Shown piece by piece: positions 1 to 64,000 of a DNA stretch of 64,000 nucleotides (positions are counted from its first letter, which is position 1; the number at the start of each line of letters is the position of its first letter). The notes beneath the pieces were generated by a model. The model was not told the DNA's origin and did no database searches. It was given only the letters and a program-made list of their open reading frames with translations. A program made the position numbers and the translations under genes. This DNA is from Caulochytrium protostelioides (Eukaryota; Chytridiomycota; Caulochytriomycetes; Caulochytriales; Caulochytriaceae), in contig ML014147.1 of assembly GCA_003615045.1 (NCBI GenBank), positions 1 to 64,000 on the forward strand, written 5' to 3'.

Positions 1-1
1 C

Positions 2-91
2 AAGGCTGGCACCGTCGGCAACACGCAGTACTTCTACGACGCCGACTGCCTCTGGACCGCCGCCGATGGCGCCAAGTGCAGCGTTATGTAA
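2..91 (+). CDS. 3' end of an unknown CDS (partial, enters from the left edge)
   Basis: Only the last 29 codons and a TAA stop are inside the window. The frame is open from base 2 and uses G/C-ending codons like the other genes here. The visible tail is polar and aromatic with two cysteines (motifs QYFYDADCLW and AKCSVM at the C-terminus), which would suit the end of a secreted disulfide-containing domain. That role is inference. The family cannot be named from so short a piece. Confidence 0.55.
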   Translation, partial: KAGTVGNTQYFYDADCLWTAADGAKCSVM

Positions 92-300
92 ACATTGATC
101 TTCTTATCGCATGACGTGGCTTGTTGCACGGATACTCGTGCTTCCTTTTTATTTCTAAATCTCAATAACAGACCTCTTGCTTCGTGACGTGACTTGTGAT
201 CATCAGTGATCAGCCCGTGACCTTGTTTCGGGTAGTGCTTCAGGTGTTGGGCAATGATACCATCGGGATGTGGCGAGATGGCTGGCCGTCTCTGGCTGTT

Positions 301-1164
301 TCAAGCCTCGGAATTAGATGCATCTAGATGAATCAGCTTGACATCTTGCTTGAGCTGGCGACGCCACAGGTCATGGCCAACTTCCATCGCAGCGGCTGCT
401 TCCGGGTCGCCGGGCAGCACGATGCGCAGCGTGACTTCCTCAAAGATGGCGGATCGGCTGACTTCCCGGAAGCCGAGGGAGGCGAAGAGCGCGATCGAGG
501 CGGCGTTGGCCACCGCGATCTTGGCTTCGAAGCGCCGCAGGCCCAGCTGGTCGGCGCCGTAGCCGAGCATGAGGCACACGGCTTCGCGCCCGATTCCGCG
601 GCGCCGCGCGTCGGGCTCGGCAATCATAATCTCCAACTCGGCCACCCGCACCGTCACCCCCGTCGGGTCGCCATCCTCATTGCAGAGGGGCTCGTCGCGC
701 AAAAACAGATTGACATCCCCCACCATGGCTGTTTATACCAACCAAAGACCCGTGAGAGGCCGGCCACCCGTTCAGGAGACATAGCGAGGGTGAGTCAAGA
801 CCCTCGAGAGCGGCATTTGTGGTGGAAACATTCGGCTTGCAACAGACGTGCGGAAGTGACCCATGGACTTACCGCCATACTGCCGGAAGGGTGTCGGAGC
901 ATCCGGCTGGCCGGCCGCGCCAGCGAGGGTCGCGGGTTGGGCATTGTGCGCGTGCAGAATAAATGTGCATTTGTCGGCGTCCTCGGCCCAGGTCTGCTGC
1001 ATGGCGTACTCGGCATCGAGCGATAGCGGCTCGGAGGCCGTCAGCTCGCAGAGCCCGAGTTGCGGGTCGTTCATCCATGCATGGTATCGCGGCACATGCG
1101 CCTTGCGGTATGGCACTAGCGTGCACGTCGCGCCCTGCAGCGCGATCGCTTGGTTTTCCCGCAT
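301..1164 (-). CDS. NAT9: NAT9-like GNAT-family N-acetyltransferase, two exons
   Basis: Exon 1 is 1164..873 and exon 2 is 728..301, joined across a 144-bp intron with donor GTAAGT and acceptor AACAG; the phase-1 junction is exact and gives 239 aa. The first exon carries VPYRKAHVPRYHAWM, ELTASEPLSL, EYAMQQTW and EDADKCTFI, which are hallmarks of NAT9 (N-acetyltransferase 9). The second opens with MVGDVNLFL and contains the acetyl-CoA binding loop of GNAT enzymes (ARRRGIGREAVCLML), followed by FEAKIAVANAASIALFASLGF. Length matches the family (about 200-240 aa). In animals NAT9 is linked to N-terminal acetylation and microtubule stability; its substrate in fungi is uncertain. Recognition comes from family motifs, and the intron was read from the sequence. 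Confidence 0.93.
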
Positions 1165-3487
1165 TGTGCTGGACCTCCGCCGGCACAACAAATCAAGACA
1201 AGGGGAGGGCGAAGGGTATACTGGTTGTTGCGCTAAGATGCACTGTGACCTCCACATCCATGATCCGAGAACGCGCCCATCCTGCTTTTCTGCCTGATGT
1301 GGCATTCGTTAGATGGGGATCGGCGTGACTCCGCCGTCTCAGTCCGGGGGCATCAAGTCCATCGAGGAATGGTGGTCCCTTCGGAAACGGAAGGCAGGGT
1401 CCCGCCGCCGGCGTCGCTAGAGCCCTGGCGACGAAACGCAAGGCCCCCAGCCCAGGCTGTCCTGTTCACCGTTGAAGCCGCGCCGACTCGCGCTCATGCC
1501 TGCTTGCCCCTCGCACGAGTGTTTGTCCGTCCATCCGTCTGTCCGCTGCACTCGGCGACGGCACCGTCCGCTCGAGCCAACGACCGCCGTCGATTGCCGC
1601 GGGGCCTTACGGGTGCCTTCGACCCCGTCGCCGTCGTGTGACCCAACGATCCTGTGCCTGCACTGGCTGCGACGCGACGCGTCGCGACGCCGCGCAGCGT
1701 CAGGCGATGGGCCGACCGACGTCCAAGCGGTCCGGGCCGTTGATGCCATCGGGGAGACCGGACGGGACTACCCCGGTGACGTGACGCGCCGGTCCTCGGC
1801 AGCCAACTTGCACGGGGCGAGCTGACGCTCTCGGTTCAGCCCCGGGCGGACCTCATGGGCGTTCGTTCTCTTAAAGTCGACACGGGCGGTCTCTGGCCGC
1901 AGTGAGCAGTGGCGACGGCACACCGCCTTCCCACGATGGCACTCGATGGCCTCCCTCCCCGGCCCCACCGCGTCCACTCGTCCAATGCGCGTCCATAGGC
2001 CCCCCTTCTGGGCCGTTTCATTTCGCACTCTTTCCCCTTGCGGTGGTGGCTGGAGCCATCGCCGCCGCGGTGGGCGCCACAGCAAGAAGGTGGGGCCTCT
2101 ATGTACGGAACCGCGCATTTTCGATTAAGAGGCGGCCGGCGGCCCCATTAATGATGCATCGCGGCGACGCGACGCTCGCCGCTGTCCCGGGCGATGAGGC
2201 AGGAACAGGGCGGCACGGTCGCGGCTTGGCGGGGAAGCGCGAAGCGGCCGTCGTGACCCCAGGTCGCGTGCTCGGACGCCCGAGCCGCCTTGAAGCACGA
2301 ACGCTGAACGGTGCCAGAGCGCCTGCTACCTGGAATATCGAGGATGGGACGACCCATGCTTGGGCTCTTGCTCATGGCGCGCTGCAGGTTCCCCGGCCAA
2401 CGGAGGGGTCGGCATCGACGAGCCGCCGGCCGCGCTTCAGAAAAGAGGACGAGGCTTGGACGACCCTCGATGGCGACGACGACGACGGCGACGGCGCCTG
2501 CCGTGCGAGGACGATGCCTGTACTGACGGCGAACTCCCGCCCGCGCGCCCGCTGACGCTCGCTCGCCAGCGGCGAGACGAGGAGGGCGCGAGAAGCGGCG
2601 GCGGCGACGGGGCTAACGGGGGCGACAGCGGGGGCGGTAGTGGCGGCGGCAGCGGCGCTGGCGCCTTCGGTGCCTTCGAATGTTATCCAGTCAACAGCAG
2701 CACAGCGGGCCCGAAATGCAGTCGGGTCCGTCGGCACATTCCATGGCCGGCGGTGGCGGCGGGGTCATGGTGTCGTGTCGTGTTGTGCTGGGGACCCATG
2801 CCGCGCGTACCGTCGAGACCACCGAGGCTGTTGCCCAAACGCACCAGCGGACCACGGCAGGAGACGCGGGCGAGGCGACGCGACGCGACGCGGGGGAAAC
2901 GCTCAGACTCTGGCGAGACGCCTGCAGCGACGGCAGCGGCCCCACCGACGCAGCGGACGGGACAGCGGGAGACGGGACGACTGCGCGTCCTACGACGAGG
3001 ACGGGAAGTCGGGAAGGACAGGCTGCGGGCCATTCGGAAGGCGGCGACCACCCCAGGCACTCGCGAGAGCGAAAGAGGGAGGATGCGGGACGCTGGACGC
3101 CGGAGAATCGGAGGGCGCGCGGACGCGTCGTGCCAAGCCGCTTGTCCCGATGGCGGCGGCCGCACCGGCGTCGCACCGGTGACGAGATGAACAAAAGGGA
3201 CGCGGTCAAGACGGTCGGGGGAAGGGAACGCGCACCACGCTGCGGCTCCCCGTTGGAGCAATACACGTGGCCGATTCGAGGTATGCGTCGGTGTGGTCCT
3301 GTCCAAGTGATGGCAGGGCTTCTTCCGCTTCACCCAACCCATGATTTTTAGACTTCCGTGATTTCCCTCTAGTCGACCTGACAGCCGTGTGGGTTCCTTC
3401 GCTCTTGGCGACGCGTTTCTGACAGCCCAGATTTTGCTCCGGACCGGTTCACCCTCTTTTATCCCACCCCACCCTTGATATACTATC
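1165..3487. other. 2.3-kb divergent intergenic region, no supported gene
   Basis: The region lies between the start of the NAT9-like gene (-) and the start of the small surface protein gene (+). Long Arg/Ala/Gly-rich reading frames run on both strands here, but they overlap each other, have no family motif and look like products of high G+C. It contains short tandem GACGAC and GGCGGC runs (about 2460-2660) and a 14-bp palindrome centred on ACGCGT (1673-1686). A pyrimidine-rich stretch with TATC motifs (3440-3487) precedes the downstream ATG and may be its core promoter. Confidence 0.5.
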
Positions 3488-4270
3488 ATGTTCTCGACTG
3501 CTGTGACGTTGCTGCTCGCCAGCACCGCGCTGACCCTGGTCCAGGGAAGCTCGCATGTCATTGAGGACACGACGCTGACGCTCTCCAACGCAGCGACCGC
3601 TCCGGGTGACGCCGTCTCGCCGGCGCTGCTTCGCTTGCTCGTGGGCTCCTCCGAGACGGGCGCCGCGTGCGCGCGCCAGGCCTCCCAGCCCACGATTTGG
3701 CGGCTTGCCGTCACGTGGGGCCCGGCGCCGCGGACCACTGCATTCGAGTTCACGACCGACCCTGCGACGACACTCGTCGCCGTGCAGGCCGAGGGCGACC
3801 ACGACGGCCCGCGCTCGCTCGCCCTGACGGCGTCGCAGTTCGCCGCCGTCGCCGACTCGAGCCTCAACGCCCTCGCCGGCGCCCACGTGACCGTTGTCAG
3901 CGCTTTCTGCCCCAACGTCAACCCGACCGCGACGACGACGACGTCGGAGGTCGCCGCCAACACGACTGGCGCCGTGCTGTCGGAGAACGTCACGACCGAC
4001 CTCATCAAGGCACAGGCCCGCGCCGCCCTCGCCGCGTCGGTGCCGCAGGTGACGACCGCCGCCGCGGCCACCACCGACACGACAGCAGCGTCGGTCGCCC
4101 CGAACGAATTCATCTGGACTGACCAGCGCCGCGCTGCTGCTCGTGCCGCCTTCAACTACGCGCAGAAGGCCGTGACCAACCAATCTTCGGACGCCCGCCG
4201 CACCTACTTCGTCTCGGCCGCTGGCCTCACCAGCGCCGTCGCGGCTGCCGTCGTCGCTCTCGTCCTGTAA
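3488..4270 (+). CDS. Small secreted, probably GPI-anchored surface protein
   Basis: A 260-aa single-exon ORF. The N-terminus is a classic signal peptide (MFSTAVTLLLASTALTLVQG), followed by a globular Thr/Ala-rich region with three cysteines (two in the main domain near TGAACARQ and AFCPNV). The C-terminus ends in a hydrophobic tail with no charged residue after it (AAGLTSAVAAAVVALVL), preceded by a small-residue segment, as in GPI-attachment signals. Several N-x-T/S sequons (NTT, NVT, NQS) are present. It is probably displayed at the plasma membrane or cell wall. No conserved enzymatic family is recognised. A simple C-terminal transmembrane anchor is the alternative. G/C-ending codon use is uniform with its neighbours. 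Confidence 0.8.
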   Translation: MFSTAVTLLLASTALTLVQGSSHVIEDTTLTLSNAATAPGDAVSPALLRLLVGSSETGAACARQASQPTIWRLAVTWGPAPRTTAFEFTTDPATTLVAVQAEGDHDGPRSLALTASQFAAVADSSLNALAGAHVTVVSAFCPNVNPTATTTTSEVAANTTGAVLSENVTTDLIKAQARAALAASVPQVTTAAAATTDTTAASVAPNEFIWTDQRRAAARAAFNYAQKAVTNQSSDARRTYFVSAAGLTSAVAAAVVALVL

Positions 4271-5683
4271 CCACCTTGTAGACTTGTGACGACCTGTCTT
4301 GACGTCACGTTACGATACGTTACGTTTCGGTATAGTATGGTTTGCTCTTGTCGTGCCCTCGATCGCTAATGTGCTGATGACCGTTCTGCCGCATTAGCTC
4401 CACTTTCCTTCTGTGCTCGCTCCCTTTTCCCTACAAGATTTGAAATCTTTTGGTCCTCAGGCCCTCCCGCCCCTCTTCACGCCTCGCTTATCTCCCACTT
4501 TACACATGACACCCGCTATCTCTCCTTTTCTCTTTTCCCGCTCTCTCATCCATATCGCCGCCTCACCGATCTCCGACCCATTGACGCTGGCCGTTACCTC
4601 CATTTTCTTGTGACCAAGACGTATCTCTATATCGATCGTATCCTCTATATTCCGAAGAATATACGTGACACGCGTGGTGCAACGTATGTGATAACGTACA
4701 GACTCTCCCTTGAGACGACCGACATGAGCGCCATGCCCTCCTTGGTGCACCGCAGGTGTCCCTCATGGAGGCCGTCCGCGTTTGATTTATTACTGAATGC
4801 GCTTGCCGACCACGGTCTGCAGTGGGGCTTGCCCGGGGATGTGGCAAAGCGCCGTCAGTCGGTCAGGTAAGGCCAGACAGCGTTGTCTCTGCATGTATCG
4901 GCATCCTGCGAAAGTCGTTGATCAGGACGGTTCGAATCCTCTAACAGGCATGTTTCTCATATCACGACGTGGATTATGCAGATGCAGGGTGTCTGGCCGC
5001 AATTGCTGCCGCTATTGCTGCTGATACCCCCACTGCTGTTGTTGTTGCTATTGCTGCTGTTGCTGCTGTTGCGCGGTGTGACATGGCAGCTCGCGCGCTT
5101 TTCCTGTATGTTAGAGCGCCGGGGGCTCGGATGGTGCTGCGCCACGCATCGCTGCGCCACAGGTTCGCGCCAGCGAAGGGCTTCAGGGTCCCCATGGGCG
5201 TCGGAGGTCAGAGGTCGGAGGTCGGAGGGCGGAGTCGAAGGCGCGCGCCCGACCGGGTGACAGCGTCGCCGGTATGCTCCCATCCGGGTTGGACCGACGC
5301 GCGGGTCGGCGTCGCTTCCTCGTGTAACGCCGTGGCCTGCGCTGGTAACCGGCAACGACGTCGCCAAGGGCGACGACGACGACTGTCGTGACGCGGACCA
5401 TCTTCATTCGTTTTCGTGCCCACTGGCATGCCCAACATGACGGAGCGCATCAGTTCAAGCTTGAAATGCTTGAAGAAATCATCGGTCCTGTACAGCTCAA
5501 CCAGTATACCGCTTGGTTGGCATACTGAGCAACGTAGCGTTGGCTCAACTCGCGGCCGTCGGTTATCACCTGACGTGACACGTGCTTGCGGCTTGCTGTA
5601 CCGACCGTCGATACCCCCTTCTGCGTGAGCTGTCGTCAAGACCGCCTCTGCCCTTTTTATACGAAAGAGCTGCCTCCGTCGCC
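4271..5683. other. Intergenic region with lower G+C and a CTG/GTT microsatellite
   Basis: The first 450 bases after the surface-protein gene are relatively A+T-rich and pyrimidine-rich, as expected for a 3' UTR and terminator. A trinucleotide-rich tract of TTG/CTG units lies at about 5001-5072 and generates spurious Ala- or Leu-rich frames. A GGTCGGA-type repeat sits at about 5205-5235. A TATAAAAAGGG sequence on the minus strand (5661 down to 5651) could drive a minus-strand transcript, but no convincing product follows it. Confidence 0.45.
5001..5072. repeat. Imperfect trinucleotide tract (GCT/GTT units)
   Basis: About 70 bases dominated by TTG, CTG and GTT triplets. It is the cause of the Ala/Val- and Leu-rich reading frames in this interval and is not evidence of a gene. 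Confidence 0.75.
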
Positions 5684-6178
5684 ATGGCCGCTTTCACCGC
5701 CGGCTTCCGCCGCGCGGGCTTCCGCGCGGCCGCCGCGAGCGCATCACGGACTGCACGGCCAACACCCGCCTTCACACGCGCCGCGCCGGCGGCCGCGTCC
5801 TCAGGAACCCGCGCCAGCGCCGAGTCGACAACAGGCGGCGCGCGTTTCTTCGGCGGCATGCCCTCGGCCTCGGCCAACGCCTCCGGCGCGAACGCGTCGT
5901 CTGGATTTGGGTTCTCTGGCGGCGTGCCCGCTGGCAGCGGCCTGGGCGCCCGCGGCCTTGCGTGCGGCAGCGGTTCCGCGGGCGGCGCCGTGCCGGCCCA
6001 ACTCGCCGCCACCTTCCGTCACATGCACCTCGCTCGGATGATGGCCTGCGGCATGGGCGCCGATCTCGATGATGTATGTTATTTCTCCTTGGAGCGACGC
6101 ATCACGCGTTCCATACGTGGTCGATGTTGTCGACGTCACCGTGATACCGTGAGCATTGGGTTTGTTTTGAACAAATGA
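5684..6178 (+). CDS. Ala/Gly-rich protein with likely mitochondrial presequence; 3' structure uncertain
   Basis: The ATG at 5684 sits in a good context (GCCATGGCC). The first 35 residues are Arg/Ala-rich, amphipathic and free of acidic residues (MAAFTAGFRRAGFRAAAA), typical of a mitochondrial targeting peptide. A Ser/Gly/Ala-rich linker and a more structured stretch with RHMHLARMMACGMGADLDD follow. Directly after this, GTATGT (6073-6078) looks like a splice donor, so the gene may continue in exons that I could not place. Read without splicing it stops at 6178 (164 aa). The family is not recognised. Low sequence complexity limits confidence, but the presequence-like start and GC3 bias favour a real gene. 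Confidence 0.45.
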   Translation: MAAFTAGFRRAGFRAAAASASRTARPTPAFTRAAPAAASSGTRASAESTTGGARFFGGMPSASANASGANASSGFGFSGGVPAGSGLGARGLACGSGSAGGAVPAQLAATFRHMHLARMMACGMGADLDDVCYFSLERRITRSIRGRCCRRHRDTVSIGFVLNK

Positions 6179-8355
6179 GCTTTGCTTGTCAATATGCTTC
6201 GGACTCACATGAACCGATTTCCTCAATCTTTGTTTTTATTCCTGCATCTGTTTCCTCTTTGGCTCCATTTCAACGCTTTCTTTCGTCGCTGTTTTTTACT
6301 GCTGGCTCGGTAATCTTGGTCTTGGTTGTTGGCACCGCGGTTCTCCACTGTCTGCGCGGTTTACTCGGCCCCCTCTCTCGCCCCCTCTCTTCTGTGAATG
6401 CCCTGCGTTCCCTCATTGAGGGATGACCTCGTTTGGCATGGACGGCCGGTCCTTTCTTGTCGTTTGGCGTTTTCCGATGGCCTCACTGGTTCCGTTCGTT
6501 CGCACCGATGCTTCGCGATATCCATACATGACCTCCTTCCGCCGAGCGGAACCCTGTCCCCTCCTCTCCCTCTCTCACATCCCCCTTTTTGCGGTCGTGG
6601 CACGGTCCCTGAAACACGCCACGTGCTCTAACCTTACCAACTGCCTGCGGCAGGAATAATCGACAACGTTCGTCGACTGCGGCATCTGACGCGATCATTA
6701 TGTGATACCGGATGCGCGATGTTGGATCTAATGACCCCTTTCTTTTGACCTGATGTTCATCTATGACCTCCTGTGCCCATGGTTTCCCATATGGTCGGCC
6801 CGGGTCGGTCGCAACGTTTGTTTTTTGACTCCGGATGTGCTCCCAACGTCCGCTGGGGGACATTGACCCACGCCGCCTGCCGCGTTGCCTCTCGAAGGTA
6901 TGAGGCTTTTCTTTGGTGCGCTACTGTTCACGCTTCGCCATCCTCTCTTCCTTCCCGCTCCGCCCTCTCCACCATCATCACCTCCTTCGCCGCGTCTTCC
7001 CGGTGAAGTCATAAAAAGGCATGAAATTTTTTTATTTAAACAAGCACCTTGTACCCTCCCCTTCCTGCTGGTTAATGAGAGACCGCTATCACGAGCCCCG
7101 TTTCATATAGTTTCATGTTATGCAGGGGGAAGGCCCTCGTCGCCAGTCCACCCGGCGACGGTTATGCTAGCGGGGGCGGGAGCGGGGCCACGGCGGGACC
7201 AGACCGGCGGAGTACCCATTTCTCCGTTCCTGGCCATCGGGTCTGCCCGGCCGACTGATGGGGTGGATCAGCAGCTAACCGCATCCGTCCGATCGCTACG
7301 ATGTCGGCTGAAGCCAATGTTTCTTCCAGACCTCGTTCAAAGCAAAGCTGCACCGGGAAAGCATCAAGCGAGCCCACGCTTTCGGGAAAAGGCCCGCGCG
7401 GCCGGGCCCATCGCGCCACCCATGCCACGTTGTCGTGCCCCAGAAACCCAGGCGAGAACCACCGCCGGCGGCCGGATCCATGGCATGGCATAGCGCGACA
7501 TCAAGAATCAAGAATCATCGATGGGTATAATCGAAAGAGACATGATGGAACCCACGTGCCTTGCTTGGCATTGCTGGCGTGGAGGCGGTTCACAGGCGGT
7601 TCACAGCAGCCATCGCAGTGGCCATTGCCATGGGTGGGTGCAGCGACTTTTTCCGCTCCGTGCGATGGAAACGTGCCACGTCGGTTGACGAAAGGGTGCT
7701 TGCTGCATTCCTGCTTTGCCGCACGGCCCCTTTGCCCGAGCCCCCGCGCCCGCCGCTGCTGCCGCCGCCCGCCCCTCTTGTCGCCTCCCGCCGCCCGCCC
7801 CCTGCCTATACCCGCACGTCGTCGCGTGTTCGGCCGTCCTGCCGCCTTTCTAGCCCAGAGACAACCCTCTTTTCGTTACACACCGAGTCCCAGGAGCCGG
7901 TGATACTCGTCCGCGACCTTGCTATCATTATCGTTATCGCTGTCGATGACGACGACACGCGTATTTGCTCATCCACGCCGCATCCGCCGCACCGCGTGTG
8001 ACCTCTCCCCCCCGCGAGCTTGATACGGGGCATCCCTCCCGCCCGTGTGGCCGACGCGTACGATACTTTGCGGTGTTTTCAGCCGCTGCTCGCGGCCTTG
8101 TGGGCCCTCCTGCATCGTGTCGTCCCGTACCTTATCGTGTCGTATCGCCCCGTACCGTGTGCTCTGCCCGTGGCGCTGATTTGCCGACGCGAGAACGAGG
8201 GCACCGTTCAACCACGTGCTCGCCTACTTCGGCTGCAGCAGCCCTTGTTAGTCCGTCGGTCTGTCCGCTCCGGGATCCCCTGTGCCATCGCTGTGCGTCC
8301 CGGTTTTCCCGGCTGGTAATCCACCCCCGCGCCGCTGCGCGTGGCTCTGCCCAGG
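6179..8355. other. 2.2-kb region upstream of RPB2, no supported gene
   Basis: Pyrimidine-rich, moderate-G+C DNA without a recognisable coding segment. It could contain further exons of the gene starting at 5684, since that gene appears to end in a splice donor, and the promoter and leader of RPB2. Long C/T-rich stretches (6200-6600 and 6930-7000) give Ser/Leu/Phe-rich spurious frames. Confidence 0.4.
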
Positions 8356-11300
8356 ATGGACCACTACGAGGATGAGCTCGATGACATTACCCAGGAGGAT
8401 TGCTGGCAGGTCATCGGCGCCTTCTTCAAGGAGAAAGGTCTAGTGCGCCAGCAGCTGGACTCGTTCGACGAGTTCATCCACAACACCATGCAGGAGATCG
8501 TCGACGAAAACAGCACGCTCCAGTTGCAGACCCTCGCCCAGTTCACCGGCCAGGACAACGATATCTCGAAGCAGTACATCATTAAGTTCGGCCAGACGTT
8601 CCTGTCGAAGCCGGCGATGACCGAGGCAGACGGTTCGATCGAGTATCTGCACCCGCACAATGCGCGTCTCCGTAACTTGACCTACTGCGCCCCGCTGTAC
8701 GTGGATATGCAGTGGGAGGTGCACCAAGCGGACATGGCGCATCCGCAGAACCAGGCCGCGACGTCCAATGCCGACATCCACTGGGACCTCATCGACCAGT
8801 CCGCTGAGCCTGAAAAGGTCTTTATCGGCCGCGTGCCCATCATGCTGCGGTCCAAGTACTGTATGCTCGAAAACGCGGACCAAGACCAGCTCACCAGCTT
8901 CAAGGAGTGCCCCTACGACTCGGGTGGCTACTTTGTGATTAACGGCTCCGAGAAGGTGCTGATTGCCCAGGAGCGCATGGCTTCGAACCAGGTCTACGTG
9001 TTCGCGAAGGCCCCGCCCGCGCCATACACGTTCAGCGCCGAGATCCGGTCCCAAGCCGAGAAGGGCTCGAACGTCGCGTCGACGCTCTTCATCAAGATGA
9101 TGCACTCGCGCAGCGGGCACCGCGCGTTCGGCGGGCAGATCATCCATACCTCGCTGCCGTACATCAAGGCCGATATCCCGATCATTATCGTGTTCCGCGC
9201 GCTGGGTATCGTCGCCGACCGCGACATCCTCGAACACATCTGCTACGACTTCAACGACCGCGATATGCTCGAGTTGCTCAAGCCATGTATCGAGGAGGCG
9301 TTTGTCATCCAGGACCGCGAGGTCGCACTCGACTTCATCGGCAAGCGTGGTGCCCCTAACGGCGTGTCGCTGGATAAGCGCATCAAGTATGCCGAGGACA
9401 TTTTGCAAAAGGAGATGCTGCCGCACGTGGGCGTCAAGAGCCACCACCAGACCCGCAAAGCGTATTTCTTTGGCTACATGATCCACCGCCTGCTGCTCGC
9501 AGCGCTCGAGCGCCGCCAGTTGGACGACCGTGACCACTTTGGCAAGAAACGTCTCGATCTGGCCGGTCCCCTGATGGCTGGCCTGTTTCGTCTGCTGTTC
9601 CGCAAGCTGACGCGCGATATTGGTCGATACCTGCAGAAGTGCGTGGATGATAATAAGGAGTTCAACGTCAACCTGGCCGTCAAGTCGTCGACGATCACCA
9701 ACGGCTTGCGCTACTCGCTCGCCACAGGCAATTGGGGTGACCAAAAGAAGTTCATGTCGGCCCGCGCCGGTGTGTCTCAGGTGCTGAACCGGTACACGTA
9801 CGCCTCCACATTGTCGCATCTGCGCCGTCTCAACACGCCCATTGGCCGTGACGGCAAGCTCGCCAAGCCGCGCCAGCTGCACAATACCCACTGGGGCTAT
9901 GTGTGCCCGGCCGAGACGCCCGAAGGTCAAGCGGTCGGTCTGGTCAAGAACCTGTCGCTGATGGCTGTCGTGACAGTCGGCTCGAACTCCATTCCGATCC
10001 GTGAGTTTTTGGACGAATGGACGATGCTCAACCTGGAGGAAGTGTCGCCGTTCGACATTGCCGAAAACACGAAGGTCTTTGTCAACGGCTCGTGGGCGGG
10101 CATCCACCGCGAACCCGACAAGCTCGTGCAGACGCTGCGCAAACTCCGACGCTGCGGTGACCTGAATCCGGAGGTGTCCGTCGTGCGTGACGTCCGCGAG
10201 GGCGAACTCCGCCTGTACACGGACGCGGGTCGTATCTGCCGCCCGCTCTTTATCGTGGATGAAGAGAACCAGATGCTGACGCTGACCAAGGCACACGTCG
10301 ATGAGATCACCGACATCGAGTTCCCCTGGCGCTATGTGCTGGAGAATGGGTTGTGCGAGTACATCGACACCGAAGAAGAAGAAACCGTCATGATCTCCAT
10401 GAGCCCCGACGATCTGGCCGACTCGCGCGCCGCGAAGCTCGGCCACCAGCAGGAGAAGGAGCGCGGCATCATGGACCGTCTCAAGTCGGGCGGCCTGTAC
10501 ACGGGCAACTGGACCCACTGCGAGATTCACCCGTCGATGATTCTCGGCGTGTGCGCTTCCATCATTCCGTTCCCGGACCATAACCAGTCCCCGCGTAACG
10601 TTTACCAGTGCTTGCATCCCGACACGCCCATCCTGATGGCCAACGGCGCCCGCAAAGCTATCCGGGACGTCGCAGTAGATGACGTCGTCGTCACCTTTGA
10701 CCCGGTCACCCTCGCCTCGGCCTACTCGCGCGTGAAGCACCAATTTGTACGTCCGACCGACAAGTCGATCCACACCGTCGTCACCGCTTCGGGCCGCCGC
10801 ATCACCGCCACGTGCGACCACAAATTCATGACCGCCGACGGCTGGACCGAGGTCCGCCACATGACGCCCGCCGCGACCCGCGTGGCGGTCTCGCTCGCCG
10901 CGCTGCCCGCCGACCCGACGGCCCCCGCACCCATGAGCAACGCGCTCAGCTTCCAGGGCGCCGCTGTCGCGGTCTCCAGGGCAAGCGTCGAGGCGCGCGT
11001 CGCAGCGCCGCACCTCCGCGCTCTCCGCGACATGGGTCTCCTGCCGCTGCTGCACAGCGCGCCGCTGCTCCCGACACTGGCCCGCCTCGTCGGCTTCATT
11101 GCCGCCGCCCGCGGACTTACGCTCGGCGATGACCGCACGCCGACGCTCGCGCTTGTGTTCAGCAACCCGGTCGATGCCGATGCCTTTGAGGCCGACATGA
11201 ACGCTGTCTGGGCGTACGCGAAGCGCCACGGCGGCGCCCATGCCGCGTCCGCTTGGCCGCGTCCGCTCGTCGTCACGCCGCATCCCGAGACGGGCACTCG

Positions 11301-13593
11301 CGACGTGCGCCTTGCCGCGCCGCTTTCGGGCCAGAGCCCGGCCGCGCCACTGCTCACGCTGCTCCTCGCGCTCGGCGCCCTGGATGCCGGCGCGATGCCA
11401 GCCTGGCTCATGTCCGCCTCGCCCCTCGTCCAGCGCGAGTACCTGGCCGGCCGTCACGGCGCCGACGTGGCCCATCTTCAGATCCTCCCCAAAATCATGC
11501 CTTCCGCGACGTCCGCATCGTCTTCGACATCTTCGTCGTCCTCAGCAGAAGACGACGAGGCGATTCCTATGCACATCAGCAGCTTTGTGCCCTCGGAACC
11601 GTTCGCGGTCGACGCGGCCGAATCGGCCATCAAGGCCCAGACCACGGCGACGGCACTTGCGGCGCTCTACCAGGCTGCTGGCGTCAACTGCTCGCCGACG
11701 CACCTCGACCTCGGCGCCACACCGCCCGTCGGTGTCGCGACGAATGCAAGTGCGTCGGTCGCGGGTCCCGCGGTGCTCGTCCACGGCGAAGCCGACAATC
11801 TCATCGCCCTCTTTGACCACATTGGATACCGCTACAACGTCCGCCGTCTCGAGCAGACGGGTCTGGCGACCGAAGTGTTGCGCTGCGAACGTCACCTGCG
11901 CGCCGAGCACGCGGCCGCGCTGTCGACAGCGCGGCATCTCTTTGCCCGTGGCCGTACCGTCGCCCACGTGGCCCACGTGACGGGCTGTCATTCGGCTGAT
12001 CTGGCGGCGCTGCAGCAGGGCCAGTCGCCCGCACCGTTCCGCGTCACGCGTGATCAGCTGGTCGCGCTCTCGTCGTCCCTGGCCGTGGCGGGCGACGGCA
12101 CGGGCAAGGTGTTTGTGCCGGTCGCGCACATCGAGCGTGCCGAGCCGTGCGAGGTCGCTGACATCACGACCGAAAATGATCACCACAGCTTTATTGCGGG
12201 CGACGGGTTTTGCGTGCACAACAGCGCGATGGGCAAACAAGCGATGGGCATCTTCCTGACGAGCTTCCAACACCGCATGGACACGATGGCCAACATTCTG
12301 TTTTACCCGCAGAAACCGCTAGCGACGACGCGGTCCATGGAATTCTTGCGGTTCCGTGAGCTACCCGCCGGCCAGAACGCTATCGTCGCCATCGGGATCT
12401 ACTCAGGCTACAACCAGGAAGATTCACTGATCATGAACCAGAGTTCCATCGATCGCGGGCTCTTCCGTTCGATGTACTACCGCGTGTACATGGACCAAGA
12501 GAAGAAGGTCGGTCTCGACACGACCGAGGTCTTTGAGCGTCCTACGCGCGACACGACCCTGCGCATGAAGCACGGGACCTACGAGAAGCTCGACAACGAC
12601 GGCCTTGTGGCGCCTGGCGTCCGCATCACGGGCGAGGACGTCATTATCGGCAAAACGGTTCCGATCCCGGAGAATTCCGATGAGCTGGGCCAGCGTACGG
12701 AACAGCACACGAAGCGCGATGCCTCGACGCCCCTCAAGTCGACCGAAACGGGTATCGTCGACGACGTGATGGTGACGACGAACGAGGCCGGCTTCAAGTT
12801 CGTCAAGGTCCGCGTCCGCTCGGTGCGTATCCCCGAGATGGGCGACAAGTTTGCCTCGCGTCACGGTCAGAAGGGTACTGTGGGTATGACTTACCGCACC
12901 GAGGACATGCCCTTCACGGCCGAAGGCATTACGCCCGATTTGATCGTGAACCCGCACGCCATTCCGTCGCGTATGACGATCGGCCACTTGGTCGAATGCC
13001 TGCTCGGCAAGGTGTCGGCCTTTTCGGGCGACGAAGGCGACGCGACGCCGTTCACGGACCTGACTGTCGAGAACATCTCCCAGGCCCTCTTCCAGTATGG
13101 CTTCCAGCAGCGCGGCTTCGAAGTGCTGTACAACGGCCATACCGGTAAGAAGATGACGGCGCAGCTGTTCACGGGCCCCACCTACTACCAACGCCTGAAG
13201 CACATGGTGAACGACAAGATCCACTCGCGTGCGCGTGGCCCCGTCCAGATTTTGACGCGCCAGCCCGTGGAGGGTCGCTCGCGCGACGGTGGCCTGCGGT
13301 TCGGTGAGATGGAACGTGACTGTATGATCTCCCACGGTGTGGCGCAGTTCCTGCAGGAGCGTCTCTTCACGACCTCCGACGCGTACCGCGTGCATGTGTG
13401 CGACATGTGCGGCTTGATGGCCATCGCCAACCTGAAGCGCAACGATTTCGAGTGCCGCGTGTGCCGCAACAAGACACAGATCTCCCAGGTGCATTTGCCG
13501 TATGCGTGCAAGCTTCTTTTCCAAGAGCTCATGGCCATGAACTTGTCGCCACGTATCATGGTGGGTGAGATCCCGCTAGCTGAACAACGCTAG
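8356..13593 (+). CDS. RPB2: RNA polymerase II second-largest subunit Rpb2, with in-frame intein
   Basis: A 1745-codon ORF. The first ATG (8356) gives [10 protein letters not shown] then [14 protein letters not shown], the conserved Rpb2 N-terminus; a frame-open GTG 15 bases upstream was not used. Hallmarks in order are [122 protein letters not shown] and YNGHTGKKM. The C-terminal zinc site is CDMCG...CRVCRNKTQ. Removing the intein (10609..12222) leaves 1207 residues, matching yeast and human Rpb2 (about 1170-1225). It forms the protrusion, lobe, hybrid-binding and wall domains of Pol II in the nucleus. The intein splits the conserved sequence between ...PRNVYQ and SAMGKQAMG, so splicing is needed for a functional polymerase. 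No intron is seen. Confidence 0.99.
10609..12222 (+). mobile_element. Intein inserted in Rpb2 (class 1, 538 aa), homing-endonuclease core degenerate
   Basis: It starts with Cys1 ([10 protein letters not shown], block A) directly after the extein residues NVYQ. Block B is [14 protein letters not shown] with the TxxH motif. It ends with a block F-like stretch ([15 protein letters not shown]) and block G GDGFCVHN, with penultimate His, terminal Asn and Ser as the +1 extein residue. All residues needed for protein splicing are therefore present. The central region has two remnants of a LAGLIDADG endonuclease: [10 protein letters not shown] (about 11089-11118) and [10 protein letters not shown] (about 11440-11469). 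In both, the expected first acidic residue is replaced (Ala and Gly). A Ser-rich linker of low complexity lies at about 11500-11550. It is read as an intact splicing domain with a probably inactive endonuclease. Inteins in RPB2 are known from chytrids and some algae (general knowledge). Confidence 0.95.
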
Positions 13594-14382
13594 TTTATTT
13601 CTTTTCATTCGCTCCCTCTCTTTCTCGTTTTTCATCGCATCCCCACATCCTTCGTGTCATGCTTGCTTTTCTCCCTTCTCATCTGGACTGAAAAAAAAAA
13701 TAACGGCCGCGTAACGACGTTCCCTCTATCATCGATATAACGCGGTAACGGCGATTGAAACCACAGGCACCCAACCACGTATCATGGAGGGAAAGAGCGA
13801 ACATGATCAACTAAAAAATGATGACCATCAGTATGAGTCTATGGGTCTGACCGAATGGTTTCACCCGATTGCCGACAGGAGGGTAGGGCCCGTGGGTAGG
13901 GCCCGTCAACAAGCCCCGCTGCGCGGCACAGACTCCGTCACGGATCAGTACCACGCTCGCTTCCAGGACAGCAGCCGCAACCGTTGTGGCAACCGTCGCA
14001 AACATGCACGCACATGTCCGCCGCAGCAGCAGCACCAATGAATTACGAATGTATTTGGTATGGGATACGGTGAATGAGGGCACGTGCGTCAGAGAGAACA
14101 ATGCCGCCGCGGAAAGGTTGCGCACCGAGAGCGCCGGAGGCGCACAGGTGGCGGAGGGGGGAAGCGCCGCCGCTTTTCCAAGACGACCGCGCAATCGCAC
14201 GGCATCGCCCCTCCGGAGCGCAGCAGGCCGACCAAGCCGATCCGGGAAACGCGTCCCCCCGAACGGCACGAGGCATCGCTCCCGCCGCGGCCGCGGCAAT
14301 TTTTATACTCAGGCGGGTCCGTCCCGTTTCATTCAGCCATCGCCCGGGTCAGGCAACACGGTCGTTAAAAAAGAAACCACGC
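13594..14382. other. Convergent intergenic region RPB2 / RPS6
   Basis: Contains the pyrimidine-rich 3' UTR of RPB2 and an A-run (13691-13699), followed by the 3' flank of RPS6. No conserved coding sequence is visible. A short motif GGTAGGGCCCGT is repeated in tandem at about 13883-13907. Confidence 0.5.
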
Positions 14383-16258
14383 TTAGGCCTTGGTGGCGGC
14401 GCGCTTCTTGGCGAGCTGGACACGGGCGGCCTTCTTCTCCTTGAGGCGCTGGTCAACGAGGGTGCGGTAGGCCTTGGCCTTGACCTTGGAGAGGGTGCGG
14501 CGGGCGGTCTTCTCGGCAAGACGGGCGCGCTTGCGGGCCAGGCGCTTGGGGGTGATGAGGCGCTGGACCTTGGGCTTCTTGACGACAACGGAGCCGTTCT
14601 TCTTGGTAACCTTGCGGCCGATAACGTAGTCGCGGACATCGTCAGCCTTGGTCAGGTTGAAGAGGGCGCGGATCTTGGAGGCGCGCTTCGGCGGGAGGGC
14701 CTTGGGGACGGTAACGTCGGTGAGGCCAGCGATCGGGGCCGGGCCGGCGCGGACAACCGAGAGCGAGAGCGCGGACATGTCGGCGGTAACGATGCAGCCG
14801 CGGACGGACTTGCGCTTGCGCTCACCATCGCGGCGCGGGCGGTAGCACGAGGAGCCCTCCGACAGGAGCAGACGGACACGGTGGTTGTAGAGGACACCCT
14901 GCTTCATGGGGAAACCCTGCTTGTCGTTACCACCGGTGATCTTCAGCACGTAGCCGGCGAACTCATCACCCAGGGCATCGGCCTTGACCTCCGCAGCCAT
15001 GCGCTGGTCGTAGAAGATGCGGAGGCGGCGCTCATCCTCAATCTCGAAGGACTTGTTGGCGCCAGTGGACGGGCAGGAGATGTTCAGCTAGAGAATGCGG
15101 AAACAAAAAAAAAGAACAAAGAAAAGGTCAGTCATACGTCTCATCGCAAAACATGCATTGACACGCGCCGGGACTGTCTTGGCATGGAGGCGCCGCTGAA
15201 TGCATCGGAGCCCAGCGGCAGGCTGTCATGCGCTGGGGGGTCACGTTGCGAGAGAACCGTCAGGACAGGATGCCAAGAGCGCGAGAACCGATAAAGCCAA
15301 TATGACAACATCGGCATAGACCATGTGCCGTCATCATGATCATGCATCGGGCATGACAAGAGCGCGAACCGCAGGACCATCGCTGGACCGCCACCACTCC
15401 GAACTACGGGACAGCCAATGCGTACCAGCAGCGGTCGTCGGCCATGCACATCGGCCCACCGAATGCCGGCGGCGCAGAGCAGCCGAAGGTCGATCCGAAG
15501 GTCGATCTCGGGTGACGCGCTGGCGCCGAGCAGCGGACAGGCTGTAGCGACTGCCCGCCGTCTATAGTGGAGCCGCGGGCGACGGATCCGGTCCGGTCCG
15601 GGCGAATGCGCGCACAGCGCTCGGACGTTCCGTCCGCACGCGGCGGACCAGGCGACATGGCTCTATCGTGGATGCCCAAGCGTCCTCAGTCCGAGGCAGG
15701 GCACGTCGGCGCGAGGATGCGAGAGACCCCGCGAAACACACGCAGACGGGATCCCCGGGGGCCCCACGGCGCGGCAACACCGCATGGACGGCCCGCGGTC
15801 CGCTGAATCCGGCAGCGGTCTCGGAGACCCCGTCGTCTTCAGCGAGCGTCATGATCGCGGCGCGGATCAGCTCAGCACGACGACCACGACTCGCATCACG
15901 CGCGAGTGGTCGGATGTGACGTCGCCGTAACAGACTGGGCGCGCCGGCGGATGGCGGATGGCGGCGGGCCCTGGTGTGAACGTGTGCGGCTCATCGCGCA
16001 TCACCGACAGAAGTTCGGTGACGCGTGTCGCGTGGACGGTCGTTCTTCTGAATTTCGCGTTGGGCTCGCGGACCAAGGCAGCGATGCGCACGGGGCTCTG
16101 TATGCGGTCCTGGCCACGGGGAGCAGCGACGGGCAGCCGGCCTACAGAAGGCCTCGGTTCAGGGAGGGCGCCTGACGGCAGCGGTCATGGCGGCCGTCTC
16201 GGTTTCAGCGGTCGATGGCCGGGCTGCGCGGCGACGTGCAGAAGCAGCATACCTTCAT
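14383..16258 (-). CDS. RPS6: 40S ribosomal protein S6 (eS6), two exons
   Basis: Exon 2 (15087..14383) encodes [57 protein letters not shown] and [18 protein letters not shown], all eS6 signatures. It lacks only the first two codons. These are found 1.2 kb upstream as ATGAAG followed directly by GTATGC (16258..16253); the exon-2 acceptor is CTCTAG. Joined, the protein is 236 aa, the size of yeast Rps6. The intron position after codon 2 is the one known in yeast RPS6 genes, which supports the model. eS6 sits in the small subunit and is normally a TOR/S6K phosphoprotein. Here the C-terminus reads KKRAATKA, so the usual serine pair of the RRxSS-type site is absent. The gene is oriented towards RPB2. 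Confidence 0.96.
15088..16252 (-). other. Long intron 1 of RPS6 (1165 bp)
   Basis: It is bounded by donor GTATGC after ATGAAG and by acceptor CTCTAG before CTGAAC. At 1165 bp it is far longer than the other introns found here (93-219 bp by junction reading; 144 bp in the NAT9 gene). The first introns of ribosomal protein genes often carry regulatory elements or snoRNAs. I found one C/D-like pair but no convincing terminal stem. Confidence 0.8.
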
Positions 16259-16493
16259 GATGGCGGATGCTAAAAACGAGGTGACTCGAGGGGAGAAGTG
16301 AAGAGGGGCGGGGGCGTCGTTTGGCTCACAGGACTTCCAGACGCTCTCTGGACACCTGCCTCACACGTTCTCCCACAAGCCTCCGCCCATCGCCTCCTGG
16401 ACACTTTCGCTAATGCAGGCTGCTTTGAGTATACTTGACTTGACCGTCGCGAGCACGAGGAACCCGTGCGAGCCGATGGGCGGCCGCCGGGGG

Positions 16494-16529
16494 AGGATGG
16501 ATGGATGGATGGGTGGATGGATGGATGGG
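16494..16529. repeat. (GGAT)n microsatellite
   Basis: About 36 bases of GGAT units with one interruption (GGGTGGAT). Confidence 0.85.
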
Positions 16530-16650
16530 GTCCGGCCCGCCGTTGCCGGTCGAGACGGGGGGGAGGAGGAGCCCGCTCGCTGAGGGACCGGCCGCCACCG
16601 CCGCCCCCAAGCGCCGCCCGAGGCGCGAGGCGCGAGGCGCTTCGTCGCCC

Positions 16651-16683
16651 GCCGATGCCGATGCCGATGCCGATGCCGATGGC
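16651..16683. repeat. (GCCGAT)n hexanucleotide microsatellite
   Basis: Five consecutive GCCGAT units followed by variant units. Confidence 0.85.
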
Positions 16684-17560
16684 GATGCCATCCACGGCGC
16701 CCTGGCTCGCGCACACCGCCGCGGCTGCGCCGCCGGAGGGAGCGATGGACGAAAGCTGACCCAGCTGATGCTCGCGCCGCGCCATGCCACGTACGGGTCC
16801 TGGCAGACAACGATTCTCATTTAGCGATGATGGAAGACGCTCGGACGGCTGACAAAAGGAAGAGGTTCTTTGTCGAGTCGAGCTTCTGGAAATAAAGCCA
16901 GGCTACACCGATCAGCGACATTCATTCGTTGAAATCGATATGGAGATGGACGATGACATCGCTATTGTACACGTAACTCACAAAATGCTCGGTTGATGGT
17001 GGACGAGGGACCTATCCGCGAGGAGATCCTGTTTTCTGTTAATTTCATCTCAAGTAGATCCTGTCTACTTTGGTCATGACCTTTTCATTTGATGGATATC
17101 GTTGCATCTATGATTACGACAAGCATCGTTCGAAAAGAATTGGCAGCCGGACCGGGCATTTTAGCGACAGGACATGTGGTGTCACAGATGTTCCCGGTGT
17201 GTTTCCTTCGTGTTTCATTGCGTCAGTGTTTGCGGGCCACGATCTGACTTTTGGGCTGTTTCTCCGCGCGGCCCTCAACATGGCCTGGCATGGTTGGACC
17301 CCCGCGCGCGCTGCCCACCCGCCACATGCCAGTCCGTGACTGCCGGGGCGGCACAAGCATCCCGCCGCCCTGAAAAACGCCGGCCGCTCCCGCCTCCCGC
17401 TACGTGCTGATACCCTCTCGCAGGCGGACTACACGGCCTCCGCACGTGGCCGAAGCACGTGGTCCTCCCCCGCCGAAGGCTGCCTGCAACCCCCTTTCAC
17501 ACGCCTTCACCTGGCCGTCCACCACCGTCCTCGGTCTGCTCCTGTATTCCCCTCGCGACG

Positions 17561-19606
17561 ATGCTGCCGACCCCGTCTGCTGCGGCGTCCCTCGCGTCGT
17601 CGTCGTCGCCACCGCCGCATACCACGGCCGCGGCAGCAGCACCCGCCGCTGCTGCGGCGGTGCGCCATGGCGGGGACATGAGCACGGTGCACCGCATTCC
17701 GCGCCGAACGTTCGCAGTGATCGAGTTTCCGGGGTACCTGGGCGAGGCGCAGCCGACGGCGCTGCCGGCGTCGGTGCTGGCGGGCTTCGGCGGGATGGCG
17801 CCCATCGAGGCGGTGTTCGCGGGGACGGCGCCGACGCTGGCGTTCCGGTACCGTCCCGAGGACCGCTTCGCGCACCCGGTCGAGGGCGATCCGGTACGGA
17901 CGAACAACGTGCTCGTCAAGGTCGTGACGCGCCGGCGGAAGCGCGATGGCAAGATCGTCCGTCGCACGGTCGAGGTGCTCGGCGGCGTGACGCGCGTCTG
18001 TCGCTTCCGCCGGCTCGGCGACTACCAGCACCAGGTCTCGCCGCACTTCCCGATGCACGAGATCATCCACGCGATGCGCCACGGCGACCAGGACGCCGTC
18101 GAGCGGTTCACGCTGCTGAAGGATTATGAGCGCCGCCACGCGGGCCAGGCGGCCGACGTGCTCGCGCAGTATGCGGACGAGTCGCACGACCCGTCCTCGC
18201 GCGATGTCACCTTCCTCGGCCAGTATGACCGCTACGACGTCGGCATCCCCTTCACGCCGTCCTTCTCGAGCCTGCCCGTGCCTTCGCAGTATAGCTACAA
18301 CCTGGGCTTCTCGAGCGTCAAGGTCGCCGTCCCCAAGGAGGGTCAGGACCAGCCCGAGCTGCAGCTCATTACGCGCTACATCACCTCCAAGCCGCCGTTT
18401 ATCGGCATCGATTTCCGCGCGCTGGACGCTGCGGACAGCGTCCCGCAGGGCCCCAACGAGGCCATTCTGTCCCGGCTCGACGAGGTCACGCCGTCCGTGC
18501 AAACCTTCTTGCAACAGGCCTTCGCGGCGCAGGCCATCTTGCTGCGCAACACGACCAAGCGGCAGCTGCCGCAGGATACGTGGACCACGCTGACGATCGG
18601 CCTCGCGAGCGTGGCGTACCTGTGCACGCAGGGCCCGTGGCGCGACTGTTGGATCCGGTATGGCTACGACCCGCGCACCGACGACGCGTCGCGCCAGTAC
18701 CAGACCACCGATATTCGTAACGCCATCATCGGGCCGCGGCTGCATGCGATGCGCGACGAAGCCCATCTCCTTATCATCCGCCGGATCCGCGCCGCCAAAG
18801 AGCGCTATGCCCACGACCCCGCCGCGCTCGCCGCGCAGATCAGGGCCGCAAGCACGCACCGCGCGGTCGATATGCCGCTTTCCGACAACCGCCAGCCGCC
18901 GACCAACGACGAGTTCTGGACCTACCTCTCGCTCGACCCGTGGGACGGCGTCCACTGGAACCCGGCGAGCCGGTACTTGCGGCACCACCTGGTCGACCCG
19001 GAGCTCCAGTCGCATCTTGCCGAGGGCGAGGCCGAGTTCGCGGCCGCGAAGGCGAGCGGTACCCTCGTTTGCCATCCCGAGCACGGCTGGTATCCCGGCG
19101 ACCATCTGGACGTCCTCCAGAAGATGATGAAGCGCCGCGTCGTCGAGTTCCTCGCCGAGATGTCGCCCGCCGCCGCATCGCAGAGCGACGCCCAGGACCT
19201 CGCGATGCTCCCGCACCACCGGCGCCCGCTCATGTCCCGCACCACGAGCATGTCCCGCAAATTGCCCGATCTACTGCGTGACGAGCAGGCGTACCGCTCG
19301 GACAACTATACCTTCCGTCTCGAGCGGCTGATGCAGCGTCTGGACGACGCCGACGACGAGCACGTCGACGACGGCGAGGCGGGCGTTGAGGGCGAGGGCG
19401 ACGCGGACGACGACGATGGGCTCGCGGAAGGCAGCGCCGCGCGCGGGAGCGGGGCGCAGGACGCTTCCGATTTGGACCCGCTGTACGGCGACGAGTATAC
19501 ACGCCTCACGTCGGGCGCGCGCCGGCCGCTCGCGGCCCTGGTCGATGATGACGAGGAGGAAGAGGAGGAAGAGGAGGACAACATCGACCATGCTGCATAT
19601 GCCTAA
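17561..19606 (+). CDS. TFC1: Transcription factor IIIC subunit 5 (Tfc1 / GTF3C5 type)
   Basis: 681 aa from the ATG at 17561; an in-frame ATG at 17681 (MSTVHRIPRRTFAVIEFPGY) is an alternative start closer to the conserved region. Family features are VIEFPGYL near the N-terminus, FRYRPEDRFAHPV, LVKVVTRRRKRDGK with a basic patch (Tau95 dimerisation region), PPFIGIDFRALD, and the central QDTWTTLTIGLASVAYLCTQ-GPWRDCWIRYGYDPR block. This block includes DNA-binding signatures of Tfc1/TFIIIC63. The C-terminus is strongly acidic (DDDEEEEEEEEDN), also typical. TFIIIC binds the A box of tRNA genes and recruits TFIIIB for RNA polymerase III. No intron is needed. It converges with the calcipressin gene, 280 bp away. 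Confidence 0.93.
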   Translation: MLPTPSAAASLASSSSPPPHTTAAAAAPAAAAAVRHGGDMSTVHRIPRRTFAVIEFPGYLGEAQPTALPASVLAGFGGMAPIEAVFAGTAPTLAFRYRPEDRFAHPVEGDPVRTNNVLVKVVTRRRKRDGKIVRRTVEVLGGVTRVCRFRRLGDYQHQVSPHFPMHEIIHAMRHGDQDAVERFTLLKDYERRHAGQAADVLAQYADESHDPSSRDVTFLGQYDRYDVGIPFTPSFSSLPVPSQYSYNLGFSSVKVAVPKEGQDQPELQLITRYITSKPPFIGIDFRALDAADSVPQGPNEAILSRLDEVTPSVQTFLQQAFAAQAILLRNTTKRQLPQDTWTTLTIGLASVAYLCTQGPWRDCWIRYGYDPRTDDASRQYQTTDIRNAIIGPRLHAMRDEAHLLIIRRIRAAKERYAHDPAALAAQIRAASTHRAVDMPLSDNRQPPTNDEFWTYLSLDPWDGVHWNPASRYLRHHLVDPELQSHLAEGEAEFAAAKASGTLVCHPEHGWYPGDHLDVLQKMMKRRVVEFLAEMSPAAASQSDAQDLAMLPHHRRPLMSRTTSMSRKLPDLLRDEQAYRSDNYTFRLERLMQRLDDADDEHVDDGEAGVEGEGDADDDDGLAEGSAARGSGAQDASDLDPLYGDEYTRLTSGARRPLAALVDDDEEEEEEEEDNIDHAAYA

Positions 19607-19886
19607 TTGAACAACCCATCGTTGACAGACATCTTCGAGTGAAAAGAAAAACAAAAGGATGCTGGAACTACAAAAGACGAGAAAATGAATCGGAGAGAGG
19701 TGATGATGAGGAAAAAAAAGCCAAGGCGGCATTGAGGCGACAGCACGGCCACCGGTTCCACGCTCACGGCACGTACGCGTACGATACGCATCGGGCCTAG
19801 GCATCAGGCGGGGCACGGGGAGGACGATGACCACCAAGAGCAGCGAGCGCCGCTCGTCAACACGGGACGGCGAAGCAGCGGGCCGA

Positions 19887-21032
19887 CTAGCGTGGAGGCA
19901 GCGCGGTCCGCGGCAGCCGCCGCTGCGCATGGACGGCCGTGCCCTCGACCTCGGCGGCGATGCGGTCGGCGTCTGCGGGCGCCGGCGACGTGGTCTGGTG
20001 CTCCTCGATCACGATCGCGGGCAAGAACCCGCCCGGCGCCTCCGGGAACGGCGTGCCCTTCGCGGACAGTGGGGAGGTCCATCCCGGCACCACGGGCGGC
20101 GTGAGCGTGGCGGCGGTGGCGGATGACGCGGCGGCGGGCGGGTGGAACACGAGGATATGACGGCGGCCGTCGTTCTGCTCGCTCATAGCGGGTTTGAGGC
20201 TGTATGCAGCCTCGCGGGCGGCGGCGAGGGGCCGGTGCCGGTGTGGCCGGTGTGGCCGCGGCGCGGCGCTGCGGTCGGTGGTGGCCGGCTCAGAGCCGCT
20301 GGGATCGCCGGACGGCGCAGCTTCTGTCTCCGACGCAGACGACAACGACGTTGATGGAGATCGTTCGCGCAAGCCTGATAGCGGGTCGTCGTCGCCACGG
20401 TGCATGTGGCGGCTGTCGTGGGCAGCGCCATCGTCACGCGCGCCGTCGTCACGCGCGTCGTCGCTGACGGAGGCGCCGCCGTCGAGATCAAAGTCATCTG
20501 GATCCAGATCGGACTCGTAGTAGATGGCGCTGTGGCCGCCGACATAGGGCCCCTCCTCGCGGCCCTGGACCCATCCCTCGACGGGGCTGCCGGGCGGCGA
20601 GAGCAGGAAGTTGCGTTCGAGCTGCGGCAGCTGCAGCAGGCGCGACGTCGTGTCGTCGAGGTCCGTGTGCTCGCCGTAGTAAATCCGGAACACGGCCGTC
20701 GCGAGGCTCGGGTCGGGCGCTGCCTGGGTCGCGGCCGCGGCGGCCACCGCGGGTCCGGCCGTCTCAGGCAGCGCGACGCGGCGCGCGGCGGCAATGTCAT
20801 CCGTTACGGCGATCGGCATGCCGTCGAGCTGGGCGCGGGCGTCGACGGCGTCCGGCGTGCTGCGGTACACAATGAGGATACGCGCCATGCTCTGCAGCAG
20901 CGTCGCGCGGGCGATGGCACCGAACGGCGTGAGGCGGGCAAAGACGGCTGCCGCATGGTCCTTGAACGCTGCGGGGGGCAGATCCGCGAGTATAAGCGTG
21001 TTCGTTGCGACGGGTACATTGCGGACCGCCAT
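19887..21032 (-). CDS. RCN1: Calcipressin (regulator of calcineurin, RCAN/Rcn1 family)
   Basis: 381 aa from the ATG at 21032; a GTG just upstream is in frame but not needed. The N-terminus is an RRM-like fold (NTLILADLPPAAF ... ARILIVYRS). The region VFRIYYGEHTDLDD leads to the signature LERNFLLSPPGSPVEGW, which corresponds to the FLISPPxSPP motif of calcipressins whose serines are phosphorylated in other species. Near residue 336 PAIVIE fits a PxIxIT-like calcineurin docking site. The protein is longer than human RCAN1 (about 200-250 aa) because of an Asp/Ser-rich insertion (about residues 175-260). It is expected to inhibit or modulate calcineurin in the cytosol. Family assignment is strong; effects on activity are inferred from homologues. 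Confidence 0.93.
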   Translation of the reverse strand: MAVRNVPVATNTLILADLPPAAFKDHAAAVFARLTPFGAIARATLLQSMARILIVYRSTPDAVDARAQLDGMPIAVTDDIAAARRVALPETAGPAVAAAAATQAAPDPSLATAVFRIYYGEHTDLDDTTSRLLQLPQLERNFLLSPPGSPVEGWVQGREEGPYVGGHSAIYYESDLDPDDFDLDGGASVSDDARDDGARDDGAAHDSRHMHRGDDDPLSGLRERSPSTSLSSASETEAAPSGDPSGSEPATTDRSAAPRPHRPHRHRPLAAAREAAYSLKPAMSEQNDGRRHILVFHPPAAASSATAATLTPPVVPGWTSPLSAKGTPFPEAPGGFLPAIVIEEHQTTSPAPADADRIAAEVEGTAVHAQRRLPRTALPPR

Positions 21033-21511
21033 CACTGGAGGCTAAGCGACGGCGGCACTACGGATGTGACAAGGACAAAGGCGACAAAGGCGACGAGCCA
21101 GAATAAAGGTCGTATACGTGTCGGATCGATGTTGCATCAGGGTCGTCTCAGGGTCGACTGAATGGCGGAACACTGCGCTGAGGGTAAGACACCTGGCGAG
21201 AGCACACCCACCGATCGTAGCGACGCTCTTGCCAGGCCATCGAGCGGTGTCGGTCGCTGATCCCCTCGGCAGTATGCAGCCGTGGCTGCATACTGCAGCG
21301 TTGTCTTGATAGGGTGCTCACGCCTGACAGACCAGGAGTCGATCTCCGCGGCGAGACAATGCGAGGCGCACCCGCCCGACCCCCTTGCCGCGCCCCCACC
21401 GATTGCGTCAGACCTCATCGCGGGCCACGCCGTCGGTAAGGGGCGGCCGCAGTCACTCAGCCACGCCCGCGTGGCGCAGCATTTGCCGTGGTCGGAAGGG
21501 CCGTGGTCGGC
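21033..21511. other. Region upstream of calcipressin with a perfect hairpin
   Basis: No gene is seen. It includes a 28-base inverted repeat at 21269-21296 (13-bp arms, 2-base loop). Confidence 0.5.
21269..21296. repeat. Perfect inverted repeat, 13-bp arms
   Basis: Arms GCAGTATGCAGCC and GGCTGCATACTGC are exact reverse complements separated by GT. It lies about 240 bp upstream of the calcipressin ATG. It could be a dimeric factor site or a footprint of an element; the function is unknown. Confidence 0.9.
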
Positions 21512-22069
21512 CTAGAGCCGCGGCCGAATCGCGGTGCCAGCGTCATGGCGGACCAGCCGCGCCTCGTGGGGGTCGTGGTAGCCGCGGCGCGCGACGGAGG
21601 CGAGCCACGCGAGGGCGAGGCGGTCGATCCGGCCGCGGTCCGCCTCGGGATGCAGGCCGCCGCCGCCGGTCGTGTAGAAGTGCTGCGGCGTCCACTGCGC
21701 CGGGTCGCGGCCCTGCAGCGCATACTCCGCATAGGGCGCGTAGTGCGTGTCCCAGTCGTCGCAGCTGGTCAGCGCCACCGTCAGTCGCGGCGCGTCGCGG
21801 CCGGCGGTCGTCTTGGCGACGAGCAGCGCGCGGGAGAAGGAGACGGGGCGCCCGGCGCGCGGCTGGATCTCGACGTGGAATGGCGCAGCATCATAGAGCG
21901 ATGCGCTGGCGAGGATCACGCCGTGACCGACGAGGATGCGTCCGAGAACGTGCGCGAGCCGCTGCGGATGCTGGGCCCGATCCGTCGTGTCGCCGTCGAC
22001 CGACGCCGCCATCCTGGCCACGCCGCGTGCTACGCAGTATGCCCCGTGACGCCCGATCGTGAGGGCCAC
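21512..22069 (-). CDS. Unresolved gene, probably the last exon of a spliced gene
   Basis: An open frame of 185 codons with balanced, non-repetitive composition. It contains stretches such as VILASASLYDAAPFHVEI, LTVALTSCDDWDTHYAPY and QWTPQHFYTTGGGGLHPE, which read like a folded protein. The first 30 residues look less protein-like, so the real gene probably enters through a splice acceptor. Minus-strand frames around 22690-22200 also look partly coding (VWVPHPDPRGGFWRCLFR; Ala-rich helix-forming stretch) and may be upstream exons. I could not name a family or place all junctions. Confidence 0.45.
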   Translation of the reverse strand: MALTIGRHGAYCVARGVARMAASVDGDTTDRAQHPQRLAHVLGRILVGHGVILASASLYDAAPFHVEIQPRAGRPVSFSRALLVAKTTAGRDAPRLTVALTSCDDWDTHYAPYAEYALQGRDPAQWTPQHFYTTGGGGLHPEADRGRIDRLALAWLASVARRGYHDPHEARLVRHDAGTAIRPRL

Positions 22070-22990
22070 GTGGTGCTAGCCAACCGCCGGTCGCGGCTCT
22101 CTCGCGTTCCAGCCCGGGCTCGATAGCGAGACAGCAATCCCGCGAATCTCCGATGGCGGCCTGTCCCTGAGATGACAGCGGAAGCGGGGCAATGTGTTGA
22201 TCGTCAAACAGCGTCAAACAAAAGAGGACTGTGGATACCAGGGGAGGTCGTGGCCGTGCCAAAGACCGCAGACGAGGACCGGCGTGCTGAGCTCGCGAGT
22301 GACGCGAGACGGTCGGCGGTCGGGTGACCGGAGGTTCCGCGAGGGAAGCCTGCGCCTGGAGGTCGGCCTCCGCGGCATCTTGGGTCGCCGTGGATTCGGC
22401 GGGGGCGCGCGCGCGCGCGACAACCCGCGCCTTCGCTTCCGCCACGACCGGATTGGCGGCGTGGGCGGCGATCGCGGCGGCCAGCCGGGCCAGCCCATTG
22501 AACTTCCGATGCGGCGGCGCGCAGCAGCGTCGGATGCGAGGCCGCGGGCCGCGCACCTCTCCTTCCGGCCCATCGCCATGGCATCCCCCCCCCACGATCT
22601 CCGACCGGCCCGCAGGCCGCCATCTGGCACGACGCTCGCGCCGATCCGGAACAGGCACCGCCAGAAACCCCCGCGCGGGTCGGGGTGGGGCACCCAGACG
22701 CCGTGCTGATATCGACGACGCCCTCCTCGCGGACCGACGGCATGCTCAACCCCGGCCGCGGCCGCGCGTGCCGAGCCTCCCCGGGGGGTTCGAGCGCGTC
22801 CGTGCGGACCCGTGGCTGCTGGACATGAACGGACTCGACGGTGCGGGGTGTGGTGCTCTTCCACTGTTCGGTGGGCCCTGGCGACCCGTGATCCCCGCAT
22901 CGGCATCCTCAGCTGCATCGGTAGCGACAGCCGCATTCACGGCATCCCGAGCCCACCCTCCCCGCGATTTCCGGACAGCACATTGGCGTG

Positions 22991-25627
22991 ATGCTGCACC
23001 TGGCGCTGCACCCGCACAACGCGGCCATCGTCGGCGTGTTCCTCCATCCGGCGGCCTCCACGACGCATGCGGCGCCGCCCGCACTGGCCCACGGCAACGG
23101 CAATGGTTCATGCTCGAGCCTCGCATCGGCGGCGGCCGCGGCATCCCTGGCGTCGGTGCCGGTCACGCGGGTGATCCGGATCAAGTCGCTGTCGAAGACG
23201 ACACCCGTGGCCGCGGCGGCACAGGACATCGTGGCGCGGTGTCGGTGGATACCTGCCTCCCAGCAGGACGAAGTACGGTCGCTGCTGGCGATTCTGCAGT
23301 CGAAAGCGGTCGCGGCCGAGGCGGAGTATGCGCTGCTGCAGCAGCAGCGGCAGGCTTTCCGGATGGCTGCGGCGGCCGGCGACGACGTCGTGACCGAGGC
23401 CGACCGTTCCGCGCTGCTCACGCCCGCGCTGGTCGAGCAGTGCATCGAGAAGCTCTATGAAGAGACCCCCGACAAGGTCGCCGCGAGCCGCCGGCTCTTC
23501 CGGCTCGCGCAGAACGTCATGAACGTCGAAATCTTGATCCAGAACGAAGGGCTCGTCTCGGCGCTGATCCGCGTGCTCCGCGAAGACTCCCGCAAATCGC
23601 TGGAGCTTGCGACGGCGATCGCGCTCGTGTTCGATGTGTTTGCCGAGCATGCGGCGCTGCACGCGACGCTGACACAGAGCAAGATCGGCGATCTGTGCTT
23701 CAAGCTCATCGACCAGGAGCTCGGCCGCCACGACGTGTGGAAGGACGACGTGGCGCGCGCGGCGCAGCTCGCCGAGAGCGGCGAGGGCAGCGCCGGACGG
23801 CAGCGAGCCTATGAGCAGGAGCTTCGCAAGTTTGAGGGCATGCTCAAAAAGCAGGAGACGTTCCTCGGGATTTTGTTGCACCTGCTGATGAATCTCGCGG
23901 CCAGCCCCGCGATCGAGGTCAAGATGGTGAAGCGCGACATCATTCCCTATCTGCTGCACCTGGCGACGCGCAAGACCCCGGCACTCGTCATGATGTGTGT
24001 CCTGTTTCTCAAGAAGCTCAGCATTTTTGTCGAGGCCAAGGACGTAATGGTGGCCCGCGCGCCCGAGCTCCTCGGGATGATCCAGCGCATCATGGACCTT
24101 GCCCCGGAGGGTGCCGGCCGCCACGCCGTCTGGGGGCTGCTGGCCAATCTGTGCCTCGACCCCGTCTTTCTCACGGCCTTCAGCGAATCAAAATGGGTCA
24201 CGAGTCCAGGGTTCCAGCAGCATACGTCCGCGCAGCTCGGCACCGTCGTAACACTCTCCGTGTCGACATCATCAGCAATCACGACAGCAGCCGTAGCCAC
24301 TGTTGCGACGCCAGCATCGCCAGGCCCCGCCGCTCCCGCGGCCTCGACAGCAAACGAGGCAAGTACGCCAGCGGATGCCGCGGAGCAGCTGGCGTCGCAC
24401 CCGGCGCTGCTCGTGCTGTACCGCATGTCGACGCATCCGAAAGCATGCCAACACCCGGTGTTCAAGGAACTTGTGGCGCCGCTCGCGCGCGCCGTGTGGA
24501 CCTCCGAGTCGCCGAGCCTCTTTTCGCTCGCGCTGCTGGTGAACCTCGCCAGCGATCTGCGCCACCGCGACGCCATCGTGGCGGAAGTTCCGCTCAAGGC
24601 ATGGATGAAGAAGGCCACGACCCTGAAGGACGCGGATATGTTCAAGATGGTCCGCCAGCTGCTGAGCGCGGCGCCCCGCCCGCTGGCGGCGCCGCACGAC
24701 GGGAGCGATCCTGCCGCGCGCGCGGCTTTCTATGGCGCGTCCGCGGCCTCGGCCGGCGATTCGACGGCGCTTCATATGAAGCTGCTAGAGCACGTGGACA
24801 AGCTCGTGCGCGTGATCCTCAAGCCCGTCTCGGCTCGGGTCCTCAGCGAGGTGTTGTCGCTGTTCAACCAGCTCACCTTGCCTGACTTCGACTACCTGCG
24901 GCTGCTCAAGATGTACCCGCTGCTGGACGTGCTGGGGCAGGTCATTGCGGCTAGCCCCGAGGGCCTCGATCCCGACGACGATCTCGTCCTGAACGCGGTG
25001 ATCTTTCTGGGCATGGTGGCCGGCGACGCGGGCGTCGCGGCCCTGTTTGCCGCGAGCCCGGTGCCGACCGAGCTCGTGGCGTTGATGCTACGCAAGGAAG
25101 GCGACGACGAAATCATCCTCCAGATCCTCTACTGCCTCTACCGGCTCGCGTGCTTCGCGCCGAGCCGCGCGATGCTGCTTGCTGAAACCGAGCTGCCCAT
25201 GTACCTCATGGACCTCCTTTTTGACCGGTGCGCGCCCATCCGGGCGATCTGCGGCACGACGCTCGACATCATTGCGGAACACGACGAGGCATGGGCCGCC
25301 CGCATCCGCCAGCAGGTGTTCTCCTTGCACAACGCCGACTGGCTGCAGACCACGCTTGCGCAGGGCGGCGGCGGCAGCACCTCGTCCGCGATGACCGAGG
25401 CTGGGGCGGAACCGATCACAGCGGTCACTCCGCGGCCGACCACGTCGCATCATCCGCCGGCCGCGCCACGGCAGCGCCGCACGGGCGCCTTTGAGCGCCG
25501 CGCGCGACCCAAGTCCCGGATCAAGGGGTGGCGGGGCGACGGCGCGTCCAGCCGCGCGACCGCGTCTTCGGTGGGCAACGTCGCCCGGGGCGGCCTCGCC
25601 CATGTGAATTTCGTCGACGAGCTCTGA
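22991..25627 (+). CDS. KAP3: Kinesin-associated protein 3 (KAP3, kinesin-2 accessory subunit)
   Basis: 878 aa, one exon. The N-terminus (LALHPHNAAIVGVFLHP) aligns with the HPTEKALIVHYEVEA-type start of KAP3; a short upstream exon may be missing. Further KAP signatures are VIRIKSLS, EKLYEETPDKVAASRRLF, LVSALIRVLREDSRKSLELA, KIGDLCFKLIDQELGRHDVW, LKKQETFLGILLHLLMNLA and VLFLKKLSIFVE, then armadillo repeats to FDRCAPIRAICGTTLDIIAE and EAWAARIRQQVFSLHN. An Ala/Thr-rich spacer (about residues 420-470) interrupts the repeats. KAP3 links the heterodimeric kinesin-2 motor to cargo and supports anterograde intraflagellar transport. Its presence implies a cilium or flagellum. It converges with TBC1D7. 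Confidence 0.95.
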   Translation: MLHLALHPHNAAIVGVFLHPAASTTHAAPPALAHGNGNGSCSSLASAAAAASLASVPVTRVIRIKSLSKTTPVAAAAQDIVARCRWIPASQQDEVRSLLAILQSKAVAAEAEYALLQQQRQAFRMAAAAGDDVVTEADRSALLTPALVEQCIEKLYEETPDKVAASRRLFRLAQNVMNVEILIQNEGLVSALIRVLREDSRKSLELATAIALVFDVFAEHAALHATLTQSKIGDLCFKLIDQELGRHDVWKDDVARAAQLAESGEGSAGRQRAYEQELRKFEGMLKKQETFLGILLHLLMNLAASPAIEVKMVKRDIIPYLLHLATRKTPALVMMCVLFLKKLSIFVEAKDVMVARAPELLGMIQRIMDLAPEGAGRHAVWGLLANLCLDPVFLTAFSESKWVTSPGFQQHTSAQLGTVVTLSVSTSSAITTAAVATVATPASPGPAAPAASTANEASTPADAAEQLASHPALLVLYRMSTHPKACQHPVFKELVAPLARAVWTSESPSLFSLALLVNLASDLRHRDAIVAEVPLKAWMKKATTLKDADMFKMVRQLLSAAPRPLAAPHDGSDPAARAAFYGASAASAGDSTALHMKLLEHVDKLVRVILKPVSARVLSEVLSLFNQLTLPDFDYLRLLKMYPLLDVLGQVIAASPEGLDPDDDLVLNAVIFLGMVAGDAGVAALFAASPVPTELVALMLRKEGDDEIILQILYCLYRLACFAPSRAMLLAETELPMYLMDLLFDRCAPIRAICGTTLDIIAEHDEAWAARIRQQVFSLHNADWLQTTLAQGGGGSTSSAMTEAGAEPITAVTPRPTTSHHPPAAPRQRRTGAFERRARPKSRIKGWRGDGASSRATASSVGNVARGGLAHVNFVDEL

Positions 25628-25804
25628 CCTTTCTCCTTTCTCGATCACGTCGCGCGACGTCTGATGGGTGGGATCGACCTCTTTTTTGAATATAAAAGGA
25701 ATTTGACTATAAAAGGAGACATCTCTTCGTGGTCTATAATCTCGGTATGGATGGATGGATATATACACATGTGGCATCGTGAGCCTCGAGGCATGCCGTC
25801 GACG

Positions 25805-27010
25805 CTACATGTCGAGGTGCTGTCGAGATTCGCGGGACATTTTGGCCAGAATCGGTTTCTCCCAGAGTTCGATGGCGGTCAAGGTCACGGCTTCCGGGTC
25901 GACAAACCGGCCGGCGCCGCGCAGCGTGCGCGCGAGCTCCTCGGGCGACCGGCAGCCCTCGAGTTTGCGCCGCAGCGCGAGCAGCAGGCTCAGCGCGACA
26001 TACACGAGAATCCCGGGCGCGCCGGCGAGCACGAGATCCCAGACGCCCTCGAGCGCCGAAGCGGGCAGCACGTTCGCAAAGTGCGCGGCAAACCATTCGC
26101 TGACGATGCTTTCCACGACGGTGGCCTCCGACTGTGTCGTCGCGCCTGGTGTCGTTGCCGTCCCTATGGACCCGGGTGCCGATGCCGTCCATGACGGGGA
26201 AAACAGAAAATGGGCGAGTCCGGCATGATGCGAGGCGAGTAAGCAGCGGAGTTCGTTGAGCCGCTCGCGGTCCTGCGAGGCCGTCTGGGGCGCGACGCCG
26301 GGCAGCGAAGGCAGGCCTGGGAGCGGGGCGAGGGTCTGGACGAAGGCCACAAACAGCCAGAAGGCGTCGCGCTCGACATCCGTGACGGCCAGAAAGAGCG
26401 ACGCGAGGTGGTTGAGTATCGCCCACGTCGTCGCGGTCGTCGGCGCGCGCGTCCAGGTCGCGAGCGGCACATCCATGTCCAGAACGACGAACAGCATCAG
26501 TACCATCAGCAGCGGCGTCAGTTCAGGAAGGTCCCCATCGTCGACATCAGCATCGACGTCGACGCCGGTGGTATGGAGGCCTGCGCGGTCAAGGTCTGCG
26601 TTGGCAAAGCCCGGCCCTGCCATGAGCGCCGGCGTGCGGCGGTCATGGCGGTCGTACTCAGCCACGTGGCCGTGACCATCCACGTGACTCCGATCGCGAC
26701 TGAGGTCCCGCTGGAGCGCAGGTACGTCATGGAGGCGGAGCACCGCGTGTAACAGATCCGCAAAGTGCTGGGCATGCACCGCGTCGACGCGGGGCCATGT
26801 CTGCTTGTCGGTGGAGACGACGCCCAGCAGGACTTTCCAGACCAACGGACGGTACCGCTGCGGGATGCGTACCCACAGGCAGAGCTTGACGAGCTTGTCG
26901 ACGTCCAGCACCGAGACGGTGCTCTGGAGCACGGACTCCAGTGAGAGCTTGGCCTCGATGGAGCGGACGCCGAGAACGGAGTAGTAGCTCTTGCGGAAAT
27001 TGTGGTTCAT
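25805..27010 (-). CDS. TBC1D7: TBC1 domain family member 7-like protein (TSC complex subunit)
   Basis: 401 aa from the ATG at 27010 (MNHNFRKSYYSVLG); an earlier in-frame ATG at 27028 adds six residues. The N-terminus matches the TBC1D7 pattern NFRxxYYxxxGxRxxExKxSLExxL, followed by IPQRYRPLVWKVLLGV, the TBC Wxx-LLG core. The C-terminal part ends in WFAAHFANVLPASALEGVWDL, then ILVYVALSLLLALRRKL and a final TAIELWEK, matching human TBC1D7 order. The IxxDxxR and YxQ catalytic fingers of active Rab-GAPs are not seen, as in TBC1D7. A His/Asp-rich insertion lies at about residues 100-150. In animals and fission yeast-like systems TBC1D7 stabilises TSC1-TSC2, the Rheb GAP upstream of TORC1. KAP3 ends 178 bp away on the other strand. 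Confidence 0.88.
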   Translation of the reverse strand: MNHNFRKSYYSVLGVRSIEAKLSLESVLQSTVSVLDVDKLVKLCLWVRIPQRYRPLVWKVLLGVVSTDKQTWPRVDAVHAQHFADLLHAVLRLHDVPALQRDLSRDRSHVDGHGHVAEYDRHDRRTPALMAGPGFANADLDRAGLHTTGVDVDADVDDGDLPELTPLLMVLMLFVVLDMDVPLATWTRAPTTATTWAILNHLASLFLAVTDVERDAFWLFVAFVQTLAPLPGLPSLPGVAPQTASQDRERLNELRCLLASHHAGLAHFLFSPSWTASAPGSIGTATTPGATTQSEATVVESIVSEWFAAHFANVLPASALEGVWDLVLAGAPGILVYVALSLLLALRRKLEGCRSPEELARTLRGAGRFVDPEAVTLTAIELWEKPILAKMSRESRQHLDM

Positions 27011-27212
27011 TGTCGTTGCCACGAGCATACCAATCGTCCGCTGACGACAGGCATCACACCGAGCGCGACCCACGATCCGGACACCACGATAGGGAGCACG
27101 AGACAGCGCGATTCAGTGGCGATAAGATGGCAACGGCGACGGCGACGGCTACGGGAGGAGGGGGAGGGTCCACACTGGACCCACGCAGGGCGCCACGAGG
27201 GAAGCGACGGCG

Positions 27213-28706
27213 ATGGTGACAGCGGCCGTGACCGTCGCCGTGACCATGTCGGCGACGGCGACAACGACAGGGACAGCGGCAGCCATCGATAGAGAACCTG
27301 ACGGGGTTCATGCCACGGTGTTAATGTCCCATCGTCGCTCGGATCGCTCAGCGCGTCCACGGCTCGTCCGTGATCGGCCGCCGCCATCGGCAGGCGCGGT
27401 GCGAGCCGCTGGATACCGCGCCCCGTATGGCCTTCCCCGCCGCCACCACCCGACGGAGTGGGTCCGAAGCCGGACCCATCGAGGGCCCTCCGCCCTTGGC
27501 GGAGCGCTCAGGCGACCTAAGTCGGACGGCCCCCTCTCACCGGACGGACTATGGATCCGAGCGGATCAGTACTGCATCATCGGGAACGACCCGGGCCGCA
27601 CAAACATTATTTATATGACCATGGTGGGGCCCAAAGGCCACGTCGTCAGCTGGAAACTGAGCGGAAAGCAGTACTATGTGGAAGCCGGCATGAACGCCGT
27701 CCAAAAGCAGTCAGAGACCTGGCAGCGCGGTCTCAAGGAGCCGCTGCATCGGCTGTTTAAGGTGAGCTCCAAAGGCACAGCGCTTGACGCGCACCACCGT
27801 TTTCTGGAGGTGTGGCTCGCCACGTACCAGCCGCTGTGGGTCGAATCTCAGAAGCCGCGCTGGGCTCGCCTGCGCCTGCGGCTCTATAGCGGCAAGCAGC
27901 GCGTGTTTGCCAGGTTCATGAACCCGTCGTCAACGGAGGTGGCGCCCGTGGTCGCTGAAGTGGTGGTCGCCTATGGCGCCTCCAAGTTTGCTCTTGGGGG
28001 CAAGGGCGAGATCTCCGTCCCCACAGCTTGCGCGTACCAGGCGTGCGCCCAGCGCTTCGGCACCGTCCTGGTCGACGAGCTCCGCACGACCCAGGTGCAT
28101 GCCGAGACGGATGACCTCCTGACCAAGGTGAAACCCCGGGACTCCAAGAAGGTACCGATCTCTCGCGCCTCCCGTGCGGGCGCCCCCCGACCGAACCGAA
28201 ACGGGTCAACCCGGCTCGTAAGACGCGTGCGGGTGCCCAACCGACCGCGCCGACGTCCCAGGCCGTCAACCCAGTTCGCAGGACTGGAGCGACCGCTTCT
28301 CAGGCGGCGCCGACGCGGGTCAACCCACCCCGCAATGCTCGTGCGGGTGCTTCCCCGGCCGAGCCGACGGCCGTCAACCGGGTCCGCAATATCCGGGGGA
28401 ACCGTGATTCGAGGGTTGCTCTGGTATAACGCCACCTCCGGCAACGAAACCACCAACAGCAAGCGTGTGAGCCGCGATCTCAATGCCGCGTTGAATATCC
28501 GACGCTATGTGGCCTTACCCGGTAGACCGAAGGCGTTGTACCGCAACCCGGAGCAAACCAGGTTGCCGACCAAGGTCGGCGAGCTCATCCGCCGCTGGAC
28601 GAAAATGCGTACTGCCGTGGGAGGCCCATGGGGGGCACCACTGAGGGCATGGTGTGCGTGTTGGGACGCTGAGGGTGGGCCTGTGTATTCCTACGGGATA
28701 TATTAA
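27213..28706 (+). CDS. Fanzor (eukaryotic TnpB-like RNA-guided nuclease), N-terminally truncated and partly decayed
   Basis: An open frame of 497 codons. The first ~110 residues are low-complexity without similarity to the family. From about 27540 the Fanzor RuvC half is clear: GNDPGRTNIIYM (first Asp), KQYYVEAGMNAVQKQSETW, HHRFLEVWLATYQPLW, WARLRLRLYSGKQRVFARF, AYGASKFALGGKGEISVPTA, VDELRTTQVH (catalytic Glu), then RGLLWYNATSGNE and VSRDLNAALNIRRY (last Asp). The RuvC triad is thus kept. The CxxC pairs normally found after the DEfRTT motif and after RGLLW are missing. Between these motifs the frame passes through Arg/Pro-rich sequence, where a tandem repeat is readable only in another frame (see findings). 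The upstream half of Fanzor (guide-RNA binding) is absent. Probably an inactive or dying mobile gene lying between TBC1D7 and the mucin gene. Confidence 0.88.
   Translation: MVTAAVTVAVTMSATATTTGTAAAIDREPDGVHATVLMSHRRSDRSARPRLVRDRPPPSAGAVRAAGYRAPYGLPRRHHPTEWVRSRTHRGPSALGGALRRPKSDGPLSPDGLWIRADQYCIIGNDPGRTNIIYMTMVGPKGHVVSWKLSGKQYYVEAGMNAVQKQSETWQRGLKEPLHRLFKVSSKGTALDAHHRFLEVWLATYQPLWVESQKPRWARLRLRLYSGKQRVFARFMNPSSTEVAPVVAEVVVAYGASKFALGGKGEISVPTACAYQACAQRFGTVLVDELRTTQVHAETDDLLTKVKPRDSKKVPISRASRAGAPRPNRNGSTRLVRRVRVPNRPRRRPRPSTQFAGLERPLLRRRRRGSTHPAMLVRVLPRPSRRPSTGSAISGGTVIRGLLWYNATSGNETTNSKRVSRDLNAALNIRRYVALPGRPKALYRNPEQTRLPTKVGELIRRWTKMRTAVGGPWGAPLRAWCACWDAEGGPVYSYGIY
28150..28398 (+). repeat. Degenerate 54-60-bp tandem repeat inside the Fanzor zinc-ribbon interval
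   Basis: About four units, each containing GTCAACC and a later GCGGGTGC-type stretch, at roughly 54-60-base spacing. In the frame +1 relative to the RuvC frame, each unit reads as VNPxRxxRAGAxP-like peptide. Homopolymers C6 (28183-28188) and G5 (28395-28399) flank the part that is out of frame. Confidence 0.7.
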
Positions 28707-28782
28707 CGGAATGATATAAAAGGCTTAAATGTTACTCGTTGTCGCAGCGCGATCCCAACGATGCGCCGTCCTGGCGGAAGCC

Positions 28783-29353
28783 TTAAAACTCATCGTCCAG
28801 ATGCTCACGAGGGCGCAGTGACTCTATCTGGTAGATCGGACTGAATGTATCCGTCAGTGGGTTGACATAAAGCGGGTTTGTGCCGCGCAGCGTGACGGTG
28901 TTGATGCTGTCCTCCTCAGGGGGCTGGATCCGCTTTGCGCGGACCAGCATGGCCGCCGAGACGGCCGCCCCCAATACCGCCACACCGCCCACAGCCCCAC
29001 CAATGGTGCTGGTCGAAGAGGACGAGGCGGCCTCGGATCCCAACGGAGCCTCGGTGGTCTCAGTCGCGAGGGCAGATGCATCGGCCGTGGGTGGAACCGA
29101 TTCCGATGCAGTCAGCGACATAACGACCGCAGACGATGTGGACGTCGTGAATGTGCTGGCGGCCTCCTCCGCCGTGGCGAGCGCTGTCGTCTTCGGATCC
29201 TCGGTCGTGATAGTCCTGTCCTGCTGCGTAGCAGGTGAGAAGGTAGTCGTGACTGCCTTTGCGACATCCTCGTTCGTAGTGGCTATCATAGTTGTCGTTG
29301 TCTTGGCCTTCGTGGTTGTCGTTGTCGTAGTCGTTGTCGTTGTCGTTGTCGTA

Positions 29354-29439
<86 letters not shown>

Positions 29440-29748
29440 TGGGTCTTCAGTACTCGTGGATGTTGTAAAAGAAGTCGTTGTCGTTGTCGTCGTCGGCTCT
29501 TCGGAAGTAGTGGTGNNNNNNNNNNGTAGTCGTTGTCGTCGGTTTCTCAGTTGTAGTCGTTGTCGTCGGTTTCTCAGTTGTAGTCGTTGTCGTTGTAGAG
29601 GAGGTCGTCGTCGGCTCCTCCGTCGTGATGATTGACGTCGTAGGAGTGGTCGATGCCGTAGTTGTTGGACTAGTCGTAGTAGTGGTCGATGTCGATGTCG
29701 ATGTCGCCGTAGGAGTAGTCGTGGTTGTAGTAGTCGTAATCGTCGTAA

Positions 29749-29800
<52 letters not shown>

Positions 29801-30329
29801 CGTCGTACTCGTACTAGGGGTAGGAGTAGGAGTAGGAGTAGGCGTTGTTGTTGTTGATGTCGATGTCGCTGTAGTTGTGGTAGTACGAGTAGTCGTCGTA
29901 GTGATAGTAGTGGTATGGTCGGACGTCGTTATCGTTGAGGTCATAGCAGGCGTAGATGACTTGTCCGTTGTAGCCGCGAACTCGTCAGTCGTGGTCGTAA
30001 GGGACGTAGTCTCAGATTCAGCCGTCGTAGTCGTAGAGATCGAAGTTTCAGGTTCATCCGTCGTGGATCTAGACGTCGCTGTTGCAGTCTCGTTTGTCGT
30101 GGGCGTTGTAATTTCCGGAGTGATAGCCGGGGGAGCTAGCGCGCTTGTTGTCCCGCTCGAGATCGTCGTCGTCGCCATCAACTCAGTTGTCGACTTTGAT
30201 TTAGTTGTTTTCTTGGTAGTGGTCGTGGTGGTCGTGGTAGGAGTAGTAGTTGCCGTGGTCGTCGTGGTCGTCGCGGTGGGAGTAGTTGTAGTTGTGGTCG
30301 TGGTCGTCGTGGTGGGATTAAGAGTAGTT

Positions 30330-30394
<65 letters not shown>

Positions 30395-33289
30395 AGGAGT
30401 TGTTGTCGTGGTGGTCGTTGTCATCGTCGTCGGTGTCGTAGTCGTCGTCGACGCGGTGGTGACGGCGGTCGTCGTTGTAGGCGGCATTGTTGAGGTTGTG
30501 GAGGTGGTCATCGGTTTCGCGGTCGCTACCGTTGGCGCCGTCACCACCGTGATGAGACCGGTGTCAGGCCATTGTTCAGTGCAGTCACAGATCTCGACAT
30601 CACTGGCAACAGATGCAGGCACCAGCGGAAAGTAAGGCTCCAAAGGCCGACACTGCTGGTTGATACTGACCAGTCGCTGGAATAAATCACGGTCGACTGC
30701 GCGGTCTACTACGCGGTTGTAGTCCCAGAGGCGCACCCATCCACCGCCCGATAGAACCAAGGAGGTGAGCGACCCAGAAAGACCATTCTGAAGGTGATTG
30801 TTGTAGGTAGATGTCAGATTGTAGCCGGTTTCGACATCTTGGCTTAAATTAGGATCGCCGTATTGCCGCATCGCTTGGCTGACGTTATCAAAGTCGGTGC
30901 CTGCTCGGTATAAAGGATTCTTGGGGTTCCATACGGAAACAGGGCCCCATGGGTTGTTGCTTCCTCCATTCGCATCAACCGTGATAGTCAGGAAAACTTG
31001 GTTCTTGATCAACAGACGCGCGGTATCCAGCACCTCTCGTTGATAGGCAGGGTGCAGAGCAATCTTGTCACCGGTCGACCGGAACCACTGCTGTGAGTTG
31101 GGCGATATAAACTCAGGCATCCACGACAATCGACCAGCGAGCATCACCTTAGGACCCACCCACGCCGGCTCAACAAGGGACGAGCTCGAGCACGTCGTCC
31201 AAGGCAAAATCGATGTGCCGTTTTGGAAGTCCATGCGTGTCATCATGGCACACATGGAACTGTCCGGCGTCTGTGCGCTGTTGCGGTTGGCAGGCCAGTA
31301 CGGCAGGTCGCTATCTTCGTTTGTGATGGCCACTATGTTTTTCGCCGCACCAGCGCGCCAGCGAAACGTACATAAGTTTGACGACTCGGTGACGCACTGT
31401 TGGAGGAAGCCGTATTTCGTGTTCATGGGGTTGGGACTGAGGGAGATGCGAATCGCTTCCAGCATGGACTCTTGACCGTTCCTTTCGACTTTGAAAATCT
31501 GGGCGAGTGTCGCATTGAAGGTGGCCTCGTTGTTCGTTGGTGCCATGCGAAGGGCGGGAGGACCACCGATTACCACAATGGATACGCGCGCATCCTGTCC
31601 TGCGACAGCAATGGCAGAAAAAATGGATTGATGCGCCTTATCAAATGCAACTTGGGCATTGACATTCGCGCCGTGGGATGTATCAATCAAGAAAAGGTAG
31701 TCGACCATCATGCTTCCCACGCCGTTGCATTCGATCAGTTGCGAATTCCAAGTCTTACTCGACGTGCTCGGCGTCGTGACCTCGGCGGGGCATGCTCCGC
31801 AGTCCCTTGAGAAACCATAGACGGGCAGGGATGCCGGAGCTTTTTCTGGCATAGCTGCAGCTTTATATAGGACCATTGGCACGACGACACGGTCAAGAGC
31901 GCAGTCGCACGGGTTGCCCGATCTATCCCGCGTCGGAAAGGCGATGTCGGTATCCCACGAAGCGAGCAGGCAAGCCTGGCTGCCCTCGGCCAGCGTCTTG
32001 CCCAATGTGGGCTGCTTTTCGGTCGTCCCGAGCCACTGGTCGATGTCGAGGACACGCATGTATCCGCCGCCGCCGAGAACAAGCGCTTGTAATGAGTTGG
32101 AGAGCTTGGCCAAGACCAGTTTGTTGTATGTCGCTAGCCTGTCGAAGCCGGCCAGACTGGCGTTGTGCACGTTCAGCGCGGGGTGTCCAAACTGCCATAC
32201 AGCCGTTGTCACATTGTCTGCCGCTGACGCCGGGTCATATATCGGATTGGCATCGTTCCAGCTGGCCACAGGCCCATCCGAGCCGATTCCCCCCGCCGGT
32301 CGCATAAAGAGGGAGACGAATGCATTGGCGCGGAGCACATAGCGGGCCGTGAGCAGGACTTCTTCCTGGGCAGCCGGGTGAAGATAGGCGGGGCCACCGT
32401 CCTTACGGACCATCCGCATGACCCGATTCGAGATGGTTCCCGAATCCAGGGCTTGCACGAGGGCGCGAGGGCCTACCCATGACGGCTCGATGGCTGAGCT
32501 GCTGGCACACTTGTACACCATGGTCTGGGAATCAAACGATTGATCGGTGGCCGTCGAGCACAGCTGGTTTTCCTTTACAGCTTGGGCTGCTGTCCGCATG
32601 CCCACATTGGCGGGCACATCACTGTCCTCGTCCGTGAAGATGAAGATGTTCTTTTTGGCTTTAGGGCGCCAAGCGAATTCGCATGGGCTCACAGTGTCCA
32701 GACAAGCCCGCCGGAACCCATAGGAAGCCCACATCGGTTGATCCGTGAGCGCGATGCGAATGGCTTCGAGCGTTGCCTCCTGGCCTGGTCGCGCATTGGC
32801 CGGGTCCATGACATACTTGACGGCCGCCATAAAGGCGGCGGTGTTGTTTGTTGGCGCTAGGATCAGATCGGGCAAACCGCCGACAGCGACCACAGCGTAG
32901 CGGAGATCTTGCGCTGGCGACACGGGTGTGGCCATGCCGATCGAGGAGAAGGCTGCAAGAATGTTCTCGCCGTATTTGGACATGCCACTCGAACCATCAA
33001 TGATGAAGAGATAGTCCATCGGCGAGGCCTGGATGGTCGAATTGGTGCCACATGTCATGAGCGTGGAGCCCAGGTCATTTTTTGTCAAGGGCGAGCGGTC
33101 TTGGTCAAAGGAAACTGTGTCCATTTGCCAGTTCGGGCAGAACCCACATTGCGGCGACATGGTATAAAGGGGCTGCAGAGCAGCCGATTCACTGAAATCG
33201 CGAAGGAGTTGGACGGCGCCCAGAGCGAGGTGGGGCGCCCCGGCCAGTCCCATGAGGGCGGCGAAGCCCCAGGACCGGAGGAGATGCAT
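28783..33289 (-). CDS. Large vWA-mucin type membrane protein (two tandem vWA-like units, Thr-rich stalk, TM, short tail); contains assembly gap
   Basis: It starts with a signal peptide (MHLLRSWGFAALMGLAGAP). Two tandem ~430-residue units follow. Each begins with a CGxC pair, then an N-terminal vWA strand (DYLFIIDGSSGM and DYLFLIDTSHGA), repeated TNN-F-A motifs (APTNNTAAFMAAV and APTNNEATFNATL), NIFIFTDEDSDVP / NIVAITNEDSDLP, and a closing LVLGGGGYMRVLD / LVLSGGGWVRLWD with a CDC pair. A stalk of about 370+ mostly Thr residues comes next, interrupted by ten N bases (29516-29525). After the gap the frame continues to a hydrophobic helix (GGAVGGVAVLGAAVSAAMLV), basic stop-transfer RAKRI and a ~50-residue acidic tail with an NPLY motif. 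A cell-surface adhesin or sensor is inferred; no named family is claimed. Confidence 0.85.
29300..29455. repeat. (GTC/GTT)n trinucleotide tract encoding poly-Thr on the minus strand
   Basis: Continuous GTC/GTT triplets, pure GTC for about 45 bases near 29394-29438. On the minus strand these are ACG/ACA/ACN Thr codons of the mucin stalk. Such tracts are length-unstable and hard to assemble, in line with the adjacent N gap. Confidence 0.9.
29516..29525. other. Assembly gap (10 N) inside the mucin stalk
   Basis: Ten N bases interrupt the Thr-rich repeat. The frame entering the gap from the N-terminal side and the frame leaving it differ unless the true missing length is 2 modulo 3. Confidence 0.95.
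29745..29815. repeat. (GTC)n tract in the mucin stalk
   Basis: About 60 bases of GTC triplets coding Thr on the minus strand. A similar GTGGTC-rich tract lies at about 30210-30440. Confidence 0.85.
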
Positions 33290-33842
33290 ACTGTGTATTG
33301 AAAAGAAGGTTATTAGGGGTATAGGAAAAAAAGCTTGGTGAACGACGGTTTAGCAACCTTTTAGAGCCATTCGAGGCTATCTCGTTGTCTGATACCATTG
33401 AGTTCATCTGATTGTCGCTCCCCTGTTCAACCACTTTATGTACTGCGAGCGGCGTTTATGCTACCGCGAGCGAAGGAGATACCTCTCTACCGCCTAAAGG
33501 TGATTTTATTATTTCAGGATGGCGCCTAGACAACTAATTAACAAATCGCCTGCGAGATCAGTGAATTTTGCATACGGTGCCATCACCCTCCAATGACCTG
33601 ATCTAGAACGACAAATATGAGCTTCGTTTGTGGGATACCCTTTTTTTTGTACAAAAATGAGGTCTTCGTGCTCGCCATGTGAGATGGGGCCTGACGCTGT
33701 ATCCTGATTGAATCCGTGGAGTTCACAAAGGTGATCTCACTGATTGATTTAGTGATAGACCCCATCGCCTCATGTGCCAGTTCGATGGTGATGGTCGCCA
33801 GGGAAGATGCTGGCATCCCATCCAAGGGGGCTGCTGGAAGAA
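33290..33842. other. A+T-richer intergenic region
   Basis: 5' flank of the mucin gene and 3' flank of the coiled-coil gene. No coding signal. Confidence 0.5.
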
Positions 33843-35489
33843 TCAGAGACCCAAACGCCATGATGGCACCGCCCGTTGGGTAATGAAATGGGCCGCGGGC
33901 CCATCCCTGGCGCCCCAAGCCGCAGAGCGCGTTGGCGCCACGCCGATCCCCAATCGGCCCATCGTCGACCCATTGGGCGCGTTCGGGTCCCATTTCGGCA
34001 TGGCGCGGATGCCCTGGCGGCTCTCCTGCGCCCAGCACCCTCGGCCGCGAAGCATCCAGGCGACCGTAGGTGCCGCTAAGCTCTCTGACGCGCTGCTCGG
34101 ACCCGGGTCCGTGTCGATACCAGTCTCCGTCCCCTCCGCCTCACAATCGACGTGGCGCCGTGTCACGGTACTCGCTGTGCGGATATGCAGTCGTACGCGC
34201 GCTCGCGACGCCGCGCGCTCGCGCCGGCGAGCGTGCTGCTCGGCCTGGGCCGCCTCACGCTCGGCCAGCGCGCTCTCGGTGACTCGGCGCAGAGCGGCAC
34301 GCGCCGACACCGCGGCCAGCGCCGATGCGGCGCGCTCCCGGATGGCCGCGGCCGCAGCCACAGCCTGTCTCGCGGCCATCGTTTCCGCCGCGTCGTCCTT
34401 GACATCCGTTGCGTCTGCCGGATGCGAGCTGCATCGGGCACGGGTTGCGCGACGCTGGCGCCGCGCCTCAGCCTGCTGCCGTGCTTCGGCCTGCTGTCGT
34501 GCCTCGGCCGCCGCCCGCGACTCGGCGAGCGCAGTCGCACGTTCGCGCCGCCAGACTTCGAGCCGGGATCGGTCCTCGGAGCGGCGCGCTTCCTCCGCGG
34601 CCTTCTTGCGGGCCAAGGCCGCGGCCTCCGCCGCCTCGGCCGCCGCGTCTCGTTCAGGCTCGTCCGCGAGCGCTGAAGCGGAGCTCTGACGTATGCGGCG
34701 TGACCGACTCGCCTCCCATTGTTCTACACTGCCCGCCTCCGCAGCGGAGGCCGCCGTAACGGGTCGCGACGCCACATGCCAGCCGGGCGACTGAAGGGAC
34801 GCCAACAGCCGCGTGATATCCCGTTCTAACGCCACAGCTGCGGTCGCCAGACGGGCACTGGCGTCGTGTTGCGCCGCAAGAAAAGCGACGTGTTTGTCGT
34901 TGATTTGTGCGGCCTGAGCGGCGGCGGCGGCGGGCGCGATAGCTCCCCTGTCCGCCGGCGCGTCCTGAGGACCACATTGCAACTGCGATTCGCGTTGCAA
35001 TGAGGCGAGTCGGACGACATCAGCACGCAGCCGATGGGCTGCCGTATGGGCCTGGCGGCACTGCGCGAGGCTCTCGGCGTGCTCTGCATCCCACAGCGAC
35101 AGTTGCTCACGCGGCCACCATCCAGCGGCAACGCCTTTCGTAGCGTGCTGTGCCAACTCTTTGGTCAGGTCACCGGCACTAATGCCATCATGCAGCGGCA
35201 AGAATTCATACCATTCAGGAGAGCATGCCAAGCAACGGTGAGTCACCGTACCGCACAGCATATATTCCCAACGGGTCACGCAAAAAAAGGAAAAAGAACG
35301 TTTATCATGGCAGAAACCCTTTGTCTTTCTGGCATGTCGCCATGAGCGGAGATCGGCTTACCGAACGATGTCGCGACGGATCTGCGCTAGCTGCGTTTTC
35401 GCAACAGCATCGATGCCCTTCGGCCCGCCCCGCACGCGGGTGATGCCGTTCTTCGGATCGCTCAACGCCAGTGCACCACTCACGTTCAT
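33843..35489 (-). CDS. Arg/Ala/Glu-rich coiled-coil protein, two exons (proposed)
   Basis: Exon 1 (35489..35362) starts MNVSGALALSDPKNG and ends before donor GTAAGC. Exon 2 is proposed to begin at 35178 after a TTAG acceptor in matching phase, giving 487 aa. The early part contains AKTQLAQIRRDIVR and AGWWPREQLSLWDAEHAES. The middle (about residues 180-370) is a long heptad-like helix rich in Ala, Arg and Glu (ARKKAAEEARRSEDRSRLEV; EARQQAEARQQAEARR). The C-terminal 60 residues look less protein-like and could be extended or replaced by a missed exon. Related composition is found in centrosomal and ciliary CCDC proteins, but no specific family is recognised. The acceptor choice is an inference. 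Confidence 0.6.
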
Positions 35490-36322
35490 CGTGGCCAGTG
35501 TATCTACGTGGCGCGAGAACCTCCGGCAGGTAGACGGTATTCCGTACAAGAAGAGATGGCGAGCTGCGCAACGGGCCCGAGCGTTGATGGGTGTGAGTTC
35601 TGTGAGGCGCTGGGTAGAGTGGACGGCGCAGGCGCAGGCCGCGTCGCGGAGATCATGCGAGGACGAGGCCCAAGGGACGAGGCATGGTGAGCAAGTCGAG
35701 GCCCGCGCAGTAGCGGAACGGTCTCAACGCTATTGCGGCAGCTCGATCGCTCGATGGCGCATCGCAGCGCGGTCAACGGACGCGGCAAGCAGCACAAGCA
35801 AACGAGGAACCCTGTCGTCTCGTCATCGCCTAAAGCCGCCGACAGCGAGACAGGTATCCGTTGCTTGCGACGTCGATCGCACATAGACAGCAGACACCGA
35901 GGGGTGGCACCAACCGTCGGCTCGAGCGGACCGTTGGTGATCCGCTCTCGGACGACGTGAAGCGGACGCTCCCCGCCTGCCCCCCTTCCGTGGCATGTTC
36001 CGACCCGGCATCGCCCTGCTCAAGACCAGCGACCATTTTCTACCTCCGCGCTACCGATGTTTCTGCTGCCGAGTCATTGCCCCATCCCCGCTGCTGACCC
36101 GCGAGCGGGTGCGCCCTGATTGACGCGGGGCGGATCCTTCTACACATGCCTTTCATGGACCGACTGGACCTCGATAACCCCTATTGCCCGCATTTAGCAG
36201 AGCATGGCATTTCAGCTAGTTGTGTACAACCATATGATCATGCTTTCGCAGAATTTTCACCATGGTCGTTGCGGATGGAGCATATCTTTCATATTATCAG
36301 TCCTTTTTAGAATGGTGATAAT
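35490..36322. other. Intergenic region between coiled-coil gene and dehydrogenase gene
   Basis: 5' flank of the coiled-coil gene and 3' flank of the dehydrogenase. The last ~170 bases are A+T-rich. Short overlapping frames without motifs; nothing supported. Confidence 0.45.
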
Positions 36323-37648
36323 TCAAGCAGTGTCCCAGTTCCCCTTGTACAGCTCGGGCGTGCCGGCGGCGCGCGGCTGACTGAATTTGGTCTCGATGAA
36401 GCACTTCAGGAAGTGCATCTTGTGGTTGGTGAAGGCGGCGTACGCTTTGGGAAGGTCCTCCAGGGTGATGCGGTGCGTCAGAATCAGCGTCGGGTCAACG
36501 GTGCCGTCCCGGATGTACTCGAGCAGCTTCTTCCAGTACTTCTGGACGGGGGCCTGACCACAGCCGATCAGGCGGATGGCCTTCATCATGACGAGGCCGA
36601 TGGGGAAGTGGTTCGAGTAGGCGGCCATGTCCTGGATCAAGCCAAGCGTGCCCATCTTGCGCAAGCACTTCATCTCGATCTCGACGATCTCGGGGGTGTC
36701 GGTCTCCAGGCCAACCGCGCGCTCGATCTTGTGCAGCATGCCCATGGCGAACCGGCCGCCCGTGCAGTCGATCGCGCGGTCCAGGCCGTTCGGCACCTGC
36801 TCGCGGACATAGGCCACGATGTCCTTGTGGTCTTTGTAGTTGATCGTCTCGGCGCCGAGTTTCGCAGCGAGGGCGAGGCGGTCGGGCTCGCCATCCACGC
36901 AGATCAGGCGGTCGACCTTAATCACGTTCTTGAGCCACTGGCAGGCCATGAGGCCGATCGGGCCCGCGCCCCAGACGCCGACGGTCTCGCCGGCCTGGCA
37001 GCCCGTGTCGATGACGGCATGGTAGGAGGTGCACACGATGTCCGACAGGTACAGCGCCTTCTCGTCAGGCACGTCGTCAGGCACCGGCAGCAGGTTGGTG
37101 TTGGCGAAGGGGACGCGGATCCACTCAGCCTGGCCGCCGCTGAAAGGACCCACGAAGCCCGAATAGCCGAAAATGGCAGAAGTGTGCGAGCCGTAGAGCT
37201 CGCCCTGCACGGTGCTTGGGTTCGTGTTGTTGCAGTGCGTGGTGAGGCCCTCCTTGCAGTATCGGCAGGTCCCGCACGCGATGCTGAAGCTCACGACGAC
37301 GCGCTGGCCGGGTTTGAGATCGCTGCGGACATCAGGACCGACCGACTCCACGATACCGCAGGCCTCATGTCCTAATATGTCCCCGCTGGTCATCTGTGGG
37401 ATCTCGCCCTTGAAGATGTGGCTGTCGGAGCCGCACAGCGTGCTCCCGGTGATGCGGACAATCGCATCCTGCGGATCGGTCACGTCGGGGACTTGGGCGT
37501 CAATGACTTCGACCTTCTCCTTCCCCCGCCACACGCAGGCCCGCTGCGTCAACCCAGGCCGGGTCTTGATGTCTTTCTCCTTGGTCAGGGTGACCGGTTC
37601 GTCGCCCATGGCCTTCTGGGCCATGTTGGCAGCAGCGTTCATTGCCAT
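36323..37648 (-). CDS. Zinc-dependent medium-chain alcohol/formaldehyde dehydrogenase-type oxidoreductase
   Basis: 441 aa from the ATG at 37648; a TTG codon upstream in frame was not used. The catalytic zinc region is GSTLCGSDSHIFKGE with GHEACGIVESVG. The structural zinc loop is CGTCRYCKEGLTTHC (four Cys). The Rossmann motif GVWGAGPIGLMACQWL is followed by ICVDGEPDRLALAAKLGAE, an acidic residue at the end of beta-2 that favours NAD(H). Overall it is like glutathione-independent formaldehyde dehydrogenase or related FDH-like MDR enzymes, with an N-terminal extension of about 35 residues. A cytosolic aldehyde/alcohol oxidoreductase is expected; the exact substrate cannot be read. A TATATAAA box lies 240 bp upstream. 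Confidence 0.92.
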   Translation of the reverse strand: MAMNAAANMAQKAMGDEPVTLTKEKDIKTRPGLTQRACVWRGKEKVEVIDAQVPDVTDPQDAIVRITGSTLCGSDSHIFKGEIPQMTSGDILGHEACGIVESVGPDVRSDLKPGQRVVVSFSIACGTCRYCKEGLTTHCNNTNPSTVQGELYGSHTSAIFGYSGFVGPFSGGQAEWIRVPFANTNLLPVPDDVPDEKALYLSDIVCTSYHAVIDTGCQAGETVGVWGAGPIGLMACQWLKNVIKVDRLICVDGEPDRLALAAKLGAETINYKDHKDIVAYVREQVPNGLDRAIDCTGGRFAMGMLHKIERAVGLETDTPEIVEIEMKCLRKMGTLGLIQDMAAYSNHFPIGLVMMKAIRLIGCGQAPVQKYWKKLLEYIRDGTVDPTLILTHRITLEDLPKAYAAFTNHKMHFLKCFIETKFSQPRAAGTPELYKGNWDTA

Positions 37649-37886
37649 AGCGAGTTGCAAAGACAGATGCGCCGGTCGGAAGAATCAGAGAACAACGAGA
37701 AAGAAAAGAAAAAGGCGTCAAAGAAAGCGCTAAACCAAAGGGTGAGAAATGACGGAGAGAGAGGCTTGGCCAGCGAACACTTCCCGAATGCACGATCCGC
37801 CGTCCGATGTGATCGTACCACGGCCGCTTGTACCACCATCGAGAAACCGCGTCAGCCGAACACGTCGGAGAGCCTCGTCCTCGCGC

Positions 37887-37894
37887 TTTATATA
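37887..37894 (-). promoter_or_regulatory. TATA box (TATATAAA) of the dehydrogenase gene
   Basis: Minus-strand CGTCTATATAAAGCGC, 239 bp upstream of the ATG at 37648. This predicts a start site near 37860 and a 5' UTR of about 210 bases. Confidence 0.65.
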
Positions 37895-38771
37895 GACGCG
37901 GCCATGACCATCCGGCTGGGCCGATCATCCTTCGATGGGATGCGGCTTTGCGGGGTGTCCCGACCACGCGACGTCACTGGGCCGACGGCATCGTGCCGGT
38001 CCCTGACGTCATCCCACTCGACGGGCCCACCAATCGGTCCACGACTGACCGGCGAGCGACGTGGTGCGTGACGTCACGCGCCATCTCCGTATCCATCGCC
38101 GTCCGGAGAACTATCCCGACCGATCTTATCTCAGCTCGTAGTTGGAGTAGGGGTGGGGGCGCAGGGTCCACCCCAAAAGGCGGTGCAAGGCCTGGCGGTC
38201 GGGGCTGGGTCGTCGTCGGTCATCCGCGATGCTTTCTATCGCTTTCGAGACGATCAAGGCCTTCGCAGGCTCGACCCGTCCGACGGCGGCGACCGTGATG
38301 CCGCGTCCCTCCGTCGGTCCGGTAAGGCGATGTGGTCTGCCCGCGTGTCCGATAAGGACCGGTCGGCACGGTCTGCCAGGCGATGGCGACTCTCCCCCTG
38401 GCGTGATCCGCGTGTTGTGGATCGGTCGTGTCGCAGCAACCGGTGATCACGCATCGGCGGCCGTACCCTCGATTTGCTCTGCGGCCGGCCACAGGTGTGG
38501 CCGCGCAGCGGGTCCAAGTAGATCGCCGCATGATCGTGGGTTGTTGGGCCCAACCCTCATGCATTACCCGGGGCCATGGCCTGCACTCCCCGGTGGTGGC
38601 GACCGTCGCAGCCCCACGACATCCGGTAACCGAGGCGACTGCTTTCCTCTTTCCCCACCGGTTCGAGCCACCTTCATTCAGGGGCGTCATGCGCGTAAGA
38701 CGGACCACATATCCGTACAGATCACAAGCAGTCAATGCGATGCTGACATACACAATACACAAGGGGGTCCA
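37895..38771. other. Intergenic region, no supported gene
   Basis: Promoter of the dehydrogenase gene and 3' flank of the C2H2 gene. GC-rich with many GACG/CGGTC motifs; no coding signal. Confidence 0.45.
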
Positions 38772-41700
38772 TCAATCATCACGGACCGAACGGCTGGTGC
38801 TGCCCGCCGCCTTCTTGGGAACGGACGGAGCCGCAGAAAACGGCACAGAGGTCGCCGGGTACGCCGATGTCGCCGCAGCTGGTGTCGATGCCGCTGGGGT
38901 GGCAGCCGAGCTTGATAGGGGAACAGACGAGAACATCGTCGCTCTTGCGGCGGGCATCGACGTCGGTGTGGACGTCGCAGTTGATGTCGCCGCGGACGCA
39001 GACGTCGCGGCAGCCGCCGACGCGCTGCGTTGGGCTCGTGCCAGATCATCAAGCTGCAGCATGCTTGCGGCAGCAAGTAACTGGCTGGCGCCTGAATTCT
39101 GGGCTTCGTTCGGCGGGTACCGACCGGCGACTGGGGAATCGTGGATGCTCATCGACGAAGGGCCGCGACTCCCGTGGGAATGAGTTATGGGGTAGCCCGA
39201 AAACGAGCGCCCGGCGACGGGCGAGGGAGGGACCAAGTGACCATTCTGTGACGATGGATGTGCGTAGCCGTCATGCGAATGAGGCCGCGGCGGCGGATGC
39301 CCATGCAGATGCGACATCGGATCACGTATGCCGCCGTGATACGCAGGGCTCGAGTGGCCCGGATACGCATGCATGTGATGCGCATGCGGGTGCGCATACA
39401 GTGTTTGAGACGCGCCGAGCGCATGATTGTCACGATGCGGCGTGGCCTCCGGCGTCGGCATCTGCGTAAAGAGACGTCGCTGACTTGTATACGCAACGCC
39501 GCCTTCAGCCAAAGGTCGCCCGCCTGGCTGTGGCACATACGATGCAGGGAGCACGGATCCAGCTGAGGTCATCCCCAACGACGACGACGCGGTGGTCGCT
39601 GGCCGCTTGGCCATATAAGAGGGATGCGCCATGGGTGCCGGCGAATGATGACGGGAGACGGGGCCGCTGGCGCTGACAGAAACGCGCATGGGCGACGGGG
39701 GGCTCCCTGTGCCACTCGGCGTTTGAGAGCCATGGGCACTGACCGACACCGGGATCCCCGGCGTAGCGATGCCGGCCGAGGCATACGGCATCGTCGCTGA
39801 AGCGGCTGAATGCATCGCGGTCGAAACCATGGTAATAGGAGTCGCCACGCCCGTCGGTGTCGGTGACATCGGGGTAGGCGTCATCAGGCGCGTCTTTGAC
39901 GGCGTGATGATGCCAGCCGGGCGCAGCAGGGGAACTACCATTGACGACGCGGGGCGATACGAGAGCGCCGGAGGTCCGAGCGCATGTTGTCGGATCTTAG
40001 GAATCCGCGGGATGCGGAGACCGGTGGCCGGCGCTGCGTGACCGTTAGCCATGGCGCGCCCGCTACCCGGCGTCGATGGCGCGGTGGCCAGCGGGGCAGA
40101 TTGCGGACGAGAGGCGGAGTTGCTCCGCGAAACGGAGGCAGGAGCTGAAACTGTCCCACCCAAGAAGCCAGTCGCAGGAGAAACGGCAGGCGGCGTCGTC
40201 GACATGGGCGCGGTCGTAGTATCCACATGAAGACCTAAGCTGAAGCCGTGATTGATGCCACCGCGCCGAGAGCGACGCTGCTCCTGTGTCGCCACGGCCG
40301 ACAATTCGCCGCGAGCGAGATCAGCCTGGTGCGCTTTGGCGCGGCGAAACGCGGCACGGATTGCCTCTTCTTCGTCTTCATCGGCACCTTCATCGTCACT
40401 GTCGTCACTATCGTCACTGTCGTTGTCGTTATCCTCTTCAGCACGAGGATCATCCTCATCGCTGATATCATCGTCCTCATCGTCATCGAGAGAGAGGTCG
40501 CGTCCGAGGAGCCGTGCAGCTGCAAGGCCGGCCGTATCGAGCCCTGCTCGATAAGCCGTCATAACATCATCCGTGGGACCTTCCGCTTCATCAACCTCGA
40601 TGTCTTCATCGATGACCGCCGGGTCGCTCGATGCAGACGCCGATGCAGACGCCATGGCTGGACGTCCGGCATCGCTGGCGCGGGAGGCGCCACCAGCCCG
40701 CTTGCGGCGATGGCTATGCCCAATCCCGTCCGGAGAACGAACACGACGCGGTGTGGGCGGCGCACTGACCGCTTGACGGCCGCCATTGCGCGCGCTCTGC
40801 GTGGACCGCGTCGTCGGTGTCGGAGGCGTTGTGGCGATATCCATGCCAGCTGTTGAGCTGTTCGTATCGTTGATAATGATGCCGGCGCTAGCGGCTGCTA
40901 CGGCCGCAGCACGGGCCAGCCATTCGCCCGGAGACGGCGTCGCATTGGAGTTCGGATACATCGGGTACCCCGAATGACCATTGAGGTTGGCCATCCGTGC
41001 GGGCGTTGCCAGAGGACTGAGAGTCGGCGGCGGCGTGGTCGCGCCAATCGAGCCGCTAGCAGAGGGTGTGGTAGCGGCCGTAGCGGGTTCGCCTGTGCAA
41101 ATCCGAGCATGCCGTCGCAGGTTAGACAAGACACTGAAGGCACGGCCGCATCCCCCAGCACCTGGCCCTCGCGCTGTGCAGACGAACGGCTTCTCGCCTG
41201 TATGAACATAAAGATGACTCTGGAGACTGGAAGGCCGAGTGAAGCGCTTGGGACATTGCGGGCAAGGATATCGTCGCTTCGGAGAGGATGACGCAAAGCC
41301 GCCGTTGCTGCCACTGCCGCCAAAGTCGGGAGAGCCCGGTCGAGTAACGGGCGCTGATTTTGTCCCCATCCCTGCCAGTGATATCGACGTCATATCCGAT
41401 GCCATGGATGCTCCATGATTCGGCTGCTGGGATGGCTGCTGTGGTGGCTGTTGTAGCTGCTGCAATGGCTGATGCGACTGTGACGGCTGTAGCTGATGCA
41501 GTTGCTGCGGCTGCAGCCCATTGTGCTGCTGCTGCTGCGGGTGCATTTGCATATGAGGGTGTGAATGCGATGAAGTATGCGGATGCGACAACGAATGCGG
41601 ATGCTGCAGATGATGATGCATTGGATGCATTGGATGATGCGGGTGGTGGTGATGTTGCGACGGATGTGACATGAGGTGCGGCAGCGGTTGCGATGGAAGG

Positions 41701-42677
41701 CTTTGACTCGGATGCGAGACGACATGCTGCTGCGGCGGCGGCGGCTGCGAGGGATGTTGATGGTGATGATGGTGTGAGGGCACCATCGCGTGACCATGGC
41801 CTGAAACGAGAAGCTGCGACGCCGCCGGGTGCGGATACAAGTGCGCGTGAGGATGGCCCATCGGCATGGACGATGGTACCGAGTCCATCGGCCCTGTTGG
41901 GCGGCTCGATGTCATGATAGGCCGACTTGGGCTATCTTGGGACATACCGTGATGAACAGGCCGCGACATGGAAGGCACCGCCATGGTCGGCGAGTATGAG
42001 ACTGACGAGCTTGTAGGCAACGTCGGCGGCCGGTGTGATGGATGCGGCATCGTGGGCGGCGATTGCAGCGACGGCTGCGGTGGGGGCGGCTGGGAGGTCG
42101 ATGCTGGATGGTGTCCCATGGACCCAGATGTCGGATGAGAATGGCTGTGACCATGCGCCGGCGGACGCGAACGGGCCATGGTGTCGGAGGCTTCGGACCC
42201 GATGGCGGGGCCGGCCGCTCGGGCAGCATGGGCGAGATTCGCAGGCGATTCACTCATCATTGTGCCGCCATACATCGCCGTTGGCGTCGGCGTCGGAGTT
42301 GGAACGGCATTCGCCGCTGCAGCCACGGCCGCGTGCGACTGGGCAGCGGCGTCTTTCGCCAAAAAGGGCGGCACGTACTCGGGAACGCTAGCATGAAGCA
42401 TCGAGGGCGATGGGGACGCCATGGGCTGCGAAACAGCGGAAGCAGGCGAGGAGGCGGCGGCGGCGGATGGCGGCGGCAAGGAGGCCATGGGAGTTGGATG
42501 ACGGTAGGTTGGCTCGACACTGCTGCTGCTCGTGCTACTGCTGCCAGGACCGGCGCCGTGACTACCACCACCAGCGTGGAGAAGGGACGACGGAGACATC
42601 ATCGACATGGAGGATGATGACGTGGCAGAGGACGATGAAACGAATGAAGGCCGCCGATGCGTCGGTGCGGGAATCAT
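38772..42677 (-). CDS. C2H2 zinc-finger transcription factor with very long disordered arms
   Basis: 1301 aa, single exon, ATG at 42677. Around residue 470 are two adjacent fingers. Finger 1 (YPCPQCPKRFTRPSSLQSHL) is a classic C-x2-C-x12-H-x3-H with a TGEKPF linker. Finger 2 starts CTARGPGAGGCGRAF and ends LSNLRRHARIC, so its last ligand is Cys (C2HC). This pair with the RPSSLQSH/SVLSNLRRH pattern is common in fungal regulators. The rest is disordered: Ser/Pro/His-rich and His-Pro repeats upstream, and acidic (DDDEDDDISDEDD) and Ser/Thr/Pro/Ala-rich regions downstream. Expected nuclear DNA-binding regulator; the target is unknown. Codon-level CAT/CAC and CAG repeats in the upstream arm are A+T-richer than the neighbours. 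Confidence 0.9.
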   Translation of the reverse strand: MIPAPTHRRPSFVSSSSATSSSSMSMMSPSSLLHAGGGSHGAGPGSSSTSSSSVEPTYRHPTPMASLPPPSAAAASSPASAVSQPMASPSPSMLHASVPEYVPPFLAKDAAAQSHAAVAAAANAVPTPTPTPTAMYGGTMMSESPANLAHAARAAGPAIGSEASDTMARSRPPAHGHSHSHPTSGSMGHHPASTSQPPPPQPSLQSPPTMPHPSHRPPTLPTSSSVSYSPTMAVPSMSRPVHHGMSQDSPSRPIMTSSRPTGPMDSVPSSMPMGHPHAHLYPHPAASQLLVSGHGHAMVPSHHHHHQHPSQPPPPQQHVVSHPSQSLPSQPLPHLMSHPSQHHHHPHHPMHPMHHHLQHPHSLSHPHTSSHSHPHMQMHPQQQQHNGLQPQQLHQLQPSQSHQPLQQLQQPPQQPSQQPNHGASMASDMTSISLAGMGTKSAPVTRPGSPDFGGSGSNGGFASSSPKRRYPCPQCPKRFTRPSSLQSHLYVHTGEKPFVCTARGPGAGGCGRAFSVLSNLRRHARICTGEPATAATTPSASGSIGATTPPPTLSPLATPARMANLNGHSGYPMYPNSNATPSPGEWLARAAAVAAASAGIIINDTNSSTAGMDIATTPPTPTTRSTQSARNGGRQAVSAPPTPRRVRSPDGIGHSHRRKRAGGASRASDAGRPAMASASASASSDPAVIDEDIEVDEAEGPTDDVMTAYRAGLDTAGLAAARLLGRDLSLDDDEDDDISDEDDPRAEEDNDNDSDDSDDSDDEGADEDEEEAIRAAFRRAKAHQADLARGELSAVATQEQRRSRRGGINHGFSLGLHVDTTTAPMSTTPPAVSPATGFLGGTVSAPASVSRSNSASRPQSAPLATAPSTPGSGRAMANGHAAPATGLRIPRIPKIRQHALGPPALSYRPASSMVVPLLRPAGIITPSKTRLMTPTPMSPTPTGVATPITMVSTAMHSAASATMPYASAGIATPGIPVSVSAHGSQTPSGTGSPPSPMRVSVSASGPVSRHHSPAPMAHPSYMAKRPATTASSSLGMTSAGSVLPASYVPQPGGRPLAEGGVAYTSQRRLFTQMPTPEATPHRDNHALGASQTLYAHPHAHHMHAYPGHSSPAYHGGIRDPMSHLHGHPPPRPHSHDGYAHPSSQNGHLVPPSPVAGRSFSGYPITHSHGSRGPSSMSIHDSPVAGRYPPNEAQNSGASQLLAAASMLQLDDLARAQRSASAAAATSASAATSTATSTPTSMPAARATMFSSVPLSSSAATPAASTPAAATSAYPATSVPFSAAPSVPKKAAGSTSRSVRDD

Positions 42678-44005
42678 GATGACCGGTCAGGCTTGCCTTC
42701 CGACGAAGGCGGGATGGACGTGAGCCACGCGCGTCGTCCGTTCGCGTTGTCAACAGCAGGCCAATAAGACGCGCGGTGCGCAGCTGCGGGAGCCGCGGCG
42801 AAGCGCCGCGGCACGGCAGAACTCGGAAAAAAAGGGAAATGAACGGAGGCTCGTCGTCAGGACAGGTAATGTCGTGTTCTTTAATCAGGGATCGGACGGT
42901 CAGCCCGCACAGAGGTGGTGGTAGATGCGCGTGTGCGAGTACGAGACCTCACGCGGGGTGGGCCGAGCGAGGTGTGGCGAATGGTGGATGGGCCTGGCGG
43001 TGGCGGAGTGATGATCGACACGCACGAGGTGGGGGGCGGGGCGCGTCAGCTGAGCAATCAGCAGCAAGCCGTCACGTGGCACGCATACGGCCACGCGTCC
43101 ACCGAGTTCCACCGCAGCACGTGGTAGCTCAACACACGTTGATTTCGAGAATTCGGCAGACAATGACACGCAATGCGGTGACCGGTTCCGTTTGACGGAA
43201 CGAAGGCAAGCGCCACACGTGGTCGACCCCGCAAAGCGTAATTGCGCCGTCAAAGACGAGGGATGAAAGCTAAACCTCCGAACTCAATTGGCAGATTTCC
43301 AGGCGCCTATGGCGGGGATGAGATGCCAATCCCTCAATTGATACCGCGCAATGTTTAGCGTCGGCGAATGGATTCGAGTCAATCACGAAAGTTGTGCTAC
43401 AAAAGAGCGCAGGGGGAGGGGTCGGCTCGGCGTATCGATGGGTCAGGCAGACAGGCCACGTCGCTGAAAGTACAAGGCCTGTTTCAGGAACAGCCCTGAA
43501 AGCGAAAAAAGCGCACAGCAAAATCACCGAGAGCTTGGGTTAGCGAGAACCCACGACGTTGAGGCTCGAGGTGCCACGCCCAGGCTGCGTGTGCGGGTCC
43601 TGTCTCACAGCGCTTTTGTTGCCGTTCTGTTTCGTCGGCGTTGAAGTCCCGCCCGAAGGATACGCTTAATGGGTGGACGCCTCCGTCGCGGCGTGCTTGA
43701 GTCGAGCTGTAAGTATACTCGAGCGTGGCTCGGGCGAATTGAACGAGCGTCGTCTGAGGCGTGCGAGGCAAGGGTCAGTAGGCGAGCGGGGGCGGAGAGG
43801 GGAGGGAGGGGCGCCGAAAGCGAGTGACCGCCGGAGCGACGGTCGCGGCCTGCAGGAGCGACCGACGGGTCGGGCCCCAAACGAGGAAAATGAGGCAAGC
43901 GAGGAGCACGCCCCGCGGTGCCGGTCACGGGTGTTGCGGCGCACGGGCGACGACTGCGAACGGGGCCGGCGTGGCGCGGCCCAGGCCCGAGCCCGGGCTA
44001 GTCCA

Positions 44006-44034
44006 GTCGGTCGGTCGGTCGGTCGGTCGGTCGG
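44006..44034. repeat. (GTCG)n microsatellite
   Basis: Seven consecutive GTCG/TCGG units. Confidence 0.9.
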
Positions 44035-44504
44035 CGCCGCGCCCCGCCGATGGAAGAGCGAGGGGCATGCGCGACGATGAAAGCGCGCCTGCTGAGGCGT
44101 GGTCGCTCAGGCGAGACGGCCGAAAGGACGGCCACCGGCCTCGGCGACGGCGGCAGCGACGGCGGCGGCGACGGCGGCGGCGGCGACGGCGGCGGTGGCG
44201 GCGCGTCAGTGACTGGCAAGATGCGCTCCACCTTCTCGGTTGTGCCGTTAGAGCTCCACCGCAGTGGTCGATCGCGTCGGCAACGATGCGGTGGAGGTTC
44301 GCTGTCGGGATCGGCCCGACCGTCTCTTGCTTGCACTGAAACGGCGCGAGGCTGGTGCGTCGGGCCTTCGGTCAAGGGCGATATCGGTGCGAGGACGAAT
44401 GTGCCCCGTTCGCAAGGGTCTCTATCACACTCCGCGACAGGCGCAGAGGGTCGTCCAAGGAGCAGCCGAAGAGCACTGAAGAGCCCTAAGACCGTCGAGC
44501 ATCG

Positions 44505-44531
44505 GTTATCTTCCTTCCGAAGGAAGATAAC
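44505..44531. repeat. Perfect 27-base palindrome with inverted TTATC/GATAA cores
   Basis: Arms GTTATCTTCCTTC and GAAGGAAGATAAC are exact reverse complements with one central base. The outer parts carry TTATC and GATAA, so it could bind a pair of GATA-type factors. It lies 580 bp upstream of the ATG at 45114. Confidence 0.9.
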
Positions 44532-45113
44532 TGACGAAAAAAGCGACGCTCTCGGTAGGCAGGATGGCGCGCTCGAGAGGAGCATGGGCTGACTATGGGG
44601 GCCGGGAAGTGATCGGCAGACACGACCCGGACCGGGGTGCCAGGCGCACGGCACCGATGACGTGGTCGCCGTCCGTTGACGCCAATGAGGATGCGGCTCG
44701 CCACTCAGAAAATGACGAGAAAAGCTTATTTCACGATTCGACCCACGGGGGGCGCAGACACCGCGGGACGTATATATAGTCATACTTCCATTCATCCACA
44801 CGCACGATGATGACCCGCGTGGCACGCAGAAGTTCGATGGCCCAGGTGACAGACTTTTCATGCTTCGTTCTCGGTATATCCTGATGTGTCTGAGACTGTT
44901 TTTTTTTTTCCAACTGTGCTGACAACGAACGAATGATGGCTCATTGAGGCCAATCATGCGCCTATCGCTATCGCTTCCCTCAAGACTTAACGTCTGGCTT
45001 CGCAGGTGCTCCCTGACCTTCGGTAAACCCCCAGTCGGTCTGCTCTGCGGTTGACCCAACGCCACGCAACGCCCCTCTCTGTCACCCACTCTCGGCGCAC
45101 GCCACGGCGCACG

Positions 45114-46256
45114 ATGGACCTCTCAAGCGATGCTGGCATGGCCACGGTCACATCCGAAACCGCTGGAACTACCACGCCTGAGCAAGCGGCCGCGGCCACC
45201 GTCGTGACTACTCACGATTCGACTCCTGCCGCTGCCGTCCTGCGGGTCCTTGTCGCTGTCGCCATTCTGGCCGTCGTCATCATCACGTGCGCGTCCGTGT
45301 TTCTTCGCAAACAGCGGGCCCACAAGATGACGGCCACCTCGGCAGGGCTGCTGCCTACCACGTACGAGACGCGGGAAGAACCACCCACGACCTGGTCAGA
45401 GAGGAACCCGACCACCCATCACACCTGGCTAACAGTGGCGGCGTTTCTTACCGGTCGGCCACGTCCACCATCACCGCCGCCGCCGCCGCCGCCGCCGCCG
45501 AACAGCCGCGACAACACCGGGTTTCTCAACATCGATCCCGTACCCACGACGCAACAGCCAGCGTTTATTACGCACCAACACATTGCACGAACGTCCGAGC
45601 TGCCGCTCGATCTTTCTCGCGCCTCTCGTCCTCGTGCCGACGACGCATCGGGATGGCATCGTGCGTCATCCGCGACCGAGGAGTTGCCTCCCTATGCCGC
45701 TACACTGTACGCGAGTGCGTCGACGACGCGCCCCCCACCACTCACCATGACGTCCCTCACACGTCGCGCTAGCGTGTCGCCGGCCATGATGACACCCTGG
45801 GACGCTGACGCGGTAAATGAGGCGATGGGCCTAAACGATGTCACTCCGGCGCTGCCGCACGTCGGATCGGAAGGTTCCGACTGGGCGCGCTTGACCAGCG
45901 CCACGTTCTGCGGCGGCCATCACCGCGGCCATTTGCCGGTCGCTGTGAATGCTTCGGCGCACCATGCGCCGACCCCCATGATGCGTATGGACATCATTCC
46001 GCCCGGTGTGCCGCTCCCCGCCGCAATGACGTCGGCATCGATTCGCGCCACGACGGCCACACCAACGGAGGGGGCGACGGCACCACCCGCCGGCCGCATC
46101 CCATCGCCCCCGCCCCCGCCGTACGTGCCCGGTCCAAAGTCACATCCAGCGCCGCTGCCGACCAAACAGGCATCGCCAGACCGCAACGTCGTACCTGAAA
46201 CGGATGCTGGGCAAGATAGTGATGGGTTCGAGGGTGGGGACGACATGGAGAACTAG
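45114..46256 (+). CDS. Single-pass membrane protein with polyproline and two PPxY motifs
   Basis: 380 aa from the ATG at 45114. The N-terminal ~40 residues are Thr/Ala/Ser-rich and likely extracellular. One transmembrane helix follows at about residues 42-63 (VLRVLVAVAILAVVIITCAS), then a positive stop-transfer (FLRKQRAHK). The 310-residue cytoplasmic tail is disordered and Pro/Thr-rich with a nine-proline run. It carries two PPxY WW-ligand motifs: ELPPYAAT near residue 190 and PPPPPYVPG near residue 340. No signal peptide is seen, so a type III (signal-anchor) topology is likely. Such proteins often act as adaptors for Rsp5/NEDD4-type ubiquitin ligases. That role is inference from motifs. 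The tail ends in acidic residues. Confidence 0.75.
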   Translation: MDLSSDAGMATVTSETAGTTTPEQAAAATVVTTHDSTPAAAVLRVLVAVAILAVVIITCASVFLRKQRAHKMTATSAGLLPTTYETREEPPTTWSERNPTTHHTWLTVAAFLTGRPRPPSPPPPPPPPPNSRDNTGFLNIDPVPTTQQPAFITHQHIARTSELPLDLSRASRPRADDASGWHRASSATEELPPYAATLYASASTTRPPPLTMTSLTRRASVSPAMMTPWDADAVNEAMGLNDVTPALPHVGSEGSDWARLTSATFCGGHHRGHLPVAVNASAHHAPTPMMRMDIIPPGVPLPAAMTSASIRATTATPTEGATAPPAGRIPSPPPPPYVPGPKSHPAPLPTKQASPDRNVVPETDAGQDSDGFEGGDDMEN

Positions 46257-47728
46257 ATGCCGCCGCCCTCACCCTCGCCCTCCGCGTCGGCGTCAGGATC
46301 ACCGTCCATGTGGCGCTGACGACAGTGCTCATGGTGCTGCTTAGCGACGAGCAGATCGCATATATTTCTTAATGATTTATAGGCTCTCCGGTGAGACGAC
46401 CTCACATGTGCTCCTAGCCTCGGACCCCCGGAGCCTTCAAGAGGCAGTTCGCGTTAGGTTTAGTGCCGATGCGTTTGCCGACCACGGGTGGCGACGTGTC
46501 GTGCTCTGCGCCGCGGCACAGCCGTATAGGCATGATGGGCGAGGCGAGGCAGCGTCAGATGTTTATAGCGGTATTGAGTTTACATATTACAAAACGCATG
46601 ACTGCTAACCTCTGACCAAAGCCTTTGTGAGCCGGCTTTGAACTTTTTTTCAGGGCCAGATTGTTCTCTGCATGTACCTGAGTCGGAACTTGTCCATCAA
46701 CACGGCTCGGAAGCCCTCAGCTCACGCCTGGTGAATCCGAGCTGTGTCGAGAGAGGTCATCGTGTGGACAGCCTGGCGGGAAGGCCCTGTGGCGCCCGCG
46801 GCCTCCATGGCGCCCATGGCTTCCAAAGCAGCGGACCATGTTTGGGAAGGGTGCGGGTAGAGCATACACCGACTTTGTTGCATCGTCCCTCCCTCCCCGT
46901 CGATGAACGCGCCACATCAGTCCGGGTGGCCAATGGTGATGTGGATCTTGCCGCTTTGAATGTTTCGATGACGCCCTCTTGTCGAGCTGTGGCACGGGGT
47001 GACTACCCGGGGACATCGCCGGCTCTGTCTCGAATGGAGGTTGGGTCCATCCCATCCGTCCAATCCATCGGTCGTCGCTTCCCCTCCTCAGGGTGCGCGT
47101 GGTCTGGGTCACGGCGAGGACGAGCGGTCCACTCGCCCGCCAGCTTCTGCTCGAAACGGCACCGCGCGGTCCCCTCCGCTCGAAGGATGGGGAACGGGAG
47201 CCTACACCTCTCGCTGGATCCATCGCGGTCTGGCCCACGGCGGTTGCCCCCGGTCTCGCTCCGCCCTGTGCCCGTCCCCCCGATGTCCCCGCCCGATGGG
47301 AAGGGGGATCGGCTGTCGATCCTTCCATCACGGGAGGAGCCCAACCAGGGAAAGGCCAGGGGACGCGGTGGCGGGGGGTGGCGTGGCCCGAAGTGGCGGG
47401 GATGGACCCAGCGGGCCCAAGGATCGGCAGGACAGCGCGGCCATCGGACGGGCCCGCCCAGGGGGTCCCCGCGTCTTCTCCTTTTCCCGCTCGGCGGCCG
47501 ACCACGGCGTCGGCCCACTCGGCCGGCCCCCCCATGGCCGGCCCCGGCATGCACCCGCTTGTTGTCGGCGACGGAACAATCCCACGCGCTTGGAGCAATG
47601 GGCCGCCGCGTCCCGCTCACGTCATGGGTTCTCTCTCTTTCTCTGATCGGATCCATCGCCCATACACGAGGCGTTTTCCGCACACGACGCGGCGATGTGT
47701 GGTTCATCCGATCTGGGCGCACGCGAGA
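46257..47728. other. Convergent 1.5-kb intergenic region
   Basis: Between the PPxY gene (+) and the NoxR gene (-). High G+C from about 46700 onwards, with long Arg/Gly/Pro-rich frames on both strands that overlap one another and the NoxR gene. No family motif is found, so no gene is called. Confidence 0.45.
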
Positions 47729-50700
47729 CTACGCGAGCACGGTGCGACGATACGCGTTGGTCGTGCTGGGTTCGTTGGAGCTGATCGTTTCAGCGGATGC
47801 CCGGACCTCGTCTCGGGTTTTGCTAGCCGTCGACGTCGGTCCTGACACCGTCGGCGCCGACGGGGTGGCGTCCCGCGATGCTGCGACGGCAGTGGCGGCC
47901 ACGGTCGAGGACAGTGACGACAAGGCGATGGCCACCGGTGTGGTGGTTGCCGATGTCCGCGGTGGCGTCAGCATGGTCGCCATGGTGAGCCGCATTGTCC
48001 CGTTCGCGTTCACGGCATCCGTGCCGTCGGTGTCGGTCGCCTGCCCAGCGCTGAGGCCCATCGCGGCGGGACTGGCGCGACGTGGCCACATGGCGTCCGG
48101 CTCGTCGGCCCAGAAGCTGGCGTGGTGGCTCGGCGCGCTAGGTGGCGGCGTGACGCCAAGCCGGCCGTGATGTCGTGCCTGCTTGGTCTCGGGGTCCATG
48201 GTCCCCGACCCGACGACGACCATCATCGGAGGTGGTGCATGTGCAGGGTCAGGGGCCGATCCATGCAACGGTAGCGGCGGCGGAGGCGACGGTAGCGGCG
48301 GCGCATGGACCCCACGCATCCCGTGCCAGAGCAGACCGGCGACCCGCATCGCGAGGCCGCGGCCCGGCGACGGGCCCTGGCTGGAGGACGACGGGCGGCG
48401 GTGCCGACCGGGCGACGGCGTAATCCCGATGGTCGAGGGCGATGCCGCGCATCCGTCCGCATCATCCGAAGTGGTCGGAGCCGCCAATGCGCGTGGAAGC
48501 CGGGGCGGCGAGTCGGCGTCGACCATGAGTGCCGGATCGTGGCGGAAGGGACGCGTCAAGCTCATCTCGGTCATGGCGGAGCGTTGGGTGGCGACGCGCG
48601 CTAACGGCGGGGCATAAGCGTCGTTGGTGTCCGTGCCGGCGGCGGTCGCGTCGCGCGGCCGGATCCACAGCACGAGACGCGCCATACGGCCAGAAGCTAC
48701 GTGGCTCAGCATCTGGCGCCACCCAATGATCGCGTCGTGGCCACCGTCGGCGCGGCGTTCGCCCATTTCATCATCCTGACTCGAGTTATGGTGACGATCA
48801 GGCAGTCGCGTCTCGACCGATTCGAGCCGGCGCCATCTATGGCTCTGCTGAAGACTGAGCGCTTCGGCGCTGGCGTGGGCGCCTGTATCGTTGCCCACAT
48901 CGACCCAAATCGTCCATGCGCTGTCCACGACGTCGTCCACGAGAGGGCCTCGGTCGCAGGGGTCGAGCATCAGACCAAACTGCGATGCGAGGGCCCCGCG
49001 GAACGCGGCGAGTGGCGTGTCCTCCGGCACTGCCAGGACCAGCCGCGACCCGACGCTCGCGGGGCCGTTAGCGCCGACTCCGGGTCCGGAGCGCCGCAGA
49101 CTGCTGCTCTGCGCCGCGCTTGCTAACGGCCGGGATGCCATAGGCCGCTGCATCGTGGCGGGACTCAGACGCTCAGCGTCTGCGTGCGTCAGCCAAATAT
49201 GCACCGGAAGTCGCGGCGCGCCGCGGCGAGCGCTGCGCTGCGGGTGCTGTGGGGGCGACGTCGCGGTGGGTGTCGCGATGGACGGAAGCGCCATGGCCGC
49301 CGTCGGGGAGGCGACCCCCGGCGAGTCCATCCGCGCTACCGCGCCGCGGCGTTCGGCGGGGGCGAGCGAGGCGCTGCGCGGTCCGATCCATCCGGCCGCC
49401 GGGTGCAGGTGACCCTGGACCACAAACAAGGTCTGCGCCGGCGGATCCCGTGCCGCGAGGTCCAGAGCATAGGCATCGTACGTGTGATCGCTGCTGTCGA
49501 GCCACGCAGCGTCGTTGCCATCGGCCGTCGCTGGTGGTGAGGGCAGTAAAGTCGCGTGAGCGGAGGGTGACACGTGGTGGCGTGGCAGCATGGTCACGAG
49601 ACCGGGCCCCCGCCCGCGTTGGCCCTGCTTCTGGCCAGGCTGCAGCGCTGCTGAGAGGGCCGAGAATGCCTCGCCGACCCCTGGTTTCCTTTTGGGTTGA
49701 CGTAGCCAGTGGGGTCCATCCAAGGAGATCGGACGCAGCCGGTACGACTGATACCCGCGGCTTGAGCTTCGGGGCGTGATGACCATCGATCCAGGACCTT
49801 GTTGCGGGATGGGATTAGCGCCGGGACTCCGCTGCGGACGGTGGTGGCCCGCTGACCGCGCCGGCACGACATCCGCTGTGAACATGTCGTTGAATGGCGG
49901 CGGAGCACGGGACGACTGGACGCCCTCGTCAGTTTCGCGGATCACAGTGCGCAAGACATGACCCAGGGGCGAGACGGGCCGCTTCTGCGTGCCGCTTGCC
50001 GTTATCGGGGCCGTGGCGGTCGCCACCGTCTCTGTTGCCACTGTCCGCACTGGCGCCGACCGCTGGGCCGTGTTCTGCCATCGTGTGGCGAGAGACGGCG
50101 CGTGAGGCACCGATGATGGCGCCGATGATGGCAGCTGCGGGGGCGACGGCAATGATCGTTGCTGCCTCTGCTGCTGCTGTGGCGGCACCGGCGGCAATGA
50201 CGGCCGGGGTTTGCGGGGCCGGGCGTGGGACGGCGAGTCAGGCGGCAGCCATGCGTTGGGCGGCTGCACGGCTGCTGGCAGGCACGCGACGGGATGCTCA
50301 TAAATCGGTTGCATCGGCGCCATGGACCAATGGCCTAGCGACGCGGAGCCGCGGCGTGGCGGAACCGTCACCTCAATGCCGGATGTCGGTTGGCCCGACC
50401 GCGCCGTCTCCGGTTCGGATCCCCATCCTTGGCGGGAACCGGAAAGGGGGATGGGCAGGACTGGATGGGGAGCAGCAACAGGTGCGCCGCGATGGCCGTC
50501 GTACATGGCACTCTTCAGCGGCCGAGCGACCGCATGATGGGAGATCGGCGCAGAAGCTGCGGCGGCCGCGGCCGCGGCCGCGGGGGCCGATGCCCAATGG
50601 AGCCGAAGCGACTCCGCTTCGTCCTCCGCCGTGCTGTCGTCGCCGCTGTCGAGCGTGAACTGAGCATGATGGATTGCCTCGCCGGTCCACGCAGTGCTCT

Positions 50701-51607
50701 CCGGCCACGCCTGTTGGCCCGAGCGGACGCTGTAGGATTTCGTAGAGCCGTTGTTCAAGACATGAGATGCGTCGCGTTTCGGCTGAGGCGGACAGTTGCG
50801 GGGGCCAGGGCCCCGCGGGCCTCCTTTCCGCGACATGGGCATGGCGGCGGCAACACCGTCTTCGGCGATTGGCGGCGGCCGCGGCGCCTGCGGTAGCCAA
50901 CGCAGAGTCTGCGCGTCGTCCCGTCCTGGATAGTACATGAGACTTTGGAGCTTGCGTGCATGGAGCTCGAAGACTGCATCGTGCGGGACATGGAAAAAGG
51001 TTACCGGGTGGTCAAAGAGATTGCATAGCGCATCTTCGGTGACCTGGTGCTGGCGGCCCGTGAGCGCGGCCTCACCCGCTGCACGGATGTCACAGAGGTA
51101 GGCCTCGTGGGCGCCCAGCGCGAGATGACACATGGCGCGATTCCACAGCAGATCGGCCCGGTAGAGCCGGTACGCCAAGCCCAGCTGCGCGTAGTCCACG
51201 ACGTCGACGATCGATGACATTGGCATGAGCAATGTCGTGGTCGATGCCATAGCGCTTGCGGTAGCAGCGGCAGAAGCGACAGCGGGTGGGGGGAGGTTAG
51301 CGGCGCGACGACCATCGAGCGCGTCTGTGAGAAACGACGCGCTGCGCTCATAATCCTGCAGCACGAAAGCCGCATACCCGCACTGCAGATAGCCGGCGAG
51401 AAAGTAGGGGTCGAGGCGGGTGCTTTCGGTAAAAAGGGCGAGCGCCGTGGTCCAGTCGCGGAGCTGCACGAAGACCATGCCGCTGTTGAACGCGATCTTG
51501 GCATAGGGGCCGGCGAGGCCGAAGTGGTCGAGCGCCGTATCCCATTGGCCGATGCGGTAAGCCTCGACGGCGTGGTGCCAGGCGAGGAGCTGGGCCCGCG
51601 TGGCCAT
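47729..51607 (-). CDS. NOXR: NoxR/p67phox-like NADPH-oxidase regulator (TPR + PB1), unusually long
   Basis: 1292 aa from the ATG at 51607; a further in-frame ATG at 51664 is less likely, because MATRAQLLAWHHAVEAYRIG already matches the family start. The first ~220 residues form TPRs like p67phox: IAFNSGMVFVQLRDW, ALALFTESTRLDPYFLAGYL, QCGYAAFVLQDYERS, VDYAQLGLAYRLYRADLLWN. A short KLQSLMYYP segment follows. A PB1-like domain is visible at about residues 800-985 (PVHIWLTHADAERL; SRLVLAVPEDTPLAAFRGAL; RWRRLESV; ARLVLWIRPRD), divided by an insertion. The remaining sequence is disordered and Pro/Ser/Arg-rich, and includes a GGPRGPGPRNCPPQPKRD patch. Fungal NoxR is about 550 aa, so this one is roughly doubled in length. 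It would bind Rac via the TPRs and activate a Nox oxidase. Confidence 0.85.
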   Translation of the reverse strand: MATRAQLLAWHHAVEAYRIGQWDTALDHFGLAGPYAKIAFNSGMVFVQLRDWTTALALFTESTRLDPYFLAGYLQCGYAAFVLQDYERSASFLTDALDGRRAANLPPPAVASAAATASAMASTTTLLMPMSSIVDVVDYAQLGLAYRLYRADLLWNRAMCHLALGAHEAYLCDIRAAGEAALTGRQHQVTEDALCNLFDHPVTFFHVPHDAVFELHARKLQSLMYYPGRDDAQTLRWLPQAPRPPPIAEDGVAAAMPMSRKGGPRGPGPRNCPPQPKRDASHVLNNGSTKSYSVRSGQQAWPESTAWTGEAIHHAQFTLDSGDDSTAEDEAESLRLHWASAPAAAAAAAAASAPISHHAVARPLKSAMYDGHRGAPVAAPHPVLPIPLSGSRQGWGSEPETARSGQPTSGIEVTVPPRRGSASLGHWSMAPMQPIYEHPVACLPAAVQPPNAWLPPDSPSHARPRKPRPSLPPVPPQQQQRQQRSLPSPPQLPSSAPSSVPHAPSLATRWQNTAQRSAPVRTVATETVATATAPITASGTQKRPVSPLGHVLRTVIRETDEGVQSSRAPPPFNDMFTADVVPARSAGHHRPQRSPGANPIPQQGPGSMVITPRSSSRGYQSYRLRPISLDGPHWLRQPKRKPGVGEAFSALSAALQPGQKQGQRGRGPGLVTMLPRHHVSPSAHATLLPSPPATADGNDAAWLDSSDHTYDAYALDLAARDPPAQTLFVVQGHLHPAAGWIGPRSASLAPAERRGAVARMDSPGVASPTAAMALPSIATPTATSPPQHPQRSARRGAPRLPVHIWLTHADAERLSPATMQRPMASRPLASAAQSSSLRRSGPGVGANGPASVGSRLVLAVPEDTPLAAFRGALASQFGLMLDPCDRGPLVDDVVDSAWTIWVDVGNDTGAHASAEALSLQQSHRWRRLESVETRLPDRHHNSSQDDEMGERRADGGHDAIIGWRQMLSHVASGRMARLVLWIRPRDATAAGTDTNDAYAPPLARVATQRSAMTEMSLTRPFRHDPALMVDADSPPRLPRALAAPTTSDDADGCAASPSTIGITPSPGRHRRPSSSSQGPSPGRGLAMRVAGLLWHGMRGVHAPPLPSPPPPLPLHGSAPDPAHAPPPMMVVVGSGTMDPETKQARHHGRLGVTPPPSAPSHHASFWADEPDAMWPRRASPAAMGLSAGQATDTDGTDAVNANGTMRLTMATMLTPPRTSATTTPVAIALSSLSSTVAATAVAASRDATPSAPTVSGPTSTASKTRDEVRASAETISSNEPSTTNAYRRTVLA

Positions 51608-52679
51608 GGCGACAACGGGGGTTGTCGATCGAAGCCGACCGAGGCAGGTGGCCGTCGGCTTCACTGCAGCTGATTTCAGGGCCCTTCAGGAATCGACAGA
51701 GAACTTTAGCGATCTTTAAGGAGCAGATGATGGGTCACCGGAGAGAATCGGTACGGCCTCAACGGAGACGACGAGCGCATGGAGATGGGACCCCAACAAA
51801 AGAAAGCGATAGCGTGTCTCTGCTACACAAATGGCAGGGCTAGCAACGATTCAGCAGGGGTGCACACTTCAACATTTGAAGCGTTATCGGACAATTAAGC
51901 GCCATATATGAGGACGCCAGCCCACGGCATTAGCAACCGACCTCGGGACGGCGGCGCTGATGACGGCGATGGCGACGGCAATGGCGATGGCAATGGCCGG
52001 GATGGTGCGTCGCACTCATCGGGCATCACGGTGCATCCTGTCGGTACGCAAAACGTGGACTTACCATTCGTTGGCCGTGGTGTCACGGAACCGGAACAGC
52101 TGGGGCGACCCCCGTCATCAAGCCGGTGAAATCGCGCCGATGACTGGGTGTCATGGATTGCGCTCTGCCGTGTGTGGCCGGAGACGTGACTGCCACTGTG
52201 CTCACCCAAGACGAGTGTGTCGGCCATGTCGCCGGTGTTGCAACACGTTGTGATTCTGCATTCGTGATAGGTTTCGCGCCACAAACGGATGACGTTGACA
52301 CATACATGCGCTGTCGGGACTCTCACGCTCATCTCGCATCTCGCTTCTCGCCTTGTCCGTTGACAAGTTGGCGTCGGCAGTGGCCGCAGTGTCGTGGACA
52401 AGTGCGGCGTTACCCCCGTTGACAGGGCCGGCCTGCGTTCGCAGGGGGTCTTCAACGTTCCTTCCCGCTGTCCCACCGACACGTGGCCAACTTGGTGTGC
52501 GCAGTGTCCCGACAGGCTAGCGACAGCGGTAAACATCGTTTCCCCTCGCTGCCTATCATCCTGGTGCGACTGTATTGCCATAGCAAAGCACCTCCGCGGC
52601 TACTGCACGCATTGCTTCGTGTATCTTGTATATGCATTTGAAGACACCCCACCATGGAAGAATCGGCGGGAGTTGCTCA

Positions 52680-52952
52680 GCGTGACGCCTCGACACGCTC
52701 TTCGACGCCTGGACACATGTCGTCGTCCGTGAGGTGGATGATGAAGGCCACGATACCCGCGCGGATAACAATTGCGAGAGCAAGTGGATGCTGCTGCTGG
52801 TGGAAGACACGGGCCGCCGCCCGCCGGTTTTCATCCGATTGAATCCAGAAGCATTCGTTAACGCCCACGGGAGAAGACAGGGAAGTTGCTTCAAAAAGAG
52901 CAAGGGGACTGGGGAGTTGCTCGTCGGTGACCGCACATCCTGGATCGATTAA
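52680..52952 (+). other. Possible coding fragment (exon-like open frame)
   Basis: After an in-frame stop the frame reads about 88 codons to TAA with well-balanced composition (FDAWTHVVVREVDDEGHD; CESKWMLLLVEDTGRRPP; FVNAHGRRQGSCFKKSKG). This looks more like real protein than the surrounding frames. The upstream base pattern CTCAG|CGTG could be an acceptor. No family, no start codon with support; could be a last exon or a relic. Confidence 0.3.
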
Positions 52953-54243
52953 GACATTACTTGGACACTGTCCCCAAGATTGAACTCGAGACCAACCACC
53001 TCCTGGACCTTGGGGGTCCGAGGATGCGCTCCCATTTGGTCGGGAGAGCGCATAGATCCTTGTAGAAATTGTGGCCACTGGATTCGATGCAGCGATGGAT
53101 GGAACCGACTAGACGTCGCCTTGTGTGTCCATATGATGGTCGGATCATGGTGGCCCTCCCTGCGACAGCGGACCTGCCCACCATGAGTCTTCGATGAGTT
53201 TCCTAACCATCAAATTTCAGCGGCTCTGATCTGGCAGGGAGGCGCAGTCGCGCCCGACGCCGGCAATAGGAAGCGCGACCGTCACGCCACGCGGACGGAA
53301 CTCGGATCTCGCCTGGCCGGTCCGAACCGTAGCACCGGAAAAAAAACTGATCTCTTGTTGAGGGATGGACCAAGCGATTGTTTGTCCGCCCGAGCTCCCG
53401 TCAATAAGTGCGATAAGTGGACGGCGCACCGCTCCGTCCTCCACCCCCGATCCGCCGATCCGTCGGGTGTGGCGCATGGGGAACGCCGGAACGAGGCGCC
53501 CGACCCCGCATTGCTCCGTCCATTTCACGCGGGTCGGTATGGTCCCTCCAGCGTTGACCCACCCCTTCTTCGCTGCGATCTCGGGTGGTCCGTCTCGAGC
53601 ATGGCCTCACGCCCACGGAGGCGGGCCAAGACGCCGACGCCGAGGGATGCAGCGACAGGCGAGGGGGGAAGGATCGATGGCGTTTTCGCGCAACGGCATC
53701 CGTGTCATGTCATGTCGCGTCGCGTCGCGTCGACTCGCACGGGCACCGCCGTTGAACGCGTGAATCCTTCTGGCGGGAAGGCGGCCCATGGCCGCCCCTT
53801 GACCATCGCTGTTTCTCCCTCGGAGCATGAGCCCCGTGACCGGCCGTGTGTCCGTGGCGTCCGTGGCCGTCACGGCCCACCGTTCAGACCTGCTGCCGCG
53901 CAACATGACACACAATGCGCGCCGCGCCTGGGCAGCGGGTTGACTGCTTTGGTCGACGTTTCCGGCGGTCGCTGCCTCGAGAAATGCGTGGGGGGGCGGG
54001 GCAGACGTCTTCGCTCAACATGCCAGTGTCAACAGACGATTCTATGGTTTCACACCCATCTGCGCCCCCACGGGCCGGACGCCTCGCGGCCTCGCTTCTG
54101 CGATGCCAGGCTCGCACGAGCGGCCGACGGGAAACAGCGGTCTTGGCATGCGCAGTGAGCAGTGAACGGCGAGCGGGAGCACAAGGTGGCACACGGAACG
54201 AAGCGACGGACAGCGAGCCTGATCGAGCGTGCGGCACGAGGCG

Positions 54244-54251
54244 TATAAATA
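54244..54251 (+). promoter_or_regulatory. TATA box (TATAAATA) of the beta-thymosin gene
   Basis: GCGTATAAATAGAAG, 170 bp upstream of the ATG at 54421. It predicts initiation near 54275-54280 and a 5' UTR of about 140 bases. Confidence 0.7.
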
Positions 54252-54420
54252 GAAGGGCTGACGCGGTGGACAGGGACGTCATTCATTCAGCAGCGTACTC
54301 GTCCGATGGTGCATCCAGCAATCTAGCGGTGTGCAGGCACGGACATCACGCTCACCAAAACCCATCTTGCTGCACTTTCCTCGATTATCCGCCTCCTCAC
54401 CAACGATTATACCTCCCACG

Positions 54421-54774
54421 ATGTCCGAACAGGTCATTGCGTCGATCCAAAACAGCGACCCTAAGAGTCGGCTGAAGAAGACTACGACGGTCGAGAAGAA
54501 CAGTCTGCCGACCAAGGAAGGTAAGCTGCAGAAGCTTCGGAAGCGGCGACGCACTTTTGTTTTGTAGTAATACGATTTCGTCCACTCATCCACTTGGATT
54601 GCTCAAACTGGACCATACGGCGGCTCGCATCATCGGATGTCGAGTTGATTTTCTTCACGCGCTCATCATGCGTCTAATATGACTTCCTGATTCGGCGTCG
54701 TATTCCGATCGAATGCGGCGACATGGCCGGCCTCTCCAGACCTTGACAAGATCGCTTCTGAAGAAAAGAAGTAA
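54421..54774 (+). CDS. Beta-thymosin-like G-actin binding peptide (44 aa, two exons)
   Basis: Exon 1 is 54421..54520 (33 codons plus one base), exon 2 is 54740..54774. The intron (219 bp) has donor GTAAGC, a CTAAT branch-like site near 54673 and acceptor CTCTCCAG; the phase-1 junction is exact. The product begins MSEQVIASIQ. It carries the thymosin/WH2 core RLKKTTTVEKNSLPTKE, closely matching the KLKKTETQEKNPLPSKE of thymosin beta-4, and ends DLDKIASEEKK. Total length (44) equals that of vertebrate thymosin beta-4. An unspliced reading would stop at 54567 with a basic tail and is less like the family. Role: sequesters monomeric actin in the cytosol. A strong TATA box precedes it, suggesting high expression. 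It converges with the sHSP gene, 205 bp away. Confidence 0.88.
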
Positions 54775-54979
54775 GGCGTCTCGCAGGGCGAGGCTCGAGA
54801 TGATGTTGTCGAGTCGTCTACCCCCGAACGTCGTCATCACGTGTTGCTCCCCATTCGCCTGATCTTCAGTCCATGATAGTTACACGGATGTTTGGAACAA
54901 GAAAATCAATTAAGTACAAAGAAATTTTTTGATTTGAGACGGAGAGATCATCAATGGGAAAGAGAATGAGCGACGATGC

Positions 54980-55567
54980 TCAGCAGATGGAGATGCGCGC
55001 AGTGGTCTTGTGCCGCAGCTTCGGGATCTTGAGGGTGAGAACGCCGTTCTCCATCTGTGCATGGGCCTTCTCGACATCCATGGGATCCTGGAAAGCGAAG
55101 GTGCGCGAGAAGCCTGCGTAGTCAGGACGTTCGCGGTACAGACGCGTCCACATCGACTTGGACTCCGACGACTCATCGGTGGACTTCACGTTTTTGTTAT
55201 CTTTGTCGGTCGTGGCGACCTGGGCCTTGTCGCCGTTTTCCTCGGCGGGGGTGTCCTCTTCAATGTGGTTGAACTCCTCATCGGATGAGGAGTCGTGGCG
55301 CTGGGCATACCCAACAGTCAGATGGTTTTTGGCCGAGTCAAAGTCAATGGTGATCTGATCGCGCGTCAGGCCGGGGAGGTTCATGGCCATCGTGACTTCC
55401 TGATCGGTTTCGGTGACGTCGACTGCCGGCTGGTCCGCCATGCGCACATGCGACGGCTTGGCCTGGTGGCCGCGCTTGCCCTGGCGGGCACGGCCCGCGT
55501 GCTCGAAGGGGCTCGAAAGCATGTCATCGAGCAGGCTGAAGGGCGAGAGAGCGTTGTAGTAAGCCAT
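54980..55567 (-). CDS. HSP20: Small heat-shock protein (Hsp20 / alpha-crystallin family)
   Basis: 195 aa. The N-terminus is short and phenylalanine-containing (MAYYNALSPFSLLDDML). The alpha-crystallin domain opens with PAVDVTETDQEVTMAMNLPGL, and QITIDFDSAKNHLTV is present. A ~60-residue acidic/Lys-rich insertion (EEFNHIEEDTPAEENGDK ... SSESKS) interrupts it, as in several fungal sHSPs. It then resumes with RPDYAGFSRTFAFQDPMD and ENGVLTLKIPKL, the conserved GVLTLxIPK motif. The C-terminus carries ARISIC, corresponding to the I-x-I oligomerisation motif. It works as an ATP-independent holdase in the cytosol. A TATA box lies upstream; no clear heat-shock element was found in the nearby promoter. 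Confidence 0.95.
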   Translation of the reverse strand: MAYYNALSPFSLLDDMLSSPFEHAGRARQGKRGHQAKPSHVRMADQPAVDVTETDQEVTMAMNLPGLTRDQITIDFDSAKNHLTVGYAQRHDSSSDEEFNHIEEDTPAEENGDKAQVATTDKDNKNVKSTDESSESKSMWTRLYRERPDYAGFSRTFAFQDPMDVEKAHAQMENGVLTLKIPKLRHKTTARISIC

Positions 55568-55788
55568 CGTGACAAAATGCGAGTCGAGTGTTCAATGATT
55601 GAAAAAGAAAATGTTGTGAGTGGTGAGATGTTGGCACGAGTGAGCGACAGGAGCGCGATAGAGAGCGTAAGCGTCGATGCAGAGCGTGATGTCGATGAGC
55701 GTCGTGTTCTGAGTAGTTGATGATGATGATGAAAGCCGTCGTTGGGACGAATAGCAACATGGCCTGGAACACGACGTCTGTGAGACCC

Positions 55789-55796
55789 TTTTTATA
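55789..55796 (-). promoter_or_regulatory. TATA box (TATAAAAA) of the sHSP gene
   Basis: Minus-strand CGGGTATAAAAAGGG, 222 bp upstream of the ATG at 55567; strong TATA boxes are usual for stress genes. Confidence 0.7.
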
Positions 55797-56345
55797 CCCG
55801 TTCCAGTATGACTCTGGTGGGGGCCGCCCCATCGGCCCGGGGCGCCCCATCGGGCCACACGGGATCTGACCGAACCGGATCGAACGTCGGCGAGCCCATT
55901 CATCGCCACGGTCTGAAAGCGCGGCAGCGCCCCGCGCGCGTGGAATCGGCGGGGATCATCCCCCTGAAAGACTCGATCGGATTCGATCGGCTCCTCGCGA
56001 CCAGTGACGTCGACATCAGCCGCTCCGAGTGATGCTGAAAGCCGTGGCCGTTGCCTGCGTCGGGCCGCCGCTCTGGGTCGCCCCGTTGCAAAGAGAACGC
56101 CGTCGAAGACGGCACAAGTGCCATCACGGCTCCCACATAACCAACGCCCTGACGGACCTGCAGCACCGCTGAATGCTACGTCGGATCTGGGGTGTCCCGT
56201 CTCCGTCCGAACTTGGATGCCGTGGAGCGGTCGCCGCTCATGGAGCAGACCGGTGGCGGCGCCCTGCAGCTTACTGGGCATCGCGGCGGACACCCAAGCG
56301 CCGCTTCATTGGCTCAAGAGCAAGGACACCTTACCCCGGCTTGTG
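55797..56345. other. Intergenic region between sHSP gene and Fanzor relic
   Basis: Upstream flank of the sHSP gene (about 55797-56200), followed by the unaligned left edge of the Fanzor relic. No other coding signal. Confidence 0.45.
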
Positions 56346-56375
56346 CACCATGCTCTTCCCATCTGAGCTGCCCCG

Positions 56376-56900
56376 CCGTCAACATCGTAACAGTGGTCCA
56401 GAAGTACGCCCATTTCATGACGATCGACCCCTGCGTGCTCTATGGTCTGCTGAAGGAACTCCAGCGGGAGAGCCGGAACGAGAAGACCTTCAAGACCTTC
56501 AATGGCCACGCCAGAGCAGTGGGCGGCCACCCTCGCGTTCCGCAAGCTAGAAGGCAAGGACCCCACGTTCACTGGCACCATCGACAGCGACGGGACCATC
56601 GTGTGCGTCCACTTCCGACGCCAGAGGACGGTGTCCGACGCTGTCCCGATTGTCACGGCCAAGCACCCTTTGGAAGGCAGCCTGGATTGGACCGAGCACC
56701 CTCGGCAAGCAGCCCCCATCAGACCAAGAAAGCCTCGGCAGACAGCTGAGATAAGTACTGCTCGGGAACGACCTGGCCCGAAAGCAGTACTATGCGGAAG
56801 CCGGCATCAACGCCACCCAAATACAGTCAGAGAGTCGGCGTCATGGTGGCGCCTTGCCGGTCCACGGCCGATGCTCGGCGCTCACTACTCATGCGCCTGG
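56376..56900 (+). pseudogene. Fanzor relic, N-terminal half plus start of RuvC, frameshifted and deleted
   Basis: Frame A (about 56376-56505) reads NIVTVVQKYAHFMTIDPCVL and LKELQRESRNEKTFKTF. Frame B (from 56502) continues ATPEQWAATLAFRKLEGKDP, FTGTIDSDGTIVCVHF and FRRQRT, as in the N-terminal half of Fanzor proteins. A frameshift near 56500 separates them. Further on, a third frame gives VLLGNDLARKQYYAEAG then INATQIQSES. This matches the GNDPGR...KQYYVEAGMNAVQKQSE of the copy at 27.6 kb, but about 25 codons between GND and KQYY are deleted. No later RuvC motif is found. It is a dead fragment, complementary in extent to the other copy. Confidence 0.72.
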
Positions 56901-57543
56901 CCCACGCGCCGCGCCGCGCTACGGATCGACACCGCCTCCGCGACGGTTTTCAGCGTGGCGTTTGAAGCGTCCTGACAACCGGGCTGAGCAGCCGTGAGCA
57001 GCAGCGAGGCGTCGTTTGGCCGCGTCGCCCTGTGGCTTCTCTTTCTCTTTCCTCACCTGACGGGGCATCCTGCCGCGGGCACAGCAGGAGCCGGAGCCGG
57101 TGCCGGTGGGCCATCGTCGCGGACTGTGCAGCAAGACGGCAAGCGGATGTGGACGCATACGTTGGTCGATCGATCCTGCCTGGTGTTGCACCCGTTGAGT
57201 ACCTCCGGGGTAGGGGTCATCATACGCCGAGCGGGGACGGCACGTGGTGAACAGCGCCATCGGGAGAACGGATGGTCAACGATCAACACGTCGCGATGAC
57301 CAAGACCCTGAACGTGGGGAGTCAGCATTAACACAGAGCCATCTCTTCGGCCACAGGAGACCCCTGTTCTCCTTATCCGACGCCCGGTAATCTTACGCGA
57401 CGGCCACGACGACGGCGACACGACGCGACCGTCCCCCATCTATCTCCTCTCTATTCGGGGTCGATCTCGTCCCGACTGACCAATTTTCCAAGTCCTTACG
57501 GATTCCCGGTTTGACGCGGGCGTAGCCCCTTCTCGTCATCACC
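56901..57543. other. Intergenic region upstream of the four-TM protein gene
   Basis: No gene is supported. The last ~100 bases are a pyrimidine-rich leader before ATG 57544. Confidence 0.45.
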
Positions 57544-58452
57544 ATGCCGCCTCCCCTCCGCACGTGCTGCGGCTGCATCAGCCTGCGCACGGGCACGCTG
57601 ATCCTCGCGCTGCTCCAGTTTGTGGGCTCCTTTTTTGCCATGATTGCAAATTTCGCTGAAAGCTACAGCTACAGCTATGTGGCGGGCTTCATGGCCTTGC
57701 TGCACATGCTCGGCACCGGGTACGGTGTGCTCGGCATCTACGGCAACAACCTGCGGCGTGTCAAGATTTATGCGTACTTCATCATTGCTAAGTTCGTGTT
57801 CGCCACGTTCTTGCGGATCGTGGACCTCGCGACCGTCGCCACGACGCGGTTCCACGATACCATCATGCAGCGCTGCCGCGAGACCCCGGACTACGCCACC
57901 AACGAGCAGATGTGCGAGCGCATTGTCAGTCTCACCCGCACGTTCTCTGTGTTCGCGATTCTCTTCGGGACCGTCCTCAACTTCTACTTCTCGTACGTGA
58001 TCTGGTCATACTACATCGACCTGCGCGACCACCCCTCCAAGTACCGCGACTCGACGGGCACGCTGCCGTCGTGGGGCCCGATCCACCTGGGCTCGGACCC
58101 CGACGACGCGCGCCGTCGCCGGGGCCGCCAAGCGGCCGCCGCGGCCGATGCCGACGAGGAAGCGCCCTTCACGTTGCCGCACTACGAGCCGAGCCCGGAT
58201 CTGCTCCGCTCGGTGCCGCGCCCAGGATCGAGCAGCGGCGCGCGGTACCCGCCCGTCGACTTCAACCCAAGTCACCACGTGCAGACTCAAAAGGAGCTTG
58301 CTTCGCAGGTGGCGGCGGGCACCGACGGCGACAGCAGCGACGATGACGCCGCCGCCGCCGCGGCGGGTGGAGCGGCCGCGGTCGCCGCTGGCACAGCGTC
58401 CCCGGGCGCGGACGCTGGCGAGCGCGCGCCTTTGGTGGACCACCCCCTGTAA
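57544..58452 (+). CDS. Four-transmembrane (LAPTM/tetraspan-like) membrane protein with long disordered tail
   Basis: 302 aa. It begins with a cysteine cluster (RTCCGCISLRTGTLIL) leading into helix 1 (LQFVGSFFAMIANF). Helix 2 is VAGFMALLHMLGTGYGVLGI, helix 3 IYAYFIIAKFVFATFLRIV and helix 4 VFAILFGTVLNFYFSYVIW. A ~30-residue loop with two cysteines (RC, MCERI) lies between helices 3 and 4. The arrangement (CxxC-like start, four helices, aromatic YYIDLRD after helix 4) resembles lysosomal LAPTM-type and related fungal tetraspan proteins. The ~130-residue cytoplasmic tail is Asp/Ala-rich and has a PHYEPS segment and an end ERAPLVDHPL, reminiscent of acidic dileucine-type sorting signals. An endo-lysosomal or vacuolar membrane location is inferred. 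Single exon. Confidence 0.75.
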   Translation: MPPPLRTCCGCISLRTGTLILALLQFVGSFFAMIANFAESYSYSYVAGFMALLHMLGTGYGVLGIYGNNLRRVKIYAYFIIAKFVFATFLRIVDLATVATTRFHDTIMQRCRETPDYATNEQMCERIVSLTRTFSVFAILFGTVLNFYFSYVIWSYYIDLRDHPSKYRDSTGTLPSWGPIHLGSDPDDARRRRGRQAAAAADADEEAPFTLPHYEPSPDLLRSVPRPGSSSGARYPPVDFNPSHHVQTQKELASQVAAGTDGDSSDDDAAAAAAGGAAAVAAGTASPGADAGERAPLVDHPL

Positions 58453-59256
58453 ACTACCCAACCTGTGTCGTTTCCATCCGATCGGATGCGTGCTGCCAAC
58501 CATCAGAATGGTTTCCAAAGCTGGAAGGGATCACGGGTCATGAGATCGTGCCCACAATCCGCAATAATAGGTTCTGAGGCGTGTTCATCCATACGCTTGT
58601 CGGTCTCGCGCCTTCTGAGGCCCGTGTCGAGTGGGAGGGAGGAGGCAGGCCTGCAGCCCTCTGGTTTTCATGAGCGCCACCATGGCCGGCGTGACCGGCA
58701 TGGGCGAGGGAAAATAGGAAGGCCACTTCGCCCAATCCCGTCCAGCCGACGGGATCGCGCGCGGTTCAAACCCCTGGGTCTCGCCAGGTCGCGAGAGCCT
58801 TACGGCGATGCGAGTGGTGGTCATCGCAACGCGTGCAAGCAGGTGCGCAGGGGTTTGGCCACGCGGTGGCGGGCCGGACGCGCGCCCTCCCGGCTGCGAC
58901 AGGGCGGGGCAGCGCCGGGTAGGGCGGGGGACCCGTCGCGGCGTGCGAGATCATAGCGAACACGTGAGCGGCCAACACTTATATAGCCGCGACGCGTGGC
59001 CGATGTCGCCACGTACTACCCTCTTGTCGGGGTCCCAGTGGACGGCAACGAAACCATACGGATGGTGGTTGGAGACGTGATCCTCGCCGCTTATGCCTTG
59101 GTCGCCGAGACGTCGATCCCGCGCATTGCCTGCTCCAGCGTTAGGTATCCATCTACTGTGACCAGTGGAGATCAGGACCCCTTTCAGACCTTCGATACAG
59201 ATAGTCAGTCATCATCGCCCCCTTTTCCTTGTCAGCAATCCATCACGGCTGCCGCC
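58453..59256. other. Intergenic region with PEP4 promoter
   Basis: Contains a CACGTG E-box (58961-58966) close to a TTATATAG box (58979-58986). The region otherwise shows no gene. Confidence 0.5.
58979..58986 (+). promoter_or_regulatory. TATA box (TTATATAG) with nearby CACGTG upstream of the aspartic protease gene
   Basis: TATATAG lies 270 bp before the ATG at 59257 and 12 bases after a CACGTG motif (58961-58966), the core of bHLH sites. This suggests a start site near 59010. Confidence 0.5.
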
Positions 59257-60703
59257 ATGAAGACGATCGTGTTTATTGCCGCTGCGCTGGCAGTGGCGGC
59301 CTCAACCGCCGAGGCTGAGATCCATCGGTAAGTCATCCTCCATCCTCGTCAGCTTGGCCCTTCGCAACTAAGGAGACGAACTCATCGCTCAAGTGCTGCT
59401 TGCGGATGCTGTGAACTATGTGAACCGCACGCGCGGCCTCCCCTTCTGGGCATGTCGCACCCAATGATGGTCTCGCAGTGTCAAGCTGAAGCGTGTCCCG
59501 CATACGCTCGCGTCGATCATGGGCCTGCAGAGCGAGGCGCCCTTTGCCGTGCACGATCGCGTGCTGAAGCGGTTCGGCATGTCCTCGGCCAACCTCCTCC
59601 GCCGCAGCAAGCCAAGCGCCCAGACGCCGCTGGTGCATCTGATGGCGCCATCGGCCCACGACACCACGTGTCATCTGTCCGAATCGACGGCTGAAAGTCG
59701 CGGCGGCGCCGACCACTCGGTCCCGCTGAAGAATTTTATGAACGCGCAGTACTACGGCGAGATCCAGATCGGCACGCCACCGCAGACGTTCACGACCGTG
59801 TTCGACACCGGCTCGAGCAATCTCTGGGTCCCCGGTAAGGACTGCAGCAGCATCGCGTGCTGGTTCCATGCCAAGTATGATCACAGCAAGAGTTCGACGT
59901 ACAAGGCCAACGGCACCGAGTTCGCCATCCAGTATGGAACGGGCTCGCTCGAGGGCTATATCAGCCAGGACGTTGCCTTGCTTGGCGGCCTCGCCGTGCA
60001 GGACCAGGAGTTCGCTGAAAGCACGAAGGAGCCCGGGCTGACGTTCACGGTCGCCCGTTTCGACGGTATCCTCGGCCTCGGGTACGACACCATCGCGGTG
60101 CAGCACGTCACGCCCCCCGTGTACAACATGATCAACCAGAAACTTCTGGATGAGCCTGTCTTTGCGGCGTGGCTGGGCGGCAGCGACGACAACGAGGGCG
60201 GCGAGATCACTTTCGGCGGCGTCGACACCGACCACTTCACGGGCAACCTGACGTGGGCGCCCGTCGTTCGCAAGGGCTACTGGGAAGTCGCGCTGGAGAG
60301 CGTCGCCGTGGGCGGCGAGCAGCTTGAGCTTGAAACGCGCACGGCTGCGATCGACACGGGCTCCTCGCTGTTTGCCCTGTCGACCGCCGAGGCCGACACG
60401 ATCAATGCCAAGATCGGCGCCACCAAGGGCCAGGGCGGCCAGTATGCCGTGGACTGCGCCACGCTGGACAGCCTGCCCGTGATTACGTTTGGCTTCGGCG
60501 GCGAGAAGTATGCGCTCAGCGGCCAGGACTATATTCTCCAGGTCTCCGCGGGCCCCATCGGCGGCGGCAAGCAGTGCATTTCGGGCTTCATGGGCCTCGA
60601 CTTGCCCATGAAAATCATGATCGTCGGTGACGTCTTCCTCCGCAAGTGGTACTCGGTCTACGACCTCGGCAAGAACCGCGTTGGCTTCGCCCGGTCCCAG
60701 TAA
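59257..60703 (+). CDS. PEP4: Vacuolar/lysosomal aspartic protease (saccharopepsin / cathepsin D type), two exons
   Basis: Exon 1 (59257..59327) encodes the signal peptide MKTIVFIAAALAVAASTAEA plus EIH. The donor is GTAAGT and the acceptor CTCGCAG, with exon 2 at 59479..60703 and a 151-bp intron; 431 aa in all. The propeptide follows (RVKLKRVPHTLAS), then the mature enzyme: VPLKNFMNAQYYGEIQIGTP, first catalytic motif VFDTGSSNLWVP, YDHSKSSTYKANG, the flap Tyr in FAIQYGTGSLEGYIS, DGILGLGYD, and the second catalytic motif AAIDTGSSLFALS. C-terminal FMGLDLPMKIMIVGDVFLRKWY and VGFARSQ complete the pepsin fold. One N-glycosylation sequon (NLT). It matures other vacuolar hydrolases. The pro-region is longer than in yeast Pep4 (extra ~40 residues around HLMAPSAHDTT). 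Confidence 0.97.
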
Positions 60704-61331
60704 TTGCCACGTGACCATCGATTCAATCCGTCGTTCAGCATCGGCTCGTGATGAAGGCATGGTCGCGGCTCTCTGTTATTTTTATATGATTTGCTATGAC
60801 AACGAGCATATCGGTGCGGGGGATCGGCGGCAGCCGAAGAGCGGCGGTCACCGCTCCGGAGGGCTCAGGACAGAAAAGCGAAGAGGGGGCCGCGGCGGGG
60901 CGAGACGGCGGGTTCCATCCGCAGCCGCGGCCGCCACCGCCGCCGCACACAAGATGAATGTCCGCGCGCGTCCTGCGCCCAGAAGGCCAGCAAGGCGCCG
61001 CCCGGACCGAGCGCCGTTCGGACACCGCTCCGACCGCGCCGGCCCTGCCGTATATCCTGCGCGCCACACCTGCTCCTGCCGGAAGGCTCGATGGCTCCGT
61101 GGCGTCCGCATGGCGGCATGCATCGCTGCGGCGAGCGACGGCGGCGTCGCTCCGGGAAGGGGCATGGCGGGGCGGTCGGCGTCGCCGTCGTCGTGGCCGG
61201 CTCCGGGTCGGTCGAGCGATGCTCCAACGCGCATACCCCCGACGCCGTCCTCCTCCTGCGCGTGCTGCCGATCGCCTCTTCGATCCCTCCCGCCGCTGCT
61301 CCCGTGCGCCGCCTGACGGGCAAACCGCACG
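60704..61331. other. Intergenic region upstream of the cyclin gene
   Basis: Short, GC-rich. Long antisense frames exist but have no motif. The cyclin gene may have an unplaced upstream start or exon here. Confidence 0.4.
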
Positions 61332-62105
61332 ATGGGACCGGCCGCCGCCGCCGTCGCGGCGGCAGCGACGGATGCTGACGCCGACGCCGACGCCAACACC
61401 GACACCTCCGCTGCGGCCACGGCCGTGGGCCCCGCCCCGTCGGGCGATTGGCACGTGCCGCTGGCTGAGTTGGGCCAGCACGTGGCCCGGTTTCTCAACC
61501 GCGTTGCGGCCGCGCGCACGTCCGGCACGACGGGTCTCGGTGTCGCGTCGCTGTCGCCATCGCTCGCGCCGCCGTCGCCGTCGCTCGCGCCGCCGCTCAG
61601 GCCGCCGGACGCATCGAACGATCCCCACCAGACAGCGTCGCCGTCGCACACGCCGGCACGGAAGCCGCGGTCGATGCTGACCCGCTTCCACGCCAAGAAG
61701 CCGCCGCCCATCTCCGTTGATGCTTACTTGACCCGCATCATCCGGTATACCCCGATCGAACCCCCGTTTCTACTCGTGATTCTTGTCTATTTAGATCGCT
61801 ACTGGGCGCGGTATCCGCACTTCGTTCTGTCGTCCCTGACGGTGCACCGCTTCGTCATGGCCACCATCGTCGTCGCATCGAAACTCTATCTCGACCGGTT
61901 TGCGTCGAACGCCTACTTTGCCAAAGTCGCCGGCACGAGCCTCGCGGAGCTGAACGCGCTCGAGCTCGAGCTCTGTTTAAGACTGGACTGGGATCTCGGC
62001 TGGTCCGACGCCCTGTTGGCTGACTACCACCACGCCATGATGGAGACCCTGCAGCGCCCGCCGCCAGTCACCACCGCCTCAGTCGCCGCATCACCGTCCC
62101 CATGA
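61332..62105 (+). CDS. PHO80/Pcl-type cyclin
   Basis: 257 aa from the ATG at 61332. After an Ala/Asp/Pro-rich N-terminus, the cyclin box starts at about residue 130: ISVDAYLTRIIRYTPIEPPF, LLVILVYLDRYWARYPHFVL, TVHRFVMATIVVASKLYLDR, NAYFAKVAGTSLAELNALEL, ELCLRLDWDL. These are the signature blocks of the PHO80/PCL family (pfam Cyclin; YLDR, VASKxxxD, ELNxLE). Members partner the CDK Pho85. They act in phosphate sensing, glycogen control or cell-cycle tasks; which one cannot be decided. The N-terminal ~125 residues are low-complexity and repetitive. No intron is needed. Confidence 0.9.
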   Translation: MGPAAAAVAAAATDADADADANTDTSAAATAVGPAPSGDWHVPLAELGQHVARFLNRVAAARTSGTTGLGVASLSPSLAPPSPSLAPPLRPPDASNDPHQTASPSHTPARKPRSMLTRFHAKKPPPISVDAYLTRIIRYTPIEPPFLLVILVYLDRYWARYPHFVLSSLTVHRFVMATIVVASKLYLDRFASNAYFAKVAGTSLAELNALELELCLRLDWDLGWSDALLADYHHAMMETLQRPPPVTTASVAASPSP

Positions 62106-62233
62106 CGTCCCCGTGATATGCATCGCCAGCATCGCCAGAACTACATATTCCAGCTTGGTTGAGCGTGACTGGAGCACATCTATCCGGGACATCATGCGAA
62201 TTTTTCGCGCGATGTTTCGTGAGTGCGTTTCGA

Positions 62234-63643
62234 CTACGGCAGCGACGCCAGCGCGTCGTCCTCGCCGTCGAGGACGGCTTGGAAGGCGCTAAGGAGCGCC
62301 TTGGCGCGCCGCGCAGACGCGAGCGCGACGGTTGCGTCCTGGCCGCGGGTCTCGCATCCCTCGTCGGCACTCGCCGCCAGTTCTTGCAGAAACGCGACGA
62401 CCGTCTGCGGCTGCCAGGACCGCGTCCAGCGCGCCCCCGCGGCCGTCCATACCGCGGGCAGCAGGCCCAGGTATGCCGCGCGGCGGGCGGCGTCATCGGC
62501 GAGCGCCCCCACGCGGTCGTGTAGGGCTAACGTGCTGCGGGACCCGCCGCCGGACGCGCCGAACCCGGCGAGCGCAGTGACGCGCGTCGCCGTCACGGGG
62601 CTCGGCAGGCTCGCGGCGACGCCGTTGCGGCACGCGCGCATCGCCGTCTCGCAGATGAGGCCCAGATCGTTCGTGTAGATGAGGCGCGCGCCGAGCGTGC
62701 GCCACGGGGCCTCCGCCGCGGCGCCGGCGTCTCCGGAACGGGGCGCGATGTCGGGATGCACGAGCAGCCGCTCGACGGCATGCACGACCGCGGCCTCGGA
62801 AGCCGGATCGGGTTCGGGCGCCCGCACCAGCAGAAACAGCAGCGTCTGCGCGAACGCCGCCGCGGGGCCAGGCGCGTCGCCCAGCGCCTCGATCAGCGGC
62901 GACAGCGGTGGCGCCGCGCTGGGCGGTGCGCCGGCGTCCGAGACGCGGGGCGACGAGAAGGACCGCGTCGGCGCGGCGGCAGCGGCGGCGTCCCAGACTT
63001 CGCAGACGAGCCGCGCCACGTCGTCGACATAGCGTTCGTGGTCGCGGGACCGCGCGTAGGCGTGGATATGCGCAAGCACGCCGCGCCACACCGCTGCGGG
63101 GTACCAGCGGTCGAGGTCGTCGCGGGTATGCGTCTGCACGCGCAGCAGCTGCAGCAGCAGCAGACACGCGAGGTGTGAGGCCTCCGGCTGCCACTGGACG
63201 AGGCCCTGCACGAGGAAGGGCATCACGCGCTCGTCGCTCTCGAGCCGGCGATACACGTTGCGCCAGATCTTGCCCAGCTCATACTGCAGGCCCCAGCGGA
63301 TAAACTGGTCGGCCATGCCCTCCGGGTCGGTCGGAGGCATCGGCGCGCCGTCGCCGTCGCCGTCCGCGGGCGGCAGCGGCAGCGGCATCGCCATCAGCTC
63401 GTCGACATAGGTCTCGGACTGCGCGTGCATCAGCAGATGGTCGGCAATGACGTTCCAGTCGTCGAGGTCGCGGAGACAATCCGCGTGGCGCAACAGCGGC
63501 TCGACGATCCAGGCGGCGTCCGAGTCGCGCATGCTGCCTGGCCCGGCATCGATGAGGATGGCGGCGTCCACCACGTCGATCACGTGCTCGAGCCGCTCGA
63601 TGCCGTCGGGCTGGGCCCGCGCGGCGATAAAGTCGAGTGGCAT
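62234..63643 (-). CDS. LDB17: SPIN90/Ldb17 (Dip1)-like helical-repeat protein
   Basis: 469 aa from the ATG at 63643 (MPLDFIAARAQ). A GTG further upstream is in frame but not used. The sequence is helical throughout. It contains RWGLQYELGKIWRNVYRRLE, VLAHIHAYARSRDHERYV, AFAQTLLFLLVRAPEPD and the motif ARLIYTNDLGLICETAMRAC, then RAAYLGLLPAVWTAAG. The LIYTNDL...LR/YL.LLP pattern is the signature of the SPIN90/Ldb17 leucine-rich domain. Proteins of this family (yeast Ldb17, fission yeast Dip1) activate Arp2/3 complex to seed actin patches and function in endocytosis. An Ala/Asp-rich loop (about residues 190-235) is present. The end DDALASLP may lack an SH3-binding Pro-rich tail. It converges with the cyclin gene. 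Confidence 0.6.
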   Translation of the reverse strand: MPLDFIAARAQPDGIERLEHVIDVVDAAILIDAGPGSMRDSDAAWIVEPLLRHADCLRDLDDWNVIADHLLMHAQSETYVDELMAMPLPLPPADGDGDGAPMPPTDPEGMADQFIRWGLQYELGKIWRNVYRRLESDERVMPFLVQGLVQWQPEASHLACLLLLQLLRVQTHTRDDLDRWYPAAVWRGVLAHIHAYARSRDHERYVDDVARLVCEVWDAAAAAAPTRSFSSPRVSDAGAPPSAAPPLSPLIEALGDAPGPAAAFAQTLLFLLVRAPEPDPASEAAVVHAVERLLVHPDIAPRSGDAGAAAEAPWRTLGARLIYTNDLGLICETAMRACRNGVAASLPSPVTATRVTALAGFGASGGGSRSTLALHDRVGALADDAARRAAYLGLLPAVWTAAGARWTRSWQPQTVVAFLQELAASADEGCETRGQDATVALASARRAKALLSAFQAVLDGEDDALASLP

Positions 63644-64000
63644 GGCGCTACTCAGCGGACGCTGCTGGACGCTGAACGAGACGGAGATCACGGGAGTTCC
63701 ACGTAGTCACCATGAAGATGGAAAGAAGAATCAGTCGCGACTGGAGACGCACGTCGACGGGCGGGATGCCGTCAATGCGGGCGGAAGGGTGGGGGAGATG
63801 CCAGGTGGGATGCAGCGTGGGATGCAGCGTGCTCGATGAGGTATCCGATGGGAGCAGGGCGTCAACACGTTTGCATGTCCGTATGAGGGTATGAGGTACT
63901 CGGAAGGGCATCAAGGTGACGGGCAGGTGCTGGGGGGGACGGGGCGACGCCGATCTGACGCCCATGCTCACACCACCGGCAGCGTCATGCAGAAGGGCGG
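63644..64000. other. Right edge, upstream of the SPIN90-like gene
   Basis: Promoter/leader region of the minus-strand gene; no coding signal. A 10-base unit GTGGGATGCA/GCGTGGGATG repeats at 63805-63830. Confidence 0.45.

What the first reader, a model, noticed from the sequence alone, without database searches (positions are those of the whole stretch)
10609..12222. Intein in RNA polymerase II subunit Rpb2
A 538-residue intein with Cys1, block B TxxH, block F-like motif, penultimate His, terminal Asn and +1 Ser sits exactly between extein residues ...NVYQ and SAMGKQAMG of a conserved Rpb2 segment. Nuclear-encoded inteins are rare, and this one makes Pol II assembly depend on protein splicing. 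Removing it leaves a normal 1207-aa Rpb2.
Basis: partly seen in the sequence, partly recalled or inferred. Interest (0 to 1): 0.85.

Follow-up and report, generated by a model that had tools for sequence, protein, structure and literature searches.

The report
Intein inside fungal RNA polymerase II
A self-removing protein segment (an intein) sits inside a core subunit of RNA polymerase II in what looks like a fungus, and the same genome carries at least twelve more of these normally rare elements, mostly in other essential proteins, including a nearly identical pair in two different RNA polymerases.

Summary

The larger surprise is the genome: at least 13 inteins in 10 genes (RPB2; RPB1 twice; RPC1; Trp-, Ile- and Thr-tRNA synthetase; VMA1; PRP8 three times; eIF5B; a glycosyltransferase). 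The RPC1 and RPB1 copies are 92% identical in DNA at paralogous sites, a recent jump between polymerases. In what I read of the literature the largest count for a nuclear genome was three; supplementary tables were not seen. No splicing was measured.

The parts
8356..10608 (+). RPB2 N-extein, 751 residues (Met to ...PRNVYQ)
   Evidence: Pfam Rpb2 domains 1-5; residues 9-751 aligned to 3h0g_B 10-759
10609..12222 (+). Intein, 538 residues, Cys1 to His537-Asn538
   Evidence: TIGR01445 and TIGR01443 over cut-off; precise insert; HINT fold of the model
10609..10647 (+). Intein block A ([13 protein letters not shown])
   Evidence: C1 and G13 invariant in 5 of 5 rows (two rows are identical)
10786..10845 (+). 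Intein block B with T68-C-D-H71 (TxxH)
   Evidence: T68, D70, H71 invariant in 5 of 5 rows
10894..12078 (+). Central region with homing-endonuclease-like fold, including a Ser-rich stretch
   Evidence: Foldseek's first rows are endonuclease-bearing inteins, TliVMA and PI-PfuI among them; residues 289-334 and 368-385 under pLDDT 50
11077..11115 (+). Block C-like LAGLIDADG helix, [13 protein letters not shown]; the acid seen in allelic rows (TDG) is missing
   Evidence: by eye
11434..11469 (+). Block E-like LAGLIDADG helix, [12 protein letters not shown]; Asp kept, following Gly lost (GGDG in allelic rows)
   Evidence: by eye
12154..12198 (+). Intein block F (around [15 protein letters not shown])
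   Evidence: D518 invariant in 5 of 5 rows; TIGR01443 match begins at residue 518
12199..12222 (+). Intein block G (GDGFCVHN)
12223..13593 (+). RPB2 C-extein (+1 Ser, SAMGKQAMG...) and stop
   Evidence: Pfam Rpb2_6 and Rpb2_7; residues 1290-1735 aligned to 3h0g_B 760-1205

Best explanation
A class 1 (Cys1 ... His-Asn | Ser+1) LAGLIDADG-type intein is translated as part of the Rpb2 precursor. Inferred steps: Cys1 attacks the Gln-Cys bond, the N-extein moves to Ser+1, Asn538 cyclises and releases the intein, and the exteins close to an ordinary 1207-residue Rpb2. The insert lies just before the conserved SAMGKQ segment, in the hybrid-binding region of Rpb2 (placement recalled), so unspliced precursor should not form active Pol II. 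The endonuclease that once drove homing looks dead, so the intein is probably kept because only an exact deletion would leave a working RPB2. It belongs to the RPB2 'YQ|S' allele group shared with viral contigs and with unnamed, divergent RPB2s, which suggests old exchange between viruses and fungi (direction not known). Shown here: sequence, insertion point, motifs, predicted fold, kinship. Not shown: splicing itself.
Against: Pfam Intein_splicing stays under its cut-off. The C-terminal model is only 1.5 bits over its cut-off. The central part of the structure model is poor. The place of the window intein inside its allele group is unresolved (nearest row P0008, 99/78; 149 columns, long branches, odd letter make-up flagged). 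P0001-P0015 bear no organism names; 'virus-like' rests on the IMG/VR loci and on divergent exteins (23-64% identity by segment), and the extein tree does not settle it.
Confidence: 0.96

Rival explanations
1. The insert is a long spliceosomal intron that happens to be open and is removed from the RNA.
For: A GT-AG pair (10608-12224) keeps the frame; a stretch this long is sometimes open by chance in this composition, 9 of 4000 Markov sequences.
Against: That splice would give NVYHAMGKQ instead of the conserved YQSAMGKQ; the other frame-keeping pair scanned (10595-12241) removes eleven residues. The insert matches intein models at both ends, its model folds as HINT, and divergent RPB2s have inteins at the same codon boundary.
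Confidence: 0.02
2. A once active intein that no longer splices; the insert stays in Rpb2 or the gene is dead.
For: The endonuclease region has decayed and a Ser-rich stretch is present.
Against: All splicing residues are intact, the exteins are open and align over nearly their full length, and no other RPB2 was found in the assembly.
Confidence: 0.02
3. On origin only (compatible with the best explanation): the RPB2, RPB1/RPC1 and synthetase inteins descend vertically from ancient eukaryotic inteins, and viruses acquired theirs from hosts.
For: The own RPB2 intein is far from every fetched relative (best splicing-domain identity 54%), so no recent exchange with the fetched set is visible; Green et al. 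2018 hold old nuclear inteins possible (PMC5784728, passages).
Against: RPC1 and RPB1b inteins are 91.8% identical in DNA while their exteins differ, so at least one move is recent; RPA2 and RPC2 are empty at the paralogous site.
Confidence: 0.3

Closest known systems
RPB2 and RPB2-like inteins of Salmacisia buchloeana (Tilletiales), PMC10849329 (passages read)
   Same: Nuclear fungal RPB2; reported to lie typically 6 residues from primer bRPB2-7R and 1 residue from bRPB2-7.1R, which fits YQ|S (primer sequences recalled, not from a call); Cys first, Asn last
   Different: 397 and 423 residues against 538; a smut fungus; its letters were not available here, so no sequence comparison
Inteins at the YQ site of unnamed divergent RPB2s (P0001-P0010, P0012-P0015) and of IMG/VR contigs (L024, L027/L033, L031)
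   Same: Same codon boundary, same blocks, one tree group at 96/96
   Different: +1 residue Cys in 34 of 44 database rows and 4 of 4 IMG/VR loci; some keep both LAGLIDADG acids by eye, some lack the endonuclease (142 residues in P0008); best two are 26 and 30% identical over about 550 columns, P0008 60% over the first 85 residues
RPB2-a, -b and -c inteins of Chlamydomonas, Coelomomyces/Spiromyces and Batrachochytrium (PMC1635734; parts 1-4 of 8, legends and tables read)
   Same: Nuclear RPB2 inteins near the active centre
   Different: By its text at other alleles, in the anchor, hybrid-binding and fork domains; that none of them is the YQ|S site is inferred, as its Figure 1 is not held. The Phaeosphaeria RPA2-a intein (hybrid-binding domain, Cys+1) may be at the paralogous site (inference)
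Ssp DnaB mini-intein (1mi8)
   Different: No endonuclease; bacterial host protein

Membership tests
Class 1 intein | In-frame insert at an exact point of a conserved protein, absent from homologues | tested here: met
   3h0g_B lacks it in the printed alignment, and the table's other eukaryotic Rpb2 rows end their first stretch at residue 751 or 752; own RPA2 and RPC2 read through YQC without it
Class 1 intein | Cys1, block B TxxH, penultimate His, terminal Asn, +1 Cys/Ser/Thr | tested here: met
Class 1 intein | HINT fold of the splicing domain | tested here: met
Class 1 intein | Protein splicing of the precursor | not testable with these tools
   needs expression or mass spectrometry
RPB2 YQ|S intein allele group | Same insertion codon boundary | tested here: met
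   14 of 15 in P0001-P0015; 44 of 254 fetched proteins; 4 of 21 IMG/VR loci
RPB2 YQ|S intein allele group | Closer kin to same-site inteins than to others | tested here: met
   96/96 group of 49 rows; few columns (149), long branches
LAGLIDADG homing endonuclease, active | Acidic residue in both LAGLIDADG helices | tested here: not met
   first helix [13 protein letters not shown] has no acid; second keeps Asp (by eye); no Pfam LAGLIDADG row for this intein
Spliceosomal intron | GT-AG borders whose removal restores the conserved protein | tested here: not met
   (donors 10590-10629, acceptors 12205-12244, frame-keeping pairs only)

The most novel reading that the evidence does not exclude
This organism is an intein refuge in which inteins still move: copies jump between paralogous polymerase subunits (RPB1 to or from RPC1, recently) and to unrelated sites (one family in Trp-RS, Ile-RS and a glycosyltransferase; another in Thr-RS, RPB1 and PRP8), fed by exchange with DNA viruses whose RNA polymerases carry the same alleles. 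As a result Pol II, Pol III, the spliceosome, translation initiation, three tRNA synthetases and the V-ATPase would all depend on protein splicing, so anything that slows splicing (redox, metals) could throttle gene expression at several levels at once.
Probability: 0.35. Interest if true: 0.85.

Novelty: new member of a known kind. Interest (0 to 1): 0.66.

Why it matters
By itself the RPB2 intein adds one member to a known allele group. With the rest of the genome it becomes a test case for an open question: how do inteins reach new sites? Goodwin et al. (PMC1635734) call ectopic moves very rare; Green et al. (PMC5784728, passages) cite the GLT/CHS pair for intragenomic transfer and see no overlap between inteins of viruses and their hosts. 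Here one genome shows a pair at 92% DNA identity in RPB1 and RPC1 and three further multi-site intein groups, and the RPB2, RPB1 and RPC1 sites are also occupied in divergent polymerase genes, of which some (RPB2) are on IMG/VR contigs. It is also a warning for phylogenies built on RPB1 and RPB2.

Tried and rejected
Phage records for the intein protein: no match. IMG/VR search with the intein alone: 5 pattern stretches, none confirmed. IMG/VR pattern for the RPB1 TAVK|S site: 0, so the viral nature of those RPB1 relatives is not shown; of source labels, P0034 and (in the RPB2 set) P0219 read 'viral metagenome', while P0021 and P0145 are labelled as parts of Synechococcus and Gammaproteobacteria assemblies, and the rest have no name or only a protein name. 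The extein tree does not settle which P rows are viral: 9 of 28 inner branches starred, root arbitrary. Rfam and tRNA scans of the window: nothing. I recalled that Caulochytrium protostelioides has a small GC-rich genome and suspected it; the passages of PMC6784888 that I saw gave neither size nor GC, so the species stays unproven. A first blastp of exteins returned nothing for 4 of 7 proteins and was repeated against a database, where all 15 matched. My first count of Ser...Asp ends at the RPB1 site (109 of 120) used a pattern that fixes these ends and is no evidence for them; one search repeats it without fixing them. The glycosyltransferase intein's empty site was not tested against a homologue. 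Intein counts are lower bounds: the TIGR01445 and PF14890 scans missed VMA1, PRP8, eIF5B and the glycosyltransferase, which came from the RPB2 intein, PF14528, PF01079, a VMA1-intein query and a PRP8 family query; the last three queries added no new place; no scan was made with the RPC1 intein or for other usual hosts such as GLT1 or CHS.
Full report
What is there. The + strand frame 8341-13593 is open. From Met 8356 it encodes 1745 residues with all seven Pfam Rpb2 domains. Residues 752-1289 are extra: S. pombe Rpb2 aligns up to YQ759 and resumes at SAMGKQ, chain 760. The 538 extra residues match the NCBI intein N-terminal model (35.5 bits, cut-off 24.5) and C-terminal model (17.1, cut-off 15.6); the best whole-family hit is the intein-bearing RtcB family, E 3.2e-22, best stretch 1-290, far below that family's own cut-off. 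Pfam's intein models match only below cut-off. A sequence search of solved structures finds DnaB inteins at E 7e-4.

Chance and intron tests. The insert has no stop in frame and 8 and 9 in the other two frames of that strand; 9 of 4000 Markov sequences of like composition were open, so openness alone is moderate evidence. Cutting at 10609/12222 restores the conserved junction NVYQSAMGKQ; the two frame-keeping GT-AG pairs found among donors 10590-10629 and acceptors 12205-12244 give NVYHAMGKQ or a loss of eleven residues.

Relatives. A search with the intein region of the precursor found 15 proteins at E <= 0.001 among 7986 scored candidates; all 15 carry Rpb2 Pfam domains, and in 14 the intein lies at the same YQ| boundary (the fifteenth, P0011, has its insert at HNQ|SPRN, read). 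Over all 254 proteins fetched in three searches, two of them with capped lists (120 of 310 and 120 of 162), 44 have an intein at this site. In IMG/VR a pattern scan that demanded Cys after YQ and a scan with an RPB2 alignment gave 21 loci from 20 contigs: 4 have an intein at the site (L027 and L033 identical), 16 are empty, 1 has no site motif. A splicing-domain tree of 88 rows (all 48 same-site rows, 15 of 110 RPB2 GEMERD-site rows and 12 of 109 RPB1-site rows drawn at random, 13 own) puts the window intein in one group with all same-site rows, 96/96; inside it many forks are open, and the program warns of few columns and long branches. Exteins of P0001-P0015 are 23-64% identical to the window's by segment, so these are not near fungal relatives.

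The rest of the genome. G000 has 20.9 Mb in 337 contigs. A search with the RPB2 N-extein found RPB2 once and the paralogues RPC2 (C7) and RPA2 (C36); both paralogues read YQC-MGKQ without an insert there (by eye). Scans with intein families, own inteins and a PRP8 family found, besides RPB2, twelve more inserts with intein ends, all open: Trp-RS (C206, 491 aa), Ile-RS (C4, 537), Thr-RS (C181, 450), RPC1 (C245, 419), RPB1 twice (C162, 445 and 416), a glycosyltransferase-like giant frame (C4, 484), VMA1 (C105, 437), PRP8 three times (C42, 163, 428 and 401) and eIF5B (C81, 393). Solved homologues show exact empty sites for Trp-RS, Ile-RS, Thr-RS, RPC1 and both RPB1 inserts, for PRP8 (from the table of matched stretches) and for eIF5B. 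VMA1 aligns from end to end with 9cop_A, a V-ATPase catalytic subunit of 1071 residues that includes its intein, and residues of the insert match PI-SceI. The glycosyltransferase site was not checked against a homologue; its frame has Glycos_transf_1 over cut-off and Hint and Intein_splicing matches below cut-off.

Families and movement. By their strongest blastp links and in the tree the 13 fall into five sets: RPB2; Trp-RS/Ile-RS/glycosyltransferase; Thr-RS/RPB1a/PRP8y/PRP8z; RPC1/RPB1b; VMA1/eIF5B/PRP8x (weak links cross sets, such as RPB2 to the glycosyltransferase at E 2.5e-7, and the tree warns of long branches). RPC1 and RPB1b inteins are 91.8% identical over 1239 aligned bases, while the extein bases beside them fall from 80-90% (30 bases) to 60-72% (120 bases): a recent move between the largest subunits of Pol III and Pol II, at the paralogous site, with no clear co-conversion tract. 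These two begin with Ser and end with Asp before Thr. Of the 120 listed proteins from the RPC1-intein search, 112 have an insert at that site by a pattern that does not fix the ends; all 112 end in Asp and 104 begin with Ser, the other 8 probably because the pattern mistook the start. The Trp-RS, Ile-RS and glycosyltransferase inteins are nearest to inteins at the GEMERD|C site of divergent RPB2s and group with them at 96/85, yet sit in three unrelated genes: ectopic spread or independent arrivals; Ile-RS and glycosyltransferase pair at 99/88, the rest is undecided. By eye, both LAGLIDADG acids remain in Trp-RS, Thr-RS, VMA1 and RPB1a (sequences).

What is known. Goodwin et al. 2006 (PMC1635734; parts 1-4 of 8, legends and tables) described RPB2 sites a, b, c, RPA2-a and RPC2-a. 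Green et al. 2018 (PMC5784728; parts 1-2 of 8 and passages) count 257 inteins in 231 eukaryotic species, list VMA1 inteins for Dikarya subphyla and Thr-RS inteins for Saccharomycotina in Table 1, and name Fusarium fujikuroi with three inteins. Salmacisia has three, two of them RPB2 inteins whose stated position fits this site (PMC10849329, passages). Green et al. 2019 (PMC6805012, passages) know seven PRP8 sites. Searches for inteins together with Trp-RS (3 papers; titles and abstract starts point elsewhere), with Ile-RS and fungal (0) and for intein with Caulochytrium (0) gave nothing on such inteins in this library; supplementary tables and subscription papers were not seen, so absence from print is not shown.

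Organism.

Verdict. The finding is a real, very probably functional RPB2 intein of a known allele group; the surprise lies in the genome around it.

Noticed in passing
L016:4118-5374 (C245, RPC1) and L017:4358-5605 (C162, RPB1): Two inteins 91.8% identical in DNA at paralogous sites of Pol III and Pol II largest subunits, with Ser1 and a terminal Asp before Thr.
   Followed up: yes
L053 (C42:102358-106212): PRP8 with three inteins (WEKA|SGFEES, GDYD|SHDIER, GNLT|TKAING), the first a 163-residue mini-intein.
   Followed up: partly
L045:3937-5247 (C105): VMA1 intein at the yeast site; third-position GC 0.686 against 0.862 in its exteins, perhaps a later arrival.
   Followed up: partly
L018:6530-7981 (C4:67029-68480): Intein in a 3531-residue open frame with glycosyltransferase domains; host and empty site not examined further.
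   Followed up: partly
window 8440-11475 (-): A 1011-codon antisense open frame lies across RPB2 and the intein, probably a mirror effect of high GC in third positions.
   Followed up: no
window 22988-25624 (+): Kinesin-associated protein (KAP, Pfam E 5.6e-104), which fits a flagellated organism.
   Followed up: no
P0004, P0006, P0007, P0009, P0012, P0143 and other fetched RPB2 proteins: Some divergent RPB2s carry two or more inteins in one protein, at sites such as HNQ|S, YQ|S and GEMERD|C.
   Followed up: partly
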